Source of the DNA: Brachyspira pilosicoli P43/6/78
GTDB taxonomy: Bacteria; Spirochaetota; Brachyspiria; Brachyspirales; Brachyspiraceae
Assembly: GCF_000325665.1 (NCBI RefSeq)
Contig: NC_019908.1
Span: forward strand, 1,426,001-1,490,000
Direction: 5' to 3'
DNA: 64,000 nt
A program made the position numbers and the translations under genes. The notes beneath the pieces are model-generated. The model saw nothing but the letters and a program-made list of their open reading frames with translations, ran no database searches and had not been told where the DNA came from. Position 1 is the first letter of the stretch. Every line of letters starts with the position of its first letter. Positions 1 through 64,000 of this stretch are shown here, piece by piece.

Positions 1-680
1 ATTTTCATTTATCAATAGGAAGCTATTATGAACCTCTTTTAAATAAAGATGTTTTTGATATATTAGAATACGCTATTTCAAATAAAAATGTAAATGTATA
101 TTTAGAGACTAATGCTGTTTTACTAGATGAAGAAAAAGCTAAAAAACTTCTTATGCTTCAAGAGAAAAATAATAATTTGCATGTAATAATTCATTTAGAT
201 ACTGTAGAGCAAAATGTATTTAATGCAATTTATAAAGAAGACCATTTAAAAACAATACTTTCTAATATAGATTATTATTTTATAAGAGAGCCAAAAAACA
301 CATATCTTCAAATTACAAAACAAAATGATAATTTTGATTATTTGGCTTCATACTACAAATATTTTGATAAGTATAAAATAGAGATTATAATGCAGAAATA
401 TTATACTTACAGAGGAATTGTAGAAAATAAAAAAATTGGAGATATGACTCCTTTAATAAATGTAGGCTGCTGGCATTTAGCTAGGGATTTATTTATAGAT
501 GCTTATGGAGACATTTATATTTGCAGATTTGATATAAATAAAGAAAAACTTATAGCGTCTATATATAAAGAGACTTTGGAGAATATTTGGACAAAATTAG
601 AAAACTATTATAAAGAGAATACTTTAAAAAGTTTAGAGTTTTGTAAGAATTGCGATGAGTGGTATTTATTTAATTTTTAA
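1..680 (+). CDS. Radical SAM / spiro-SPASM-type protein, 5' truncated by window
   Basis: The reading frame is already open at the window edge; the first complete codon is at base 3, so the ATG at 153 is internal. The visible part is the back of a radical SAM barrel followed by a cysteine-rich tail. One Cys lies in a GCW motif near residue 110 of the ATG-153 numbering, a second in ICRF about 18 residues later, and a CKNC pair sits close to the C-terminus. This spacing is typical of SPASM domains, which bind auxiliary iron-sulfur clusters in radical SAM enzymes. The radical SAM CxxxCxxC motif would lie upstream of the window. Spirochaetes have a dedicated spiro-SPASM family of unknown substrate, and this fits it. 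The family assignment is inference; the coding frame is certain. Confidence 0.75.
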   Translation, partial: FHLSIGSYYEPLLNKDVFDILEYAISNKNVNVYLETNAVLLDEEKAKKLLMLQEKNNNLHVIIHLDTVEQNVFNAIYKEDHLKTILSNIDYYFIREPKNTYLQITKQNDNFDYLASYYKYFDKYKIEIIMQKYYTYRGIVENKKIGDMTPLINVGCWHLARDLFIDAYGDIYICRFDINKEKLIASIYKETLENIWTKLENYYKENTLKSLEFCKNCDEWYLFNF

Positions 681-698
681 TAATATTTTTTTGAGTTT

Positions 699-1124
699 AT
701 GGAAAAATTAATTGTAGAATATTTAGAGCTTTTCTTTGCTGCTTATTTAATTAAGTTTTTATTTATAAGATTTATATCTGAGATTCCATATTTTAAAAAA
801 TACTATTATACAAGAGAAATTTTACCTGGGGTAAGAAATTGGGATAATAGATTAAAAATGATTTATTATTTTGAAATTTTCTCTATATCTCAAAGTTTAT
901 TTTTAGCATTATTAGTGATGCTGTTTCATTATTTTTTATCAATAAATAATTATATAGAAATAGTTATAGCTTTTTTAATATATGCTTTTATATCCACTTT
1001 TGAGAAGTTTAAATTTACAATAATAATGAGCGACTACCCTATCTCTCTTTTTGTAATGAATACAATTATAAGTATAACAATATTAATTATACAATTTTTT
1101 ATAATGGCTCTAATAATTATTTAA
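699..1124 (+). CDS. Small polytopic membrane protein, unknown function
   Basis: A 141-residue very hydrophobic protein begins 18 bases after the radical SAM gene and is probably cotranscribed with it. I see about four membrane segments, near residues 8-25, 60-80, 85-100 and 112-140, with a polar stretch between the first two (residues 30-50). No catalytic motif is visible. Its TAA stop overlaps the stop codon of the convergent nucleotidyltransferase gene by three bases inside a shared TTAA. I do not recognise the family. Confidence 0.6.
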   Translation: MEKLIVEYLELFFAAYLIKFLFIRFISEIPYFKKYYYTREILPGVRNWDNRLKMIYYFEIFSISQSLFLALLVMLFHYFLSINNYIEIVIAFLIYAFISTFEKFKFTIIMSDYPISLFVMNTIISITILIIQFFIMALIII

Positions 1125-2107
1125 TTTTGCTCAATATTAATAGAAGCACCCATATCCATAGAATTAGTCTTTCCCTTATAATGTGCATTTTCAGATATTA
1201 TACAATTTTCCATTAAAGCATTTGATATATCCACTTCCTCAAACATTATACAGTTTTTTAATATTGAGTTTTCTATATTAGAATTCTTTCCTATATGCAC
1301 ATAAGGACCTATAACAGACCTATTAATTTTAACGTCCTCTTCAATAAAAACAGGAGGTATTATAGCAGTATCTTTTACCCATTTACTGAGTATGCTATGA
1401 GTGATTATAGTTTTATTTGTTTCTATCATAGTGTTTTTCTCACCGCAATCATACCAACCATCAAGTTTGAATGTTTTAAACACACTTCCATTTTGTATCA
1501 TATGCTCTAAAGCATCTGTTAATTGATACTCATTTTTTGTTTTTATATCATTTTTAATTATATAATCTATAGCATCAAATAACTCTTTAGAACTTACTAT
1601 ATTATACATTCCTGTTAAAGCTAAATTACTCACAGGCTCTTTGGGTTTTTCTATAAGCTTCGTAATAACACCATTACTGTCAAGCAAAGCAACACCAAAT
1701 CTGCTTGGATTATCAACCTCACATACTCCTAATGCATTTTCATTTTTAGCTACTATTTCTGATAAATTAAGCTTAAATATTGTATCTCCAAGTATAATAA
1801 AAAGCTTATCATCATCTTTTATATGCTCTCTAGTAAGTGAAACAGCATGAGCTAATCCTCTAAACTCTTTTTGCTCTACAAAAGTAAGTTTTACATCTTT
1901 ATATTTAGAAGTTAAGTAGTTTATCATCTTATCTTTTAAATATCCTACTATAAATATAACCTCTTCAAGATTCTCTAACTCCAATACCTCTTTCATAATA
2001 AAATCTATAATTGTAGAACCTGCTATAGGAAGTATAGGTTTTGGTTTTGTTATTGTGTGCGGTCTTAATCTGGTGCCTTCACCTGCTGCTGGTATTATAA
2101 CTTTCAA
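1121..2107 (-). CDS. Sugar-phosphate nucleotidyltransferase with left-handed beta-helix tail
   Basis: The N-terminus carries the nucleotidyltransferase signature GEGTRLRPHT followed by TKPKPILPIAG, the nucleotide-binding loop and Lys shared by RmlA, GalU and GlmU-type enzymes. These join a sugar-1-phosphate to an NTP, releasing pyrophosphate. The last 80 or so residues contain hexapeptide-like repeats (VIGPYVHIGKNSNIENS), which suggests a left-handed beta-helix and brings it close to GlmU-like or long RmlA-like proteins. 328 residues is longer than short RmlA (about 290). The sugar specificity cannot be read from sequence. It is a single gene convergent with the membrane protein gene. Confidence 0.85.
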   Translation of the reverse strand: MKVIIPAAGEGTRLRPHTITKPKPILPIAGSTIIDFIMKEVLELENLEEVIFIVGYLKDKMINYLTSKYKDVKLTFVEQKEFRGLAHAVSLTREHIKDDDKLFIILGDTIFKLNLSEIVAKNENALGVCEVDNPSRFGVALLDSNGVITKLIEKPKEPVSNLALTGMYNIVSSKELFDAIDYIIKNDIKTKNEYQLTDALEHMIQNGSVFKTFKLDGWYDCGEKNTMIETNKTIITHSILSKWVKDTAIIPPVFIEEDVKINRSVIGPYVHIGKNSNIENSILKNCIMFEEVDISNALMENCIISENAHYKGKTNSMDMGASINIEQN

Positions 2108-2175
2108 TTTACATATCCTTATAAAAAATATTTTACATATTATAATATATTCATAAATACAAATAAATCAACATA

Positions 2176-2730
2176 TTATCTAATTAATGGTACAAGTAAA
2201 CCTTTAGAAACTTCTTCATTATTTCCAAGTAAATATTTTACTAATTCTAAGGCAAAAAATACTGTAGTAGCAGGACCTTTAGAAGTAATAACATTATCAT
2301 TAATCACAACTAAATCTTTTTCAACATACTCTCCGCCTTTAACCATGCTTTCACAGCTAGGATAACAAGTATATTTGCCTTTAATAACTGAAGCTTCACC
2401 TAATACTATAGGAGAAGCACATATTGCAGATACTAATTTTTTAGCTTCATACATTTTCTGAAGTTTAGATATGATTCTTTTATCATTTTTTAAATTATTC
2501 ATTCCGCCCATGCCGCCAGGAAGTGCTATAGCATCAAAATCTTCATTTATAATTTTGTCTAATATAGTGTCAGCTTTTAATACTATACCATGTGAGCCTT
2601 TTACTTCTAAATTATCAGTTAAAGAAGCAGTTGTTACTTCTATATTTGCTCTTCTTAATATATCTATAATAGTTACAGCCTCTACTTCTTCAAAACCTTC
2701 AGCTAATGGTACTAAAACTTTTTTTGACAT
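2176..2730 (-). CDS. DJ-1/PfpI (ThiJ/YajL-type) family protein
   Basis: A 184-residue protein with the DJ-1 fold pattern: the N-terminal EGFEEVEA motif holds the conserved Glu near residue 15, and SAICASP holds the nucleophilic-elbow Cys at residue 104. PGGMGG lies at about 71-76. The family includes YajL, DJ-1 and PfpI and is tied to oxidative or glyoxal stress protection. Chaperone, deglycase and glyoxalase activities have all been proposed and cannot be separated here. A purine-rich ribosome site (AAGGAGAAA) precedes the ATG on the minus strand. Confidence 0.88.
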   Translation of the reverse strand: MSKKVLVPLAEGFEEVEAVTIIDILRRANIEVTTASLTDNLEVKGSHGIVLKADTILDKIINEDFDAIALPGGMGGMNNLKNDKRIISKLQKMYEAKKLVSAICASPIVLGEASVIKGKYTCYPSCESMVKGGEYVEKDLVVINDNVITSKGPATTVFFALELVKYLLGNNEEVSKGLLVPLIR

Positions 2731-2817
2731 TATATTTTTCTCCTTATAAGTTGTATTATTAAGTTAATATTTTAATATTTATTTTCTTTATTTGCAACAC
2801 AGATATTATATAATTAA

Positions 2818-2970
2818 TTATTTTGTAATTGAAAATAAAAAAAGTTCAAAATGTGCTTTAAAAATATTATTTGGTGTTGTAACGCTCAATGTATTTAATT
2901 TGGATATTTGTGAGATTATATTTACTATCTCATTCAATGAATAAAGTTTTAATACTTGCTTTTTTTTTGT
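2818..2970 (-). other. holA: Preserved in-frame C-terminal segment of holA beyond the stop
   Basis: Starting directly after the TAA at 2971-2973, the same frame runs for 50 codons to a second TAA at 2818-2820. The translation begins TKKKQVLKLYSLNE and ends with LNTLSVTTPNNIFKAHFEL plus a hydrophobic FLFSITK tail. This is the helix pattern expected of the HolA collar domain (an LN...S followed by a helix ending in an EL-hydrophobic run). A run of nine A residues follows the stop by two bases on the minus strand. The absence of any other stop or shift in 150 bases argues that the tail is still under selection or only recently lost. Confidence 0.7.
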
Positions 2971-3837
2971 TTAGTATAAATGAGGTATTTTAGTTAATTT
3001 ACTTATATCATTTAAAGTAGTTTGAGGAGGGAATATCTTCATATAATACAATGCCAAAAAATTATTCATCATCAAAGTAAGTGAACTAGAAGCATCTTGG
3101 TCTAATCTATGCATAATAGAAAAACATTTTTTCCTGTCTCTTTCAAATACAGAATCTAAAAAATCAAATATATTTCTATTTTTAGACACATAAGTAAAAT
3201 CCATAATATCTTCAACATTCAAATATTCTTTATCATTATAACTGCATATTTTATCCAATTCAGAATAAAGCGAATCATAATCTAAATTAATATTATTAAC
3301 TATATAATCAACAGCATCATTAGAAATCTTTTTATTATTTTTGTTTATATACGCTGTAATTAATGAGCGAAAATCCCTCTCATCAGGAATAGGAAAATCT
3401 ATAAAATGAATATAATCTACATTGTCTTTCTTTGAAAAATATTTATATATACCATCTTCTTCTAAGCTGTTTTCTGTTTCTAATATTATTATAGATGACT
3501 TTGAAGGATTAATACAATATTCCAAAAAATCTTCTTGAAAATTATTGTATTTGTATATAACAACAAGCCTTATATTAGAGCCAAAAGGAGGAGTATCAGC
3601 TACTTCCAAAGGAGAATAACCTACAGCATCATTTTTATCATAAAATAGGCTGTAATTCATCTCGCTATCACCCTCATCTTTAAAAATCAGAGAATGCATA
3701 GAAGTGATAAATGCTTTTTTAAATAATCTCTCTTTTCCTGTAAGAACATATATAGAATATTTGAAAGGTTCTTTTATATATAAATCTTTTATTTTTTTAA
3801 AATCAGACTCTGTCTTAACTACTACTCTTCCAATCAT
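2971..3837 (-). CDS. holA: DNA polymerase III subunit delta, open part ending at an in-frame TAA
   Basis: This is the clamp-loader delta subunit, which opens the sliding clamp. The N-terminal half shows the HolA pattern: YVLTGKERLFKKAFI near residue 30, the loop LEVADTPPFG, and LEYCINPSKSSIIILETE for the remnant AAA core. The ORF stops at 288 residues after KLTKIPHLY, roughly 50 short of the family's usual 340. The 50 codons immediately after the TAA stay open in the same frame and encode what looks like the missing C-terminal collar helices (see 2818-2970). Total length would be 339. The stop may be a sequencing error, a true nonsense mutation or read through. It lies 9 bases downstream of the HIRAN gene and is probably cotranscribed with it. 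Confidence 0.8.
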   Translation of the reverse strand: MIGRVVVKTESDFKKIKDLYIKEPFKYSIYVLTGKERLFKKAFITSMHSLIFKDEGDSEMNYSLFYDKNDAVGYSPLEVADTPPFGSNIRLVVIYKYNNFQEDFLEYCINPSKSSIIILETENSLEEDGIYKYFSKKDNVDYIHFIDFPIPDERDFRSLITAYINKNNKKISNDAVDYIVNNINLDYDSLYSELDKICSYNDKEYLNVEDIMDFTYVSKNRNIFDFLDSVFERDRKKCFSIMHRLDQDASSSLTLMMNNFLALYYMKIFPPQTTLNDISKLTKIPHLY

Positions 3838-3846
3838 AATAATCTT

Positions 3847-4269
3847 TTAATTAGCCTTTTTCAAAGCTTTTTCTATAAAAACTCTTATCTCTAATTTACA
3901 ATCATCTCTCTCTTCTAATTTTACATTTTTTACTATAGCTCTTATTTTATAATTTTCATCTTCCATTTTGTATGTTAAAAGAGGAGCTATTATTTTAGGT
4001 ACATATCCAAGCCTTATCTCGCATCTCTCATCATAAACCGCTATAGCAAATGGGTCATAACCAATAAAATATTCTCTTATAAGATTAAGAGGCTCATTTC
4101 TAGACAATAATTCTATAATATCCTTACCGTCATTATATTTATATCCTGCAACAAAAAAGTCTATAGAATACCTATTCATTTTATAATATTTGTTGATAAT
4201 AATTCTCTTAAAACTTTCTTGATAATTAACTATATATGTAGTATGTTTACTGTTTTTTTGTGAATACAA
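3847..4269 (-). CDS. HIRAN-domain protein
   Basis: A 140-residue protein. Residues 38-110 fit the HIRAN domain: FFVAGYKYNDG, then LNLIREYFIGYDPFAIAVYD and IRLGYVPK. HIRAN domains bind single-stranded or 3'-end DNA and occur alone in bacteria or fused to helicases such as HLTF. It stands alone here, nine bases upstream of holA, so a role near replication forks is a reasonable guess but remains inference. Confidence 0.75.
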   Translation of the reverse strand: MYSQKNSKHTTYIVNYQESFKRIIINKYYKMNRYSIDFFVAGYKYNDGKDIIELLSRNEPLNLIREYFIGYDPFAIAVYDERCEIRLGYVPKIIAPLLTYKMEDENYKIRAIVKNVKLEERDDCKLEIRVFIEKALKKAN

Positions 4270-4459
4270 TTTTCTAAACCTTAATAATATTTTATTATTA
4301 CATTAAATTTTACTTCAATTCAAATTTTCTGTCAAGTGTAAAATATGTAAATTTAATTTTTTAATACATAAAGTCGATTATTATAATATTAAAATATTGT
4401 TTTTATTTATAAAAATTGTATATTTATATATAGTTAAGTATATTTTTAGGGACTTTTTA

Positions 4460-4987
4460 ATGAAAAGAGCAAAAGTATTTTATATAATTTTTATATTAAT
4501 AACTATATTATCATGTAGACAAACTAATTTAACCAAAACAGGACCTGGAGATGACTTCTTTTTAGATAAATTAGCAAAAGGTAATTGGGCTGGTGTTAAT
4601 GTAAGCGGTAATACTATTAGTATAACAGGCGGAAATAGTGAAGGAAATTATACACTAGACAGCACAATAGCTGGTCTTGGCGGAATATATAAAGATGATA
4701 AAAATAATGGAGATTATATTATAGCAGTACCTGATGGAAGCAACCTACATACTGTAAAAGTAAATGAAGAAGAGAAAAATGCTATAAATGGAATTATAGA
4801 TATAGTTGGCGAAGAAAATGCATTGGGAGTAATTACAGGTATAGGTCAAAGTGATGGAAATACACAAGTTGATAATGTTGTAAAAAATGCTAATGTTACT
4901 GAGAAAGAAAAAGAAAAAATACAAGAATATTTAGATATATTAAATGGTAAAGGAGACCCTGATAGTTATCAAAAATACCCTATATAA
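4460..4987 (+). CDS. Lipoprotein, unknown function
   Basis: I place the start at the ATG at 4460, where a TAGGGA ribosome site lies seven bases upstream; the frame is open further upstream but has no ribosome site. The 175-residue product begins with MKRAK, a hydrophobic core and an ILSC lipobox (Cys 19), so it should be a lipid-anchored envelope protein. The mature part is rich in Gly, Asn and Asp with no recognised domain. It is followed at short distance by four barrel-like secreted proteins and may share their transcript. Confidence 0.7.
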   Translation: MKRAKVFYIIFILITILSCRQTNLTKTGPGDDFFLDKLAKGNWAGVNVSGNTISITGGNSEGNYTLDSTIAGLGGIYKDDKNNGDYIIAVPDGSNLHTVKVNEEEKNAINGIIDIVGEENALGVITGIGQSDGNTQVDNVVKNANVTEKEKEKIQEYLDILNGKGDPDSYQKYPI

Positions 4988-5022
4988 AAAATACTGTATT
5001 TATTTAATTATTTTTTAGTGGG

Positions 5023-5979
5023 GTGATATGTTTAATAATATTTATGAAAAAGATTTTTATTTGTATATTTATTTATGTGCCTTTCATAATAATGATATAC
5101 CAAAACATATTGCATCCATTTTCCTATAATGATAAAGATGAGTGGAAACAAAAAAGACAGTCTATAAGTATAAATGCAGTTCCAAGTTATTCAGTTATTT
5201 TTCCTCCTTTAGCTGATAACCTCTTATATAATGTTGATACGTTTACTTCTATAGCTCAAATAAACTTTGATGATTATCTAACTTTTTTTGATTATGTTGA
5301 TACAGAAGGAAGTTTCTGGTATGTACCAAATATATCTTATACATTTTATTTATACAAAGGAATAGGATTAGAAGTTTCTGCTTCTCTTCAGCATTTAGAA
5401 TATACTCTAACAATTACTCCAGAAAATGCTTTAATATTAGCTACCAACCATGCTCAGGTTCCAAATCTACCAGGCAATATAGGAGACATAGCTTCATTAT
5501 TAGCAGGGGATACTGTTTTTAAAGGAAGCTTTTATTATCTGCCTATCACAATAGGTGTAAAACTTTTATCTGGTAAAAATGGAGAGTTTGTAAATACTAT
5601 TAGATTCGGCATTGAAACTGTAATATATGATATAGTAACTCAAAACGGACTTACAGGATTCAAAACTAAACGCTCTACTATAGACCCTACTTTTTATGTA
5701 TCATATGAGCTTGGCTGGACTATTGATTTATTTCCTAAAAAAGATTGGAAGGTTCGCACTTATTTAGATATTTCCCTGTTTGAAATTGGTTATTATATTA
5801 CTTCGTCTATGTCTGGAGTTTATGGAGATGTTAGAGAGGGAGTTGGCTTTTTTGGAAGCGGATTTGTGGATATTACTAAATTTTTACCTCTGTGGGAGAC
5901 TTTTCCTGCCGCAGTTGATTTTGTAACATCACTTAAATTATCTTTATTTCCGAGAATTGGAGTAACTATACGGTTTTAA
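5023..5979 (+). CDS. Secreted outer-membrane beta-barrel-like protein (copy 1)
   Basis: A 310-318 residue protein with an N-terminal hydrophobic signal and alternating aromatic/hydrophobic strands ending in RIGVTIRF, a terminal aromatic residue as in outer-membrane barrels. The start is uncertain: GTG 5023 lies within a strong GGGGTGAT anti-Shine-Dalgarno match, while ATG 5044 gives a more normal signal peptide (MKKIFICIFIY) but no good ribosome site. The next gene has the same C-terminal design (PLPRIAIGVLF), so the two are probably diverged paralogues. Function unknown. Confidence 0.65.
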   Translation: MICLIIFMKKIFICIFIYVPFIIMIYQNILHPFSYNDKDEWKQKRQSISINAVPSYSVIFPPLADNLLYNVDTFTSIAQINFDDYLTFFDYVDTEGSFWYVPNISYTFYLYKGIGLEVSASLQHLEYTLTITPENALILATNHAQVPNLPGNIGDIASLLAGDTVFKGSFYYLPITIGVKLLSGKNGEFVNTIRFGIETVIYDIVTQNGLTGFKTKRSTIDPTFYVSYELGWTIDLFPKKDWKVRTYLDISLFEIGYYITSSMSGVYGDVREGVGFFGSGFVDITKFLPLWETFPAAVDFVTSLKLSLFPRIGVTIRF

Positions 5980-5988
5980 GGACTTATA

Positions 5989-6765
5989 ATGATAAAAAAA
6001 TTATTAATATGTTTTTTATTTTTATATAGCAAGACCATCTTTGCTCAATCTGATTTTATCATGAACTATGATGTTATAGATATAGTACCTTCAGATAAAA
6101 TTCCTTCATATGTAACATTAACTAATGATAAAAATGCTGAAATACTTTTATTTGAAAATGGATTAAAATCGCATAGACATTCTCTTGGTATAGATTTCGG
6201 AACTACTTTATTTATAACAACAACAAGACCGCTTTTATTTAGCCTGCCTTTTCAAATAGTAAAAAATGCCAAACAGCAAAACTTTGAAGGTAAATTTGGT
6301 TTTAGATTAACTTATACATACAGAATAATGAATAAAATGGAACTAGATATAGATTTAGGTAATTATATAGCAAGCAGTTTTATGACTAATATTGCTAATC
6401 CGCAATTTACTGAAACATATTCAATACCTTTATCTGTTGGAATGAGATTTTATTTTAATAAAAGAAATAGAGCTTCTGGTTTCTTTTTAATGCCTAAAGT
6501 AGGAGCTACACTTCATATAGCTAAAATTAAAGAATACTCTACAAATGAAGCTGGAGTAGTAAATAGAATAAATAAAGATAGAATATATTTTGATGCTTTT
6601 GTTGCCGGAGAAATGGGCTTTAGGATAGATTTATCAAGAGGAATGGGAATTGATACGGGGGTGAGACCATTTATAGATATATCTTTGCTTGATATAGGAC
6701 TATCATATACATATTTGCTTAGGTTTATACCGCTTCCGAGAATTGCTATTGGGGTTTTATTTTAG
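5989..6765 (+). CDS. Secreted outer-membrane beta-barrel-like protein (copy 2)
   Basis: 258 residues with a signal peptide cleaved after TIFA-Q, near residue 19. An AAGGA ribosome site precedes the ATG by about seven bases, and only nine bases separate it from the previous gene. Strand-like stretches such as KFGFRLTYTYRI and LSVGMRFYF and a C-terminal Phe support a small outer-membrane barrel. It resembles the gene before it in the LDIGLSYT... PRI..GV.F ending. Confidence 0.68.
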   Translation: MIKKLLICFLFLYSKTIFAQSDFIMNYDVIDIVPSDKIPSYVTLTNDKNAEILLFENGLKSHRHSLGIDFGTTLFITTTRPLLFSLPFQIVKNAKQQNFEGKFGFRLTYTYRIMNKMELDIDLGNYIASSFMTNIANPQFTETYSIPLSVGMRFYFNKRNRASGFFLMPKVGATLHIAKIKEYSTNEAGVVNRINKDRIYFDAFVAGEMGFRIDLSRGMGIDTGVRPFIDISLLDIGLSYTYLLRFIPLPRIAIGVLF

Positions 6766-6794
6766 TTTTGTTGAAAGTAAAATAAGGAAAAATT

Positions 6795-7412
6795 ATGATA
6801 AAAAAAATATTAATAATTGTAGTAATATGTTTATCATTTGCTAATATATCATACTCTTTTCAAAATGGAGTTTATATATCCCCAAAATTTATTTATTCTA
6901 TAAAAGGCAATAATAATATGTTTGTTGGTGCTGGGGCAAGCATTGGTTATAATTTTAATATACTTTCAAAATATTCGCCTATAAGAGTTGAGTTTGAATA
7001 TTTATATAAAAATGGATTAGAAGTAAATAATTATCCAAACAATATAGATAATATTAATATACATAGCATGCTTTTTAATGCTTATTATGATATTAACTTA
7101 ATTTATATTAATTATGACGGAGAAGAAAATAATATATATAGAAACGGCAAAAGGCATATAATGACTATATCTTTAGGTTTTTCTTTAGGAGGAAATATTG
7201 ATTATAGTTTATCATCTTCTTTCAATGAAAAGTTTGGACTTGTAAAGAACTATTCTTATAATGATAATTTTGCTTTTATGTATGGACCTAATATTAGTTT
7301 TGGTTTTCATTTAAATCCAACAATTACTTTAGAGCTTGGATATAGATTATTACTTGATACGGCTATTAATCTCAATCATGATGTGCTTCTTTCTATGAGA
7401 TTAAATTTTTAG
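6795..7412 (+). CDS. Secreted outer-membrane beta-barrel-like protein (copy 3)
   Basis: 205 residues with a typical signal peptide (MIKKILIIVVICLSFANISYS). The mature part starts NGVYISPKFIYSI and contains SIGYNF, VEFEYLY, LGFSLGG and TLELGYRLLLD before a terminal Phe. This is the pattern of a roughly eight-strand barrel of the OmpA/opacity-porin kind. It shares layout with the following gene (ITPKF, FEFEYSF, LEVGYKFLID), so the two are tandem paralogues. Confidence 0.7.
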   Translation: MIKKILIIVVICLSFANISYSFQNGVYISPKFIYSIKGNNNMFVGAGASIGYNFNILSKYSPIRVEFEYLYKNGLEVNNYPNNIDNINIHSMLFNAYYDINLIYINYDGEENNIYRNGKRHIMTISLGFSLGGNIDYSLSSSFNEKFGLVKNYSYNDNFAFMYGPNISFGFHLNPTITLELGYRLLLDTAINLNHDVLLSMRLNF

Positions 7413-7418
7413 GGGATT

Positions 7419-8018
7419 ATGATGAAGAAATATATTATCATTTTATTTTTAATATTGCCTCAAATAATATTTGCAGAATTATATATTACTCCTAAATTTA
7501 ATTATGCATTTGATATTAATAATGCATATAATGTTGGAAGTGAAACTATTAATTTTGCTAATTTTATTGGAGGAGGTTTTTCTTTAGGTTATAGAGTACC
7601 CTCTAAAAATAGAGTATCTCCTTTTAGATTTGAATTTGAATATTCTTTTCTTCAAAGTATTTTAGTTGATAATACATATAGACAGCATTATATACTTGGA
7701 AGTTTTTATTATGACCTTAATTTTTATTTTACAGATAGAAAATTAGATTTTGATACAAGAGCCGATATTTTACTTAGAGATTACCCAGTACTTTCTATTT
7801 ACTTTGGACTTTCTGTTGGAAGTGTTATAAATCAAGAAATTACTGAACAAGTTAAAACTGGTCAAGATGCTCTTGCTTTTGGTGCGAGTATTGGTTTTGT
7901 TTATCATATTACAAGCTGGGTTGCTTTGGAAGTAGGATATAAATTCTTAATAGATATAAATCCAAAAATATATAATGAAGTGCTTCTTGGTTTTAGATTT
8001 ACAATACCAAAAGTTTAG
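7419..8018 (+). CDS. Secreted outer-membrane beta-barrel-like protein (copy 4)
   Basis: 199 residues that start six bases after the previous stop, with a signal peptide ending IIFA-E. Strand blocks YITPKFNYAF, GFSLGYRV, RFEFEYSF, LGSFYYDLNFYF and ALEVGYKFLID align in order with the preceding gene. The C-terminus LGFRFTIPKV is slightly unusual because it ends in Val rather than an aromatic residue. Probably an outer-membrane protein of unknown role. Confidence 0.7.
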   Translation: MMKKYIIILFLILPQIIFAELYITPKFNYAFDINNAYNVGSETINFANFIGGGFSLGYRVPSKNRVSPFRFEFEYSFLQSILVDNTYRQHYILGSFYYDLNFYFTDRKLDFDTRADILLRDYPVLSIYFGLSVGSVINQEITEQVKTGQDALAFGASIGFVYHITSWVALEVGYKFLIDINPKIYNEVLLGFRFTIPKV

Positions 8019-8031
8019 AAAAATAGTTATT

Positions 8032-8283
8032 ATGAATATAGAAGTAAAAGTAACAGCATCAGCTAAATCAAATAGTTTTAAAAAAGAAAATGGAATATAT
8101 TATATAAGAATATCTGCCAAAGCCATAGACGGCAAAGCAAATAAGGCAATAATAGATTTTTTATCGAGTGAACTTAATTTAAAGAAAAAAGATGTAGAAA
8201 TATTAAAGGGCGAGAAAAGCAGCAAAAAACTTATTTCTCTAAACATAGATGAAGATAAATTGGAAAGCTATTTTAGTAAATAA
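8032..8283 (+). CDS. DUF167 / YggU family protein
   Basis: I choose the ATG at 8032, which gives 83 residues; the frame is open back into the previous gene, but the family starts here. The sequence has the DUF167 hallmarks: VTASAKSN, then YIRISAKAIDGKANKAIIDFL and KGEKSSKKL. The family is widespread and small, with structures known (YggU) but no agreed function. It is 13 bases after the last barrel gene and probably rides on the same transcript. Confidence 0.85.
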   Translation: MNIEVKVTASAKSNSFKKENGIYYIRISAKAIDGKANKAIIDFLSSELNLKKKDVEILKGEKSSKKLISLNIDEDKLESYFSK

Positions 8284-8371
8284 TATACTTGTTTGAAAAC
8301 TGAATTATGTTTATATTGTTTTAGTTTTAATTTAATAATTTATATTAAAATATAATTAGTATTATTTTATT

Positions 8372-8432
8372 ATTTGCACTTTTTGCAACTTTGACGAAGT
8401 CCACACCGTGTAGCTGCGGGAAAAAGAACAAG
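8372..8432 (-). repeat. Dispersed intergenic repeat R1, copy A
   Basis: Read on the minus strand, this GC-richer block runs from a TTGTTCTTTTTCCCGC start through GGACTTCGTCAAAG to AAAAAGTGCAAAT. The same order of blocks occurs on the plus strand at 25488-25545, and a shorter relative lies at 56407-56447. It stands out from its roughly 80% A/T surroundings and sits in the convergent gap between the DUF167 gene and the 926-aa protein gene. Confidence 0.7.
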
Positions 8433-8452
8433 AAAATTAACTTACAGATAAT

Positions 8453-11233
8453 CTACCAAGCAAACTGATAGCCGAAATTTATATATAAATCATTAATAGA
8501 TATGTTATCACTAATTTTTTCAGGCATTTTTAGTGCTAAAGATATATAAGGCTGAGCAGTAAGTACATTATACGGCAAAACAAGCACGCTTAAATCACAG
8601 CCCACCTTTAATGCTACAGACTGCATATAATCTTTAGCATAATAAGCTCCCCTATAAGAAAGTGAAGCAAAAAAGTTTTCAAAATATAAATGACTCAAAT
8701 TAAACTGAGCATCCAAATAACCAAAAAGCTCTATATCACCAGCAAGAAAATAATTATCGCTGTATTTCTGTTGGCTTACATAATTATAAAACTCACTAGG
8801 TGCCGCAACATATCTTCCGCCGAAAACTCTTGAAGCTCCATTAAATGCTGCAGTAGTATCAAATGCATAAGAACCATAAAAACTTACTCTAATAGGGGCA
8901 TATCTTGTTTGAAATAATGTTTTAAAATCTAGAGCAAATTTATTATACCTTACAGAATAAGTAGGATAAAGCGCTATTTGAACTAAGTCATTAAAATATG
9001 GTTTATCAGAAGCAGATTTAAATCTAAAAATAGCAGCTAATGTAGTATTAAAAGTCCAAGAAGAAAATTTCCAATTAAAAGCACTTTGATAATAAAGAGG
9101 ATTGTTATAGTATATTGTATCAGAAAATAATGCTGTAGATATTGTAGGAGCTATATAAAATAATACCTTATCACTCTCTGTAAAGAGATTAAATTGCATA
9201 TTAATAGCACTGCTTACTCTCCAATATTTACTATAAGTTGAATAAACTATATCGCTTCCAAATTGAAAATTTATAGGATAAAGCAAATCATTAAATGTCA
9301 TATCTAATTGAGTTTGTAAAAACTGAGAAGGTATATCATAACCAATCATCAATATAGAAAGATTATCAAACTCTACAGAAGATACAGCAGTAGCTAATCC
9401 TATACCATTAAAGAAATATTGAAATGTTTCATTAAATAATGGGAAAGGAAACCATAAAGACCAAGGTTTAATATATTTAAAAGGGTTATGTTTTCCTAAT
9501 TCCATTTGAGGAGAGAAATTATACTTTTCTATTGTTTTATCTGTTAGGGTTATATTTTTTGTTTCTGGATTAATAGTGGTGTCTTCTGTCATTAATCTAT
9601 CGTATTGAGAAAATCTTCCCTTATAATAAACAACATTCTCACCATTTTCTAAAACATTAACAGATGATAATACTCCTCCAGAATAATTTTTATTGTATAA
9701 TCTTATTCTATTAGCATTTAAATCTAATTCCCCTAACCTATAAAAACTATCATCATTATTATAAGAAAATAAAAGCCTATTATTTGAATATCTTAAATAA
9801 CGCACATAATTAAGTGTATTATCTTGTGTATTAACATATTTAAGAGTTTTATTATTATAATCATAAATTGCTATATGTTTAATACCTTTGTCTATAACAA
9901 TTAAAGCTACTGTATTATCATCTATTACTGTAGGAGAAGTATAAGTAATAGTATCATTAGGCTCAAGCAATACTTCTCTATTATTATTTTCATCAATATA
10001 GATAAAAGTAGTATTATGCAAATCTTTACCTATGCCTATTATACCGCCTCTAAAAAAACTTGCATATTGTAAATCATACCATTTTCTTTTTGTTCTTCTT
10101 TTTGTTTCTAAATCATATTCTTTTACTATATATCTATAAAGCCCAGCATTATAAGTATAAGATACAATTAACGCCCTTTTACCGTCTGCAGAAATATCCA
10201 AACTCTCAGAACTTTTATCTATTAGAAATTCAAATTTTAAATCTTTTTTATTGTTTTCATTGTTTCTTGTTTTTTTGTATGAATATAAAGCACCAAGATT
10301 AGAATCTATATAATAAAGCGTATCATCATAAGAATCTATATCTTCAATATATGTTTCTTTATCATTAACCCTAAGAGCTTCGCTTGGATTAATATTTTTA
10401 ATCATAATATAATTTTGAAACTCACCCCATACATCAAGAAAATCTATATTATAAACTTTTTTAAAAGCTCCATAAAATCCTGCATTATATACATTAAAAG
10501 AAAAAGAGAATTTATGCCTCATAGCTTCCCAAAGTTCATTATACTTATCCATTCCAAAACGCTCTTGCAAATACTTTGAAAAAAGCCCGCCATATTCATA
10601 ATATACAGTTCCATAAGGTTTTTTTCTCCAAAGGTCGCTAGCCTGCATAGGTGTCTTAAACTTTCCTTCGTATATATCTTGTCTTAATCTCTGTTTTACT
10701 AATGGGTCATTAGCTCTGCCAAAGCCTTTATAACTCTCCATACTCACAGTAACACCTTCAAGCATAAACCCGGGTGTATTAATAAAAACAAGTGAAGCCC
10801 AACTTCCAAAAATTCTTGTTTGAATACCAGCTTTTTCAGAGTTTAAACTAAGTAAATGCACAAGCTCATGTATAAATGTACCTCTAAAATTATCTTCATC
10901 TATGGTAAGCTCGCCAGATTCTGCTGTATCAAATAATATTATTCTTGGATATGGAACGGGTACTGCTACAGAATTAAATAAATTTATATCAGGAGTGATT
11001 ACTACTGGAATTTTGCCGTATACTGTGCTATTTAATATTTTAGAATACTCTTCATAAATATCATCAGCAATACCAGCTAATTTTTCAGCACTTCTTCTAG
11101 ACTCAATAGGAAATATTATTTCAAATTTCTCTGTATTTATTGTATGTAATTGTCTAAATGGTTTGAATATTTGAAGCTGACCATACAATACAGATATAGA
11201 AAATATTAAAAAAAACAATATATATTTTTTCAT
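8453..11233 (-). CDS. Secreted gluzincin-type (peptidase MA-like) protein with propeller-like middle and barrel-like C-terminus
   Basis: 926 residues. A signal peptide (MKKYILFFLIFSISVLYG) precedes a zinc-protease motif HELVH at 122-126 with a Glu in MLEG at 159, the spacing of gluzincin metallopeptidases (HExxH plus a distant Glu). Residues from about 290 to 560 carry repeats of the type seen in TolB/WD-like propellers (short YIDENNN, IAIDYNN-like strands with SADG). From about 600 the protein alternates aromatic strands and ends INFGYQFAW, which suggests an outer-membrane barrel. I infer a surface or periplasmic protease anchored in the outer membrane. All three parts are inferred from motifs; the zinc motif is the firmest. 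Confidence 0.65.
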   Translation of the reverse strand: MKKYILFFLIFSISVLYGQLQIFKPFRQLHTINTEKFEIIFPIESRRSAEKLAGIADDIYEEYSKILNSTVYGKIPVVITPDINLFNSVAVPVPYPRIILFDTAESGELTIDEDNFRGTFIHELVHLLSLNSEKAGIQTRIFGSWASLVFINTPGFMLEGVTVSMESYKGFGRANDPLVKQRLRQDIYEGKFKTPMQASDLWRKKPYGTVYYEYGGLFSKYLQERFGMDKYNELWEAMRHKFSFSFNVYNAGFYGAFKKVYNIDFLDVWGEFQNYIMIKNINPSEALRVNDKETYIEDIDSYDDTLYYIDSNLGALYSYKKTRNNENNKKDLKFEFLIDKSSESLDISADGKRALIVSYTYNAGLYRYIVKEYDLETKRRTKRKWYDLQYASFFRGGIIGIGKDLHNTTFIYIDENNNREVLLEPNDTITYTSPTVIDDNTVALIVIDKGIKHIAIYDYNNKTLKYVNTQDNTLNYVRYLRYSNNRLLFSYNNDDSFYRLGELDLNANRIRLYNKNYSGGVLSSVNVLENGENVVYYKGRFSQYDRLMTEDTTINPETKNITLTDKTIEKYNFSPQMELGKHNPFKYIKPWSLWFPFPLFNETFQYFFNGIGLATAVSSVEFDNLSILMIGYDIPSQFLQTQLDMTFNDLLYPINFQFGSDIVYSTYSKYWRVSSAINMQFNLFTESDKVLFYIAPTISTALFSDTIYYNNPLYYQSAFNWKFSSWTFNTTLAAIFRFKSASDKPYFNDLVQIALYPTYSVRYNKFALDFKTLFQTRYAPIRVSFYGSYAFDTTAAFNGASRVFGGRYVAAPSEFYNYVSQQKYSDNYFLAGDIELFGYLDAQFNLSHLYFENFFASLSYRGAYYAKDYMQSVALKVGCDLSVLVLPYNVLTAQPYISLALKMPEKISDNISINDLYINFGYQFAW

Positions 11234-11271
11234 AGATTAGAATATATATTATTGGGAGTTTTTGTCAATAA

Positions 11272-11730
11272 TTAGCTATTATATTCTTCTCTAGCCATTT
11301 TTTCTAAAGTAGATTTTACTTCATTAATAAAAACTTTATCTTCAACTACAATATGATTAAACAGCCAATCCCTCAAAAACATAGTGAATCCCTTTATATC
11401 TATTTCTTTGCCAATCTTATAATTATTTACTTCTTCTAAAACTTTATTAGTAAAATTCCTATGTTTAACTACATGAGATTTAAATCCGCTATAATCTATA
11501 GCTTTCATTATAGCCTCTTCTGTAGAAAAGTGATAAGCAACGTAATCAACAGTATCTTTAATAATGTTATTTAATTCTTCTGCTACATCATCTTTCGATA
11601 TGTCTTTATTCATAACTAATATATATAACTTATTTAATATATTAACTAGTTCTTTATGCTGGTCATCTACTCTTTTATATCCAGTATTAAACCTACTTTC
11701 CCATTTTATTTCTTGAACATTATCTTCCAT
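11272..11730 (-). CDS. Bacteriohemerythrin (copy 1)
   Basis: 152 residues with all di-iron ligands of the hemerythrin four-helix bundle: the N-terminal W..RFNTG...DDQH motif, HFSTEE, HVVKHRNF and NHIVVEDKVF near the end. Hemerythrins bind O2 reversibly at a non-haem di-iron site and in bacteria serve in oxygen sensing, storage or detoxification. That fits an anaerobe with limited oxygen tolerance. It lies in tandem with a second copy upstream. Confidence 0.9.
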   Translation of the reverse strand: MEDNVQEIKWESRFNTGYKRVDDQHKELVNILNKLYILVMNKDISKDDVAEELNNIIKDTVDYVAYHFSTEEAIMKAIDYSGFKSHVVKHRNFTNKVLEEVNNYKIGKEIDIKGFTMFLRDWLFNHIVVEDKVFINEVKSTLEKMAREEYNS

Positions 11731-11847
11731 ATACCAAATATCCTTTTTATTATTCTAATTTAAATATAACCAAAATTTTAATTTTTTGTATATAATAAAT
11801 TAAACAAAATATTAAACATCTATTTCTTTATTCGGATATTTTTTATA

Positions 11848-12297
11848 TTAATTATCTGTTTTTTTTAAAATTGCCTTAAGTTCATATACAAACGCTTTAT
11901 CTTCTATTAAAATATGATTAAATAACCAATTTCTTAAATATGTTATTAAACTTACTATATCTATGTAATTATTAGCAGTATAATTTTTTACCTCATCAAA
12001 TATTTTATTTGAGAAGTCTCTATGTTTTGATGAATGTTTAGCAATATTTTTATAATTAATTGCTTTCATAATATCTTCTTCTGTCCTAAAATGATAAACC
12101 ATATAATCTATAGTATCTTTCAACACAGAATTAAACTCTTGCCTAATTTTAGGATTACTTAAATCCTTATCAGCATTAATATCATAAAGTCTATTAAGCA
12201 TACCAACAAATTTTTCATGCTGTTCATCAATTCTTTTATATCCAGTATTAAAAGTATCTTTCCACACAATGTATTTTTCATCATTAACAATTGTCAT
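11848..12297 (-). CDS. Bacteriohemerythrin (copy 2)
   Basis: The start is set at 12297, where an AGGGGGT ribosome site sits a few bases upstream; the frame continues upstream without one. The 149-residue product has the ligands DEQH, HFRTEED, HSSKHRDF and NHILIEDKAF, and matches copy 1 throughout, so the pair is a tandem duplication. The intergenic gap of 117 bases leaves room for a promoter for copy 1. A sigma-70-like promoter at 12344-12371 precedes this copy. Confidence 0.9.
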   Translation of the reverse strand: MTIVNDEKYIVWKDTFNTGYKRIDEQHEKFVGMLNRLYDINADKDLSNPKIRQEFNSVLKDTIDYMVYHFRTEEDIMKAINYKNIAKHSSKHRDFSNKIFDEVKNYTANNYIDIVSLITYLRNWLFNHILIEDKAFVYELKAILKKTDN

Positions 12298-12343
12298 AAT
12301 ATACCCCCTATACGAATATATAAACTTAAATCTCCATAAAATC

Positions 12344-12371
12344 AGCATATAAAAAATATTATGCTTGTCAA
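12344..12371 (-). promoter_or_regulatory. Sigma-70-like promoter of hemerythrin copy 2
   Basis: On the minus strand TTGACA (12366-12371) and TATGCT (12344-12349) are separated by 16 bases. Transcription would begin about 40 bases before the chosen ATG. Confidence 0.6.
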
Positions 12372-12509
12372 TAAAAATAAAATATTTTTTATAGAAAAAA
12401 CTAAAAAATATTTGTTTTTTAATTATTTTTTTATATATTTACATACTGATAATAAATACTAGAAAAATGATATTTCTATAACAATTAAAAATATATTTTT
12501 AAAATAAAA

Positions 12510-12545
12510 AAGCTTACAATAAGAAATATCTCCTATTGTAAGCTT
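12510..12545 (-). terminator. Rho-independent terminator of eno
   Basis: A perfect 12-bp inverted repeat (AAGCTTACAATA and its complement, 12510-12521 and 12534-12545) with a 12-base loop. It is followed on the minus strand by TTTTTATTTT and lies 20 bases after the eno stop codon. Confidence 0.88.
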
Positions 12546-12564
12546 AATTTTTATATAGACAAAA

Positions 12565-13872
<1,308 letters not shown>

Positions 13873-13893
13873 TTATAAATTATAATTGTATAT

Positions 13894-13921
13894 ATCATAT
13901 AACATAATATATAAATTTCAA
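13894..13921 (-). promoter_or_regulatory. Sigma-70-like promoter of eno
   Basis: Minus-strand TTGAAA (13916-13921) and TATGAT (13894-13899) with a 16-base spacer. An AAGGAG ribosome site sits just before the ATG. Confidence 0.55.
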
Positions 13922-13953
13922 GTTAAAAAATAATTATGAATGTAATAATATAA

Positions 13954-14847
13954 TTAATTAAAAGAATTATATTTAAATCTTCTATTTTCAGCTATAGCTC
14001 TTCCTATAGCATTCATTATAAGCCCAGTTATAATGCATATTCCAGAGAGAAGTATAAAACCTGTAGCTAGCACTGATGTGGCAATAGGAACAAAGCCTTC
14101 TTTTATAAATGACAATATAACAGGTATGCCATAATAAAAACCAAATAAAGCAAAAAATAAAGCTATTATCCACCAAAATATTATAGGTTTTTCTGTCATA
14201 AGCAAATATATCATAAGAAATAATATTCTAAACCCATCTCTAAAAGTATTAAGTTTAGAGAAAGAACCTTCCGGTCTGCTTTTATATTCTGCATCCATTT
14301 CTCCTATTTGCATACGCATCTGCATAGCAAATATAGTAAGTTCTGCTTCTATTTCAAAACCTCTTGAAGTTGCAGGAAATGTCTTTACAAATTTGCGTGA
14401 AAAAACTCTATAACCACTTAATATATCATTAACATTATTGCCAAATAAAAACTTAGCAAAACCAGTAAGCATTTTATTTCCAAAAGAATGCCCCTTTCTG
14501 TATTTACCAGCTTTACGTACAACTGTAACCATATCCAAATCATTGTTAACCAAATAATCTACAAGTCTTGGTATAGCAGAAGCATCGCATTCATTGTCAC
14601 CATCTATTAATATATAAATGTCGCTATCAACAATAGAAAAAGCTTGCCTAACAACTTCTCCTTTGCCTTGATACATAACTTTTTTTACTATGGCACCCGC
14701 TTCTTTTGCAATATTGTATGAATTATCTGTAGAATTATTATCAAATACATATACTTCACATTCAGGAGAATATTTTTTTATATCTTCTATTACTTGTTTA
14801 ATAGTAAGCTCTTCATTATAACATGGTATTATTGCTGATACTTTCAT
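13954..14847 (-). CDS. GT2-family membrane glycosyltransferase (dolichol/undecaprenyl-phosphate sugar transferase-like)
   Basis: 297 residues. The GT-A fold begins VSAIIPCYNEELTI, with the nucleotide-binding DNNSTD and the acidic metal motif LIDGDNE. SGYRVFSRKF and RGFEIEAELT match the polyprenyl-phosphate glycosyltransferase branch. Two membrane helices follow at about 225-245 and 255-280, as in GtrB/ArnC-type enzymes. It would transfer a sugar from a nucleotide to a lipid carrier on the cytoplasmic face. The start codon overlaps the stop of the upstream membrane gene (TAATG), so the two are translationally coupled. Confidence 0.85.
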   Translation of the reverse strand: MKVSAIIPCYNEELTIKQVIEDIKKYSPECEVYVFDNNSTDNSYNIAKEAGAIVKKVMYQGKGEVVRQAFSIVDSDIYILIDGDNECDASAIPRLVDYLVNNDLDMVTVVRKAGKYRKGHSFGNKMLTGFAKFLFGNNVNDILSGYRVFSRKFVKTFPATSRGFEIEAELTIFAMQMRMQIGEMDAEYKSRPEGSFSKLNTFRDGFRILFLMIYLLMTEKPIIFWWIIALFFALFGFYYGIPVILSFIKEGFVPIATSVLATGFILLSGICIITGLIMNAIGRAIAENRRFKYNSFN

Positions 14848-16790
14848 TATTTTTTATCCTTTGCAATATATTTAAAAAATATAGAATTGTCCATATCTTG
14901 ACAAGTTATTGTTCTCAAAACCCAACTATTTTCTTTAACATTATAAGTAGTATTTCCAATATTTTTAGTAGGCTTTAATCCTCTATTAATAAAACTCATT
15001 AATTGAAAATCTATATATGATAATACTCCAGTAGAAGAATAAATAATAATAAACATCATAACATATTTCTTAAAAGATTGTACATTTAAATTATCATTAA
15101 AGTATTTTATTACAAATACATATAAAAAGAAAAAAGCTGTTGTATTAGTTCTGTGAAAATTATGATCTAATGAATATTGTATCATTGAAACAAAAATAAA
15201 TACAAATATTGTTGTATAGAAGATATAATTATTTTTATTATCTTTAAATAGCAATAACATTAATATACCAAAATTTAACATATAGCTTATAAGTAATCTT
15301 AAAATATTTTGTTGTATCAGTATAGTAAATCCATCATTAACTGTACTTGTAGATGACAAATAAAGATACATTAATGGAAATATAGATATAGATGATAATA
15401 TGTTACTAACACTAAAGATATTTTTTATTTCTGATAATTTATTATTTTTTACATCTAAAATAACTTTCACAATCATATATGGTAATATTCCTATAATTGC
15501 ATAAGGTGAATAAAATACAATAGATAGACCTAAAAATGCAAAATTAGTTGATTTTTTCTGATGTAAAAATAAAGAAGACATCACCCAAATTCCTATTGAT
15601 TGATTAAATAACCAATATATATTCTGAATATTTGAGTTATATGCAGTTTTAAAACTAAAAAACCAATGGAAATCTATTGGGCAAAATATGATAAATATAA
15701 ATAATGAAATAATAATAAAAATATTATTTTTGTTTTTTATATGCATCATTGTTAGAATAAAAAATATTAATATACCAAAAGAACTCCATAAAACTAGCAT
15801 AACTTTTGCAAAAGAAAAACCAAATAATTTACCACATAAAGCTGGTATTACCCAATGAGCAAAATAGAAAACAAATCCAAATCCATTTTCTGAATAAATT
15901 AAAGGCCAAGAAAAATTTACTAAATCTCTAAAAACAGCATTTCTTCCAGATAAAGCATCATAAGATTGGTCAAAAACTTCTCCTACACCTGTAATCAATA
16001 TAAATAAAATAGATATAAAAATAATAGCACATAATGTATAAATATTTATTTTCAATATATTATTATAATTATTAATAGAATCTTTTATTAATACATACAA
16101 AAGTATAATCATAGAAATGGTAATTGGTATAGATACAAAATATTTTGTCCATGTAACAACAAATATCATATATGGAAGTATTAAATATAAATATCCCATA
16201 ATCATCATTGTACTTAATTTTATATTAATATTTTTATCAAAAAAAGCACTATCACTCTTATATTTGAAAATGATAAGAAATATTATCATAAAAAATAAAA
16301 ATATTATGTACTCTATTTTTAAAGATAAAGTATAAGAAATATCATAACTATCTTCATTATCATCTATAATCCTACTTGAAACTAGATTGCCAAAAGGGCT
16401 TCCATTTCTAATCATTCCTATTTTTTTTATATAATTATTATTTTCTGAAATTTTATTTATGTCTGGATAAACATCATAAATATCACTATTTCTAAATACC
16501 TTATCATAATATTTTATTCTAAAATTATAGCTATAATTCATTATAGAATTATTAGTTAAAACATAATTAGTAATAGCAGCTTCATCTAAATTATTGTTTA
16601 CAGTAAATAGTTGATTAATTTCTTCTATATTTAGATTATTTAATTCTAAAGTTTCAGTGATATTTATTTTAAACTCCGATAAATAACCTATTCGCTCTTT
16701 ATTTCCTAAAAAAGATAATACAATTATTGAAACAGCAAATATAACAACAAATGCTATATATATTTTAAAAAATAGATTTTTATTTTTCAT
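14847..16790 (-). CDS. Large polytopic membrane protein, possible GT-C-type glycosyltransferase
   Basis: I start at the ATG at 16790, preceded by TGGGA; a TTG at 16802 in the same frame has no ribosome site. About 647 residues: one membrane helix at the N-terminus, a soluble segment of roughly 130 residues, then some 12 helices. The overlapping GT2 gene downstream suggests a pair in which a lipid-linked sugar made by the GT2 enzyme is used by this protein outside the cytoplasm, as in Gtr-type systems. I see no decisive catalytic motif, so this role is inference. Confidence 0.6.
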   Translation of the reverse strand: MKNKNLFFKIYIAFVVIFAVSIIVLSFLGNKERIGYLSEFKINITETLELNNLNIEEINQLFTVNNNLDEAAITNYVLTNNSIMNYSYNFRIKYYDKVFRNSDIYDVYPDINKISENNNYIKKIGMIRNGSPFGNLVSSRIIDDNEDSYDISYTLSLKIEYIIFLFFMIIFLIIFKYKSDSAFFDKNINIKLSTMMIMGYLYLILPYMIFVVTWTKYFVSIPITISMIILLYVLIKDSINNYNNILKINIYTLCAIIFISILFILITGVGEVFDQSYDALSGRNAVFRDLVNFSWPLIYSENGFGFVFYFAHWVIPALCGKLFGFSFAKVMLVLWSSFGILIFFILTMMHIKNKNNIFIIISLFIFIIFCPIDFHWFFSFKTAYNSNIQNIYWLFNQSIGIWVMSSLFLHQKKSTNFAFLGLSIVFYSPYAIIGILPYMIVKVILDVKNNKLSEIKNIFSVSNILSSISIFPLMYLYLSSTSTVNDGFTILIQQNILRLLISYMLNFGILMLLLFKDNKNNYIFYTTIFVFIFVSMIQYSLDHNFHRTNTTAFFFLYVFVIKYFNDNLNVQSFKKYVMMFIIIYSSTGVLSYIDFQLMSFINRGLKPTKNIGNTTYNVKENSWVLRTITCQDMDNSIFFKYIAKDKK

Positions 16791-16936
16791 TTTTAATCCC
16801 AAAAAAATAATAAAGTATGTAAAAAATTATAATTTCATTTAATAATTTCTATGATAAAAAATATTTTTTATATTTCAGAATAAAACTTTTGAAAATTATA
16901 GTATAAAAATTAATATTGTCAATTATAAAATAAAAA

Positions 16937-16971
16937 ATGGGCAAGAAACTAATATAAAGCTTCTCACCCAT
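16937..16971 (-). terminator. Terminator of adhE
   Basis: Arms ATGGGCAAGAA (16937-16947) and TTCTCACCCAT (16961-16971). In the minus-strand transcript all 11 pairs form, two of them as G-U wobbles, followed by TTTTTATTTT. In the plus-strand transcript the same positions would be A-C mismatches, so the hairpin is directional and belongs to adhE. Confidence 0.82.
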
Positions 16972-16996
16972 AAAAAATTATAAAAGAAAAATTTTA

Positions 16997-19600
16997 TTAA
17001 TAAACACCATTATAAGCATCTAAATAAATTTGTTTTAATTCTTTCATAAGAGGATAAACCGGATTAGCACCAGTACATTGATCATTAAATGCCTGTTCTA
17101 CTATATCATCAAGTTTAGCCATAAAGTCTTTTTCAGCTACACCATAATCTTTAATAGACAAAGGTATATCCAAATCTTTCTTAAGACCATTGATAGCCTT
17201 AATTAAATTAGCTACTTTTTCATTATCATTTTTGCCGCCAAGACCAAGCATATCAGCAATAAATGAATATCTCTCTCTAGCATGAGGATATTTATATTGA
17301 GGGAATAAACCTTGTTTAGTAGGTTTTTCATTAGAATTATATTTAACAACCTGACATATTAAAAGAGCATTAGCAATACCATGAGGAATATTGAAAGCAG
17401 CACCAAGTTTATGAGCCAATGAGTGACAAATACCCAAGAAAGCATTAGCAAAAGCCATACCAGCAAGTGAAGCAGCATAATGCATTTGTTCACGAGCTAC
17501 AGGGTTTTCAGCACCTTCTTTATATGAAGCAGGCAAATATTTAAATATTAATTTAATAGCTTTTTCAGCATTAGAATTAGAAAACTCAGTAGAACATATA
17601 GAAGCATAAGCCTCAAGAGCATGAGTTAAAGAGTCTATACCGCTTGCAGCACATAAACCTTTTGGCATACTCATAACCAAATTAGCATCAAGTATAGCCA
17701 TATCAGGAGTTAAAGCATAATCTGTAATAGGATATTTAATATGTGTAGCATCATCAGTAATAACAGCAAAAGGAGTAGTTTCAGAACCAGTACCAGAAGT
17801 AGTAGGTATAGCAACAAACTGAGCCTTTTTACCTAATTCACCAGCATCACATATTCTCTTTCTTATATCCATAAATACCATAGCAATGTCTTCGAATTTT
17901 ACTTCAGGGTTTTCATAAAGAAGCCAAGCAATCTTACCAGCATCTATTGGAGAACCGCCTCCTAATGCTATAATAACATCAGGTTCAAATACATTAGCCG
18001 TTTTTACTATATCTCTAACAGTACTAATTGTAGGGTCAGGCTTAACATCAGAGAATATAGTATATTTTACTCCTATATCATCTAATACTTTAGTAACATT
18101 GTCAGTTACACCTAATTTGAAAAGCGGTCCGTCTGTGATGATTAATGCTCTTTTTTTGTTAGCATATTCTCTTAAAGCAACATCTAATGAACCTCTTTTT
18201 AAATATATCTTTTCTGGTACTCTATACCATAACATATTTTCTCTCCTTGAAGCTACAGATTTAATATTTAAAAGATGTTTAGGACCAACGTTTTCACTTG
18301 TAGAGTTGTTGCCCCAGCTTCCGCAGCCTAATGTCAAAGATGGTTCTAATCTAAAGTTATATACATCTCCTATAGCACCTTGAGAAGACGGCATATTTAT
18401 AAGTATTCTTCCTGTAGGCATTTTTTCGTAGAATTTTTTAATTCTTTCTTTTTGATTATCTTCATCTGTATAAAGTACAGAAGTGTGTCCAAGTCCTCCA
18501 AATACTATTAAACTATGAGCTTTCTCAACAGCATCATCATAATTATCAGCCTTATACATACCAAGTACAGGTGATAATTTTTCGTAAGAGAATGCTTCAT
18601 CTTTGCTTATAGAAGAAGCTTCACCTATAAGTATTTTTGTCTCTTCTGGAACAGTAATTCCAGCCATTTTAGCTATCACATAAGCAGGCTGACCTACTAT
18701 CTTAGCATTCAAAGCACCGTCTATAATCATTACTTTACTAAGTTTAGCTTTTTCATCTTTATTTAAAAGATAAGCTCCTCTGTATAGGAATTCTTTTTTT
18801 ACTTCCTCATAAACACTTTTTACAACAACAACAGTCTGTTCACTAGCACATATCATACCATTGTCAAAAGTTTTACTCATTATAACAGAATTAACAGCCA
18901 TTTTTATATCAGCAGTTTCATCTATTATAGCAGGAGTATTACCAGCACCAACACCTAAAGCAGGTTTACCGCTAGAATAAGCAGCCTTAACCATTCCAGG
19001 TCCTCCAGTAGCAAGTATTAAATCAATTTGAGGATGACTCATTAAAGCAGCAGAAAGCTCAACTGTAGGCTCTTCAATACAGCCAACAAGTCCATCAGGT
19101 GCCCCATGCTCAACAGCTACTTTGTTAATAATATTACAAACTTCAAGAGTACATTTCTTAGCTCTTGGATGCGGAGAAAATACTATTGCATTTCTTGTTT
19201 TTAAAGCTATTAATGCTTTGAATGCAGCAGTTGATGTTGGGTTTGTAGTAGGTACAACACCAGCTATTATACCAACAGGTTCTGCTATTTTTTTCATTCC
19301 CATAGCAGTATCTTCACTTATGATTCCGCATGTCTTCATATCTTTAAACTTGTTATAAATATATTCAGAAGCAAAGTGATTTTTTATTACTTTATCTTCT
19401 ACTACTCCCATACCTGTTTCTTCTACAGCCATCTTTGCTAAAGGTATTCTTCTGCTGTTAATAGCAATAGCACATGCTTTAAATATGGCATCTACTTGTT
19501 CTTGAGAAAAAGTAGAATATATTTCTTGTGCTTTTTTCGCTTTTGATATTAAGTCATCTAGTACAGAATTTCCGCTTTTTGCTTTTGTATCTTTAGTCAT
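16997..19600 (-). CDS. adhE: Bifunctional acetaldehyde-CoA / alcohol dehydrogenase
   Basis: 867 residues, the usual AdhE length. The N-terminal half is the acetylating aldehyde dehydrogenase, with PTTNPTSTA, the glycine-rich GGPGMV and the catalytic Cys in MICASEQ near residue 253. The C-terminal half is an iron-dependent alcohol dehydrogenase, with GGGSPIDAGK and histidine ligands in HALEAYAS, CHSLAHKLG and IPHGIAN. It converts acetyl-CoA to ethanol and regenerates two NAD+, a main redox outlet in fermentation. It has its own promoter and terminator; a 14-bp tandem repeat lies upstream of the -35. Confidence 0.97.
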   Translation of the reverse strand: MTKDTKAKSGNSVLDDLISKAKKAQEIYSTFSQEQVDAIFKACAIAINSRRIPLAKMAVEETGMGVVEDKVIKNHFASEYIYNKFKDMKTCGIISEDTAMGMKKIAEPVGIIAGVVPTTNPTSTAAFKALIALKTRNAIVFSPHPRAKKCTLEVCNIINKVAVEHGAPDGLVGCIEEPTVELSAALMSHPQIDLILATGGPGMVKAAYSSGKPALGVGAGNTPAIIDETADIKMAVNSVIMSKTFDNGMICASEQTVVVVKSVYEEVKKEFLYRGAYLLNKDEKAKLSKVMIIDGALNAKIVGQPAYVIAKMAGITVPEETKILIGEASSISKDEAFSYEKLSPVLGMYKADNYDDAVEKAHSLIVFGGLGHTSVLYTDEDNQKERIKKFYEKMPTGRILINMPSSQGAIGDVYNFRLEPSLTLGCGSWGNNSTSENVGPKHLLNIKSVASRRENMLWYRVPEKIYLKRGSLDVALREYANKKRALIITDGPLFKLGVTDNVTKVLDDIGVKYTIFSDVKPDPTISTVRDIVKTANVFEPDVIIALGGGSPIDAGKIAWLLYENPEVKFEDIAMVFMDIRKRICDAGELGKKAQFVAIPTTSGTGSETTPFAVITDDATHIKYPITDYALTPDMAILDANLVMSMPKGLCAASGIDSLTHALEAYASICSTEFSNSNAEKAIKLIFKYLPASYKEGAENPVAREQMHYAASLAGMAFANAFLGICHSLAHKLGAAFNIPHGIANALLICQVVKYNSNEKPTKQGLFPQYKYPHARERYSFIADMLGLGGKNDNEKVANLIKAINGLKKDLDIPLSIKDYGVAEKDFMAKLDDIVEQAFNDQCTGANPVYPLMKELKQIYLDAYNGVY

Positions 19601-19634
19601 TTACTTCTCCTAAACCTTAAAAATTTTTGATAAT

Positions 19635-19663
19635 ATTGTACTATAACTATATAATAAAGTCAA
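19635..19663 (-). promoter_or_regulatory. Sigma-70-like promoter of adhE
   Basis: Minus-strand TTGACT (19658-19663) and TACAAT (19635-19640), 17-base spacer, ending 35 bases before the ATG. Confidence 0.7.
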
Positions 19664-19678
19664 TAGCAATATCATAAT

Positions 19679-19706
19679 ACAATAAATAGAGTACAATAAA
19701 TAGAGT
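19679..19706 (-). repeat. 14-bp perfect tandem repeat upstream of the adhE promoter
   Basis: Two head-to-tail copies of ACAATAAATAGAGT (plus-strand reading) at 19679-19692 and 19693-19706, centred about 30 bases upstream of the adhE -35 box. The position suits an activator or repressor with two sites, but no known consensus is recognised. Confidence 0.6.
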
Positions 19707-19832
19707 AAATTTTAATATTAAATATAAAAAAGTATATAAAATAATATGATTTTTTAATAAATTTATAGCAATTAAATTGCATATATTATATAATACATAT
19801 AAAAATATAATATTATCGGAGAAAACTCAAAA

Positions 19833-20702
19833 ATGACATTCAGTGATTTAATAATGACTTTAAATAAATTCTGGAGTGAAAATGGATGCATAATACAGCA
19901 AGGCTATGACCTAGAAGTAGGAGCAGGAACATTTAACCCAGCAACTGCATTAAGAGCATTAGGACCAGAACCTTTCAGCGTTGCCTATGTAGAACCATCA
20001 AGAAGACCAACAGACGGAAGATATGGAGAAAATCCAAACAGACTTCAGCATTATTATCAGTATCAAGTAATAATGAAGCCGTCTCCAGAAAATATACAAG
20101 ATTTATACATACAAAGCTTGGAAGCATTAGGAATAAGCTTTAAAGACCATGATATACGTTTTGTTCATGATGACTGGGAATCACCTACCCTCGGAGCTTG
20201 GGGACTTGGTTGGGAAGTTTGGCTTGACGGTATGGAAATAACACAGTTTACATATTTCCAAGCTGTTGGAGGAATAAACTTAAAACCTATAACAGGTGAA
20301 ATAACTTATGGTCTTGAAAGAATATGTATGTATTTACAGAATGTTGATAATGTGTATGATTTGGAATGGGGACATGGAATAAAATACGGTGATGTACATT
20401 TACAGGGAGAAAAAGAGTTTTCTAAATATAATTTTGAAATAGCTGACACTGATATGTACTTCAGACACTTCAAAGAATATGAAGAGGAATGCGATAGATG
20501 TTTGGCTAATGGATGCGTACTTCCTGCTTATGATATGGTAATGAAAAGCTCGCATGTATTTAATATGCTTGATGCAAGAAATGCAATAAGTGTAACAGAG
20601 AGAGCTGGATATATTGCAAGAGTAAGAGATTTAATGAAAAAAGTATCCGCTGCCTATATAGAATCAAGAGAGAAAATGGGCTACCCATTAATAAAAAAAT
20701 AA
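19833..20702 (+). CDS. glyQ: Glycine--tRNA ligase alpha subunit
   Basis: 289 residues with the strongly conserved GlyQ sequence: [62 protein letters not shown] and [10 protein letters not shown]. This class II synthetase subunit forms the catalytic core and needs GlyS, the beta subunit, for tRNA binding. In most bacteria glyS follows directly; here the next gene is on the other strand, so glyS must be elsewhere. A GGAGAAA ribosome site precedes the ATG. Confidence 0.97.
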
Positions 20703-20729
20703 AAATATAAAACAATAAAGAAAAAAAAT

Positions 20730-20758
20730 AAAGCGGACTTATTTTCTAAGCCCGCTTT
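20730..20758 (+). terminator. Terminator of glyQ, possibly bidirectional
   Basis: Arms AAAGCGGACTTA (20730-20741) and TAAGCCCGCTTT (20747-20758), five-base loop, followed by a T run. One A-C mismatch occurs in the plus-strand transcript; it becomes a G-U pair on the minus strand, so it could also end leftward transcription from the leucine dehydrogenase gene. Confidence 0.8.
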
Positions 20759-20810
20759 TTTATATGATAAAATTTTTTAATTAGTCAAGACTTTTTCAAT
20801 TTTTTTATTT

Positions 20811-20877
20811 GCGGTAGATTTACTCAACCGCTGTGCCTGTTTCACAACGCACCAAATTATTTTAAAAAATATCTACC
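20811..20877. other. Short intergenic region with alternative hairpins
   Basis: GCGGT (20811-20815) can pair with ACCGC (20827-20831). GGTAGAT (20813-20819) can instead pair with ATCTACC (20871-20877), and GTGC/GCAC forms a further hairpin between them (20833-20836 and 20849-20852). No tRNA cloverleaf can be made. It may be an unrecognised structured 3' region of the leftward dehydrogenase transcript or a decayed repeat. Confidence 0.35.
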
Positions 20878-20929
20878 ATTTCGGTATTTGTATAAAACAA
20901 CCTTATATTGCAAAATATAATTGTATACA

Positions 20930-21994
20930 CTACTTTCTTATGTACCTTGAATGTATTTCGCCTATTGATTCTATTCTTTGTATAGCTAATTTATCTGCTG
21001 CTTCATTAGTAGAAATATTTTCTCTGTCTGATATTTCAAAAATCTCTAGTATTCTATCATAAATTTTCTCTGTAGCACTTTTTGCTGCTTCATAATTATA
21101 AACAGGATTTTCCATAGCTACGTTTATAACTCCTCCTGCATTTGCTACATAGTCAGGAGCATATACTATTCCTTTTTCTTTTAAAATCTTTCCATGATGA
21201 GATTCTTTAAGAACATTATTAGCAGAACCAGCTATAACCTTACATTTTAATTTTGGTATAGTTTCATCATTAATAATAGCACCAAGTCCGCAAGGAGCAA
21301 ATATATCAACATCTTGTTCATATATAGCATTAACATTAACTTCTTTAGCCTTATAAAGTTCAACAACTTTTTTTACTTTATCGCTGTCAATATCAGATAC
21401 TACTAACTCAGCATTATCCTTAGCCAAATAATCACATAAAACTAAACCCACATGTCCAAGTCCCTGAACAGATATTTTTTTACCACCCAAATTATAGCTT
21501 CCAAATGCCTTAAAAGCACTAGCCTTCATAGCCATATAAACACCATAAGCTGTCATAGGTGAAGGGTCTCCTGATTTACTTCTAAGCCCTGCAACAAAAC
21601 TAGTCTCTTTAGCAACATATTCCATCTCTTCTGTGCTTGTGTTTACATCTTCAGCAGTAATATATCTTCCGTTTAAAGATTCAATAAATCTTCCGTATGA
21701 CCTCCAGAAAAGTTCATTGCCTTTAACCTTTTTAGGGTCTGCTATTATTACTGTTTTACCGCCTCCCAAATCAAGACCAGCACATGCCGATTTTAAAGAC
21801 ATACCTCTTGCAAGTCTTAAAACATCTTCTATAGCTTCACTCTCTGATTTATAATTCCAAAGTCTAGTACCTCCTAAAGAAGGACCTAATTTTGTAGAGT
21901 GAATACATGTAATAGCTTTAAGACCTGTTTTACTATCATTGAAAAATACTAGCTCTTCATAATTATATTTTTCCATGTAATTAAAAATTTCCAT
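20930..21994 (-). CDS. Leucine dehydrogenase-type Glu/Leu/Phe/Val dehydrogenase
   Basis: 354 residues, shorter than glutamate dehydrogenases (about 450) and close to leucine dehydrogenase (about 365). Motifs are GPSLGGTR with GMSLKSACAGLDLGGGKTVI (substrate-binding Lys residues), the PSPMTAYGVYMAM segment and a Rossmann core VQGLGHVG for NAD. It oxidatively deaminates branched-chain amino acids to keto acids, releasing ammonia, and the reaction is reversible. It has a single-gene arrangement. Exact substrate preference cannot be told from sequence. Confidence 0.9.
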   Translation of the reverse strand: MEIFNYMEKYNYEELVFFNDSKTGLKAITCIHSTKLGPSLGGTRLWNYKSESEAIEDVLRLARGMSLKSACAGLDLGGGKTVIIADPKKVKGNELFWRSYGRFIESLNGRYITAEDVNTSTEEMEYVAKETSFVAGLRSKSGDPSPMTAYGVYMAMKASAFKAFGSYNLGGKKISVQGLGHVGLVLCDYLAKDNAELVVSDIDSDKVKKVVELYKAKEVNVNAIYEQDVDIFAPCGLGAIINDETIPKLKCKVIAGSANNVLKESHHGKILKEKGIVYAPDYVANAGGVINVAMENPVYNYEAAKSATEKIYDRILEIFEISDRENISTNEAADKLAIQRIESIGEIHSRYIRK

Positions 21995-22185
21995 AGCTTG
22001 TATGTCTCCTTAATATAAAATTATCATATGTATTCAAGTATAGTAAGGCTTTAAGCATTGTCAAGATTTTTTGATAATAATTATATTTTTAATTTATTTT
22101 TTAAATAATAATTTTTTATATACAATTATTTTAAAATTAAAAATAATATTATATATACTATCTATTTTATTAAACAAAAATTAAT

Positions 22186-23544
22186 TTATACTTTTGATAA
22201 ATACTTGTTTTCTGTTTCATCAGCAAGTCTGTATATTTTCTCTTCATCTATAGTAACAATTTTGCCTTTTTCAACAACAACTTTTCCATTAACTATAGTA
22301 TAATCCACACTTCCTTTCCAGCCTATAGTACCAAATAAAGATTTAGCATCAAAGTTAGCACCAACCATTTCTAATCTTCTCATATCTATCATAAATAAAT
22401 CAGCAGCCTTACCAACTTCCAAACTTCCTATATCATCACGTCCTAAAACTTTAGCTCCTCCATTAGTAGCAATTTTTAATATATCATAAGCACTAGGAGC
22501 TTTATCACTTGAATTAAGCCTATGAAGCAAATAACAAACCCTCATCTCTTCAAGCAAACTAGAACCGTCATTACTAGCACTTCCATCAACAGCAAGTCCA
22601 ACAGGCACGCCTAGCTTAAGCATTTCAGGTATTTTGCAAACTCCAGAACTTAACTTCATGTTTGATATAGGGCAGTGTGCTACTCCTGTTTTTGTATCAG
22701 CCAAATATTTTAGCTCTTCATCATTAAAGTGAATGCCATGTGCATACCATACATCTTCACCAACCCAGCCCAATGTTTCCATATATTCTAAAGGACGCAT
22801 ATTAAACTTTTCTCTTACAAATACTTCTTCATCTTTAGTTTCGCATAGATGTGTATGAAGTCTTACTTTTAAATCTCTTGCCAAAACTGCAGATTGTTTC
22901 ATTAATTCACCCGTTACATTAAAAGGAGCACAAGGAGCCAATGCAACCATACTCATAGAATATTTTGAAGGGTCATGATATTTTTTTACCACTCTCTCAC
23001 AATCTTTTAAAATTTCGTCTAATGACTGAACAACAGAATCTGGAGGAAGTCCGCCGTCTTTTTTGCTTAAATCCATACTTCCCCTTGAAGCGTACATTCT
23101 TATCCCTAAATCTTTAGCTGCTCTAAATTGAGAATCCAACAACATTTCTGAGTTTTTTTGCGGAAACAAATAATGATGGTCAAAGCAAGTAGTACAGCCT
23201 GTTTTTAATAATTCTCCCATTGCAGTCATAGAACTATAATAAACAACATCATGATTTAAATTCTTCCATATTTCATAGAGATTAGTAAGCCATTCAAATA
23301 ATTCCATATTCTGTACTTGAGGAAGGTTTCTTGTAAATATTTGAAATAAATGATGATGAGTGTTAATGAGTCCAGGATATACAAAACAGCCTGAAGCATC
23401 AATTACTCTATCAGCATTTTTTTCTTCTTTGCCAATATAGGTTATAACTCCATTTTCTATTAAAATATTACTATTATTATGAACTCTATCATTATTATCA
23501 CATGTAACTATTGAAGAAGCATTTTTTATAAATAGACTTGACAT
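22186..23544 (-). CDS. Amidohydrolase, probable 8-oxoguanine/guanine-type deaminase
   Basis: I start at the ATG at 23544, which has an excellent AGGGGTGAT ribosome site; 452 residues. The amidohydrolase metal site is visible: HxH in NTHHHLF, then HLCET, HGIHFND and the Asp in SASNDGSS. RGSMDLSKKDGGLPPD is characteristic of the 8-oxoguanine deaminase / hydroxyatrazine hydrolase branch of COG0402. Such enzymes hydrolyse an exocyclic amine from a purine or triazine ring. A guanine-type purine riboswitch in its leader makes a guanine-related substrate most likely. The gene is monocistronic. Confidence 0.85.
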   Translation of the reverse strand: MSSLFIKNASSIVTCDNNDRVHNNSNILIENGVITYIGKEEKNADRVIDASGCFVYPGLINTHHHLFQIFTRNLPQVQNMELFEWLTNLYEIWKNLNHDVVYYSSMTAMGELLKTGCTTCFDHHYLFPQKNSEMLLDSQFRAAKDLGIRMYASRGSMDLSKKDGGLPPDSVVQSLDEILKDCERVVKKYHDPSKYSMSMVALAPCAPFNVTGELMKQSAVLARDLKVRLHTHLCETKDEEVFVREKFNMRPLEYMETLGWVGEDVWYAHGIHFNDEELKYLADTKTGVAHCPISNMKLSSGVCKIPEMLKLGVPVGLAVDGSASNDGSSLLEEMRVCYLLHRLNSSDKAPSAYDILKIATNGGAKVLGRDDIGSLEVGKAADLFMIDMRRLEMVGANFDAKSLFGTIGWKGSVDYTIVNGKVVVEKGKIVTIDEEKIYRLADETENKYLSKV

Positions 23545-23579
23545 ATAAATCACCCCTTTAATTAAAATAAGGCACAAAA

Positions 23580-23641
23580 CTTATAGTCAATTATTTAGGT
23601 AATTGGTAGAAACGTTCAGCCGTATTATGAACTTATATAAG
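23580..23641 (-). promoter_or_regulatory. Purine riboswitch, guanine-type aptamer
   Basis: On the minus strand: P1 CTTATA/TATAAG (23636-23641 with 23580-23585), P2 GTTCA/TGAAC with an ACGG-containing loop, the invariant joining sequence GTTTCTACC, P3 CAATT/AATTG with an ACCTAAAT loop, then GACTA leading into P1. The L2 GG and L3 CC can form the loop-loop contact. The specificity base in the J3/1 segment is C (GACTA), as in guanine/hypoxanthine aptamers; adenine types have U. It lies 35 bases upstream of the deaminase ATG. Confidence 0.9.
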
Positions 23642-23664
23642 CATAAATATTTTGCCCATATATA

Positions 23665-23692
23665 AGTATAGTGCTTTTTTACCCTATGTCAA
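23665..23692 (-). promoter_or_regulatory. Sigma-70-like promoter of the riboswitch-deaminase transcript
   Basis: Minus-strand TTGACA (23687-23692) and TATACT (23665-23670) with a 16-base spacer. The start of transcription would fall about 15-20 bases before the aptamer. Confidence 0.75.
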
Positions 23693-23978
23693 TTAAATAT
23701 AATAATTTTTATTTACATACCCCGCCCTATATATTTTTTGCTTCGTTTTTTAACAACAAACTAACTTTTTCTTTATTATTTCACTAAAAATGCAAAACCA
23801 ACCCAAGCTTTTATTATTATTTGAATCTCTATTAACGCACGGTAAATGCATTTATACTTATAAAAAAAATTATCATTATTAATCAACTTATATATATAAA
23901 TACTCTCTGCGTGCGGTAAATAATATATTTTTCTCTTTTATATATTGAAATTTGTACTATTAAGTTTATTATATAGCA
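23693..23978. other. AT-rich divergent intergenic region
   Basis: No ORF or RNA gene is seen. It contains CGCACGGTAAATG (about 23834) and GCGTGCGGTAAAT (about 23907), two GC-rich spots sharing CGGTAAAT. A related CGCACGGTAATG occurs at about 56133. They may be remnants of dispersed repeats. The region also holds the unmapped promoter of the rightward gene. Confidence 0.4.
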
Positions 23979-24734
23979 ATGAAAAAATTAATAATTATTT
24001 TTATAGTATTTACATTTAATATTCTAAATGCACAATATTACTCATATACAAATATAAAAAATTTACCTAAAAATGAATATTTTACTTACAAAGGAATATC
24101 TTCAAAAAAAGATAAAGCAATAATTATATACACAGAAACTTCTATTGATAAAAACTACTGGAATATAAAAGAAACATACATTAGAGGAAATGTAACAAAT
24201 AAATTAAAAGACCCTTTTAAACTAAAAGAAAGTTTCTTAACTAATGTAAGAAAATCAGAAACATACTCCACAATAGATTTAAAAAATATGCGTACAGTAT
24301 ATGCCAAAAACATAGATTATTATGAGTTTGGAAATACTGAATATACATTTGATATAAGAAATAAAATAAATTATACAAACAATTCCGGAAGCTTAGCAAT
24401 ATTTTCTATGTATGGAATATATCAAATTGCAAGGGCTTATCCAATAGGTTCTACAAATCAAATGAGTATTATCATGCCAACATCAAGCCCAGACAGTAAA
24501 ATTAGAGCCTATGTTGTATATAATGGAATAAAAAAAATAGACGTTAATAATAATCAAAAAAATGCTTATGAGATGGAAGTAAAAATTGAAGGCATACCTT
24601 TTTCTATATTCCTTCCAAAAATGGGAGCATATATAGAAGAAAATGATGATTCAAGAAAAATAATAAAATATAATTCTATTACTGGAATGTTTGATAATAT
24701 AGATATATATTTAACTGATTATAAATCTAAATAA
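23979..24734 (+). CDS. Secreted/periplasmic protein, unknown function
   Basis: 251 residues with a signal peptide (MKKLIIIFIVFTFNILNA-Q). The mature protein is beta-rich with many Tyr, Asn and Lys residues; its overall pattern recalls DUF3108-type periplasmic proteins, though I cannot confirm this. It lacks a lipobox. The downstream hydrolase gene starts 21 bases later, so they are probably one transcript ending at the 25410-25439 terminator. Confidence 0.6.
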   Translation: MKKLIIIFIVFTFNILNAQYYSYTNIKNLPKNEYFTYKGISSKKDKAIIIYTETSIDKNYWNIKETYIRGNVTNKLKDPFKLKESFLTNVRKSETYSTIDLKNMRTVYAKNIDYYEFGNTEYTFDIRNKINYTNNSGSLAIFSMYGIYQIARAYPIGSTNQMSIIMPTSSPDSKIRAYVVYNGIKKIDVNNNQKNAYEMEVKIEGIPFSIFLPKMGAYIEENDDSRKIIKYNSITGMFDNIDIYLTDYKSK

Positions 24735-24755
24735 AAATTACGGAGATAAAAACTA

Positions 24756-25382
24756 ATGAGTGAATTAAAAGTAAGCTGTATTAACACTAATATGTATGGA
24801 ATGAACTCTTATATAGTTTCTGTAGAAGATGAAGCTATTATAATAGATATTGCAAAATTATCATTTGGATATGATGATTATAAAAAGCTTTTAGACGGTA
24901 AAAAACTTGTTAATGTATTATTTACACATGGGCACTTTGACCATATGTCTGGTGCTGATGATATAAGAGGTATTTATAAAGATACAAAGCATGGTGTACA
25001 TAAAGATGATTATGACTTCTTTCAAGATGCTGATTTAAATGCAAGCGGATATTTTGGAAGCGGAATTAAATGCCAAAGCCCAGAAATAAAGTTTAATGAT
25101 GGGGATACTTTCAAATTAAAAGACAAAGAGTTTAAGGTAATACATACTCCAGGACACACAAGAGGAGGAGTTTGCTATTATACAGAAGGTCATTTATTTT
25201 GCGGAGATACTATATTTGCATATGGAATAGGAAGATACGATTTAGCTACAGGAAATTATGCAGAACTTGAAAACAGCATAACAAATATAATATATAAACT
25301 CCCAGATGATACGTTACTTTATCCAGGTCATGATGCTTATGGATTTAAATTATCGCAAAGAAAGAAGATGGGCATAATGTAA
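24756..25382 (+). CDS. Metallo-beta-lactamase fold hydrolase (glyoxalase II-like)
   Basis: 208 residues. The metal motif THGHFDHMSG (HxHxDH) is followed by HTPGHTRGG, CGDTIF and a final YPGHDA, giving the complete set of ligands for a two-metal site. The family includes hydroxyacylglutathione hydrolases and many thioester or quorum-signal hydrolases. The substrate is unknown. GGAG precedes the ATG. Confidence 0.88.
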   Translation: MSELKVSCINTNMYGMNSYIVSVEDEAIIIDIAKLSFGYDDYKKLLDGKKLVNVLFTHGHFDHMSGADDIRGIYKDTKHGVHKDDYDFFQDADLNASGYFGSGIKCQSPEIKFNDGDTFKLKDKEFKVIHTPGHTRGGVCYYTEGHLFCGDTIFAYGIGRYDLATGNYAELENSITNIIYKLPDDTLLYPGHDAYGFKLSQRKKMGIM

Positions 25383-25409
25383 TTTATTTATAAATATAAA
25401 AGATAATAA

Positions 25410-25439
25410 AAAAGCATGTACATAAAAATACATGCTTTT
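25410..25439 (+). terminator. Terminator, copy 1 of a duplicated hairpin
   Basis: AAAAGCATGTA (25410-25420) pairs with TACATGCTTTT (25429-25439), 8-base loop, followed by a T run. Essentially the same hairpin recurs at 25754-25783. Confidence 0.85.
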
Positions 25440-25487
25440 ATTTTTTATAAAAATATACTGAAATATTTTAAGTTTACCAATTTTATA

Positions 25488-25545
25488 TTGTTCTTTTTCC
25501 CGCCTTCGCGGTGCGGACTTCGTCAAAGAACCAAAAAGTGCAAAT
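25488..25545 (+). repeat. Dispersed intergenic repeat R1, copy B
   Basis: Plus-strand copy of the block seen at 8372-8432: TTGTTCTTTTTCCCGC, then GGACTTCGTCAAAG and AAAAAGTGCAAAT, with a different short middle (CTTCGCGGTGC). Confidence 0.7.
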
Positions 25546-25590
25546 TATATAGTTAATATACAATCTACTAATTATATTGTAACATATAAA

Positions 25591-25660
25591 AATGCAGTTC
25601 TTTTGGTTCTTTTATACCAATACCGAAGGCACTTCCTACGGTCGTAAAAGAACTGGGGGT
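25591..25660 (+). repeat. Dispersed structured repeat R2, copy B
   Basis: AATGCAGTTCTT, then GGTTCTTTTATACCAATA and the inner arms. An outer helix CAGTTCTTTT/AAAAGAACTG (25595-25604 and 25646-25655) is perfect. The inner helix ACCGAAGG/CCTACGGT (25622-25629 and 25635-25642) has one mismatch. The related copy is at 56221-56310. Confidence 0.7.
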
Positions 25661-25703
25661 ATGGGGGCAAAGCCACCACAAAAAAAACAATAAAATAATT
25701 TTT

Positions 25704-25732
25704 TTGACAAACTAAAAAATTTTTAGTATATA
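25704..25732 (+). promoter_or_regulatory. Orphan consensus-like promoter with palindromic spacer
   Basis: TTGACA (25704-25709), 17 bases, TATATA (25727-25732). The spacer contains ACTAAAAAATTTTTAGT, nearly a perfect palindrome. It points at the terminator hairpin 22 bases downstream and not at any gene. A sister sequence is at 39571-39599. Confidence 0.5.
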
Positions 25733-25753
25733 CCTAAAGAAAAAATGCAATAA

Positions 25754-25783
25754 AAAAGCATGTACATTAAAATACATGCTTTT
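25754..25783 (-). terminator. Terminator of potABCD, copy 2 of the duplicated hairpin
   Basis: AAAAGCATGTA (25754-25764) pairs with TACATGCTTTT (25773-25783) with an 8-base loop and T/A runs on both sides, so it can work in both directions. It lies 20 bases after the potD stop. Confidence 0.82.
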
Positions 25784-25803
25784 ATTTATCTACAAAATAA
25801 TTA

Positions 25804-27006
25804 TTAATTTTCTCTTCTCTTTTTCTTTCTCAAAACTATTATAGCTACGCATAAAGCTACAACTACAATCAAAGATATAGGAACAACCCAACCGCCGTAA
25901 GTTGAATCATCTGATAATATCTCATTCCAAAGCTCTTCCATAAGCAAGTTTGTTTCATCTGGTAATGTTATATAAACTTCACAATTGTCAAGAACCTCAG
26001 CAGGCGGATATATTAAAGGATTATTTTTTACCTCATCGCTCATAATATTTATAGCAGCATTATTAGGAGAACCATAATTTATATATTCTATATTAGCTAA
26101 AGCAACCTCTGCCTCACATAAGAAATTTATATAAAGTTCAGCAGCCTCAACATTTTGAGCATTTGAAGGTATACATATAGCATCTACAAATAAATTAGCT
26201 CCCTTCTCTGGTATAACAAATTTTAAATCAGGATTATTGTCTATCATAGAAAGAGAATCTCCAGCATAATAAACACCAAGTGCAGCCTCACCTGACTCCA
26301 TTTTATCATATATTTCGTCCATTACATAAGCCTGAACTAAAGGTTTTTGCTCTTTTAATATTCTTGCAGTCTCTCTTAATTCCATTTCATTAGTAGTGTT
26401 TAATGAATAGTTTAAATAAGCCTGTGCTACTCCAAAAGCATCTCTTGGATTATAATACATAAGTATTTGACCTTTATATTTATCATTAAAAAGTATATTC
26501 CAATCTACTATATCTTCTGTTACTTTTTTTGTATTATATATTATTCCATTTACCCCCCAAGTATATGCTATAGAATATTCACCTGTTGGGTCATAGAGTT
26601 GTTTATAAAATCTGCTGTCTATATTTTTAGCAGCTGGTATGTTATTGAAATTTATCTTTTGTATAAGATTTTCTTTTATCAATTTTGCTATCATATAATC
26701 TGAAGGTATTATTATATCATAAGCAATGCCGCCAACTTTTAATTTTACATAAAGCTCTTCATTTGAAGCAAAAGTTGAATAATTTACTTTTATACCTGTA
26801 AGCTCTTCAAACTCTTTGTTAATATCCATAGATTCATCAGAACCATCAGATATATACTCGCCCCAGTTGTATACGTTTAAAGACATATTCTTATCTTTAA
26901 ACTTCTGATAGTAGTTTAAATCGAGCTTGCTAGTATCAAGTGTTTGTCCATTCAATGAATAAAAACACATAGAAACTAATGCAAAACTAAAAAATAATTT
27001 TTTCAT
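25804..27006 (-). CDS. potD: Spermidine/putrescine ABC transporter substrate-binding protein with C-terminal membrane anchor
   Basis: 400 residues. After a signal peptide (ending SLNG-Q) comes the PotD-type binding fold: LNVYNWGEYIS, FEELTGIKVNYSTFASNEELY and the AYDIIIPSDYM region. Order and content fit polyamine-binding proteins. Residues 370-394 form an unusual C-terminal hydrophobic helix followed by RKKKRREN, a stop-transfer pattern, so the receptor seems anchored in the cytoplasmic membrane by its tail. Most PotD proteins are free or lipid-anchored. It is last in the operon. Confidence 0.9.
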   Translation of the reverse strand: MKKLFFSFALVSMCFYSLNGQTLDTSKLDLNYYQKFKDKNMSLNVYNWGEYISDGSDESMDINKEFEELTGIKVNYSTFASNEELYVKLKVGGIAYDIIIPSDYMIAKLIKENLIQKINFNNIPAAKNIDSRFYKQLYDPTGEYSIAYTWGVNGIIYNTKKVTEDIVDWNILFNDKYKGQILMYYNPRDAFGVAQAYLNYSLNTTNEMELRETARILKEQKPLVQAYVMDEIYDKMESGEAALGVYYAGDSLSMIDNNPDLKFVIPEKGANLFVDAICIPSNAQNVEAAELYINFLCEAEVALANIEYINYGSPNNAAINIMSDEVKNNPLIYPPAEVLDNCEVYITLPDETNLLMEELWNEILSDDSTYGGWVVPISLIVVVALCVAIIVLRKKKRREN

Positions 27007-27030
27007 TTTTTGTTATTCTCCTTTTAACTA

Positions 27031-27843
27031 TTAATTATTTTTATTAAATTTTCTTTTGAGCTGTGTTAAATATTTTTCTTTTTTTATCTCTTTAATATTA
27101 ATAACTACTAAAGTGATAAGCACTATAGTAAATATTACAGTAGATATAGCATTAATTTCCGGACTTACTCTTTTTCTAGTCATAGAATAAATTGTTATAG
27201 GAAGAGTTTGCGAAGTGATACCGGAAGTAAAATAACTAACAACAAAATCATCTAAAGAATAAGTGAGAGCCATTAAAAAACCAGCTATAATACCAGGAAA
27301 TATATCAGGAATTACAACCTTCCAAAAAGCCAAAGTAGGAGTACAACCCAAATCTAATGCCGCTTCATACAAACTGCTGTCTTGCTGTCTTAATTTTGGA
27401 AGAACATTTAATATTACATAAGGTATATTAAAAGTAATATGAGCAAGTATCAAAGTTGTAAAACCGAATTTCAATTTCATTATTACAAATAAAAGCATTA
27501 ATGAAACACCAGTTACTATTTCAGGGTTAATTATAGATATATATGTAACACCCATAATAGCACTTTTCATTTTTTTGTTGAAAGAGCTTATCCCAATAGC
27601 AGCCATAGTTCCTATAATTGTAGCAAGTACAGATGAAACAGCAGCTACTATAATTGTGTTTAAAAAAGAAGTTAATATCAAATTATTTGAAAAAAGTCTT
27701 TCATACCATTCAAAAGTAAATCCTGTAAAAACTCCGCGTCCTCTTGCTTTGTTGAAAGAAAAAAATATTAATATAGCTATAGGAGCATATAAAAACAAAA
27801 ATATAAAAGCAATATATGTTCTAGAGAGTATTTTTTTTATCAT
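27031..27843 (-). CDS. potC: Spermidine/putrescine ABC transporter permease
   Basis: 270 residues with six membrane segments and the permease EAA loop (EAALDLGCTPTLAFWKVVIPDI), which docks on PotA. It begins SRTYIAFIFLFLYAPIAILI, as PotC proteins do. ATG overlaps the potB stop by four bases, so translation is coupled. Confidence 0.92.
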   Translation of the reverse strand: MIKKILSRTYIAFIFLFLYAPIAILIFFSFNKARGRGVFTGFTFEWYERLFSNNLILTSFLNTIIVAAVSSVLATIIGTMAAIGISSFNKKMKSAIMGVTYISIINPEIVTGVSLMLLFVIMKLKFGFTTLILAHITFNIPYVILNVLPKLRQQDSSLYEAALDLGCTPTLAFWKVVIPDIFPGIIAGFLMALTYSLDDFVVSYFTSGITSQTLPITIYSMTRKRVSPEINAISTVIFTIVLITLVVINIKEIKKEKYLTQLKRKFNKNN

Positions 27844-28655
27844 AATAGCATACCCTCCACATCGTCATCATCATCAATCTGCTGCATAAGAAGTATAGCA
27901 CATAATGAAATTACAATTAAAACTAAACTAATAGCAGAACCCAAATTAGGATTATAAGACATTCCTAAAAATTGCATCTCTATCAAATCACCTATAAGTA
28001 TGTTTGAGCCTCCACCAAGCATACGAGAAATTACAAACGTACTTACCGCTGCAACAAATACCATAGTAACGCCAGAAGCCATACCAGGCAAACTTAAAGG
28101 AAAAACAACCTTTGTAAATACATTAAAAGAATTAGCACCCAAATCTTGAGAAGCCTCTATTAAACTTTTGTGTATTTTTGTCATTACAGAATATAGAGGA
28201 AGTATCATAAAAGGCAAATAGTTATATATCATCCCTATAAGCACAGCCCATTGAGTATTTATAAGCTTTACAGGTGAAAGCCCGAAAAAAATCAAAGCCT
28301 TATTAATTAAACCATTTTGCTCTAATATGGTCATCCAAGCATATGTTCTTAATAAAAAGTTCATCCACATAGGAAGCATTACAAGCATTATTAAAGCATG
28401 CTGAACTGTTTTGTTTTGTCTTGATATATAATAAGATAATGGATAAGCAAGTATTAAGCACACCAAAGTAGACACAAAAGCAAGCATAACAGAACGCATT
28501 ATAACAGGGGCAAATGTAGAAACATCTGCAAAATTTTTTATAGTAAAATCCCCTCTCTGATTAGTAAAAGCAAAATATATAACCAAAACTAAAGGCACCA
28601 ATATAAAAACTAAAGTCCAAATAAGATAAGGTATAGCAGGTATTTTTGTTTTCAT
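27840..28655 (-). CDS. potB: Spermidine/putrescine ABC transporter permease
   Basis: 271 residues, six membrane helices and the EAA loop [25 protein letters not shown]. Together with PotC it forms the membrane channel. The last residues are acidic ([12 protein letters not shown]), which is unusual. Four-base overlaps with potA upstream and potC downstream show one coupled operon. Confidence 0.92.
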
Positions 28656-29710
28656 AAAAGTACCTCCTCTTCCTCTCTTTTCATTATATGAATATTTTCT
28701 TTAGCTACATCAATACCAATCTCAGTACCAGCTTCCCATTTTTCTGTAGAATGTATAATCCATTTATAACCATGAGCATCGAGTATCATCTCATAATGAA
28801 CACCTTTAAATATAGCAGATTCCACAAGTCCAGATATATTAGCATTATCAGCAGGCACTACTATTATATCTTCCGGACGAATAACAACATCAACTTTCTC
28901 TAACTTTTCAAAACCCTTATCAACACAATTAAATACATAACCAGCAAACTCAACCAAATAATCTTCATGCATAATACCGTCTATAATATTGCTCTCTCCA
29001 ATAAAATCTGCTATGAATGCATTTTTTGGTTCATTGTATATATCTTGAGGAGTGCCAATCTGAAGTATTTCACCGTCTTTCATAACTGCCACTGTATCGC
29101 TCATAGTTAAAGCTTCTTCTTGGTCATGAGTAACATATACAAAAGTAATTTCTAATGACTGCTGAATTTTTTTAAGCTCTATTTGCATCTCTTTTCTAAG
29201 TTTTAAATCCAATGCCCCCAAAGGTTCATCAAGAAGCAAAACTCTAGGCTTGTTTATTAAAGCCCTTGCAATAGCTACCCTCTGCTGCTGACCACCTGAT
29301 AAATTATTAATATTTCTATTTCCATAATTTTCTAAGTTCACCATCTTGAGCATTTGATGAACTCTATCTTTAATCTCTGCTTTAGGAACCTTTTTGAGAT
29401 TAAGACCAAAAGCAATGTTTTCAAACACATTAAGATGCGGAAACAAAGCATATCTTTGAAAAACAGTATTTACTTCCCTTTTGTAGGGCTGAGTATTATT
29501 TATCACCTTACCGTCAAACAATACCTCTCCAGAATCTGGCTTAACAAAACCTGCTATAGTTCTAAGTATAGTTGTTTTACCGCAGCCTGAAGGTCCTAAT
29601 AGAGTGAGAAACTCTTTATCTTTTATGTCTAAATTGAGATTTTCAAGTATGGTATTTTCACCATAAGATACATTGATATTTTTTAAAGATACGATAATAT
29701 TATCGCCCAT
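28652..29710 (-). CDS. potA: Spermidine/putrescine ABC transporter ATP-binding protein
   Basis: The ATG at 29710 is chosen because AGGGGGT lies 8 bases before it; the frame is open 57 bases further upstream without a better site. The 352-residue product has Walker [10 protein letters not shown], signature LSGGQQQR, Walker [12 protein letters not shown] and the H-loop VTHDQEEA, followed by a C-terminal TOBE-like regulatory domain ([11 protein letters not shown]). It powers uptake of polyamines. Its ribosome site can be masked by a distant leader segment (29804-29812). Confidence 0.95.
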
Positions 29711-29918
29711 TACACGACCCCCTATGCGTATATTTACAATAGCCTCCGTAAAATTACGTATATACATGTTAACGTATAAAACGCAGTTTACTCGTCGCTT
29801 ACCCGCATAGGGTTTTTTTCGTTCTAGCTAATTATACTAATAATAAGCCTTTCTTAGTCAACAGATACACCTGCAAAGAATATCCATTACTCGAGCTATT
29901 GCATTATTTTTTTTAATG
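29711..29918 (-). promoter_or_regulatory. Long structured 5' leader of potABCD, candidate RNA switch
   Basis: From the promoter at 29925-29952 the transcript would carry about 200 untranslated bases. CCCTATGCG (minus strand, 29812-29804) is perfectly complementary to CGCATAGGG (29728-29720), which contains the potA Shine-Dalgarno. The 75 bases between hold smaller hairpins (TATAC/GTATA, CGTAA/TTACG). TAGCT/AGCTA pairs can close a second domain upstream. A 9-codon ORF (29858-29887, MDILCRCIC) lies in the upstream half. It matches no riboswitch class I know. Confidence 0.55.
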
Positions 29919-29924
29919 AAACTC

Positions 29925-29952
29925 AATATAATACAAATAAAAATAATGTCAA
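29925..29952 (-). promoter_or_regulatory. Sigma-70-like promoter of potABCD
   Basis: Minus-strand TTGACA (29947-29952) and TATATT (29925-29930), 16-base spacer. Confidence 0.65.
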
Positions 29953-30082
29953 TACTATAAATAAAATTTTATTTAAGTTTTTTAATTCTAATTAAATATT
30001 TTATAAATATTATTAATATATCAAAAAAACTTCTATAATAAAAAATTATATAAAATTAAATATGAAATCTTAATATACAAAT

Positions 30083-30111
30083 TTGCAATACTATTATAAA
30101 TTATATATAAT
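30083..30111 (+). promoter_or_regulatory. Sigma-70-like promoter of the LEA-type lipoprotein gene
   Basis: TTGCAA (30083-30088), 17 bases, TATAAT (30106-30111), with AAGGAAG before the ATG at 30168. Confidence 0.65.
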
Positions 30112-30167
30112 CCAATATAGATAGATTTTTAGTTCTATAACAAATTAACATCAAGGAAGTTCATTCT

Positions 30168-30659
30168 ATGAAAAATATCAAAAAAATATCTATTGTTTTA
30201 ATATCTTTATTATTTGTATTATCTTCATGCGAAACATTACAAAATACAGCAAAAGAAATTACAAGAGAATATATAGAAGAAAATAAACCAGAGATAAAAG
30301 TAAAAAAAGCTTCTATTTCTAGTATAACTTTTAAAGATATAACTTTAGATGTGCTTCTAAATATAAAAAATAATTTTCCTTTTGAACTTCCATTAGAAAG
30401 AATAGATGTAGAATTAATCAATACAGACAATAAAGTTTTCGCAACTGCTAATACTGTTCAAACTCTAAAAATAGCTTCTAAGCAATCAGAAGATGTTAAT
30501 ATGGAGTTTAATGCTAAATATATTGATGTATTTACTACAGCATTTGGAAGCATAAAAAATAAAAACTTCAAATGCTCCGCTAAAATTACTTTAACTTTTA
30601 CAATACAAAACATGAAATTCCAAATACCTTATACTAAAGAATTAACTTTTATAGAATAA
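30168..30659 (+). CDS. LEA14/WHy-type lipoprotein
   Basis: 163 residues beginning with a lipoprotein signal (LFVLSSC, Cys 21). The mature part, from KVKKASISSITFKDITLDVLLNIKN through NFPFELPLERIDVELI, resembles the LEA type 2 / WHy beta-sandwich found in desiccation-tolerance proteins and bacterial envelope lipoproteins. It should be tethered to a membrane facing the periplasm. Function in bacteria is not settled. Confidence 0.7.
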   Translation: MKNIKKISIVLISLLFVLSSCETLQNTAKEITREYIEENKPEIKVKKASISSITFKDITLDVLLNIKNNFPFELPLERIDVELINTDNKVFATANTVQTLKIASKQSEDVNMEFNAKYIDVFTTAFGSIKNKNFKCSAKITLTFTIQNMKFQIPYTKELTFIE

Positions 30660-30683
30660 ATAATTTTTAATTTAATTTTTTAT

Positions 30684-32045
30684 CTATTGTGTGATATTTG
30701 AGTTTTTCTGCCATTTATTAGATTTATAATAATATAAACTAAATAAAGTATTTATTATATAGCAAATACCCATAGATGCCCATATACCAACAAGTGCAAA
30801 CTTTCCTGATAATGCATAAGCTAATATTGTTCTTAAAATAAGCGTAGTAGAAGTACTAAAAATCATTATTACTATAGTTTTGCCAGCTCCATTAATTACA
30901 CCATTACATACAAACATTATAGAATAAAATATAAATATAGGCATTATAGTATAAATATAGCTTTTAGAATATTCAAAAACTTCCAAATCTTTTGTAAACA
31001 TATTAATTAATAAATGAGGATTAACTATAGAAAATATACTCATCACAGAAGAGATAATTATACCAATAACAATACCATTTTGAAAAATTTCTTTTACTCT
31101 ATCAAATTTATTAGCTCCAATATTTTGTGCAGACATTGTCATAACAGCATTACCCAAAGCCCCTATAGGCATAATAAATAAAGATTCTACCCTATTTACT
31201 ATAGCAACCGTAGCACTTGCAGCTTCTCCAAAACTGCTTATAAGCCTTGTTATTATAAGCCAGCCAAAAGCTACTATAAACTGATTTGACGAAATTGGAA
31301 TTGCTAATTTCATTATCTTTTTAGTTATTTTAATATCAAATGTAAATATAAAAGGGTTAATTTTTATAAAGCTATTTTTTATTCTTAAATATGATGTGCT
31401 TATTAACACAGAAATACATTGCGATATTACAGTGGCAATAGCAGCACCCTTAAGCCCCATTGCTGGAATTATAAAAAAGCCCTTTATAAGTATTGGGTCT
31501 AATATAATATTAACAATAGAAGATACTATCAAAAATATTAAAGGTCTCACGCTATCGCCAACAGCTCTAAGTATAGAAGATATAAAAAAATAAGAATAAG
31601 CAAACGGCAAGCCTATTATAGTTATTCTCAAATAAATAACAGCCATATCTAAAGCATCTTTTGGGGTGTTCATTATTATTAATATTTTTTTAGCAAATAT
31701 AAACATTAATGAACCCACAGTAAAAAGTATAATAACTCCCAAAGTGGTAGATACCTTTATTACATGGCTAACCGTGTTATAATCTTTAGCACCATAATAT
31801 TGAGATACTATAACCCCATTAGCCATATTTACACCAAAAGCAAAAGAGCCCATCATAAGTGTTATTGGAAAACTCACAGCAACAGCAGAAAGCCCAAGAG
31901 GCCCTATAATATTGCCTATCCATATGCTATCTACTATATTATAAACAACATTTAATGTGTTTGATAACAATATTGGCACTAAAAGTGTGATGAGTGTAGA
32001 AGAAACTTTTGACTCTGTGAGATCTTTGCCTATATGATTTGACAT
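30684..32045 (-). CDS. MATE-family efflux transporter
   Basis: 453 residues with about 12 membrane helices in two repeated halves. Typical MATE features are LLVPILLSNTLNVVYNIVDSIWIG at the N-terminus and matching second-half segments such as PIGALGNAVMTMSAQNIGA. MATE proteins export drugs or organic cations using Na+ or H+ gradients. The lipoprotein gene at 32072 lies 26 bases upstream on the same strand, so they may be cotranscribed. Confidence 0.9.
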   Translation of the reverse strand: MSNHIGKDLTESKVSSTLITLLVPILLSNTLNVVYNIVDSIWIGNIIGPLGLSAVAVSFPITLMMGSFAFGVNMANGVIVSQYYGAKDYNTVSHVIKVSTTLGVIILFTVGSLMFIFAKKILIIMNTPKDALDMAVIYLRITIIGLPFAYSYFFISSILRAVGDSVRPLIFLIVSSIVNIILDPILIKGFFIIPAMGLKGAAIATVISQCISVLISTSYLRIKNSFIKINPFIFTFDIKITKKIMKLAIPISSNQFIVAFGWLIITRLISSFGEAASATVAIVNRVESLFIMPIGALGNAVMTMSAQNIGANKFDRVKEIFQNGIVIGIIISSVMSIFSIVNPHLLINMFTKDLEVFEYSKSYIYTIMPIFIFYSIMFVCNGVINGAGKTIVIMIFSTSTTLILRTILAYALSGKFALVGIWASMGICYIINTLFSLYYYKSNKWQKNSNITQ

Positions 32046-32071
32046 ATAATTATTATAACCTTCAAAATTAA

Positions 32072-32515
32072 TTAATATCTATTAAAAGTACCGCTATATA
32101 TTTTATCATTCATAATATTTCTTTTCTCGACCAGCCTAACATTAGCTATATAAATACTTTCATTATAACTGCTCTTTACAAACTCTATTGTTAAATAATA
32201 AGTAACACTATCTCCCCTATCATACATATATTTGCTTGCTTCATAAACATCATTCCCAGAAACAGTTTTATGTACAATATCATATTTATAAAAATCTATA
32301 GTAATATTATACTGGTCTTTAAATTGCATAGTACCGTCAGAAGCAATTCTTATAATAGAGTTACCATGTATATTATCTGTTCCATATAAATATCCAGACC
32401 AAGCTCCTGTATATGTTCTTCCTGTTGTAAAAATAGAAGAAGTGTTTAAATTAATAATACAAGAAGATAAAACTATGCTTAAAAATATTATGAGTAGTAT
32501 AATTTTTTTATTCAT
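32072..32515 (-). CDS. Small lipoprotein, unknown function
   Basis: 147 residues starting MNKKIILLIIFLSIVLSSC, with a lipobox Cys at 19. The mature part (TGAWSGYLYG..., IRIASDGTMQF, GTFNRY) looks like a compact beta-barrel or lipocalin-like fold, but no family is recognised. Confidence 0.65.
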   Translation of the reverse strand: MNKKIILLIIFLSIVLSSCIINLNTSSIFTTGRTYTGAWSGYLYGTDNIHGNSIIRIASDGTMQFKDQYNITIDFYKYDIVHKTVSGNDVYEASKYMYDRGDSVTYYLTIEFVKSSYNESIYIANVRLVEKRNIMNDKIYSGTFNRY

Positions 32516-32637
32516 AATTTAATTACCATTTTTAAAACATTATTTTAAAGATAATATATCATAAAAATATAAAGTCAAATATCAAATTTGCACTATAAAA
32601 ATAATATATATTTTAAAAATTATACATATTATTCAAG

Positions 32638-32666
32638 TTGATTTTTTATAAATATTATTATACAAT
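32638..32666 (+). promoter_or_regulatory. Sigma-70-like promoter of lepB
   Basis: TTGATT (32638-32643), 17 bases, TACAAT (32661-32666). Confidence 0.6.
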
Positions 32667-32700
32667 AGCACATTAATATTTAGAGAAGGTGCTTATATTT

Positions 32701-33747
32701 ATGGAAAACCCTATAAAAAATATTACAGATATCATAATAGGCGAATGCAGAACTTTTAAACATACCCTAAAAGAAATTTTATACGCAATAGTAATAGTGC
32801 TAATTATAAACACATTTTTAATACAAAACTATCAAATTCCAACAGGCTCTATGATACCAATTATTATGCCTGGAGATAGGTTATTTGCAAATAGATTCGT
32901 ATATGGTGTAAAACTTCCATTTACAGATGGGCTTTTAGGATATAGACTTCCTAAAATCAAATCACCTCAAAGAGGAGACTTAGTTGTATTTAGAGCACCT
33001 CCTTCTTCTACTTTTGGCTGCGAATCTTCTATGCCGTACTATGAACCTTCACCTTTGGTACAGATGTTAAAATTGCCTGTAATGGTATTTTCACTTACTC
33101 CTTTTAACTGGGACCCTAGATTTTTGCTTGCAGACTTTATAGGTGAAAAACTCACTGGAGGAAAGCATCTTGCTCCTGCTAAATTATTCTTTGGACTTAA
33201 AACTGTAGATTTAGACCCTAGAAAAGAGTTTGTTAAAAGAGTAATTGCTACTGCTGGAGAAACTGTTGAAATTAGAGAAAAAAAGATAATTATAAATGGA
33301 AATGAAATAGAAGATAAATGGGGTTATTTCTACTATGGAGAGAGAGACTTTGTACCTATTATAGATATATATGGTCCTATTTATGTGCCAAAAAAAGGTG
33401 ATGTTATAATATTTAAAAAGATTGTTGATAGAGAAGATTATTATAATGACCTTAAATCTTTTGAAGTATATATTAATGATAAAATAGTTAGCGATGATAT
33501 AAAACTATTTTTCTGGATGAATATATATATACCTTATGCTAAAGACAGACCAGATGAATATATATATAATGTACCTGAAGATTATTTCTTTGTAATGGGT
33601 GATAACAGAGACCAAAGCTGCGACAGCAGAATGTGGGGACTTGTGCCTTACAGACTCATTAAGGGTCAGCCTATGATTGCTTGGATACAATCAAAAAGAC
33701 CTGATGATGTGCCTCAAGGTTTCTTTAAATACTTTATTATAAAATAA
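32701..33747 (+). CDS. lepB: Signal peptidase I
   Basis: Start at ATG 32701 after GAGAAGGTG; a GTG at 32689 lies inside that ribosome site. The 348-residue product has one N-terminal membrane helix, the catalytic Ser in PTGSMIP (S50), the Lys in KEFVKRVIATAGE (K179) and the MGDNRDQSCDSRMWG box. It cleaves signal peptides of exported proteins on the outer face of the cytoplasmic membrane. It is longer than a minimal enzyme because of inserts between the Ser and Lys boxes (about residues 105-170) and after the Lys box. Confidence 0.95.
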   Translation: MENPIKNITDIIIGECRTFKHTLKEILYAIVIVLIINTFLIQNYQIPTGSMIPIIMPGDRLFANRFVYGVKLPFTDGLLGYRLPKIKSPQRGDLVVFRAPPSSTFGCESSMPYYEPSPLVQMLKLPVMVFSLTPFNWDPRFLLADFIGEKLTGGKHLAPAKLFFGLKTVDLDPRKEFVKRVIATAGETVEIREKKIIINGNEIEDKWGYFYYGERDFVPIIDIYGPIYVPKKGDVIIFKKIVDREDYYNDLKSFEVYINDKIVSDDIKLFFWMNIYIPYAKDRPDEYIYNVPEDYFFVMGDNRDQSCDSRMWGLVPYRLIKGQPMIAWIQSKRPDDVPQGFFKYFIIK

Positions 33748-33760
33748 GTGAATATATATT

Positions 33761-35404
33761 ATGTATAGCCAAATATCAAAAGATACATTAAAAGAATTAT
33801 TAAAAATTTGGAAAGCAAAAAATATAGATGATTTGCAAAATAAGACTGATAATATATCTTTGATTTCATATAAGTTTTTTCTTTTAAATAAAGAAGAAAA
33901 GGAAATTGTTTATTTTGTCATTAAAAATTATGATAAAGAAATTAATTCTATAGATATTGCATATTCTCTTAAATATACTCAAAAACAATTGCCTATGTTT
34001 TTTAATTATGTTGATGATATAAAAAAATCTGGGCTTTTATATTTGAAAATGAAAAGAAGAAAACTTAATGCTAATGATGATACATTAAACTTCCTGCCAA
34101 ATATTAGAGAATTATTAGAAACACTTATCTTAAAAGAAAATACTAAAAAAATAGAAAACTATATTGATGTAAAATATAATACTTCAACATACAAAAAGTA
34201 TCTTAAAAAAATAATATCCATATATGAAAATGGCGGCATAATAGAAAATACAAAAATCAAAATTACTAATGATGAATTATTTGACTTATGCAAAGCTAAT
34301 ATTGTTACATTGTACTTTACAAAAGAGAGTGAAAATGCATTTATAGCTATCAATAACATAAATGTATTAAATACTATAGAAAAATCTCTCGAAGATAATG
34401 CTGCTTCTTCTATTTTTATATATAATCACCTTAATATATTAAATGATATAGAAAACTTTATTTATGAAGTTGATATTCAAAAAATAAATATAGATAATAT
34501 TAACTTAGAAGTTTTTAGCAACAATATAGATTATAATACAATAATAGATATTTGCTTGAAGCTTGATTTAATAGTAATAGACAATAAAGGATTTATTTCC
34601 TTAGAAAGTGATAATGTAAAAAAATTCCTATCATTAGATATAGAAAAAAGAAGAGACACTATACTAAAACAAATATTTAAAAATCATATAGAATATCAAA
34701 ATAAAATACTACAAATATTAGAAGATAATGAAAACATTTCTAAAACTAAATTATTATTAGAATTAAAAGAAAAAAATACTATCTCCCCAGAAATGTATAA
34801 TAATATATTATACACAATGTTTTTATTTGGTCTTGTAGAAGCTTCTTTTTATGAAGGAGCTATTGTTGCATTAAAAAGTATAAAAGACATAAAAAACAAT
34901 CCTAAAAAATGTTTTATTAATGGCAATTTTGAAATAACTTTAATCAATCATAATGCTTTTGATGATGATTTTATTTATATGTGTAATTTATACTTTGAGC
35001 TTAAGAAAAAAATAGAAAGTGTTTATACTTATAAAATCACAGAAGATAAAATATTGAAAGCAAAAACAATTATAAATGAAACTGACTCTAAATATAGTTT
35101 TAATAATTTTTTAAGCAAATTAAAATCTGTATTAGAAGAGTATTCTCTTACAATACCAAAACATGTTGAAAGCAATATTAACAGATGGTATGAAAGAGGA
35201 ATTATATCTTCAATATATGAAAACATTACTTTGATAAATATAAAAGATAAAGATAAACTTGAAGAGATAGTCTATGAGGCAAACAGAAAAGGCATGAACA
35301 TAAAAAAAATTAATGATGAATATGCTATATTAAAATACAATTCTGTAAGCAAAAAGACTTTAACGAAATTTTTAAGACAAAGAAGAATAATAGTAACTTT
35401 TTAA
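33761..35404 (+). CDS. XPB/Ssl2-like helicase-associated domain protein (probable)
   Basis: 547 residues, no signal or membrane helix, rich in Lys, Ile and Asn. The segment from about 385 to 500 (CFINGNFEITLI, then a helix with YTYKITEDKI and LTIPKHVESNINRW) resembles the Helicase_C_3 / XPB-Ssl2 N-terminal-like domain found next to helicases or alone in bacteria. The rest may be winged-helix repeats. I see no Walker motif, so it is not itself a helicase. It starts 13 bases after lepB. Function unknown; the domain match is moderate. Confidence 0.5.
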   Translation: MYSQISKDTLKELLKIWKAKNIDDLQNKTDNISLISYKFFLLNKEEKEIVYFVIKNYDKEINSIDIAYSLKYTQKQLPMFFNYVDDIKKSGLLYLKMKRRKLNANDDTLNFLPNIRELLETLILKENTKKIENYIDVKYNTSTYKKYLKKIISIYENGGIIENTKIKITNDELFDLCKANIVTLYFTKESENAFIAINNINVLNTIEKSLEDNAASSIFIYNHLNILNDIENFIYEVDIQKINIDNINLEVFSNNIDYNTIIDICLKLDLIVIDNKGFISLESDNVKKFLSLDIEKRRDTILKQIFKNHIEYQNKILQILEDNENISKTKLLLELKEKNTISPEMYNNILYTMFLFGLVEASFYEGAIVALKSIKDIKNNPKKCFINGNFEITLINHNAFDDDFIYMCNLYFELKKKIESVYTYKITEDKILKAKTIINETDSKYSFNNFLSKLKSVLEEYSLTIPKHVESNINRWYERGIISSIYENITLINIKDKDKLEEIVYEANRKGMNIKKINDEYAILKYNSVSKKTLTKFLRQRRIIVTF

Positions 35405-35442
35405 TTTTTTAGATTTAACTTTTATAAAAGAGAAATATTTTT

Positions 35443-36519
35443 ATGATAGATTATTTAAATAGAGAAACTTATAATTTTTATTTGCCGGAAAATTTAATAG
35501 CTACAACTCCAAATTATGAGAGAGATCATTGTAAGTTAATGACAATTAATAAAAACACAGGAGAAGTGGAACATAAAATTTTCTCCGATATTATTAATTA
35601 TCTAAATAAAGATGATATATTAGTTCTTAATGACAGTAAAGTAATACCTGCAAGAATATACGCTAAAAAAAACACAGGCGGAAATGCAGAGATACTGCTT
35701 CTAAATAAATTCAATAATAGCGAAGATTTATGGGAATGTTTAATAAAAGGAAAAAACATAAAAGAAAATGATATATTATATTTAGATTATAGCCATATAG
35801 AAAACATTGGAATAATTGAAGCTTCTATAATAAAAGATAATATATCAACAAAATTAATAAAGTTCTCAAAACCGCTTACTTCGAATATATTAGATACAAT
35901 CGGTAAAATACCTCTTCCACCATATATAATACAAAGCAGAAAGAAAAAAGGCGAAGAAGAATATAATGATAAAGATAAAGAGTTCTATCAAAATGTATAT
36001 GCTAAAAATGAGGGAAGTATTGCATCACCTACTTCAGGACTTCATTTTACAAAAGAGCTTTTAGAAAAAATTAAATCTCTTGGCATTACTATTTGCTATG
36101 TTACTTTGCATGTTGGTTTTTCTACTTTCAACCCTATAAAAGAAGAAGATTTAAAAAAACATGTTATGCATGAAGAGAAATTTTCTATACCAAAAGAAAC
36201 TGCCAATATAATAATAAATGCTAAAAAAGATGGAAAAAGAATAGTATCATGCGGAACAACTGTGGCAAGAGTTTTAGAAAGTGAATATAATGATTTTAAT
36301 TTTAATAGATTAGAAGGCTCTACAAATATTTTTATATATCCTCCATACAAGTTTAAATGTGTAGATGCTCTTATTACAAATTTCCACACACCGCACTCTA
36401 CTCTTCTTGCTATGGTGAGTGCTTTTGCTGGTTATGATAATATTATGAATGCATATAAAATTGCTGTAGAAAATAATTATCATTTCTTTTCTTATGGAGA
36501 TGCTACTTTTTTGTATTAA
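35443..36519 (+). CDS. queA: tRNA preQ1(34) S-adenosylmethionine ribosyltransferase-isomerase
   Basis: 358 residues, full length. Signatures are NFYLPENLIATTP, ILVLNDSKVIPARI, the AEILLL core, GKIPLPPYI, SIASPTSGLHFT, TLHVGFSTFNPIKEED and ALITNFHTPHSTLLAMVSAFAG. It transfers the ribosyl part of SAM to preQ1 in the tRNA anticodon, making epoxyqueuosine. No other queuosine gene is in the window. Confidence 0.97.
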   Translation: MIDYLNRETYNFYLPENLIATTPNYERDHCKLMTINKNTGEVEHKIFSDIINYLNKDDILVLNDSKVIPARIYAKKNTGGNAEILLLNKFNNSEDLWECLIKGKNIKENDILYLDYSHIENIGIIEASIIKDNISTKLIKFSKPLTSNILDTIGKIPLPPYIIQSRKKKGEEEYNDKDKEFYQNVYAKNEGSIASPTSGLHFTKELLEKIKSLGITICYVTLHVGFSTFNPIKEEDLKKHVMHEEKFSIPKETANIIINAKKDGKRIVSCGTTVARVLESEYNDFNFNRLEGSTNIFIYPPYKFKCVDALITNFHTPHSTLLAMVSAFAGYDNIMNAYKIAVENNYHFFSYGDATFLY

Positions 36520-36590
36520 CTTAAATGCTTGATTAAATAGTATTTTAGTTTATTATTTTTTAAAAATAAGCATTATGGATATTTTATAGC

Positions 36591-39545
36591 ATGAATAAAT
36601 TATTTCTCTTTCCAAACTCTAAAGCAAGAGACCATTATATTATTAAAGAAAATGGTGAATATTATAGTCTTGATATTACAAATTATAAAACAATATATGA
36701 ATTTTATAAAAACAATATAGAGAGCTTTCTTAAAAAATATTCTATAGAAAATAATGTTTATATGTTAGAAAAAGCAATTGCTATAGTAAATATGCATTCT
36801 GCTATAAATGAGTTCGCACAAAAAAATAAAAAATCAATATTATCTAAACAAGTTATCACTTATCAATTAGCTTCAAGTTTATACTCTTTTTTGGAAGAGA
36901 TTAGTTTTGCTGAATTGATGTGTAATGAAAAGATAATTTTTAATAATGAACACTTAAAAGATATAAATAAAATCATAGAAATATATAAACTAAAAAATGC
37001 TTCAATTAATGCTATTGATGAATTTGATGCATTTAAATATTTTATTAATGCAGTAAAAAACAAAGAGATGCAATATAACTATGATGAAATAAATATATAC
37101 AACTTTGAAAGCCTCCCTCATTTATATAGTATATTATTAAATACAATACAAACTTCATACAACATAAAAATAAATATACTCTTGGCAGAGGAATGCGTAA
37201 AAAACTTTAAGAGTTATTTTAATGATTATAATATAAATACTTATCAAATATCAAATTTCGCAAAGTCATTAATAAACAAAAAAAACATAGAAAAAGATAA
37301 TATAAAATTAATAACAGCATTCGGCATAAAACAGGAAGTTAATACTGTATTAGATGAAATAATAAAACTAATAGAATCAAATATTTCTTTAGAAGATATT
37401 ACTATAATTTATTCTGATGCTGATAAATATCATGATATTATAGTTGAAAGATTAAAAGAATGTAATATTAACTTTAATGAAAGAAGAGGGAATTTTATAT
37501 GGAAAATGCCTCTTATACCTGTATTAATGTCTGTATTTACTGTGCTTGATAAAAAAGATAAAATAAACATTGATGTAGATAATTTAATTAAAATATTATC
37601 ATCTCCTTTTATAAGCAATTGTGAAGAGATAAATAACTATAACATAAGAAACACATTGTATGCTAATGAAAAAATAGTTAGCATTATGCCGTTAGATGAT
37701 TTTATAAAAAACGTAAAAGACAATAAGTTTATACTAGATTTTATAGAACTATTAAAAAAACTAATATATGCAAACACTTATAAAACTATAGCAATAGTTT
37801 ATATAGAAATATTAAAATTTTTAAAAGTAGATTTAATATTTGATAATAAGCTGATTTATAAAGATGATAATCTCATTAACATTCATCAAAACACATTAAG
37901 ATTATTTATAGAATTAATACTAAAACTTGAAGCAACAGAAGATGAAGAGAAAATAGATTATTATGATTTTTATTCTGCTTTAAGTACATTAATAGAAGAC
38001 AGCTACATAAAAACAGATAAAAGTAAATATGATGCTATAACATTAAGTAATCTATATGATGCTAGAGGAATAAAAGTAAAACATTTATTTATATTGGGTA
38101 TGAATAATGATTTTTTAATGAGAAAGCCAAATACCTTTTTTATGAGTAATAAACTTAGAGAAGAAATTAATAATAAATATAAAAAACATATATTTAATAC
38201 TCAAAGTTTATTATCTGATATGTATTATAATTTATTTTTAAATATACTCTCTTCATTAGAAGATGACAGTAAGGTTTATTTCTCTTTTAGATTTAAAGAT
38301 GATGAAGGCAATTTAGATATACCATTTTATTATTTAGAAGATATAGCATCAGAAATTGGAATAAAAGATTTTAATGATATTAACTCTTTTATTTATAGAA
38401 AAAACTATATATCAGATAATATTCACACTTCAAAAGAAAATATGATGAGCTTATTTTTTGAAAGAGAAAATTATAATAATAAATATTTAAATAATAAGCT
38501 TCCAATTAATATAAAAGATATTACAAAAAGTGTTTATAATAAAATTAATAAAAATGAATATGATGATGCTAATAACAATGCAATAGAAATAATACAAAAA
38601 AAATTATTTAATAGTAATGAGGGTATTAGTGTAAGTTACTTACTTAATATAATGCAATGCCCTGCTAAAGTTTTATATAATGATGAATGTAAAATAGAAG
38701 CTGTATCATCTGCCCCTGTTGGTATAGATAAAATATTAAAGGGAAGTATTTATCATGATATATTTCATTATTTCTACAAAAATATAAAAAATAAATATGG
38801 TGATTTAAAACTAAAAACTTCAGAGTTTGATAATTACAGCAATATAGCAAAAGAAGTTATAGAAGATACTTTAATAAAACATAAAGAAATTACTGATGAC
38901 AATGATAAAAAAATAATGACATATGAAATAAATAATATAATGAAGCATTTTATATCAAATGAAATAGAAAATATTGAAGAATATGGATTTATACCATTTG
39001 AATTTGAAAAGTCTTTTAGCTATGTTAAAGTTTATTCTTATAATGGACTTGATGTAAAAATTAAAGGTAGAATAGACAGAATAGATTTAAGTTACAATGA
39101 TGATAAAACAATAAATGGAATAAGAATCATAGATTATAAGGGAAGCAGCTACAATATTAAAAAAATCGCAAGCTCTGATAATTATGATGATATAATTAAT
39201 AATTACTTACAGCCTTTATTATATTTAAAATATGCTATAGAAGAATATATAATTAAACAAAATAAAAATATTGATGTATTTAAACAATTAGAAAAATGCG
39301 AATTAGGTTTTAGTATTTATAAAGAAGAGAATGTAGTAAATAAAGAAAATAATTATATCAAATTTGATGATAAAGAAACAATACTTACTATATTAGGATA
39401 CAACGGAGAAAATATACTTCATAATTATTTTGACAAGGTATTAAGACATATTGCAGATGGAGAATTAATTTTTATAGCAGGTGAAAATCAATGCAGAGAT
39501 TGTATATATTATAATCTATGTAAAGAGCATTATGTTTATGAATAA
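36591..39545 (+). CDS. AddB-like protein with C-terminal iron-sulfur PD-(D/E)XK nuclease domain
   Basis: 984 residues. The C-terminal third has the RecB/AddB nuclease pattern: GSIYHDIFHYF, GRIDRID and IIDYKGSS (Asp...Asp-x-Lys catalytic set), then QPLLYLKYA. A Cys at 690 (NIMQCPAK) and C968, C971, C977 (C-x2-C-x5-C) reproduce the four-Cys iron-sulfur arrangement of AddB. The N-terminus lacks a GxGKT Walker A, as in AddB-like subunits that have lost ATPase function. It probably acts in double-strand break processing with an AddA partner, not in the window. It begins 71 bases after queA. Confidence 0.78.
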   Translation: MNKLFLFPNSKARDHYIIKENGEYYSLDITNYKTIYEFYKNNIESFLKKYSIENNVYMLEKAIAIVNMHSAINEFAQKNKKSILSKQVITYQLASSLYSFLEEISFAELMCNEKIIFNNEHLKDINKIIEIYKLKNASINAIDEFDAFKYFINAVKNKEMQYNYDEINIYNFESLPHLYSILLNTIQTSYNIKINILLAEECVKNFKSYFNDYNINTYQISNFAKSLINKKNIEKDNIKLITAFGIKQEVNTVLDEIIKLIESNISLEDITIIYSDADKYHDIIVERLKECNINFNERRGNFIWKMPLIPVLMSVFTVLDKKDKINIDVDNLIKILSSPFISNCEEINNYNIRNTLYANEKIVSIMPLDDFIKNVKDNKFILDFIELLKKLIYANTYKTIAIVYIEILKFLKVDLIFDNKLIYKDDNLINIHQNTLRLFIELILKLEATEDEEKIDYYDFYSALSTLIEDSYIKTDKSKYDAITLSNLYDARGIKVKHLFILGMNNDFLMRKPNTFFMSNKLREEINNKYKKHIFNTQSLLSDMYYNLFLNILSSLEDDSKVYFSFRFKDDEGNLDIPFYYLEDIASEIGIKDFNDINSFIYRKNYISDNIHTSKENMMSLFFERENYNNKYLNNKLPINIKDITKSVYNKINKNEYDDANNNAIEIIQKKLFNSNEGISVSYLLNIMQCPAKVLYNDECKIEAVSSAPVGIDKILKGSIYHDIFHYFYKNIKNKYGDLKLKTSEFDNYSNIAKEVIEDTLIKHKEITDDNDKKIMTYEINNIMKHFISNEIENIEEYGFIPFEFEKSFSYVKVYSYNGLDVKIKGRIDRIDLSYNDDKTINGIRIIDYKGSSYNIKKIASSDNYDDIINNYLQPLLYLKYAIEEYIIKQNKNIDVFKQLEKCELGFSIYKEENVVNKENNYIKFDDKETILTILGYNGENILHNYFDKVLRHIADGELIFIAGENQCRDCIYYNLCKEHYVYE

Positions 39546-39570
39546 TAATATATACCTAAACAACTATATT

Positions 39571-39599
39571 TTGACAAACTTAAAAATTCTCAGTATATA
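39571..39599 (+). promoter_or_regulatory. Orphan consensus-like promoter, sister of 25704-25732
   Basis: TTGACA (39571-39576), 17 bases, TATATA (39594-39599). It shares TTGACAAACT and AGTATATA with the other copy. It would direct RNA antisense to the methyltransferase gene end. Confidence 0.45.
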
Positions 39600-39610
39600 T
39601 TTTTTTTATT

Positions 39611-40507
39611 TTATATTTTTGCTATTAATCTAATGTTCTCTCCATAAGACCATTTATTAGATTTGTTTTTATAATTGGTAAAAGTTACATTAGGAACAAT
39701 GAGAGTTTTTAAAGCAAACAAAGAAAAAGCAAAATAATTACTAAAATTAGGCAAAGAGCCTTCTAATAGGCTTATTCTTAAATTTTCATTATCTATACTA
39801 ATATTATAATTATTATATTCACTTCTCACTATTTTTAAATCAGCACTTTCTGCAAACTTAATTAAATTATCCATATTAAAATTAACAATATGCTCTGTAT
39901 TAAGATATCTCATAAGCATATTGTAAGAACATTCATTAGGCATAGGAGAATTAGGAACTTCTATATATATAAATCCATTCTCTTTAAGCATACTCTTTAT
40001 TTTTATTAATATCTCTTTAGGCTCTCTAAAATGCTCTATTACATGTGAAAGTATTATAATGTCGTATTTAGATTTACTCTCCAAAAAGTTTTCTTTTAAA
40101 TCAATATCATATTTTTTTTTGGCATATACTCTAGCATCATCATTAAGCTCATACCCAAAAACATTGTTATTATTTTTTTTGAATAAACCCAATAATAATC
40201 CGTCAAAAGCACCAATCTCGCATATATCTTTGTTTTTCAAATCTATAGTTTGTTTTATATAATTAAATTGAGATAAACTTCTAGCATAACGCATTTTGCT
40301 TTTAGCTGTCTCAAATAATTTATTTTTTATATTATTATGATATTCATTTTTGTATAATGAGTTAATCTCTTCATCGGTTGGAGAATCTATAAAGTATAAA
40401 GAACATTCATCACATTGATAAACGTCTTTATACTCTTTCCAAATATTTTTAATTTCCCCAATTTTTTTATAATGATTGGAAGAACAAACTTTGCAAGTAT
40501 TTGCCAT
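39611..40507 (-). CDS. Class I SAM-dependent methyltransferase with N-terminal zinc-ribbon
   Basis: 298 residues. CKVC near residue 5 and CDEC near 33 form a zinc-ribbon, as in C-methyltransferases that act on sugar nucleotides or surface lipids. The SAM-binding motif DICEIGAFDGLLLG and the post-motif VIEHFREPKEIL follow. The start overlaps the nusA stop by one base (TAATG), so translation is coupled to nusA. The substrate is unknown. Confidence 0.8.
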   Translation of the reverse strand: MANTCKVCSSNHYKKIGEIKNIWKEYKDVYQCDECSLYFIDSPTDEEINSLYKNEYHNNIKNKLFETAKSKMRYARSLSQFNYIKQTIDLKNKDICEIGAFDGLLLGLFKKNNNNVFGYELNDDARVYAKKKYDIDLKENFLESKSKYDIIILSHVIEHFREPKEILIKIKSMLKENGFIYIEVPNSPMPNECSYNMLMRYLNTEHIVNFNMDNLIKFAESADLKIVRSEYNNYNISIDNENLRISLLEGSLPNFSNYFAFSLFALKTLIVPNVTFTNYKNKSNKWSYGENIRLIAKI

Positions 40508-41653
40508 TATTCAAAAGAAAGCTCAATACCGCATTTAGGACATTTAGTCATATCCTCAGTAATGCTAGAACCGCAGTTAGGACATTCATAAACTTCTATC
40601 TCTTCAACAACCTCTTCTGCAATTCCTTCGTAGTTCTCATCTGTCTCTTCTACAACACTTACAACTTCTTTAAGAATATTTATAATGTTATTAACAGTTT
40701 CTTCATCAAGATTAGTTTTTTCTATAATAGTATTAGCGTCCATTCCATAAAGTTCTTCTATAGAATTAATACCACCGTCAATAAGTGTTTTTATTACATC
40801 TTTATCTATATCAGTTAATGAATATAAATTGCTTACTGCCGCCTCTTGAGTATCTTCTGTATCAGCTATAGCTTCTTCATTTTCAACATTCTCTTCAACA
40901 TTTTCAGCAAATATCTGATTCAAAGGAACTATGTCTTTTAATAATTCAGGATTTTCTTTAATATCAGTTTCTGTTTTAAGGTCAAAAGTATAACCAGTAA
41001 GCTGAGAAGCTAATTTAACATTATATCCGCTTCTTCCTAAAGCAAGAGATAATTGGTCATCAGGTATGATAATCATAGCCTCTTTTTTCTCAGGATCTGT
41101 AATAATTATTCTAGTAGGTTTAGCAGGTGCAATAGCCTCTGCAATATACTCTCTAATATCTTTAGACCATTTTACAACGTCAATCTTCTCACCTTCAATC
41201 TCTTTTATAATAGCCTGTATCCTTATACCCTTCTGACCAATACAAGCTCCTATTGGATCAACTTCAGGCTTATTTGATACTACTGCTATTTTTATTTTTA
41301 ATCCCGGCTGTCTTACAACATTTTTTATCTCTATAGTGCCGTCAGCAATCTCTGGAATCTCTAATTCAAATAATTTCTTAATAAAGTCAGCTTTAGTTCT
41401 AGTTAAATATATAGTAGGGTGTCCTGACCTGTCATTTTCTACTTTGTATATATATGCTCTTATTCTATCTCCCGCAGCATAATGCTCTCTTGGAGATAAA
41501 TCTTTTTTTAGTAAAACACCCTCAGTCTTACCTAAATTAACATATATATTTCCTCTGTTTTCTCTTTGAAAATATCCATTTACTAATTGATTTTCTCTTC
41601 TTTTGAATTCATTATATATAATATTTTTTTCAAGCTCAGAAATCTTTTGAAAG
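40507..41653 (-). CDS. nusA: NusA, downstream part (S1, KH1, KH2, HhH and zinc ribbon), reached by a +1 shift
   Basis: The frame is open from about 41653 to the stop at 40507. It continues NusA with an S1 segment (NIYVNLGKTEGVLLKKDL), the KH region DPIGACIGQKGIRIQAI, KH2 around IIIPDDQLSLALGRSGYNVKLA, a helix-hairpin-helix stretch (LIDGGINSIEELYGMD) and a final zinc ribbon CPNC...CPKC. NusA binds RNA polymerase and controls pausing, termination and antitermination. With the upstream part (41636-41995) and one base skipped, the product is 495 residues, the normal size. The zinc ribbon at the end is unusual for the family. Confidence 0.85.
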
Positions 41654-41995
41654 AAAGTAGTTTTTTGCAGCAGTACTCTCTATTCTTCCAAAATCACCAA
41701 CATGATCAACTAATATTAAAACCTCATCGCCTAAATTAATATCACTATCAAGTTTTTTAGCCTCTTCTAAAGATATCTCTTTTCTGTCGTCTTTTACCTC
41801 TTCAACAACATTAACTCCTCTATATACTGTAGGGTTATTATTATTATCAAAATTAATATGGAAGTTTACATTATCTCCATATTTCTTTTTTAAAGCCAAA
41901 ATCATAACAGATTCTACAACTTCTTTAAGCAAATCAATACTTATATCTTTTTCTTCAGATAGCATTTGTAAATAAGTACCAACATTTTCAAACAT
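41636..41995 (-). CDS. nusA: NusA, N-terminal part ending at a frameshift
   Basis: 119 residues matching the NusA N-terminal RNA polymerase-binding domain (SIDLLKEVVESVMILALKKKYG...). The expected continuation after GRIESTAAKNYF is in the frame one base over: TAC TTT C TTT CAA on the minus strand reads on as NYF-FQKISELE. One extra base around 41653 causes the ORF to end at 41636. It follows rimP by 28 bases, the standard rimP-nusA order. See the downstream part. Confidence 0.88.
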   Translation of the reverse strand: MFENVGTYLQMLSEEKDISIDLLKEVVESVMILALKKKYGDNVNFHINFDNNNNPTVYRGVNVVEEVKDDRKEISLEEAKKLDSDINLGDEVLILVDHVGDFGRIESTAAKNYFLSKDF

Positions 41996-42023
41996 AGTTT
42001 TAATTCTCCATTTTTGTTTTTTA

Positions 42024-42572
42024 CTAGCAATTTAATCTAGTTTTTATAATATTAGATTTTAATATCTTTATATCAATGTTATCATCATCATTCTTTATAA
42101 TAATATAATCATCTTTAGCTTCTTTTAATATAGCAGTAGTAGTAATATAATTATCATCATCTACTTTGTATTTAATCTTTATAGGCATATCTTCAAAAAG
42201 CTCATAATTATCATCAAATTTCCATCTAAACCCAGCAGAAGATACAGTAATAGTATAATCCCCCTCATCATAACCATTATTTTTTATCACTTCTTGAATT
42301 ACTCTTGTAGCTTCAATACAATGATTATGCGAAACACTCTCTTTTTTCTTAAATATAACAGCATAAACTTTTTTATTATCCTTAACAGCAAGTACTTTTA
42401 AATCTAATAAATAAATATTATGCTTTTCTATTAATTTTTTAGCATTCTCAAAAAGCAACTCTTGGTCTATTACTTTAACTTCATCTTTTTTAACAGGTTT
42501 AACTTTTTTCTTTTTAGCATCTCTGCCGTATTCTTTTTGCCTTTGCGGTCTTCTGTTGTTTTTTTCGCTCAT
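42024..42572 (-). CDS. rimP: Ribosome maturation factor RimP
   Basis: 182 residues. After a lysine/arginine-rich N-terminal extension of about 35 residues, the RimP core is seen: the first alpha/beta domain with HNIYLLDLKV and HCIEATRVIQEVI, the TVSSAGFRWK segment corresponding to the conserved VSSPGxxR motif (Ala replacing Pro) and a small C-terminal SH3-like domain. RimP assists late 30S assembly. First in the rimP-nusA-methyltransferase operon. Confidence 0.88.
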   Translation of the reverse strand: MSEKNNRRPQRQKEYGRDAKKKKVKPVKKDEVKVIDQELLFENAKKLIEKHNIYLLDLKVLAVKDNKKVYAVIFKKKESVSHNHCIEATRVIQEVIKNNGYDEGDYTITVSSAGFRWKFDDNYELFEDMPIKIKYKVDDDNYITTTAILKEAKDDYIIIKNDDDNIDIKILKSNIIKTRLNC

Positions 42573-42608
42573 AATACCATACTACTATTATATTTAATTG
42601 TTAACAAA

Positions 42609-42656
42609 AAAAGAGGGTCAGTTTTTCCCTTTTGGGAGATAAACCAACACTCTTTT
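42609..42656 (-). terminator. Terminator of trxB
   Basis: A long hairpin: AAAAGAG/CTCTTTT outer arms (42650-42656 with 42609-42615), a middle helix with two G-U pairs on the minus strand, and an inner CCC-AAAA-GGG tip, followed by T7 on the minus strand. It lies about 70 bases past the trxB stop and upstream of rimP. Confidence 0.8.
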
Positions 42657-42725
42657 ATTAAAGTCCTATTGATTATAAAATTAATTCTATATCAATAAAT
42701 ATTTTTGTCAAGCAATTTTTAAAAA

Positions 42726-43664
42726 TTAAAGATGAGATAAATACTCAGTAACTCTTACAGCTGCCACTGCACCTTCTCCAACAGCATTAGCAACTTGTCT
42801 TACAGGCTTAAATACAGAATCTCCGCAAGCAAAAACTCCGTCTATATTAGTAGCCATAGTAGACATATCAACTATAATGTGTCCGCTCTCTTTCATAGCA
42901 ATACCAGTATCTTTTAATATGCTAGTAGCAGGCTCTTGACCAACAAACACAAATACTCCGTCTACAGCTTGTTCATGTATAGAATTATCTAATACATTTT
43001 TTATTTTTATATTAGTAACCTTTCCGTCTCCGCAAATCTCATCTATCACGCTGTCTAATACATATTCTACTTTACCAGTATTAGTTAAATGTTCTATATT
43101 GATAGCATCAGCTCTAAACTCTTTTCTTCTGTGAACTAAATATATTTTATTAACAAATCTAGTAAGGAAATAAGCCTCATCAAAAGCACTGTTTCCGCCT
43201 CCAACTACAGCAACAGTTTTTCCTCTATAAAAAGCACCATCACAAGTAGCACAGTATGAAACACCTTTTCCAGCAAAATCTGCTTCGCCTTTAGTGCCTA
43301 ATTTCTTAGCAAAACCACCCATAGCAAGTATTATTGTTTTAGTTTGATAAGTTTTTCCATCTGCAGTATGAATAGTTTTCACTTTATCTTTAATATTTTC
43401 TATTTTTGTTACCTCATCATAAACTATAGGGTTTTTAGAAAATTTTTCAGCATGTCTTTGCATTCTATCAACAAGTTCAAAAGAAGTCATCTCTTCCGGA
43501 AAACCTAAATAATTTTCAACAGTATCAGTACTCATCATCTGTCCGCCAATACCTTTCTTCTCTATAAGTAAAGAATTAGTTAAAGCTCTTCCCAAATAAA
43601 GCAAAGCAGAAAGACCAGCAGGACCTCCGCCTATAACAATAGAATCATATATATTATTTGACAT
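42726..43664 (-). CDS. trxB: Thioredoxin-disulfide reductase
   Basis: 312 residues. An FAD-binding GGGPAGLSALLYLGRA at the N-terminus, the redox pair CATC near residue 138, an NADPH site VVGGGNSAFDEA and the C-terminal GVFACGDSVF. It reduces thioredoxin with NADPH; the thioredoxin gene trxA is in the window at 60430-60747. Confidence 0.95.
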   Translation of the reverse strand: MSNNIYDSIVIGGGPAGLSALLYLGRALTNSLLIEKKGIGGQMMSTDTVENYLGFPEEMTSFELVDRMQRHAEKFSKNPIVYDEVTKIENIKDKVKTIHTADGKTYQTKTIILAMGGFAKKLGTKGEADFAGKGVSYCATCDGAFYRGKTVAVVGGGNSAFDEAYFLTRFVNKIYLVHRRKEFRADAINIEHLTNTGKVEYVLDSVIDEICGDGKVTNIKIKNVLDNSIHEQAVDGVFVFVGQEPATSILKDTGIAMKESGHIIVDMSTMATNIDGVFACGDSVFKPVRQVANAVGEGAVAAVRVTEYLSHL

Positions 43665-43749
43665 AATCGAACTCCTTTTTTATTAGTAATTATTATTATA
43701 TCGTATTTTTTTAAATTAGTCAAACATTTTGTTATAGTGTTATAACTTT

Positions 43750-45213
43750 TTATAGCTTTTTGAAATGCTTGTTGATATAGGCTATTATCTCGCTTGTGTT
43801 TGCTATTTCTCTAGATGAATTGCCTACTCTAATAAAGAATTTTTCCTCTTTAAGACCTTGTTTATTAGTAATTTTACTATATACAGGCTCTCTGCTTTTA
43901 CTTATATAAACAATACATATATCTTTTCCTTCTTCTTCAACAAAATCTATCCTAATATTTTCAGCAGAAAAAGCATTGCCGTAATAAGTTTCAACCAAAG
44001 TTCTAAGATGAAGTTCAAAGAAATCTTTATTAGGCTGTTTTAAAGTAGAATAATCATGGTCAAGACCTATAATTTCTCCATCATTAGTGATTCCTATAAA
44101 AAGTCGGCCTCCTTCTGTGTTAGCAAATGCCGCAATTGATTTCATTATCACTTCTTCTAGAGATTTATTTATCTTTTCTGTATTGCTGTCATATCTTAAA
44201 GTAGATTTAAACTCTACATTTGTACTTTCACCCTCTTTAATAATGTTTTTAATATTCATATGATTGTTTCTCAGCTCTTCTATTATCCTTACATAATGAG
44301 CAGAGAACATTACTATAAGCCCTATTGTAAGAAGTACAAATATAATAAAGAAAAGTATTATAGGTATTTGTATTTTATTTATTAAAGACTTCTCTGGTAT
44401 TATAATGCCTATTTCAACTTTATTTTCTGATACACTAAAATTACCCTTATATCCCCAATAATGCTTATTATTATAAATTACTTTAGCTATATCTTCATTT
44501 TCATTCTTTTGAAACTCATAATTAAGCATATCTGCTATTTCAACAAAATCCATAGGGTTTTCATTGGTATTAGATAAAGATACAGGGAAAATTATTCTAC
44601 TGTTTCCAGTAACCAAATAGGCATATATATTATTCATATTTTTTATATCTAAATTATCAAACTTCACATTAAACTCTGAAATATATTCAAAAGCAACATT
44701 CTCACTTGCAATATAAATTAAATGTATATAAGGCTTACCGTCTTTTACATAAAATGAGTCTATACTAAGCTGCTCCATTGGTATTGCGGAGTATTTTTGC
44801 ATATTATTCGTGGCAATAGTACCTTGAACTTTATATCCATTTCCAGATTTAGTAATAGACATATAACTATCTCCAAATTGCATAGCCGCTTTTTCTATAA
44901 AAGTATGCTTTGGAAAGAAATTAGTTATTAAAACCTTATAAACATCTGGAGCCTGATTGATTATATCAAATATAGGCGTCATCTGCATAGAAAAATAGTA
45001 GGTTGGATAATATATTTTAGAATATTCCTCTACTACACTGTTTTTTACATCTTGAAAAAGTGATTTAAAAAGAAACTTTACAGGCACAGGGCTTCTCATT
45101 TGGAAATATACAAACCCTGCCACTGATAAAAATAGAAATACTAACAGCACATCTCTAAGTATCTTATTACGTAATTCAGATTTTGAGATAAATCTCCCAG
45201 ATATTATTTTCAT
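43750..45213 (-). CDS. Membrane sensor-like protein with cytoplasmic AlbA_2 (Schlafen-type AAA_4) domain
   Basis: 487 residues: a membrane helix at about 18-38, an extracytoplasmic domain of about 230 residues with Tyr/Asn-rich strands, a second helix near 275-300, then an AlbA_2 domain (VEFKSTLRYD, IAAFANTEGGRLFIGITNDGEIIGLDHD, FFIRVGNSSREI). AlbA_2 domains are usually on cytoplasmic transcription regulators or nucleases; here one is attached to a two-helix receptor-like part, so it may pass an outside signal to nucleic acid. The trxB gene lies 86 bases downstream. Confidence 0.78.
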   Translation of the reverse strand: MKIISGRFISKSELRNKILRDVLLVFLFLSVAGFVYFQMRSPVPVKFLFKSLFQDVKNSVVEEYSKIYYPTYYFSMQMTPIFDIINQAPDVYKVLITNFFPKHTFIEKAAMQFGDSYMSITKSGNGYKVQGTIATNNMQKYSAIPMEQLSIDSFYVKDGKPYIHLIYIASENVAFEYISEFNVKFDNLDIKNMNNIYAYLVTGNSRIIFPVSLSNTNENPMDFVEIADMLNYEFQKNENEDIAKVIYNNKHYWGYKGNFSVSENKVEIGIIIPEKSLINKIQIPIILFFIIFVLLTIGLIVMFSAHYVRIIEELRNNHMNIKNIIKEGESTNVEFKSTLRYDSNTEKINKSLEEVIMKSIAAFANTEGGRLFIGITNDGEIIGLDHDYSTLKQPNKDFFELHLRTLVETYYGNAFSAENIRIDFVEEEGKDICIVYISKSREPVYSKITNKQGLKEEKFFIRVGNSSREIANTSEIIAYINKHFKKL

Positions 45214-45379
45214 GCCATATCCATAGTACCTATTTTTATTCTTTTTTTATAATAATAACATAATATAATTATAATATCAACCTGTAAAGAAAAAATAAAA
45301 ATAATAATATTTTCATAAATTGCAAAAAAATATTTTTTATTTTATCATATACTAATTATTTTTAAGAGGTTAATAAAGT

Positions 45380-46891
45380 ATGGATTATAATGAAAAACTA
45401 TATAATGTATTTTCAAACAAGGAGCATAGATTAGAATCTTGGATGGCGGCTGTATTTTCTAAAGAATATGACCATAATGTAACTATAGATGAGCTTAAAG
45501 AAATTTTAGCAGAGGAAAATAGCTTTATAGTTACAGAATTAAAAGAGGTAGAAAAAGAAAATTATATAAGAGAAAACTCAAAATGGGAAGTAATATTAAA
45601 AGCAGAATATATAGAAGAATATGATGATGAGTGTGATGATGAATGCGATAGCGATTGCTCTTGTGAAGGACATGAATGCTCACATAATCACGAAGAAGAA
45701 CATCAATGCTCATGCGGACATCACCATGAAGAAGAACATCAATGCTCTTGCAGCCATGGAGAAAATCATCAATGCTCTTGCGGCAATCATGATGAAGAAG
45801 TAAAACAAAATGATGAACTTACATTCTATATTGCTCTAATAGATGCAAAAACTGTAACAGAAAATGTACCTGAAATATTCTCAGTTAATACAATAAAAGA
45901 AGAAAATTATAAAGAGGCATTAGAAGTAAATTATGCAATACATATATCAACAGTATTTCAAAATTATCCTCTTACAGACTATCAAAGACAATTACAATTA
46001 TTAAACAGCATAGTAGCAGATGCTTCATTATTTTTAGATATGTCTTGTTCTACTGCACGTTCTGGAGATTGGCTTGCATACACTGCCACATTCCCGCTTT
46101 TACCTTCACTAGACTATCTTTACACTATTCATGCTATATATGATGATGATAAAGACCCAAACAAAGTAGAATATTGGTTTCATACGCATGGATTATACAG
46201 AGCTGGTGTGATAGAATTAGAAATAGTTGGTGTTGAAGATTCTAATGCTTATTATGGAGAATTATTAAACACTGTAGCAAAACTATTTATAGAGAGAGGA
46301 GTTCCTGAAAAAGGCTTTAAATTTACTCCTGCTTATGGTGTTAGTGTTTGCTGGCTTCCTTGGCAAGAGGCTTTAGAAAAACTTAATATTGATAAAGATT
46401 TTTCTGGAAGCTATAAAGACAGAAATGATAATATACATAACACTCCTTCTGGTGTATTAGTAGCTGTAGATGAAAAAGGAAATTACCATACTATGGACTA
46501 CTATAAAGATAAACTTACAGATAATCCTATTTTTATGCTTAGCAATTTTGAAACTGCTATAATGAGAGAAGCTGCTTTTGATAAAATTGAATATTTTATA
46601 GAATTATTAACAAAGAAAAAGAAAGATGAAGATACTTCGTTTTTAGTAAAATTAGGTTATGCTAGAGAAGACGAAGACCCTAATGATTTAGAGCATTTAT
46701 GGTTTGAGGTTCATGATTTTACAGATGACGGATATTTTGATGCTACATTAATAAATGAGCCTTATAAAGATTTGAATATGCATGAGGGAGACAGAGGAAT
46801 GCATAGCATAGAAAATCTTACAGATTGGATAATATACTATAAATCCGTACATTATGACTCTAAAAATATATATTTATTATTTGAAGATTAA
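45380..46891 (+). CDS. DUF4026/DUF2314-like protein with Cys/His-rich metal-binding insert
   Basis: 503 residues without signal. Residues about 80-150 are a run of acidic, Cys and His residues: repeats of the form HxC-S-C-G-x-H with EEEHQC, rich enough to bind several metal ions. The flanking sequence (LESWMAAVFS near the start, later TARSGDWLAYTAT and PAYGVSVCWLPW) resembles DUF4026. The last 80 residues (LEHLWFEVHDFTDDGYFDATLINEP... DW) resemble DUF2314. Both are families of unknown function. A role in metal storage or sensing is a guess from the insert. Confidence 0.6.
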   Translation: MDYNEKLYNVFSNKEHRLESWMAAVFSKEYDHNVTIDELKEILAEENSFIVTELKEVEKENYIRENSKWEVILKAEYIEEYDDECDDECDSDCSCEGHECSHNHEEEHQCSCGHHHEEEHQCSCSHGENHQCSCGNHDEEVKQNDELTFYIALIDAKTVTENVPEIFSVNTIKEENYKEALEVNYAIHISTVFQNYPLTDYQRQLQLLNSIVADASLFLDMSCSTARSGDWLAYTATFPLLPSLDYLYTIHAIYDDDKDPNKVEYWFHTHGLYRAGVIELEIVGVEDSNAYYGELLNTVAKLFIERGVPEKGFKFTPAYGVSVCWLPWQEALEKLNIDKDFSGSYKDRNDNIHNTPSGVLVAVDEKGNYHTMDYYKDKLTDNPIFMLSNFETAIMREAAFDKIEYFIELLTKKKKDEDTSFLVKLGYAREDEDPNDLEHLWFEVHDFTDDGYFDATLINEPYKDLNMHEGDRGMHSIENLTDWIIYYKSVHYDSKNIYLLFED

Positions 46892-46903
46892 ATTTATAAT
46901 TTC

Positions 46904-46932
46904 TTGACCTTATATAGAAATAATGATATCAT
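46904..46932 (+). promoter_or_regulatory. Sigma-70-like promoter of the SLBB/giant-repeat operon
   Basis: TTGACC (46904-46909), 17 bases, TATCAT (46927-46932). Confidence 0.55.
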
Positions 46933-46967
46933 TAATAATATAAAATATAGTTTATTATTTATTATAA

Positions 46968-47279
46968 ATGAAAGAAAAAATTATTTGTCTATCTTTTATT
47001 TTATTGGTTTTTTTATTTGGTATTATAATTAATACTGTTAATAACACCGATACTGAAAGGTATATAAAAGTAACTATGAAAGGTGCTGTAAGACATTCGG
47101 GTGTATATTTTTGCAAATATGGTTCTTCTTTTGCTAAAATAATTGAAACAGCTGGAGGAATTACAGAAAGAGGATATTTACCTGAAGGTTTAGATTACAA
47201 TATGCCAATAACAAATGATATAACTATAAATATACCGGCTAAGTATTACAGCATTAAAAAAAATACTGAAGGGAGATAA
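46968..47279 (+). CDS. SLBB-domain protein, membrane-anchored
   Basis: 103 residues. A single N-terminal membrane helix (residues 4-24) precedes an SLBB fold: VTMKGAVRHSGVYFCKYGSSFAKIIETAGGITERG and ITINIPAKY, like the ComEA N-terminal or Wza-type ligand-binding domain. It may bind DNA or a polysaccharide outside the membrane. The giant repeat gene begins two bases after its stop; the ribosome site for that gene lies in its last codons. Confidence 0.75.
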   Translation: MKEKIICLSFILLVFLFGIIINTVNNTDTERYIKVTMKGAVRHSGVYFCKYGSSFAKIIETAGGITERGYLPEGLDYNMPITNDITINIPAKYYSIKKNTEGR

Positions 47280-47281
47280 AA

Positions 47282-50200
47282 TTGAAATTAAATAATTCAA
47301 ATATTTTTGATGATAATAATGATATCTCTCTTGATGAATATGATATAGATTCTCTTGTAGATAAAAATATAGAAATTAATGAAAACAATTTTCCTACTGT
47401 ATCTATAGGTACTGAATCTCCTAGCATACATAGCTCTATAATAGATGACAGCATAACTTCTGCATCAGATGAAAATATAGCAATAGAAAATAATAATCAA
47501 GAAGCATCTGTAGAAGCCTACACAGAAGAAGAAAATAAAATATATAATGAAATAGAAAGCAATATTGGAATATCTGAAGATGATTTAAATATTATAAGCG
47601 ATGTTGATGATTTTAATTTGGAAAACCATTTCCAAAATGTAAATAATGATGAAACAGTAGAGGCATACACAGAAGAAGAAAATAGAATATATAATGAAAT
47701 AGAAAACAATGTTGGAATATCTGAAGATGATTTGAATGCTATAAGCGATGTTGATGATTTTAATTTGGAGAGTTTTTTTGCTAATAGTGCTCCTAGTATA
47801 GAAGATACGGCAGAAAATGATTCAAATAATAATGAAGATACTATAAGCATAGAGGAAATTTCTGAAGATAATACAAATGATGTTAATAATGAAACTGTAG
47901 AGGCATACACAGAAGAAGAAAATAGAGCATATAATGAAATAGAGAGCAATGTTGGAATATCTGAAGATGATTTGAATGCTATAAGTGATGTTGATGATTT
48001 TAATTTGGAGAGTTTTTTTACTAATAGTACTCCTATTATAGAAGATGCATCAGATAATACTGCTAGCATCAATAATGAAGAATCTGCTAATGAAATCTCT
48101 GAAACTAATGATAATTTAGAAAACAATAACGATATAGCAGAAAGTATTGAAGAAAATAATGATATTGCAATTGATGATAATATTACTGAAGAAAATGATA
48201 CTACTTTTGAAACCACTGTTAATGATGAAATCAATAATGCTTTAGATAATTATTTAGAAGCTGAAAACTCTAACAGCAATGATAATAACGATATAGCAGA
48301 AAGTATTGAAGAAAATAATGATATCGCAATTGATGATAATATTACTGAAGAAAATGATACTACTTTTGAAACCACTGTTAATGATGAAATCAATAATGCT
48401 TTAGATAATTATTTAGAAGCTGAAAACTCTAACAGCAATGATAATAACGATATAGCAGAAAGTATTGAAGAAAATAATGATATCGCAATTGATGATAATA
48501 TTACTGAAGAAAATGATACTACTTTTGAAACCACTGTTAATGATGAAATCAATAATGCTTTAGATAATTATTTAGAAGCTGAAAACTCTAACAGCAATGA
48601 TAATAACGATATAGCAGAAAGTATTGAAGAAAATAATGATATTGCAATTGATGATAATATTACTGAAGAAAATGATACTACTTTTGAAACCACTGTTAAT
48701 GATGAAATCAATAATGCTTTAAATAATTATTTAGAATCTGAAAGCTTTGAAAACAATAATGAGAATTTAGAAAATACAGAAATAAGAGAAAATATTGACA
48801 CTGATATTATAAATAATGAAACAAATAATGATGAAGTAATTGATGAGTTAGAAAAATTAGATGATTTAGTTGAAAACTTAGACAATACAGAATACGACAA
48901 TAATAATATAGCTGATATAGTATCGCATGGTTTAGCTGAGATAGAAAATATTGAATATGCTGAAAATAGTTCTTTGCAAAATGATGACAGTGTAGTAGAA
49001 ATCATTGATGAAGAGAGCTATATAAATGAAAATAATACTAACATTAACAAAGAAAATGATACTACTTTTGAAACTACTGTTAATGATGAAATCAATAATG
49101 CTTTAGATAATTATTTAGAAGCTGAAAGCTTTGAAAACAATAATGACAATTTAGAAAATACAGAAATAAAAGAGAATATTGACACTGATATTATAAATAA
49201 TGATGAAGTAATTGATGAGTTAGAAAAACTAGATGATTTAGTTGAAAACTTAGACAATACAGAATACGACAATAATAATATAGCTGATATAGTATCGCAG
49301 GGTTTAGCTGAAATAGAAAATATTGAATATGCTGAAAATAATTCTTTGAAAAGTGATGATAATATAATAGAAATTGTTGATGAAAATAATGATGATATAG
49401 CTGAAATGGTATCAGAGGGATTAGATGAAATAGAAAATATTGAACATTCATTAGACAATGATGATAAAAACATTATTACAGAAAATATTCATAATATTGA
49501 TGTGCCTGATATTGATGATGTTGATTATATAGATGAGTCAAATTATATTAATGAAAATAATAATCAAGATGATATTATAGAATTATCTGGAAATGAACTT
49601 GATTTAATAACTAAAGATGAAAATATTGAATATAAATATATACAAAATAATAATAAAGAGTATATGGATATGAATAAAATAAAAAAAGATATAGAAGAAT
49701 TAGAGATAGATGAATTATCTAATGAAGAAAATAGTATATATAATAATCAAATATCGGACGCAGACAATAATGAAGTATATGAACTCACAGATGCAGAAGT
49801 GAATATGTATAAAGAGTACATAGAGAATAATGAATTAGATGAGAACGAGCTTTCTAATGAAGAAATAGATATGTATAAAAGCTATATAGAGGGCAAAGAA
49901 TACACAAATATAAAAAAAGAAGAAAGTATTAATAATTTGGAAGGTATTGATAAAAAAGAAGATATTAATGAGTTGACAGATGAAGAAGTGAATATGTATA
50001 AAGAGTACATAGATAGAGATGATTCTGAAGATAAAACTGATGAGCTAACAGATGAAGAAGAATTAATGTATAAAGCCTATATAGAAAACAGCAGTTCTGA
50101 TAGTTCTTCTGATACTTCTATAGAAGATGAGAGCAATAAAACAAGCGATGATTTATTATCTACTGAATATAAAGAAGAAATAAATAACAATTTAGAATCA

Positions 50201-50797
50201 GTTCAAAATAGTAAAGAAGAAAATAAAATAATAGAAGAAGAAAAAAAAGATATAATAGAAGAACAAGCTGAAGATAATAATGACTTTTTAACTAAATTAA
50301 AACAGATGAATGAGGAATATAAAAAGGAAAAAGAGGATAAGAAAGAAGAAGAAAACAAAGAAGAAGATAGTAATAATTTTCTAGCTAAATTAAAGCAGAT
50401 GAATGAAGAATATAAAAGAGAAAAAGAAGAGAAGAGAAAAGAAGAAATTAAAGAGAGCAATGACTTTTTATTAAAGCAGGTGAACGAGGAATACAAAGAA
50501 GAAAACAAAATAGAAGAAAACAAAATAGAAGAAAACAAAATAGAAGAAAACAAAATAGAAGAAAATAAAATAGATGAAGAAAAAAAAGAAGAGCAAAACA
50601 AAGAAGAAGATAATAATGATTTTTTAGCTAAATTAAAGCAGATGAATGAGGAATATAAAGAAGAAGAGAAAGAGAGAAAAGAAGAAGAATCTAAAAAAGA
50701 AGAAAAAGAAAGTAATGATTTTTTGGCTAAATTAAAGCAGATGAATGAAGAATATAATAAAAGAAGAAGAGGAAAAAAAAAACGAAAAACTAACTAA
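47282..50797 (+). CDS. Giant acidic repeat protein, first part (frameshifted at its end)
   Basis: A TTG start at 47282 with GGGAGA seven bases upstream. 1171 residues, very rich in Asp, Glu, Asn and Ile, without signal. Repeats in order: a 38-residue unit (AYTEEENRIYNEIE... SDVDDFNLE) three times; a 53-residue unit (159 bp) four times at 48122-48757; a pair of longer units (VIDELEKLDDLVENLDN) at about 48830 and 49205; short LTDEEVNMYKEYIE-like units; DFLAKLKQMNEEYK units; and ENKIE five-residue repeats. The end (NKRRRGKKKRKTN) is suddenly basic, because the frame shifts in an A run at 50759-50762 or A10 at 50773-50782. The true protein probably continues in the next entry to about 1756 residues. 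Confidence 0.75.
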   Translation: MKLNNSNIFDDNNDISLDEYDIDSLVDKNIEINENNFPTVSIGTESPSIHSSIIDDSITSASDENIAIENNNQEASVEAYTEEENKIYNEIESNIGISEDDLNIISDVDDFNLENHFQNVNNDETVEAYTEEENRIYNEIENNVGISEDDLNAISDVDDFNLESFFANSAPSIEDTAENDSNNNEDTISIEEISEDNTNDVNNETVEAYTEEENRAYNEIESNVGISEDDLNAISDVDDFNLESFFTNSTPIIEDASDNTASINNEESANEISETNDNLENNNDIAESIEENNDIAIDDNITEENDTTFETTVNDEINNALDNYLEAENSNSNDNNDIAESIEENNDIAIDDNITEENDTTFETTVNDEINNALDNYLEAENSNSNDNNDIAESIEENNDIAIDDNITEENDTTFETTVNDEINNALDNYLEAENSNSNDNNDIAESIEENNDIAIDDNITEENDTTFETTVNDEINNALNNYLESESFENNNENLENTEIRENIDTDIINNETNNDEVIDELEKLDDLVENLDNTEYDNNNIADIVSHGLAEIENIEYAENSSLQNDDSVVEIIDEESYINENNTNINKENDTTFETTVNDEINNALDNYLEAESFENNNDNLENTEIKENIDTDIINNDEVIDELEKLDDLVENLDNTEYDNNNIADIVSQGLAEIENIEYAENNSLKSDDNIIEIVDENNDDIAEMVSEGLDEIENIEHSLDNDDKNIITENIHNIDVPDIDDVDYIDESNYINENNNQDDIIELSGNELDLITKDENIEYKYIQNNNKEYMDMNKIKKDIEELEIDELSNEENSIYNNQISDADNNEVYELTDAEVNMYKEYIENNELDENELSNEEIDMYKSYIEGKEYTNIKKEESINNLEGIDKKEDINELTDEEVNMYKEYIDRDDSEDKTDELTDEEELMYKAYIENSSSDSSSDTSIEDESNKTSDDLLSTEYKEEINNNLESVQNSKEENKIIEEEKKDIIEEQAEDNNDFLTKLKQMNEEYKKEKEDKKEEENKEEDSNNFLAKLKQMNEEYKREKEEKRKEEIKESNDFLLKQVNEEYKEENKIEENKIEENKIEENKIEENKIDEEKKEEQNKEEDNNDFLAKLKQMNEEYKEEEKERKEEESKKEEKESNDFLAKLKQMNEEYNKRRRGKKKRKTN
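48122..48757 (+). repeat. 159-bp tandem repeat, four copies within the giant gene
   Basis: Copies begin at 48122, 48281, 48440 and 48599. They are nearly identical at DNA level, so recent expansion or continuing exchange is likely. The unit is in frame (53 residues, containing AESIEENNDIAIDD and FETTVNDEINNALDNY). Copy 1 and copy 4 diverge at their outer ends. Confidence 0.9.
50503..50577 (+). repeat. 15-bp repeat GAAAACAAAATAGAA, five copies
   Basis: Tandem units coding ENKIE with small changes in the fifth copy, inside the giant gene. Such short identical units are prone to slippage in steps of five residues. Confidence 0.8.
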
Positions 50798-52553
50798 AAA
50801 AAAAGCTGAAAATATAGAAGAAACTAAAAACGATGAAATTTTAACACAAAATAATGAAGAAGAAGCAATAATTGATGATAACACTCTAATAGGTGATGAC
50901 GAAATAGAAGAACCAACAATAGACGATAACACTCTAATAGGTGATGATGAAAAAGAAGAACCAACAATAGACGATAACACTCTAATAGGTGCAGATGAAG
51001 AAAAAGAAGAACAAATAATTGATGATAATACTCTAATAGGTGATGACGAAGAAGAAGAAAAACCAACAATAGATAATAACACTCTAATAGGCGATGAAGA
51101 AAAAGAAGAACCAACAATAGACGATAACACTCTAATAGGTGATGATGAAGAAGAAGAACAAATAATTGATGATAACACTCTAATAGGCGATGATGAAGAA
51201 AAAGAAGAACTAATAATAGACGACAATGCTCTAATAGGTGATGATGAAAAAGAAGAACAAATAATTGATGACAATACTCTAATAGGTAATGACGAAAAAG
51301 AAGAACTAATAATAGACGACAATGCTCTAATAGGTGATGATGAAAAAGAAGAACCAATCATAGATGATAACACTTTAATAGGTGATGACGAAGAAGAAGA
51401 AAAACCAACAATAGATAATAATACTCTAATAGGTGATGATGAAAAAGAAGAACTAATAATAGACGACAATACTCTAATAGGTGCAGACGAAGAAGAAGAA
51501 CCAACAATAGATGATAATACTCTAATAGGTGATGACGAAGAAGAAGAACTAATAATAGATGATAATACTTTAATAGGTGATGACGAAAAAGAAGAACCAA
51601 CAATAGACGACAATGCTCTAATAGGTAATGACGAAAAAGAAGAACTAATAATAGACGACAATGCTCTAATAGGCGATGATGAAAAAGAAGAACCAACAAT
51701 AGACGATAACACTTTAATAGGTGATGACGAAGAAGAAGAACAAATAATTGACGACAATACTCTAATAGGTAATGACGAAAAAGAAGAACAAATAATTGAT
51801 GACAATACTCTAATAGGTGCAGACGAAATAGAAGAAAATATAAATGATAACTCTTTGATAGGAGATGATGAAGTAATCATTGATGATAATACTCTAATAG
51901 GCGATGATGAAGAACTTGAAGAAATAGTAGAAAATAATTTAGAAAAATTAAATGAAATTATGGAATTAAATGCTGTTAATCAGGTAAAAGATGCCGATTT
52001 AAGTATTATGGAACATCTTATATCAGGTCAAAGCGATGAAGATGGTCATGAACTTATACATATAGATAATAAAAAAAATATAAACAATAATAACAAAAAT
52101 AAAAAATCTGTTGAAGAATATGATGAAACAGATAAACTTCTAACAAAGGAACATACAATGGCTGAAGAAAAAGAATTATATGAAACTGAAAAAAACAATA
52201 TAGAAACAAATGTAAAAGTAGAAGATGAATTTAGCCTTAATGAAGATATAGAAAAAAAAGAAAATACAGAATACAACCCAAATGAAGATTTTGACGGAGA
52301 AATAAGTCAATTAGATTTAGATTTCGCTATAAAGATGTTTGAAGCTGAAGAAAATAATAACAACAATAATGAAATGGCATATTGCGGTAAAAATGACCTT
52401 TTACTTTCAGAAAGCGAAATGAATAAATTTAAAAAACTATTCTCATACTTTAAAAACATAGTAGAGAAAATGCCAACTGAATGTTTAAAAGATTTCTCTA
52501 AAACAGAGTTCTATGACCTTTACTCATCTTTAAGCAGAAAGTTTGACGATTAA
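50745..52553 (+). CDS. Giant acidic repeat protein, second part (DDNTLIG repeats)
   Basis: The ATG at 50745 is inside the previous ORF and lacks a ribosome site. The acidic composition continues smoothly from the previous frame if one A is removed (EEYNK-EEEEKKNEK). From 50871 to about 51925 there are 22 units of roughly 16 residues, DDNTLIGDDEEEEPTI, with small changes. A non-repeated tail follows and ends CLKDFSKTEFYDLYSSLSRKFDD. The stop overlaps the pyrR stop inside TTAA. Function unknown; intracellular by lack of signal, or partner of the SLBB protein upstream. Confidence 0.7.
   Translation: MKNIIKEEEEKKNEKLTKKKAENIEETKNDEILTQNNEEEAIIDDNTLIGDDEIEEPTIDDNTLIGDDEKEEPTIDDNTLIGADEEKEEQIIDDNTLIGDDEEEEKPTIDNNTLIGDEEKEEPTIDDNTLIGDDEEEEQIIDDNTLIGDDEEKEELIIDDNALIGDDEKEEQIIDDNTLIGNDEKEELIIDDNALIGDDEKEEPIIDDNTLIGDDEEEEKPTIDNNTLIGDDEKEELIIDDNTLIGADEEEEPTIDDNTLIGDDEEEELIIDDNTLIGDDEKEEPTIDDNALIGNDEKEELIIDDNALIGDDEKEEPTIDDNTLIGDDEEEEQIIDDNTLIGNDEKEEQIIDDNTLIGADEIEENINDNSLIGDDEVIIDDNTLIGDDEELEEIVENNLEKLNEIMELNAVNQVKDADLSIMEHLISGQSDEDGHELIHIDNKKNINNNNKNKKSVEEYDETDKLLTKEHTMAEEKELYETEKNNIETNVKVEDEFSLNEDIEKKENTEYNPNEDFDGEISQLDLDFAIKMFEAEENNNNNNEMAYCGKNDLLLSESEMNKFKKLFSYFKNIVEKMPTECLKDFSKTEFYDLYSSLSRKFDD
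50871..51925 (+). repeat. 48-bp tandem repeat, about 22 units, coding DDNTLIG
   Basis: Units differ by synonymous changes (AATAGG and AATAGGT endings, GATGAC/GATGAT) and by insertion of three or so bases, but the core NTLIG or NALIG is kept. Selection on the protein motif is therefore likely. Confidence 0.88.
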
Positions 52554-53080
52554 GCTTTATCTTTAAGTAAAACTATATCCTCACCCTCTAATTCTTTAAT
52601 TCTTACAGATATATATTGGTCAGCAGGAACATTTAATGCAAGTCCAACATAATTTGCAGATATAGGAAGCTCTCTTCCAAATCTATCAACTAATACAAGT
52701 AAAACAACTCTCTGAGGTCTGCCATATTCAAATAAAGCATTTAAAGCAGCTCTAATAGTTCTGCCTGTATAAAGTACATCATCTACAAGAAGAATAGTTT
52801 TTCCTGTAATATCAAAAGGTATGTCAGTTTCTTTAATTTCAGGGAATTCTGATAAAGTAGATAAATCATCTCTATAGAGGTTAATATCAATAGCACCTAT
52901 AGGTATATCTATGTTTATTTTTTCTTCTATAAGTTTTTTAAGTCTTACAGCTAAATAATCGCCTCTTCTTCTTATGCCTACAATAGAAAGTTTATCCATA
53001 TTTTCCTTTTCAATTACTTCAGCAGCAAGTCTTGGAAGAACTTTTTCATAATCTTCAGCTTTTAATAAAACTCTCATCAA
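52550..53080 (-). CDS. pyrR: PyrR-type uracil phosphoribosyltransferase / pyr regulator
   Basis: 176 residues. The PRPP-binding motif ILLVDDVLYTGRTIRAAL and VGIRRRGDYLA are those of PyrR, as is LVDRFGRELPISANYVGL. PyrR binds pyr mRNA and regulates attenuation and also has UPRT activity. No pyr biosynthesis gene or recognisable PyrR-binding leader is near, so it may act in trans. Starts ATG-ATG at 53080; the second ATG is equally possible. Confidence 0.92.
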   Translation of the reverse strand: MMRVLLKAEDYEKVLPRLAAEVIEKENMDKLSIVGIRRRGDYLAVRLKKLIEEKINIDIPIGAIDINLYRDDLSTLSEFPEIKETDIPFDITGKTILLVDDVLYTGRTIRAALNALFEYGRPQRVVLLVLVDRFGRELPISANYVGLALNVPADQYISVRIKELEGEDIVLLKDKA

Positions 53081-53245
53081 TATAACCCCTTTTTATTTAT
53101 CATTAAAAATACTATTTGATTATAATATTAAAGCAAAAAAAAGCAATATAATAATTTTTACATTTTATAAAAAAAATATGTTAAGTATTTTCTTAGTTTA
53201 CCGATTTTTAATATAGATACAGTAATAACAAAGTTAACATAAGAG

Positions 53246-53273
53246 TTGATTATTTATTTTACTGTTATATAAT
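53246..53273 (+). promoter_or_regulatory. Sigma-70-like promoter of fliL-fliM-fliY
   Basis: TTGATT (53246-53251), 16 bases, TATAAT (53268-53273). No sigma-28-like element is evident. Confidence 0.6.
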
Positions 53274-53316
53274 GATATTATTAATATTATAATATTTATA
53301 AGAGAGGAAATTATAT

Positions 53317-53862
53317 ATGGCAGAAGAAGAAAACTTAGAATTAGAAGAAGGCGAAGAAGAGGAACAAAACGAAGCTCAAGCAAAGAAAAAATTCACTTTA
53401 AGCCCGATGATAATAAAAATACTAATGATAGTAGCTGCCATTTTAGTAGTTGCTTTAATATCTGGACTTATAGCGTTTTTTGTTTCTAAGAGCGTAGGAA
53501 GAGCCGCAGGAGTAAATGCTGGTGTAGTAGATGGCATGATTAAACAGCCACCTCCAACATATTTTGCTATTACTCCAGAGTTTAATGTTAATACTGCTGA
53601 TATGGATGTTGCAAGATTTGTAAGAGTAAGCATAGTATTGACTTACACTACTAATGTTAAACAATTAGCAGTAGAGCTTCCAGAGAGAGGATATATGATA
53701 AGAGATAGAATATATTCTTTAATAAGTTCTTATACTTATGACCAATTAAGAACTAATGAAGGAAGAGAGCAATTGAAAGCTGATATTAAACGTGAAATAA
53801 ACAGTATGTTAAAAAACGGACAAATAGATGATATATTATTTGATAGTTTCTTGTTGAGTTAA
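53317..53862 (+). CDS. fliL: Flagellar basal body-associated protein FliL
   Basis: 181 residues: an acidic cytoplasmic N-terminus, one membrane helix at about 32-55 and a periplasmic domain with VRVSIVLTY and RDRIYSLISS...LKADIKREINSML. FliL surrounds the stator and supports torque generation. GAGAGGAA precedes the ATG. First of three flagellar genes on one transcript. Confidence 0.93.
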   Translation: MAEEENLELEEGEEEEQNEAQAKKKFTLSPMIIKILMIVAAILVVALISGLIAFFVSKSVGRAAGVNAGVVDGMIKQPPPTYFAITPEFNVNTADMDVARFVRVSIVLTYTTNVKQLAVELPERGYMIRDRIYSLISSYTYDQLRTNEGREQLKADIKREINSMLKNGQIDDILFDSFLLS

Positions 53863-53892
53863 TGAGTTAAAATAAAGTATAAGGATAATAGT

Positions 53893-54924
53893 ATGACAGA
53901 AGTATTGTCACAAAGTGAAATAGATGCATTATTAAGTGCTATATCATCTGGCGAAGTGTTGGATAATATTGATACTAAACGTGTGGAAGTAGAGCATAGA
54001 AAGATTAAAATTTATGACTTTAAGCGTCCTGACAAATTCTCTAAAGACCAAATAAGAACGCTTCAAATGATGCATGAAAACTTTGCACGTGTTACTACAA
54101 CTTCATTATCAGCTCAATTAAGAACTTTGGTAGGTATTCACGTAGCAAGCGTAGACCAGCTTACTTATGAAGAGTTTATAAGAAGTGTAAGTAATCCATC
54201 TACTTTGGCTATTGTGAGTATGGACCCTTTAAAAGGAAGTTCTATTTTAGAGATTGACCCATCTATTACTTTTACTATTATAGATAGGTTGTTTGGAGGA
54301 GCTGGAGAAAGCCCTAAAAACTTAAATAGAGAATTAACAGATATTGAGTTGTCTGTTATGGAAGGTATTATAGTAAGAATATTAGGTAACTTAAGAGAGG
54401 CTTGGTCTCAGGTAATAGATTTAAGACCGCGTTTGGGTTCTATAGAAACTAACCCTCAGTTTGCTCAGATGGTTAGCCCTAATGACATGGTTGTACTTAT
54501 TACTTTAGAGACAAAGGTTGCTGATGTTGAAGGTATGATGAACTTCTGTATACCTTATATTACTATTGAACCTATACTTTCTAAATTCTCTGCTCAATAT
54601 TGGTATGCTTCTGTAAGAAGAGGAAGTACTAGCGAAAACTTAAAAATTATTAAAGAAAAATTACAAAATATATATGTTGAAACTTCGGCTGAACTTGGTT
54701 CTATGCAATTACCATTATCAGACATTCTTAATTTACAAAAGGGTGATGTTGTTAAGTTTACTGAGACTAAGATTACTGACCCTGTGATATTCAAGATTGG
54801 TACTAGGAAGAAATTCTTATGCCGTCCTGGTATATCTGGAAGCAGAATGGCTGTACAGCTTACTGGTGTTATGGATGGAGAAACTGATATCACCGAAGAT
54901 GATTTATTAAAAGAGGAGGATTAA
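53893..54924 (+). CDS. fliM: Flagellar motor switch protein FliM
   Basis: 343 residues. The N-terminal LSQSEIDALLSAI binds CheY-P. The middle domain has the FARVTTTSLSAQLR, DRLFGGAG and FCIPY motifs of the CheC-like fold, and the C-terminal SpoA domain contains LNLQKGDVVKF. It forms the cytoplasmic C-ring with FliY/FliN and FliG and sets rotation direction. Confidence 0.97.
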   Translation: MTEVLSQSEIDALLSAISSGEVLDNIDTKRVEVEHRKIKIYDFKRPDKFSKDQIRTLQMMHENFARVTTTSLSAQLRTLVGIHVASVDQLTYEEFIRSVSNPSTLAIVSMDPLKGSSILEIDPSITFTIIDRLFGGAGESPKNLNRELTDIELSVMEGIIVRILGNLREAWSQVIDLRPRLGSIETNPQFAQMVSPNDMVVLITLETKVADVEGMMNFCIPYITIEPILSKFSAQYWYASVRRGSTSENLKIIKEKLQNIYVETSAELGSMQLPLSDILNLQKGDVVKFTETKITDPVIFKIGTRKKFLCRPGISGSRMAVQLTGVMDGETDITEDDLLKEED

Positions 54925-54928
54925 GGTT

Positions 54929-55975
54929 ATGATGAGTGACGGTGCATTATCTCAAGATGAAATAGAAGCTTTGCTTAAAGGAAGTGAAGAGGCTTTTGGA
55001 AGCACTGATAGCACTTCAGCATCTGCTGGAAGCAGCAATAATGTAGATAAGCAGCTTTTTAATGAGGCAGCTAAAATCATAGCAGATAATCAAGCTTATT
55101 CATTATCTTCTATTTCTACAAAGACTGTGTCCATCACAAATATTACTACAACTGTTGGAGATGTAAGTAATTTGCATCAGATGCTTTCTGGTAAAGTAAT
55201 AGAAGCAAAAGTATCATACACTGGCTCAGCTAATGGTAATGTTTATTATTTTATGGATGAGAAAGAGGCTTTAACTATAGCTTCTCTTATGACTGGTCAA
55301 GCTGAGACTGATTTGAATGATATGGTAGCTCAAGTATTAAAAGAAGCTTTCTCTCAAATGATTGGAGTTTCTGATAGTGCTTTAACTTCTAAATTCGGAG
55401 GAAACTTTACTAATGCTCCTGTAGAAACTAGTATATTAGATGATTCCGCTTCAATAAGCATTACTGGACCTTTGGCTATAGTAAGCGGTTCTCTAAGTAT
55501 AGATGGAGAAATAGATAACGCTCCTTATATATTTGCTTTTGAATTGCCTGTTTTACAAGCTATTTTATCTAATGCTTCAAAAACTACTTCTAATGCAAAT
55601 AAAACAAGTGCAAGCAGCAGCAATAATACTCAAGCTAATGATAATGGAAAACAGCTTGGAGTACAGCATGCAGAATTTAATTCTTTAATGCCTGCTTCTG
55701 ATGTTCAAGGTACTGGTAACATTGGTCTTTTAATGGACGTTACTATGAACATGACTGTTGAACTTGGAAGAGCTACTATGACTATTAAAGATATTTTAGG
55801 TCTTGGTGAAGGTTCTATTATTGAGCTTCAAAAGTTAGCTGGTGAGCCTGTTGATTTGCTTGTTAATGGAAAGTTAATCGCTAAGGGTGAGGTTGTAGTT
55901 ATAGATGAAAACTTCGGTGTTCGTGTAACTGATATCATTAGCCCTATGGACAGATTAAGAAACAAATCTAAATAA
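54929..55975 (+). CDS. fliY: Flagellar motor switch protein FliY/FliN, long form
   Basis: 348 residues. An N-terminal ALSQDEIEALL motif matches that of FliM. It is followed by a CheC-like central domain (SGKVIEAKVSYTG, MDEKEALTIASLMTG, LKEAFSQMIGVSD), a Ser/Asn-rich linker near 225-245, and a C-terminal FliN SpoA domain (LLMDVTMNMTVELGRATMTIKDILGLGEGSIIELQKLAGEPVD starts the domain; key residues L, G, E). The start is an ATG-ATG pair four bases after fliM. Its length makes it the FliY type, not the short FliN. Confidence 0.92.
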   Translation: MMSDGALSQDEIEALLKGSEEAFGSTDSTSASAGSSNNVDKQLFNEAAKIIADNQAYSLSSISTKTVSITNITTTVGDVSNLHQMLSGKVIEAKVSYTGSANGNVYYFMDEKEALTIASLMTGQAETDLNDMVAQVLKEAFSQMIGVSDSALTSKFGGNFTNAPVETSILDDSASISITGPLAIVSGSLSIDGEIDNAPYIFAFELPVLQAILSNASKTTSNANKTSASSSNNTQANDNGKQLGVQHAEFNSLMPASDVQGTGNIGLLMDVTMNMTVELGRATMTIKDILGLGEGSIIELQKLAGEPVDLLVNGKLIAKGEVVVIDENFGVRVTDIISPMDRLRNKSK

Positions 55976-56011
55976 GAGATAAGATTTAATTAAACATAAA
56001 TACCTTTTTAT

Positions 56012-56035
56012 AACGGAGTTTTTAAAAGCTCCGTT
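56012..56035 (+). terminator. Terminator of the fliLMY transcript
   Basis: AACGGAG (56012-56018) pairs with CTCCGTT (56029-56035). The helix continues inward through a U-G pair to a loop of As and Us and is followed by TTTTTATTTTT. Confidence 0.88.
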
Positions 56036-56093
56036 TTTTATTTTTAAAGTATAAATCAAGAATTATACTTTGTTATATAAATTTTTATTTTAT

Positions 56094-56180
56094 TCAACTT
56101 TTTCCCGCGTACGAGCTGTACCACCTTGCCGCACGGTAATGTTATGCTTTAATTATAACTTCTTAGAAGTGCGGGGGAGT
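56094..56180. repeat. GC-rich intergenic repeat relative, copy C1
   Basis: A block with CAACTTTTTCCCGC at its left and GCCGCACGGTAATG in the middle, matching other intergenic spots (CCCGC at 25499 and CGCACGGTAAATG at 23834). It looks like a decayed member of the R1 family. Confidence 0.4.
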
Positions 56181-56220
56181 GCCTTTTAATGTACAATTAA
56201 ATTATAAAATTTATAATAAA

Positions 56221-56310
56221 AATGCAGTTCTTCGCGTAGCGTATCCGAAGGATATAAGGTTCTTTTATACCAATACCGAAGGCACTTCCTTCGGTCGCAA
56301 AAGAAGTGTG
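56221..56310 (+). repeat. Dispersed structured repeat R2, copy C
   Basis: Same order as 25591-25660: AATGCAGTTCTT, GGTTCTTTTATACCAATA and inner ACCGAAGG/CCTTCGGT (56275-56282 and 56288-56295), here a perfect 8-bp helix. An extra insert of about 27 bases carries its own small hairpin TATCC-GAA-GGATA (56242-56254). The outer helix CAGTTCTT/AAGAAGTG has one mismatch. Confidence 0.7.
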
Positions 56311-56409
56311 GTGCTGCACGGTGTGTACTTCGTTAATGACAAAGCCTGCAAATAACTAAAATAAAAAAGTTAATAATTATTAGTGTATATTAAAACTATT
56401 ATTTTATAT

Positions 56410-56435
56410 CAACTTTTTCCCGCAGCAAAAAGTTG
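56410..56435. repeat. Perfect hairpin, R1-related (copy C3)
   Basis: CAACTTTTT (56410-56418) and AAAAAGTTG (56427-56435) flank CCCGCAGC. The CTTTTTCCCGC core is that of repeat R1. No T run follows on either strand, so it is unlikely to be an ordinary terminator. Confidence 0.5.
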
Positions 56436-56560
56436 CAAAAAACGCACATACTATAGCTAATGTCTTAGGAATATGTATTAATATAAAATAATACCAACAT
56501 TTTAAGCTAAAAACTAATCTCTTATAGACTTGACAATTTTTCAGTACAAACTAAAAATTG

Positions 56561-57103
56561 CTATCTTCTTATTCTCACAAAATTGCTGTGAGTAAAATTA
56601 TCATCTATATCTAAAATGATTAGCATTCTATTTGCTTTTTTCCAATAATTTTTATCAAACGGCATTCTAAAACCAATACGCTGACCAACAGGAAACATTA
56701 CATTATAAAACTTATCATTACCTGTAAAGATGAGTTTTTTATTATTATACAATGATACACTCGCTTTTAGTTCTTCTATTGTATTAGAATTAGTATAGTT
56801 AAAATTATTAACTTCTATAGTAGCTACTACAACTTCAGGGTTCTTTGAATCTATATTATTAATTTTACTTGTAATAGGAGCTCTAAACTTTCTAAAAAAC
56901 TCTATATTATCAAATAATCCAGCCCTGTTTGCAAAAAAGAGTACTACCACAACAGTAAGAAATCCTCCATAAAGAAGCATAAACCATCTTCTAGAAAATA
57001 TATTTGTAGTCCTTGGTATTTTAGGCATTTTTGGAGTATGCGGCGGTTTAACATTATAAAACTCTAATTCTGGTTTTTTTGGGTCATATACCTCTCTAGC
57101 CAA
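56561..57103 (-). CDS. Membrane-anchored protein, unknown function
   Basis: A TTG start at 57103 with GAGGATGATG just upstream inside the end of nnr. 180 residues: a Pro/Lys-rich cytoplasmic stretch, one membrane helix at about 41-60 and a periplasmic beta-rich domain (VVVATIEVNNFNYTNSNTIEEL). One base separates it from the nnr stop. No recognised family. It ends the operon that begins with the HU-LysM gene. Confidence 0.62.
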   Translation of the reverse strand: MAREVYDPKKPELEFYNVKPPHTPKMPKIPRTTNIFSRRWFMLLYGGFLTVVVVLFFANRAGLFDNIEFFRKFRAPITSKINNIDSKNPEVVVATIEVNNFNYTNSNTIEELKASVSLYNNKKLIFTGNDKFYNVMFPVGQRIGFRMPFDKNYWKKANRMLIILDIDDNFTHSNFVRIRR

Positions 57104-57104
57104 T

Positions 57105-58643
57105 TTACATCATCCTCTTTAATATTTTTGACTGAAAATAAGCAACATCTTTAGCCTGAACAGAATCGCTGCCCAATTTTTTGCTGGCCTCTAAAAAACT
57201 TTGTGACTGCAATATTAATGCTAACTTTGAAGCCTCAAGCATTTGTAATTTTCTTGCTAAAAAAGCCCCTACAAAACCAGCTAATACATCTCCCATTCCA
57301 GCTTTACCCATAGAAACTGTAGGATTATAATTTATATATATATCATCATCATTCATCAAAAAACTTACAGCATCTTTTAATATTATATTTGCCTTAGTAA
57401 TTTCTCTAAACCTTTGTAATGCATTATAAGGATTAGTTAAAGCTTCTATATGATTAATACCCATAAGCTTTTCAAACTCATAAATATGCGGAGTAAGTAA
57501 AAAGTTATTACCCAATTCTGATAAAGTGCTTTGAAACATCAAATATAAAGCATCAGCATCAATAACTGTAGGAATATTTATTTGCTTTAATATAGAATTG
57601 ATAAAAACCTCTGTAGACATATCTCTGCCTATACCAGAGCCTATTATACAAGCATCACTTTTATTTATATCTTCTGCAATATATAAATCATCTGCTGTAA
57701 AATATTTATTATCATATTCTCCAACACCTATAACAACAATTTCAGGCATATCTATCATTACAGCATTTCTAACAGTTTCTAATATTGCCTTAGGAACATA
57801 AAGTCTAATATATCCTACCCCACTCCTATAAGCAGCCTTTGCAGATAGTATACAAGCTCCTGTATATTCATAGCTTCCGCATACTATGGCAAGCCTACCC
57901 TGCTCCCTCTTAGAATAAAAAGCATTTCTCACTATCTCTATATTTTCATCATAATCTATTAAATTAGCAATATAAGGAGCTTCATTTAATATATTCTCTG
58001 GAAATATTGATTTGATTATAAATAAGTCCCCAATATACTCTCTAGTGTTGTATAAAAACATAATGTCTTTAGCAAAACATACAGTATAAGTTTCATCTGC
58101 CTTAAAACAACTATTAGAACTATCATCAATCTTTGAATATAGTCCAGAAGGTATATCTATAGCTATTCTTATGATATTTAAATCATTTAAACTATCAACT
58201 AAAAGCTTTTGTATACCGCCTAAAGGTCTTCTTCCGCCTGTGCCGAATAATGAATCTAAAACTATATCATTTTCATCTATCAAATCAATAGCTTCATAAA
58301 CATTCTCTTCATTGCCCAAATACTTTATTTCAACATTCATAGATTTTAATATATTGAAATTAGCATAAGTGTCTTTATTAACCTTGTCTAAATTGCCGGT
58401 AATATAAACATTTACATTGTATCCGTTTTTTATTAAATATCTCGCAACAGCAAAACCGTCTCCGCCATTGCCTCCAACAGATGAGAATATATGCACAAAA
58501 TGAGTATTAAGTGTTTCAGCATATCTTTCTTCTAATAAATTAAATATATCTAAAGCTACATGCTCCATCAAAAGTATAGAAGGAATTTTTTCTGTTGTTT
58601 TTTTATCTATGTTTATTAGCTCTTCTGTTGTTACTACCTTCAT
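57105..58643 (-). CDS. nnr: Bifunctional NAD(P)H-hydrate epimerase / ADP-dependent NAD(P)H-hydrate dehydratase
   Basis: 512 residues, the length of the fused enzyme. The N-terminal epimerase half has SSVGGNGGDGFAVARYL. The C-terminal dehydratase half has IGSGIGRDM, PTVIDADAL, LLTPHIYEFEKLMG and the GKAGMGDVLAGFVGAFLA nucleotide motif. It repairs damaged NADH and NADPH hydrates. It lies between the HU-LysM gene (21 bases upstream) and the membrane protein gene. Confidence 0.95.
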   Translation of the reverse strand: MKVVTTEELINIDKKTTEKIPSILLMEHVALDIFNLLEERYAETLNTHFVHIFSSVGGNGGDGFAVARYLIKNGYNVNVYITGNLDKVNKDTYANFNILKSMNVEIKYLGNEENVYEAIDLIDENDIVLDSLFGTGGRRPLGGIQKLLVDSLNDLNIIRIAIDIPSGLYSKIDDSSNSCFKADETYTVCFAKDIMFLYNTREYIGDLFIIKSIFPENILNEAPYIANLIDYDENIEIVRNAFYSKREQGRLAIVCGSYEYTGACILSAKAAYRSGVGYIRLYVPKAILETVRNAVMIDMPEIVVIGVGEYDNKYFTADDLYIAEDINKSDACIIGSGIGRDMSTEVFINSILKQINIPTVIDADALYLMFQSTLSELGNNFLLTPHIYEFEKLMGINHIEALTNPYNALQRFREITKANIILKDAVSFLMNDDDIYINYNPTVSMGKAGMGDVLAGFVGAFLARKLQMLEASKLALILQSQSFLEASKKLGSDSVQAKDVAYFQSKILKRMM

Positions 58644-58664
58644 TTAGATATCCTTATTTTTAAG

Positions 58665-59609
58665 TTATTTTCTATATTTGGTATTATCTTTAATTATTTC
58701 TACAAATGAAGATGCAGGATTTTTAGTAACTTTATTATATCTGCTCATTTTATACAATAAATCATTAAATCCAGAATGCTGTGATAATATTTTTGTATAT
58801 GTTTCATTAGATATTGAATTAGTATTATCTTTAAAAACTCTTATATCATAATAAGCAGCCAATTTTAATGACCACATAGCATGATTATATTTTTTACCAT
58901 CTTGCAAAATAGGATAAACTTTAATAAAAGATTTTGATAAAGTATTTTCAAATGCTTTTAAATCATTTACAGTACAAAATCTTGGAAGTAATTTATAAGT
59001 TACTTTGCTTCCTTTTTTGATTGGAGTAATTATATTATATTTATTATAAACAGATATTATAGGCCAATATGTAGAATTTCCATAAATCTCTTTAGCTATA
59101 TCCCAATAATACATATTGTTTGATACAGTATAAGATAAATTAGCTGTTTTTACATTTGTAAAATATCCGTTTACTATATTATATAATTTCTCATTATCTA
59201 CATTATTGCTTCCATTGTTATTAACATTCAAAGCAAGCATCATTATAACAGCAATAATTACAACTATTACTGCTGCTATTTTTAATAAAATAAAATTACC
59301 TTTTGTTTCTTTCTTTTCTGAAGATTGTTTTGATTTATTAGATTTTACTTCTTTATCAGAAATATTTGATATATCTAATAGTTCATCTTTACTATAATCT
59401 TTCATTTCTAATTTATTTTCATTACTAAGAGCAGCTTTTTCATTAAAGAATTTATTATCAACTCTATTAACAAAAACAGCATCAGCATTAAAACTAATAT
59501 ATCCCTTATTGTAGAAAAAAGTACCAAAATTATCTATATAAATACTTTCATTATGATCAACTAAATGTTTAATATTTTCAAATACAGCCTCAAAAAATTT
59601 ACTTCTTTT
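58665..59609 (-). CDS. HU-LysM membrane protein, C-terminal part (end of HU module, membrane helix, LysM)
   Basis: The frame is open from 59609; the ATG at 59405 is internal. It starts inside an HU-like module (KFFEAVFENIKHLVDHNE, then IDNFGTFF) that aligns with the second module of the upstream part. It continues through a Lys/Ser-rich linker to a membrane helix (about residues 340-363 of the joined protein) and a LysM-like domain (YTVSNNMYYWDIAKEIYG...WPIISVYNKYNI, about 394-442). LysM binds N-acetylglucosamine polymers such as peptidoglycan. The N-in, C-out topology puts the LysM in the periplasm. Confidence 0.75.
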   Translation of the reverse strand, partial: KRSKFFEAVFENIKHLVDHNESIYIDNFGTFFYNKGYISFNADAVFVNRVDNKFFNEKAALSNENKLEMKDYSKDELLDISNISDKEVKSNKSKQSSEKKETKGNFILLKIAAVIVVIIAVIMMLALNVNNNGSNNVDNEKLYNIVNGYFTNVKTANLSYTVSNNMYYWDIAKEIYGNSTYWPIISVYNKYNIITPIKKGSKVTYKLLPRFCTVNDLKAFENTLSKSFIKVYPILQDGKKYNHAMWSLKLAAYYDIRVFKDNTNSISNETYTKILSQHSGFNDLLYKMSRYNKVTKNPASSFVEIIKDNTKYRK

Positions 59610-60312
59610 CTAATCTCTCATTAACATCATCAATCTTAGCTATAATACTGTAAAGTGAAGCATCAAACCCCATATCAGCACTTCTAAAAGCTATATTATA
59701 ATTCTTGTCAATAAATATATTTCCAACTTCATACATAAAAAATATTTTCTTTTCTAATACCAAAGCACTAATATTTTCAAATAAATTATTAATTTCATCT
59801 TTAACAACATTTCTATCTAAATTCTTTCTAGCAGAACATAATCTATCAAGTAGTTTATTGTAGCCCAAATATTTATTTTTGATATTTTGAATCTTCATTT
59901 CAACCAAATAAACTAAAGCTCTATCTTCCTCAAAATTCACATATCCATCATCATGGAAAAAAGTACCAAAATTCTCTATATATACTTTCTCTCCATTATC
60001 AACTAAATGTCTTATATTTTCAAAAATCATTTCATATAGCTTCTTTTTAATAGCTCTATTTTTAACTGTGTCATATTTTTCTGTTATAGTATTCAAAGAA
60101 GCATCAAAAGATATATCAGAACTTCTAAATATAATATTATAATTTTTATCTAAATATATATACCCTAGCTCGTACATATAAAAAACTTTATTGTTTAAAA
60201 CATATGGAGTAATACTGGAAAATAATTCACTAATTAGTTTATTGATTTCGGTTTTTGTGGTTCTCAATCTTGAAGACAATCTATCAATTAATATACTGTT
60301 TGTACTAAACAT
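59599..60312 (-). CDS. HU-LysM membrane protein, N-terminal part (three HU/IHF-like modules)
   Basis: 237 residues. Two similar halves each start with a helix pair and a MYELGYIYLDKNY or MYEVGNIFIDKNY strand, followed by FRS(S/A)D..FDASL. The first half continues with IFENIRHLVDNGEKVYIENFGTFF, an HU-like signature (hydrophobic..NFGTF). The second half breaks off at RLEKK* because of one extra A in 59606-59609. Removing it gives RLERSKFFEAVF, which lines up with KNRAIKKKLYEMIF of the first half. The full gene would be 548 residues. Confidence 0.72.
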   Translation of the reverse strand: MFSTNSILIDRLSSRLRTTKTEINKLISELFSSITPYVLNNKVFYMYELGYIYLDKNYNIIFRSSDISFDASLNTITEKYDTVKNRAIKKKLYEMIFENIRHLVDNGEKVYIENFGTFFHDDGYVNFEEDRALVYLVEMKIQNIKNKYLGYNKLLDRLCSARKNLDRNVVKDEINNLFENISALVLEKKIFFMYEVGNIFIDKNYNIAFRSADMGFDASLYSIIAKIDDVNERLEKK

Positions 60313-60363
60313 AACTACCCCTTAAATAAACATAATAAAATTATATATTAATTTAAAATAAAA

Positions 60364-60404
60364 AAAAGCCTAATTCTATAATTTTATAAAAAAATCAGGC
60401 TTTT
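60364..60404 (-). terminator. Terminator of trxA
   Basis: AAAAGCCTAATT (60364-60375) and AATCAGGCTTTT (60393-60404). All pairs form in the minus-strand transcript with one G-U, followed by a T-rich run. Confidence 0.82.
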
Positions 60405-60429
60405 AATTTTTTATTTATTTAATTTATTT

Positions 60430-60747
60430 TTATAGATATTCTTGAAGCCACTCTTTTAATTGAGCCTCATTTTTCATTCCTTCAGCTCTCTTAACAATTT
60501 CTCCATTTTTGAAAACCATAAGTGTTGGTATAGATTGAACACCATATTTAGCAGCTATCTCTTCTGCTTCATCTACGTTTACAGCAGCAAAATTCATTTT
60601 ATCAGAATTAGCATCTGCAACCTTATGCAAAACAGGTGTTTGCATTTTGCAAGGTCCGCACCACTCTGCAAAGAAATCTACTAAAGTTGCTTTATCTGAT
60701 GATATAGCACTTTCAAAATTATCTGATTTTAATTCTTGTACTGACAT
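60430..60747 (-). CDS. trxA: Thioredoxin
   Basis: Start at ATG 60747, with GAGGGG upstream; 105 residues, the normal size. The active site FFAEWCGPCKM and the SIPTLMVFKNGE (cis-Pro) loop are intact. It reduces protein disulfides using electrons from TrxB. Confidence 0.97.
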   Translation of the reverse strand: MSVQELKSDNFESAISSDKATLVDFFAEWCGPCKMQTPVLHKVADANSDKMNFAAVNVDEAEEIAAKYGVQSIPTLMVFKNGEIVKRAEGMKNEAQLKEWLQEYL

Positions 60748-60783
60748 ATTAATCCCCTCGTTCATAATATTTAATGTTAGTAT

Positions 60784-60812
60784 AATCTAAACATAATTTT
60801 AATAAATGTCAA
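60784..60812 (-). promoter_or_regulatory. Sigma-70-like promoter of trxA
   Basis: Minus-strand TTGACA (60807-60812) and TAGATT (60784-60789), 17-base spacer; a TATACT four bases further may be an alternative -10. Confidence 0.55.
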
Positions 60813-61100
60813 TATAATTATGTTAATTTTAAAAATCAAACTTATATAAATACATATTTATATACGAATTCAAATATTTTTATAATATACCAATATATTA
60901 TAAAAAACATATAATACACATTATAGATATATATTGAATATAATAAATAAAACCAATAAAAACACAATTAATTTTTACAAAATAAGATTATATTTATTCA
61001 AAAGAAATTAGCAGTACAAAAATTATATATTTATAGAAAAAAATATATATAAAATTTTTTGTATACTAAAAATATAATAAAAATTTAACAAAATATAAAA
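60813..61100. other. Very AT-rich intergenic stretch
   Basis: No ORF, hairpin or repeat of note was found. Many poly-A and poly-T runs occur. Confidence 0.5.
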
Positions 61101-61145
61101 AAACTCAATACAAAGAGAATTTTAAATCTCTTTAATATTGAGTTT
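61101..61145 (-). terminator. Terminator of the FMN oxidase gene
   Basis: AAACTCAATA/TATTGAGTTT (61101-61110 and 61136-61145) with an inner AAAGAGA/TCTCTTT helix, followed on the minus strand by a TTTT-rich tail. It lies 27 bases past the stop. Confidence 0.85.
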
Positions 61146-61171
61146 AAATATTGGTCTATAAAAATAAAAAA

Positions 61172-62185
61172 TTAAAATCTAACAATATCTCTAGTTATTT
61201 CTTTTAAGCTATGAACCCCGCACATAGTCATAGCATCTTCAAGTTCAGCCCCCAATTGAGCAACATACGATTCAACTCCTTCTTCTGCCCCGCCATAAAC
61301 AGCTATAACAAAAGTCCTCGCAATAACAACCCCATCAGCACCAATAGCAAGAGCCTTTAATATATCAGCACCGCTTCTAATACCGCCGTCTACTAATATT
61401 TTAATTTTACCCTTAACAGCATCAACTATCTCAGGCAAAACCTCAGCAGTAGAAGGACACTGGTCAAGCACTCTTCCTCCATGATTTGATACTATTATAG
61501 CATCAGCTCCAGCCTCAACTGCCTTCTTAGCTCCTTTAGCTGTCATTATTCCTTTTATTATAAATGGTCTGTTAGCAATTTCTTTTATTTGTCTTAATTC
61601 ATCAACAGTTTTGCTTCCTGCCTTTGGTGTAAGATTTTTCAAAAAAGGAAGACCCGCAGCATCAACGTCCATAGCAACAGCAAAAGCATTAGAATCTGCA
61701 ACAAGTTTCATTTTTTCTTTTATAACATCTATATTCCAAGGCTTTACAGTAGGAATACCTATACCATTTTGCTTTTTTATCATAGTAGTAGCAGCAATCA
61801 TTACATTAGGATTAGTTCCGTCTCCAGTAAAAGCAGCAATACCAGCATTAGCACAAGATTTTACTAATATATCATTATACTCTTCTTCTTCATACTTATT
61901 TCCATAATGAAGCTTAACAGCTCCAACAGGACCGGCAAATATAGGATATTTAAACTTTTTGCCAAATAACTCAAAAGAAGTATCAACATCTTCATTAGAA
62001 GATATTGTGTCCATATTAAGTCTTATCTCTCTCCATTTATCATAATTTCTAATAGCAACATCACCTATTCCCTTAGCTCCAGGTCCAGGCATACAATCTC
62101 TGCACACTCTTCCATTACATATAGCACAAGCCTTACAAAAACCCATGCAGTCTTTTGCAACTTCTATAATCTCTTTATATGTCAT
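61172..62185 (-). CDS. FMN-dependent alpha-hydroxy-acid oxidizing protein with Cys-rich N-terminus
   Basis: 337 residues. The FMN barrel shows FAGPVGAVK, the Lys of PFIIKGI, the SNHGGRVLDQ motif with catalytic His and Arg, and the phosphate site DGGIRSGADILKALAIGADGV. The N-terminus has CKACAIC (C18, C21, C24) and CRDC (C29, C32), which could bind an iron-sulfur cluster, a feature of a Clostridia-like branch. Substrate may be lactate or another 2-hydroxyacid. It has its own terminator. Confidence 0.85.
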   Translation of the reverse strand: MTYKEIIEVAKDCMGFCKACAICNGRVCRDCMPGPGAKGIGDVAIRNYDKWREIRLNMDTISSNEDVDTSFELFGKKFKYPIFAGPVGAVKLHYGNKYEEEEYNDILVKSCANAGIAAFTGDGTNPNVMIAATTMIKKQNGIGIPTVKPWNIDVIKEKMKLVADSNAFAVAMDVDAAGLPFLKNLTPKAGSKTVDELRQIKEIANRPFIIKGIMTAKGAKKAVEAGADAIIVSNHGGRVLDQCPSTAEVLPEIVDAVKGKIKILVDGGIRSGADILKALAIGADGVVIARTFVIAVYGGAEEGVESYVAQLGAELEDAMTMCGVHSLKEITRDIVRF

Positions 62186-62265
62186 AAAAAATTCCTTTAA
62201 TTAAAACTGTATCTTATAATTATATAATAAAAAAAATAAATAAAATAGTTTTTAATTAAAAAAAA

Positions 62266-62586
62266 TTATTTTTGTTTTAATATATCTATCATTTCTTTTA
62301 TGAGGTTTTTTTCACTCATAGCAGTCATTAAATGGTCCTGAGCATGTACAAAAAGCATTGTAATCTCTATTTTCTCGCCATCTGCTTCCCTACTTATTAA
62401 ATTAGTTTGAAACTCATGAGATTTTAAAAGTAAAGAATCAGCCTCTTTCATTTTTTCTTCAGCCTCATCAAATTTATTCTCTTTAGCAAGTCTTAAAGCC
62501 TCATAAGCTAAACTTTTACTTTCTCCTGCCAAACTAATAATAGGAAATACATTCTCTTCCATAAACTTTTCTTGTTCTTCAGTCAT
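62266..62586 (-). CDS. PTS lactose/cellobiose-type IIA component
   Basis: 106 residues, three-helix IIA of the Lac/Chb family: ISLAGESKSLAYEALRLA, EKMKEAD and the phosphorylated His in VHAQDHLMTA. It accepts phosphate from HPr and gives it to a IIB. The GH4 gene lies 18 bases upstream, so it is in a beta-glucoside operon. The IIB and IIC genes are not in the window. Confidence 0.92.
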   Translation of the reverse strand: MTEEQEKFMEENVFPIISLAGESKSLAYEALRLAKENKFDEAEEKMKEADSLLLKSHEFQTNLISREADGEKIEITMLFVHAQDHLMTAMSEKNLIKEMIDILKQK

Positions 62587-62604
62587 ATTAAACTCCCTAT
62601 TGTA

Positions 62605-63936
62605 TTATTTATTTTTATAAAATTGAGGTAAATAGTCTTTATTTTGTTTTATTATTTCATCGAGTACAGTTTTAGCAACTCTTCCGCTTACAACCAACGG
62701 ATTGACAGTTAATGCTTGAAGTGCTTTACCATAATCTCCATGAACAGCCGCCTCTACAGTTAATTCTTCAAAGTTTTTCATAAGTTGTAATAATCCTCTC
62801 ACTTCAATAGGGAAAGGTTTTTGCTTATGAGGTTTTAATTCATCTTTATAAACATTAACTGTAATTTCAACAGCACAATCATTAGGCAAACAATCAATAG
62901 TGCCATTATTTCTTGTAGATATTATCATCTCTGTACCTGCATTATTATACAAAGAACTTATAAGTTCGCAAGCAGAATCAGAATAATATTTTCCGCCTCT
63001 GTTGTTTAACTCTTCAGGCTTAGTATTTAAATCTGGATTTTTATATATTTCAAATAATTTTTTCTCTATTGCTTTTACCTGTTCTCCTCTTGTGCCTTTA
63101 CCGTCTCTAAACTCTGCTAATTCTTCTCTTAGCATTTCATCAGTAAGATAATAGTATCTATGATAAGGGCAAGGTATCATTTTTGTATCAAGCACTTGTT
63201 CTTTTATCCAAGCTATTTCAGTATTAATATTAGCAGGACCATTTTCAAAACCATCTAAATATTTCTCTAAAACTTCCTGAGTTCTATCAACACCTTTATG
63301 TATTACCTCTCTTCCCCACAAAAAGTGATTTAATCCTCCGGCAACAAAAGTAATTTCTTCATCAGAAACATTCAATATTTCTGCTACACTTTTTTTCATG
63401 TTTACAGGAACATTGCAAAGACCTATCATTTTTATTTCTGGGTGATATTTCAAAACTGCTTCTGTAACTATTCCAGACGGATTAGTAAAGTTTATAAGAT
63501 AAGCATTTGGAGATAATTCTTTTATATCCTTACAAATATCAAATATTACAGGTATAGTTCTTAATGCCTTAGCAAATCCTCCTGCACCATTAGTTTCCTG
63601 ACCAATCATTCCATAACTTAATGGTATTCTCTCATCTCTTATTCTAGCATCTAGTAAACCAACTCTTAATTGAGTAGTTACAAAACTAGCATCTTTTATA
63701 GCTTCTCTTCTGTCTAAAGTTGTAAATATTTTGAACTTATCTTTTAATCCTGCTTTTTCTATCATTCTTCTTGAAAGATTAGCAACTATTTCCAATCTTT
63801 CTTTTGAAGGCTCTATATCAACAAGCCAAAGTTCATCTACCGGCAATTTATCGTATCTCTTTATAAAACCCTCTATAATTTCAGGAGTATATGAAGAAGC
63901 TCCTCCAATAGTAGCAATTTTTAATTTATTTGACAT
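62605..63936 (-). CDS. 6-phospho-beta-glucosidase, glycoside hydrolase family 4
   Basis: 443 residues. GGASSYTPEIIEG is the NAD-binding loop of GH4. FTNPSGIVTEA and the metal-binding GLCNVP (Cys) and NHFLWG regions follow. GH4 enzymes use NAD and Mn2+ and an oxidation-elimination mechanism. It would split imported 6-phospho-cellobiose or related glucosides brought in by the PTS. Confidence 0.92.
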   Translation of the reverse strand: MSNKLKIATIGGASSYTPEIIEGFIKRYDKLPVDELWLVDIEPSKERLEIVANLSRRMIEKAGLKDKFKIFTTLDRREAIKDASFVTTQLRVGLLDARIRDERIPLSYGMIGQETNGAGGFAKALRTIPVIFDICKDIKELSPNAYLINFTNPSGIVTEAVLKYHPEIKMIGLCNVPVNMKKSVAEILNVSDEEITFVAGGLNHFLWGREVIHKGVDRTQEVLEKYLDGFENGPANINTEIAWIKEQVLDTKMIPCPYHRYYYLTDEMLREELAEFRDGKGTRGEQVKAIEKKLFEIYKNPDLNTKPEELNNRGGKYYSDSACELISSLYNNAGTEMIISTRNNGTIDCLPNDCAVEITVNVYKDELKPHKQKPFPIEVRGLLQLMKNFEELTVEAAVHGDYGKALQALTVNPLVVSGRVAKTVLDEIIKQNKDYLPQFYKNK

Positions 63937-63957
63937 ATTTATACCTCTAATTTTTTA

Positions 63958-64000
63958 TTAAGCATCAAAGCCTTTATTTTTTACAAGCTCTCTAAACCAA
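63958..64000 (-). CDS. C-terminal end of a gene cut by the window, possibly GH1 glycosidase
   Basis: The frame WFRELVKNKGFDA ends in TAA at 63958-63960, 22 bases upstream of the GH4 start. The WF/Y-x-E/K-L/V pattern resembles the tail of family 1 6-phospho-beta-glucosidases, but 13 residues are too few to be sure. Confidence 0.45.
   Translation of the reverse strand, partial: WFRELVKNKGFDA

Follow-up and report, generated by a model that had tools for sequence, protein, structure and literature searches.

The window analyzed here (64,000 nucleotides of Brachyspira pilosicoli P43/6/78) encodes on its minus strand an amidohydrolase of 452 amino acids (22186..23544, with the ATG at 23544-23542 and the end of the open reading frame at 22186). 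It scores 586.1 bits against the 8-oxoguanine deaminase family NF006055, for which the curated cut-off is 532, and the initial annotation was thus right to place the gene in the 8-oxoguanine/guanine deaminase branch. The protein shares 97 % identity with a Brachyspira pilosicoli record; its closest solved structures are 3hpa and 7ww2, and the 'RGSM..DGGLPPD' and metal-site motifs are largely common. In the enzymes of this family assayed so far, guanine deamination is slow to moderate at most, which weighs against the reading favored below, and modified guanines are substrates as well (PMC13054789). A sigma-70-type promoter, TTGACA-16-TATACT, with 11 of 12 consensus letters, lies upstream on the same strand (23665..23692), ahead of a purine aptamer as had first been noticed, and it is kept at similar spacing in other Brachyspira leaders. 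Judging from the letters, the transcript probably starts near 23657 (GGGCA).

The aptamer is matched by the Rfam covariance model RF00167 at 23660-23564 of the minus strand, 20 nt from the deaminase start, with 57.5 bits for a cut-off of 37 (E 2.8e-7, computed over 64 kb and 4227 families). This is the single match of the model in the genome of 2,555,556 bases. The aptamer extends from P1 (CUUAUA/UAUAAG) to P3 over 23580..23641 on the minus strand, and includes the J2/3 segment GTTTCTACC (RNA GUUUCUACC) at 23613-23605, the L3 loop CCUAAA at 23599-23594 and the specificity base C74 at 23586. The pocket residues U22, U47, U51 and C74 are present together with J2/3 GUUUCUACC, as are the kissing-loop letters, GG in L2 (AAUACGG) and CC in L3 (CCUAAA). 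Pocket, J2/3 and loop letters are invariant in an alignment of 11 distinct Brachyspira leaders (11/11 for pocket and J2/3), which does not include the locus L019 described below. The aptamer is real and of guanine-I type by its pocket, in line with the guanine-class aptamer initially proposed in front of this gene.

Comparison with the other purine classes leads to the same assignment. Position 74 is C in the window (23586), where an adenine riboswitch requires U. The xanthine-II and guanine-II classes are defined by insertions in J2-3 and J3-1, with U51G for xanthine-II (PMC9295807), whereas J2/3 and J3/1 have their canonical length in the window aptamer and U51 is kept. The likeness to guanine-II lies in the guanine ligand, predicted here, and in the ON direction predicted for that class in Paenibacillus; its J2-3 and J3-1 insertions are absent from the window aptamer (PMC9295807). 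With the guanine-I riboswitches of the xpt type, the three-way junction, GUUUCUACC, GACUA with C74 and the GG/CC loop-loop letters are shared. These guanine-I switches have been described as turning down genes for synthesis, salvage or uptake (PMC9295807), and the window aptamer differs from them by its predicted ON direction, the catabolic deaminase downstream and a short L3 of 6 nt. A G25-C45 pair was considered as a signature of deaminase-linked aptamers and then dropped, as 25/45 varies widely among other purine aptamers.

Seventeen of 26 Brachyspira genomes carry an ortholog of the deaminase (84-100 %), and the aptamer is found in 16 of these 17. All genus aptamers (n = 17) stand immediately 5' of the deaminase start. 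In one genome (G011, locus L013), an insertion element interrupts the deaminase some ten codons into the gene, and the riboswitch now fronts a transposase; in another (G021), the deaminase has been kept and the aptamer is absent. In two genomes of the sister genus, the aptamer precedes purE instead. A second, SsnA-like amidohydrolase is encoded in 17/17 deaminase-bearing genomes versus 2/9 of those lacking the deaminase (Fisher p 5e-5, a statistic that ignores kinship). Purine aptamers with G73 (UGCUA, AGCUA) are observed in other Spirochaetota (L062, L064, L065), some of them in many genomes of one family.

Structural predictions for the leaders give insights into the possible mode of control. 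In the ligand-free minimum free energy structure of most of the 12 folded leaders, AUAAG of the P1 3' strand pairs with CUUAU, and UAAUUGA (P3, J3/1) pairs with UUAAUUA. This sequestor, CUUAU plus UUAAUUA, lies at 23559..23571 of the minus strand in the window. The CTTAT complement of P1 noted initially does exist, but at 23571-23567 rather than 23563-23567. In the same structure, the P3/L3 segment ACCU(C) pairs with the Shine-Dalgarno (SD) sequence. The SD region of the window, AAAGGGGUGA(UU), occupies 23548..23559 on the minus strand, and there GGGUGAUU is paired with AAUUACCU; the probability of the pair between the L3 C and the SD reaches 0.98 in the ligand-free ensemble. When the aptamer is made to form, opening the SD costs 1.8 instead of 5.9 kcal/mol in the window, and this opening becomes cheaper in 11/11 leaders computed, with folding energies that leave out the kissing loop, the ligand and co-transcriptional folding.

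Another helix, P0, joins GGGCA at the predicted mRNA 5' end (23653..23657, minus strand) to UGCCU (23574-23570, that is, 23570..23574 of the minus strand), the latter overlapping the CCUU of the initial annotation. Its probability in the window is 0.81 in the bound state and about 0 in the free state, the corresponding values across leaders being 0.36-0.99 and at most 0.11. P0 has the form (A/G)GGCA:UGCCU, with both strands present in 10/11 distinct leaders and both missing in L014. In shuffle controls, the sequestor energy was reached by 1-7 of 300 shuffles in five of the eight leaders tested. The window's own sequestor beats its dinucleotide shuffles only modestly, 40/300 reaching its energy and 14/300 when the SD is kept; those of L013, where the gene is broken, and L014 are no better than shuffles. 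Compensatory double changes were found for neither the ON nor the OFF folds within Brachyspira, because the leaders are too alike.

The SD is thus hidden in the ligand-free fold and easier to open once the aptamer forms, while in the bound state the CCUU is engaged in P0 and its pairing with the SD is weak in the window. The predicted direction is therefore ON, and the ligand probably turns on translation of the Brachyspira deaminase, as far as the folding model goes. As long as no ligand is bound, L3, P3, J3/1 and the P1 3' strand, which make up the 3' half of the aptamer, would pair with CUUAUUUUAAUUA and the SD, and this pairing would hide the ribosome site. Upon guanine binding, the aptamer would form, P0 would join the mRNA 5' end to UGCCU, and the SD would be released. 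Such an organization recalls two adenine riboswitches, the translational ON switch add of Vibrio vulnificus and the transcriptional ON switch pbuE of Bacillus subtilis, in which the 3' strands of the ligand-free aptamer are engaged by the SD or by a terminator; the add switch, too, stands before a deaminase gene. Unlike both, the window has C74 in place of U74 and another gene family, and its L3 is itself complementary to the SD.

The opposite direction was initially proposed: P1 formation would free the CCUU (23572-23569), which would pair with the SD, so that the ligand would repress translation. The CCUU and the SD complement are indeed both present, and a GCC:SD pairing makes up 0.51-0.63 of the bound ensemble in L004, L006, L007, L011 and L012. 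Pairing of this segment with the SD in the bound state is a competitor, not absent, in several species (up to 0.63). It is however limited to 0.13 in the window leader and to 0.01-0.07 in L015-L018, the bound-state P0 consumes the CCUU, and the anti-P1 state, which was expected to free the SD, hides it through L3 and P3. Repression had also seemed odd for a catabolic enzyme; this oddity is gone, since the Clostridial homologues described below are ON by architecture, which further argues against repression. We thus hold it to be quite improbable. A switch still ON but acting on transcription, by means of the weak AUAAG/CUUAU hairpin followed by UUUU, would have in its favor this U-rich tract and the termination mode of the Clostridial homologues; it looks very improbable nonetheless, as the stem has only five A/U-rich pairs and a search of the window for a transcription terminator returned no terminator-like site. 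Translational activation remains the preferred reading.

A homologue scan over 84,980 genomes yielded 80 loci. In 11 Clostridial loci, the aptamer, as recognized with Rfam, directly precedes the deaminase. The leaders contain terminators of -37 to -52 kcal/mol, with a 3' arm complementary to P3/L3 and a 5' arm made of P3/L3/J3-1/P1, so that J3/1 and the P1 3' strand become part of the hairpin. Aptamer and terminator are mutually exclusive, and the ligand should therefore turn Clostridial transcription ON. Nine distinct arm pairs are available, in which two positions are changed on both sides (8 double-changed cells) and one L3 position displays all four Watson-Crick types. The covariation score, obtained on arms excised and joined by hand, was reached by 0/500 shuffles. 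Three switches of this kind occur in Eubacterium barkeri, where they precede an 8-oxoguanine deaminase, a guanine deaminase (TIGR02967, 351 bits, just below the cut-off of 375) and a subunit of xanthine dehydrogenase (XDH). A tblastn search on plasmids had no Bacilli among its best matches.

Some neighboring aptamers are of note in their own right. In L154 and L157 (G393, G394), aptamers changed at position 73 (A73U, A73C) stand before canonical guanine deaminases, with terminators overlapping P3, and the 8-oxoguanine deaminase aptamer of those genomes keeps A73. In L149 and L155 (G394, G397), a purine aptamer precedes an AzgA-like permease; the terminator seems to overlap J3/1 and P1, which would be ON by architecture.

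The history of the gene and its switch can be traced in a tree of 63 deaminases. All aptamer-bearing rows (22/22) fall in a single clade of 27 rows, with a support of 99/97 for which the bootstrap is not fully settled, and none is found elsewhere; the five other members of this clade have no aptamer-like leader. Brachyspira forms one branch inside the aptamer-bearing clade, among Clostridia. The deaminase of G028, from the same family as Brachyspira, groups with Fusobacteriaceae, and an AU test rejects the union of the Brachyspira and G028 deaminases (p 1.9e-39). The nesting of Brachyspira in the aptamer-bearing Clostridial clade implies that gene and switch moved together and that the terminator was replaced as the means of control. 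The simplest reading of these sequences would be one Clostridial origin of the pair, followed by its transfer to Brachyspira, where SD sequestration superseded the terminator. The independent deaminase of G028 (L037), which belongs to a related genus, lies, with no aptamer, directly behind an apparent NCS2 xanthine/uracil permease.

The nature of the ligand deserves a separate discussion. A class of 8-oxoguanine riboswitches, the subject of a 2023 PNAS report, is said to be confined to Paenibacillaceae and always to precede an 8-oxoguanine deaminase. Such an 8-oxoguanine-sensing variant of the purine aptamer scaffold is on record (PMC9295807, PMC9971707). The family of G773 appears to be Paenibacillaceae from its DnaA and GyrB sequences, and its 297 genomes contain 25 deaminases, six with aptamer. 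In these Paenibacillaceae aptamers (L210, L213, L216, L217, L220 and L224 were compared with the window), J2/3 is G-CUCUAC, one base shorter with U47 lost and C48, and J3/1 has A72; they are presumably the published 8-oxoguanine riboswitch. The window shares with this riboswitch its position directly upstream of an 8-oxoguanine deaminase and an ON-type platform overlapping P3, but its J2/3 is the complete guanine-I one and position 72 is G. The shortened J2/3 (U47 deleted, C48) is absent from the window, and was seen in the genus only in L019 of G013. In the window, as in every Clostridial deaminase aptamer, the guanine-I J2/3 frame and GACUA are preserved, and variation is confined to position 48. 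Given these features, and the lack of the Paenibacillaceae pocket, guanine would therefore be the likeliest ligand. The initial suggestion that the ligand may be the enzyme's own substrate is supported to the extent that regulation by a likely substrate emerges here.

Could the aptamer nevertheless be a sensor of 8-oxoguanine, or of some other modified guanine (N2,N2-dimethylguanine, for example), in spite of its guanine-I-like pocket? The name of the NF006055 family, 8-oxoguanine deaminase, the existence of an 8-oxoguanine-sensing variant on the same scaffold (PMC9295807) and the acceptance of modified guanines by enzymes of the family (PMC13054789) would all be consistent with it. However, neither the U47 deletion nor the C48 of the Paenibacillaceae deaminase aptamers is present in the window, and a guanine-I-like pocket also fronts the guanine deaminase and XDH genes of E. 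barkeri, which makes this possibility unlikely.

Guanine as the ligand also agrees with the purine-degradation physiology of the organism. At about 2.408-2.428 Mb, its genome encodes a selenium-dependent XDH, YgfK, SsnA, diaminopropionate ammonia-lyase, YgeW, a further XDH and an NCS2 permease. A complete-looking anaerobic uric acid/purine degradation cluster extends over about 2.408-2.430 Mb (L160 4798-17367 and L161 1497-9605); it includes a carbamate kinase recognized by eye, and its gene content is that of the uricolytic set described in PMC12507026. A search for another guanine deaminase in the genome found no protein above the family cut-off. The deaminase would yield xanthine, which could feed this cluster.

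We consider it rather likely, on the whole, that this cis-acting guanine-I-type riboswitch is a translational ON switch for a guanine/8-oxoguanine deaminase, and that the pair was acquired from Clostridia with replacement of the terminator. The aptamer, the gene family, the conserved synteny, the covariation of the Clostridial terminators, the nesting in the gene tree and the differing Paenibacillaceae pocket come directly from the computations, whereas the ligand, the ON direction in Brachyspira, the substrate of the enzyme and the direction of transfer are predictions. What is predicted is a new use of a guanine-I-type aptamer, in the ON direction and before a catabolic deaminase, moved with its gene and with its platform converted. 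If this holds, guanine-I aptamers would, besides braking purine synthesis, serve gut anaerobes as substrate-induced activators of guanine breakdown. It would also provide a traceable riboswitch move between phyla together with a gene, in which the platform went from terminator to ribosome-site sequestration with the direction kept.

One Brachyspira genome, G013, has tandem deaminase genes and two aptamers, the second copy having the guanine-I pocket. In the first copy (L019, G013:C1:1103289-1103386), J2/3 is GCUCUACC where the aptamer of G014 has GUUUCUACC. L019 was initially regarded as a broken core, and was reinterpreted after comparison with the Paenibacillaceae sequences, since GCUCUACC is exactly the J2/3 motif of their deaminase aptamers. 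The change may possibly reflect decay, but it coincides with that motif and leaves the remaining aptamer intact. A more tentative proposal, to which we give somewhat less than even weight, is that about two nucleotide changes shifted the ligand from guanine to 8-oxoguanine, independently of the Paenibacillaceae, and that the sensor was duplicated along with its enzyme. L019 and L014 (G014) have another platform, UUUUUAUAUCAUCAUAAAAA, which lacks both P0 and the L3:SD sequestor. Over the aptamer, the two are identical letter for letter, J2/3 excepted, and they thus form a near-perfect natural pair for the role of J2/3 in guanine versus 8-oxoguanine specificity.
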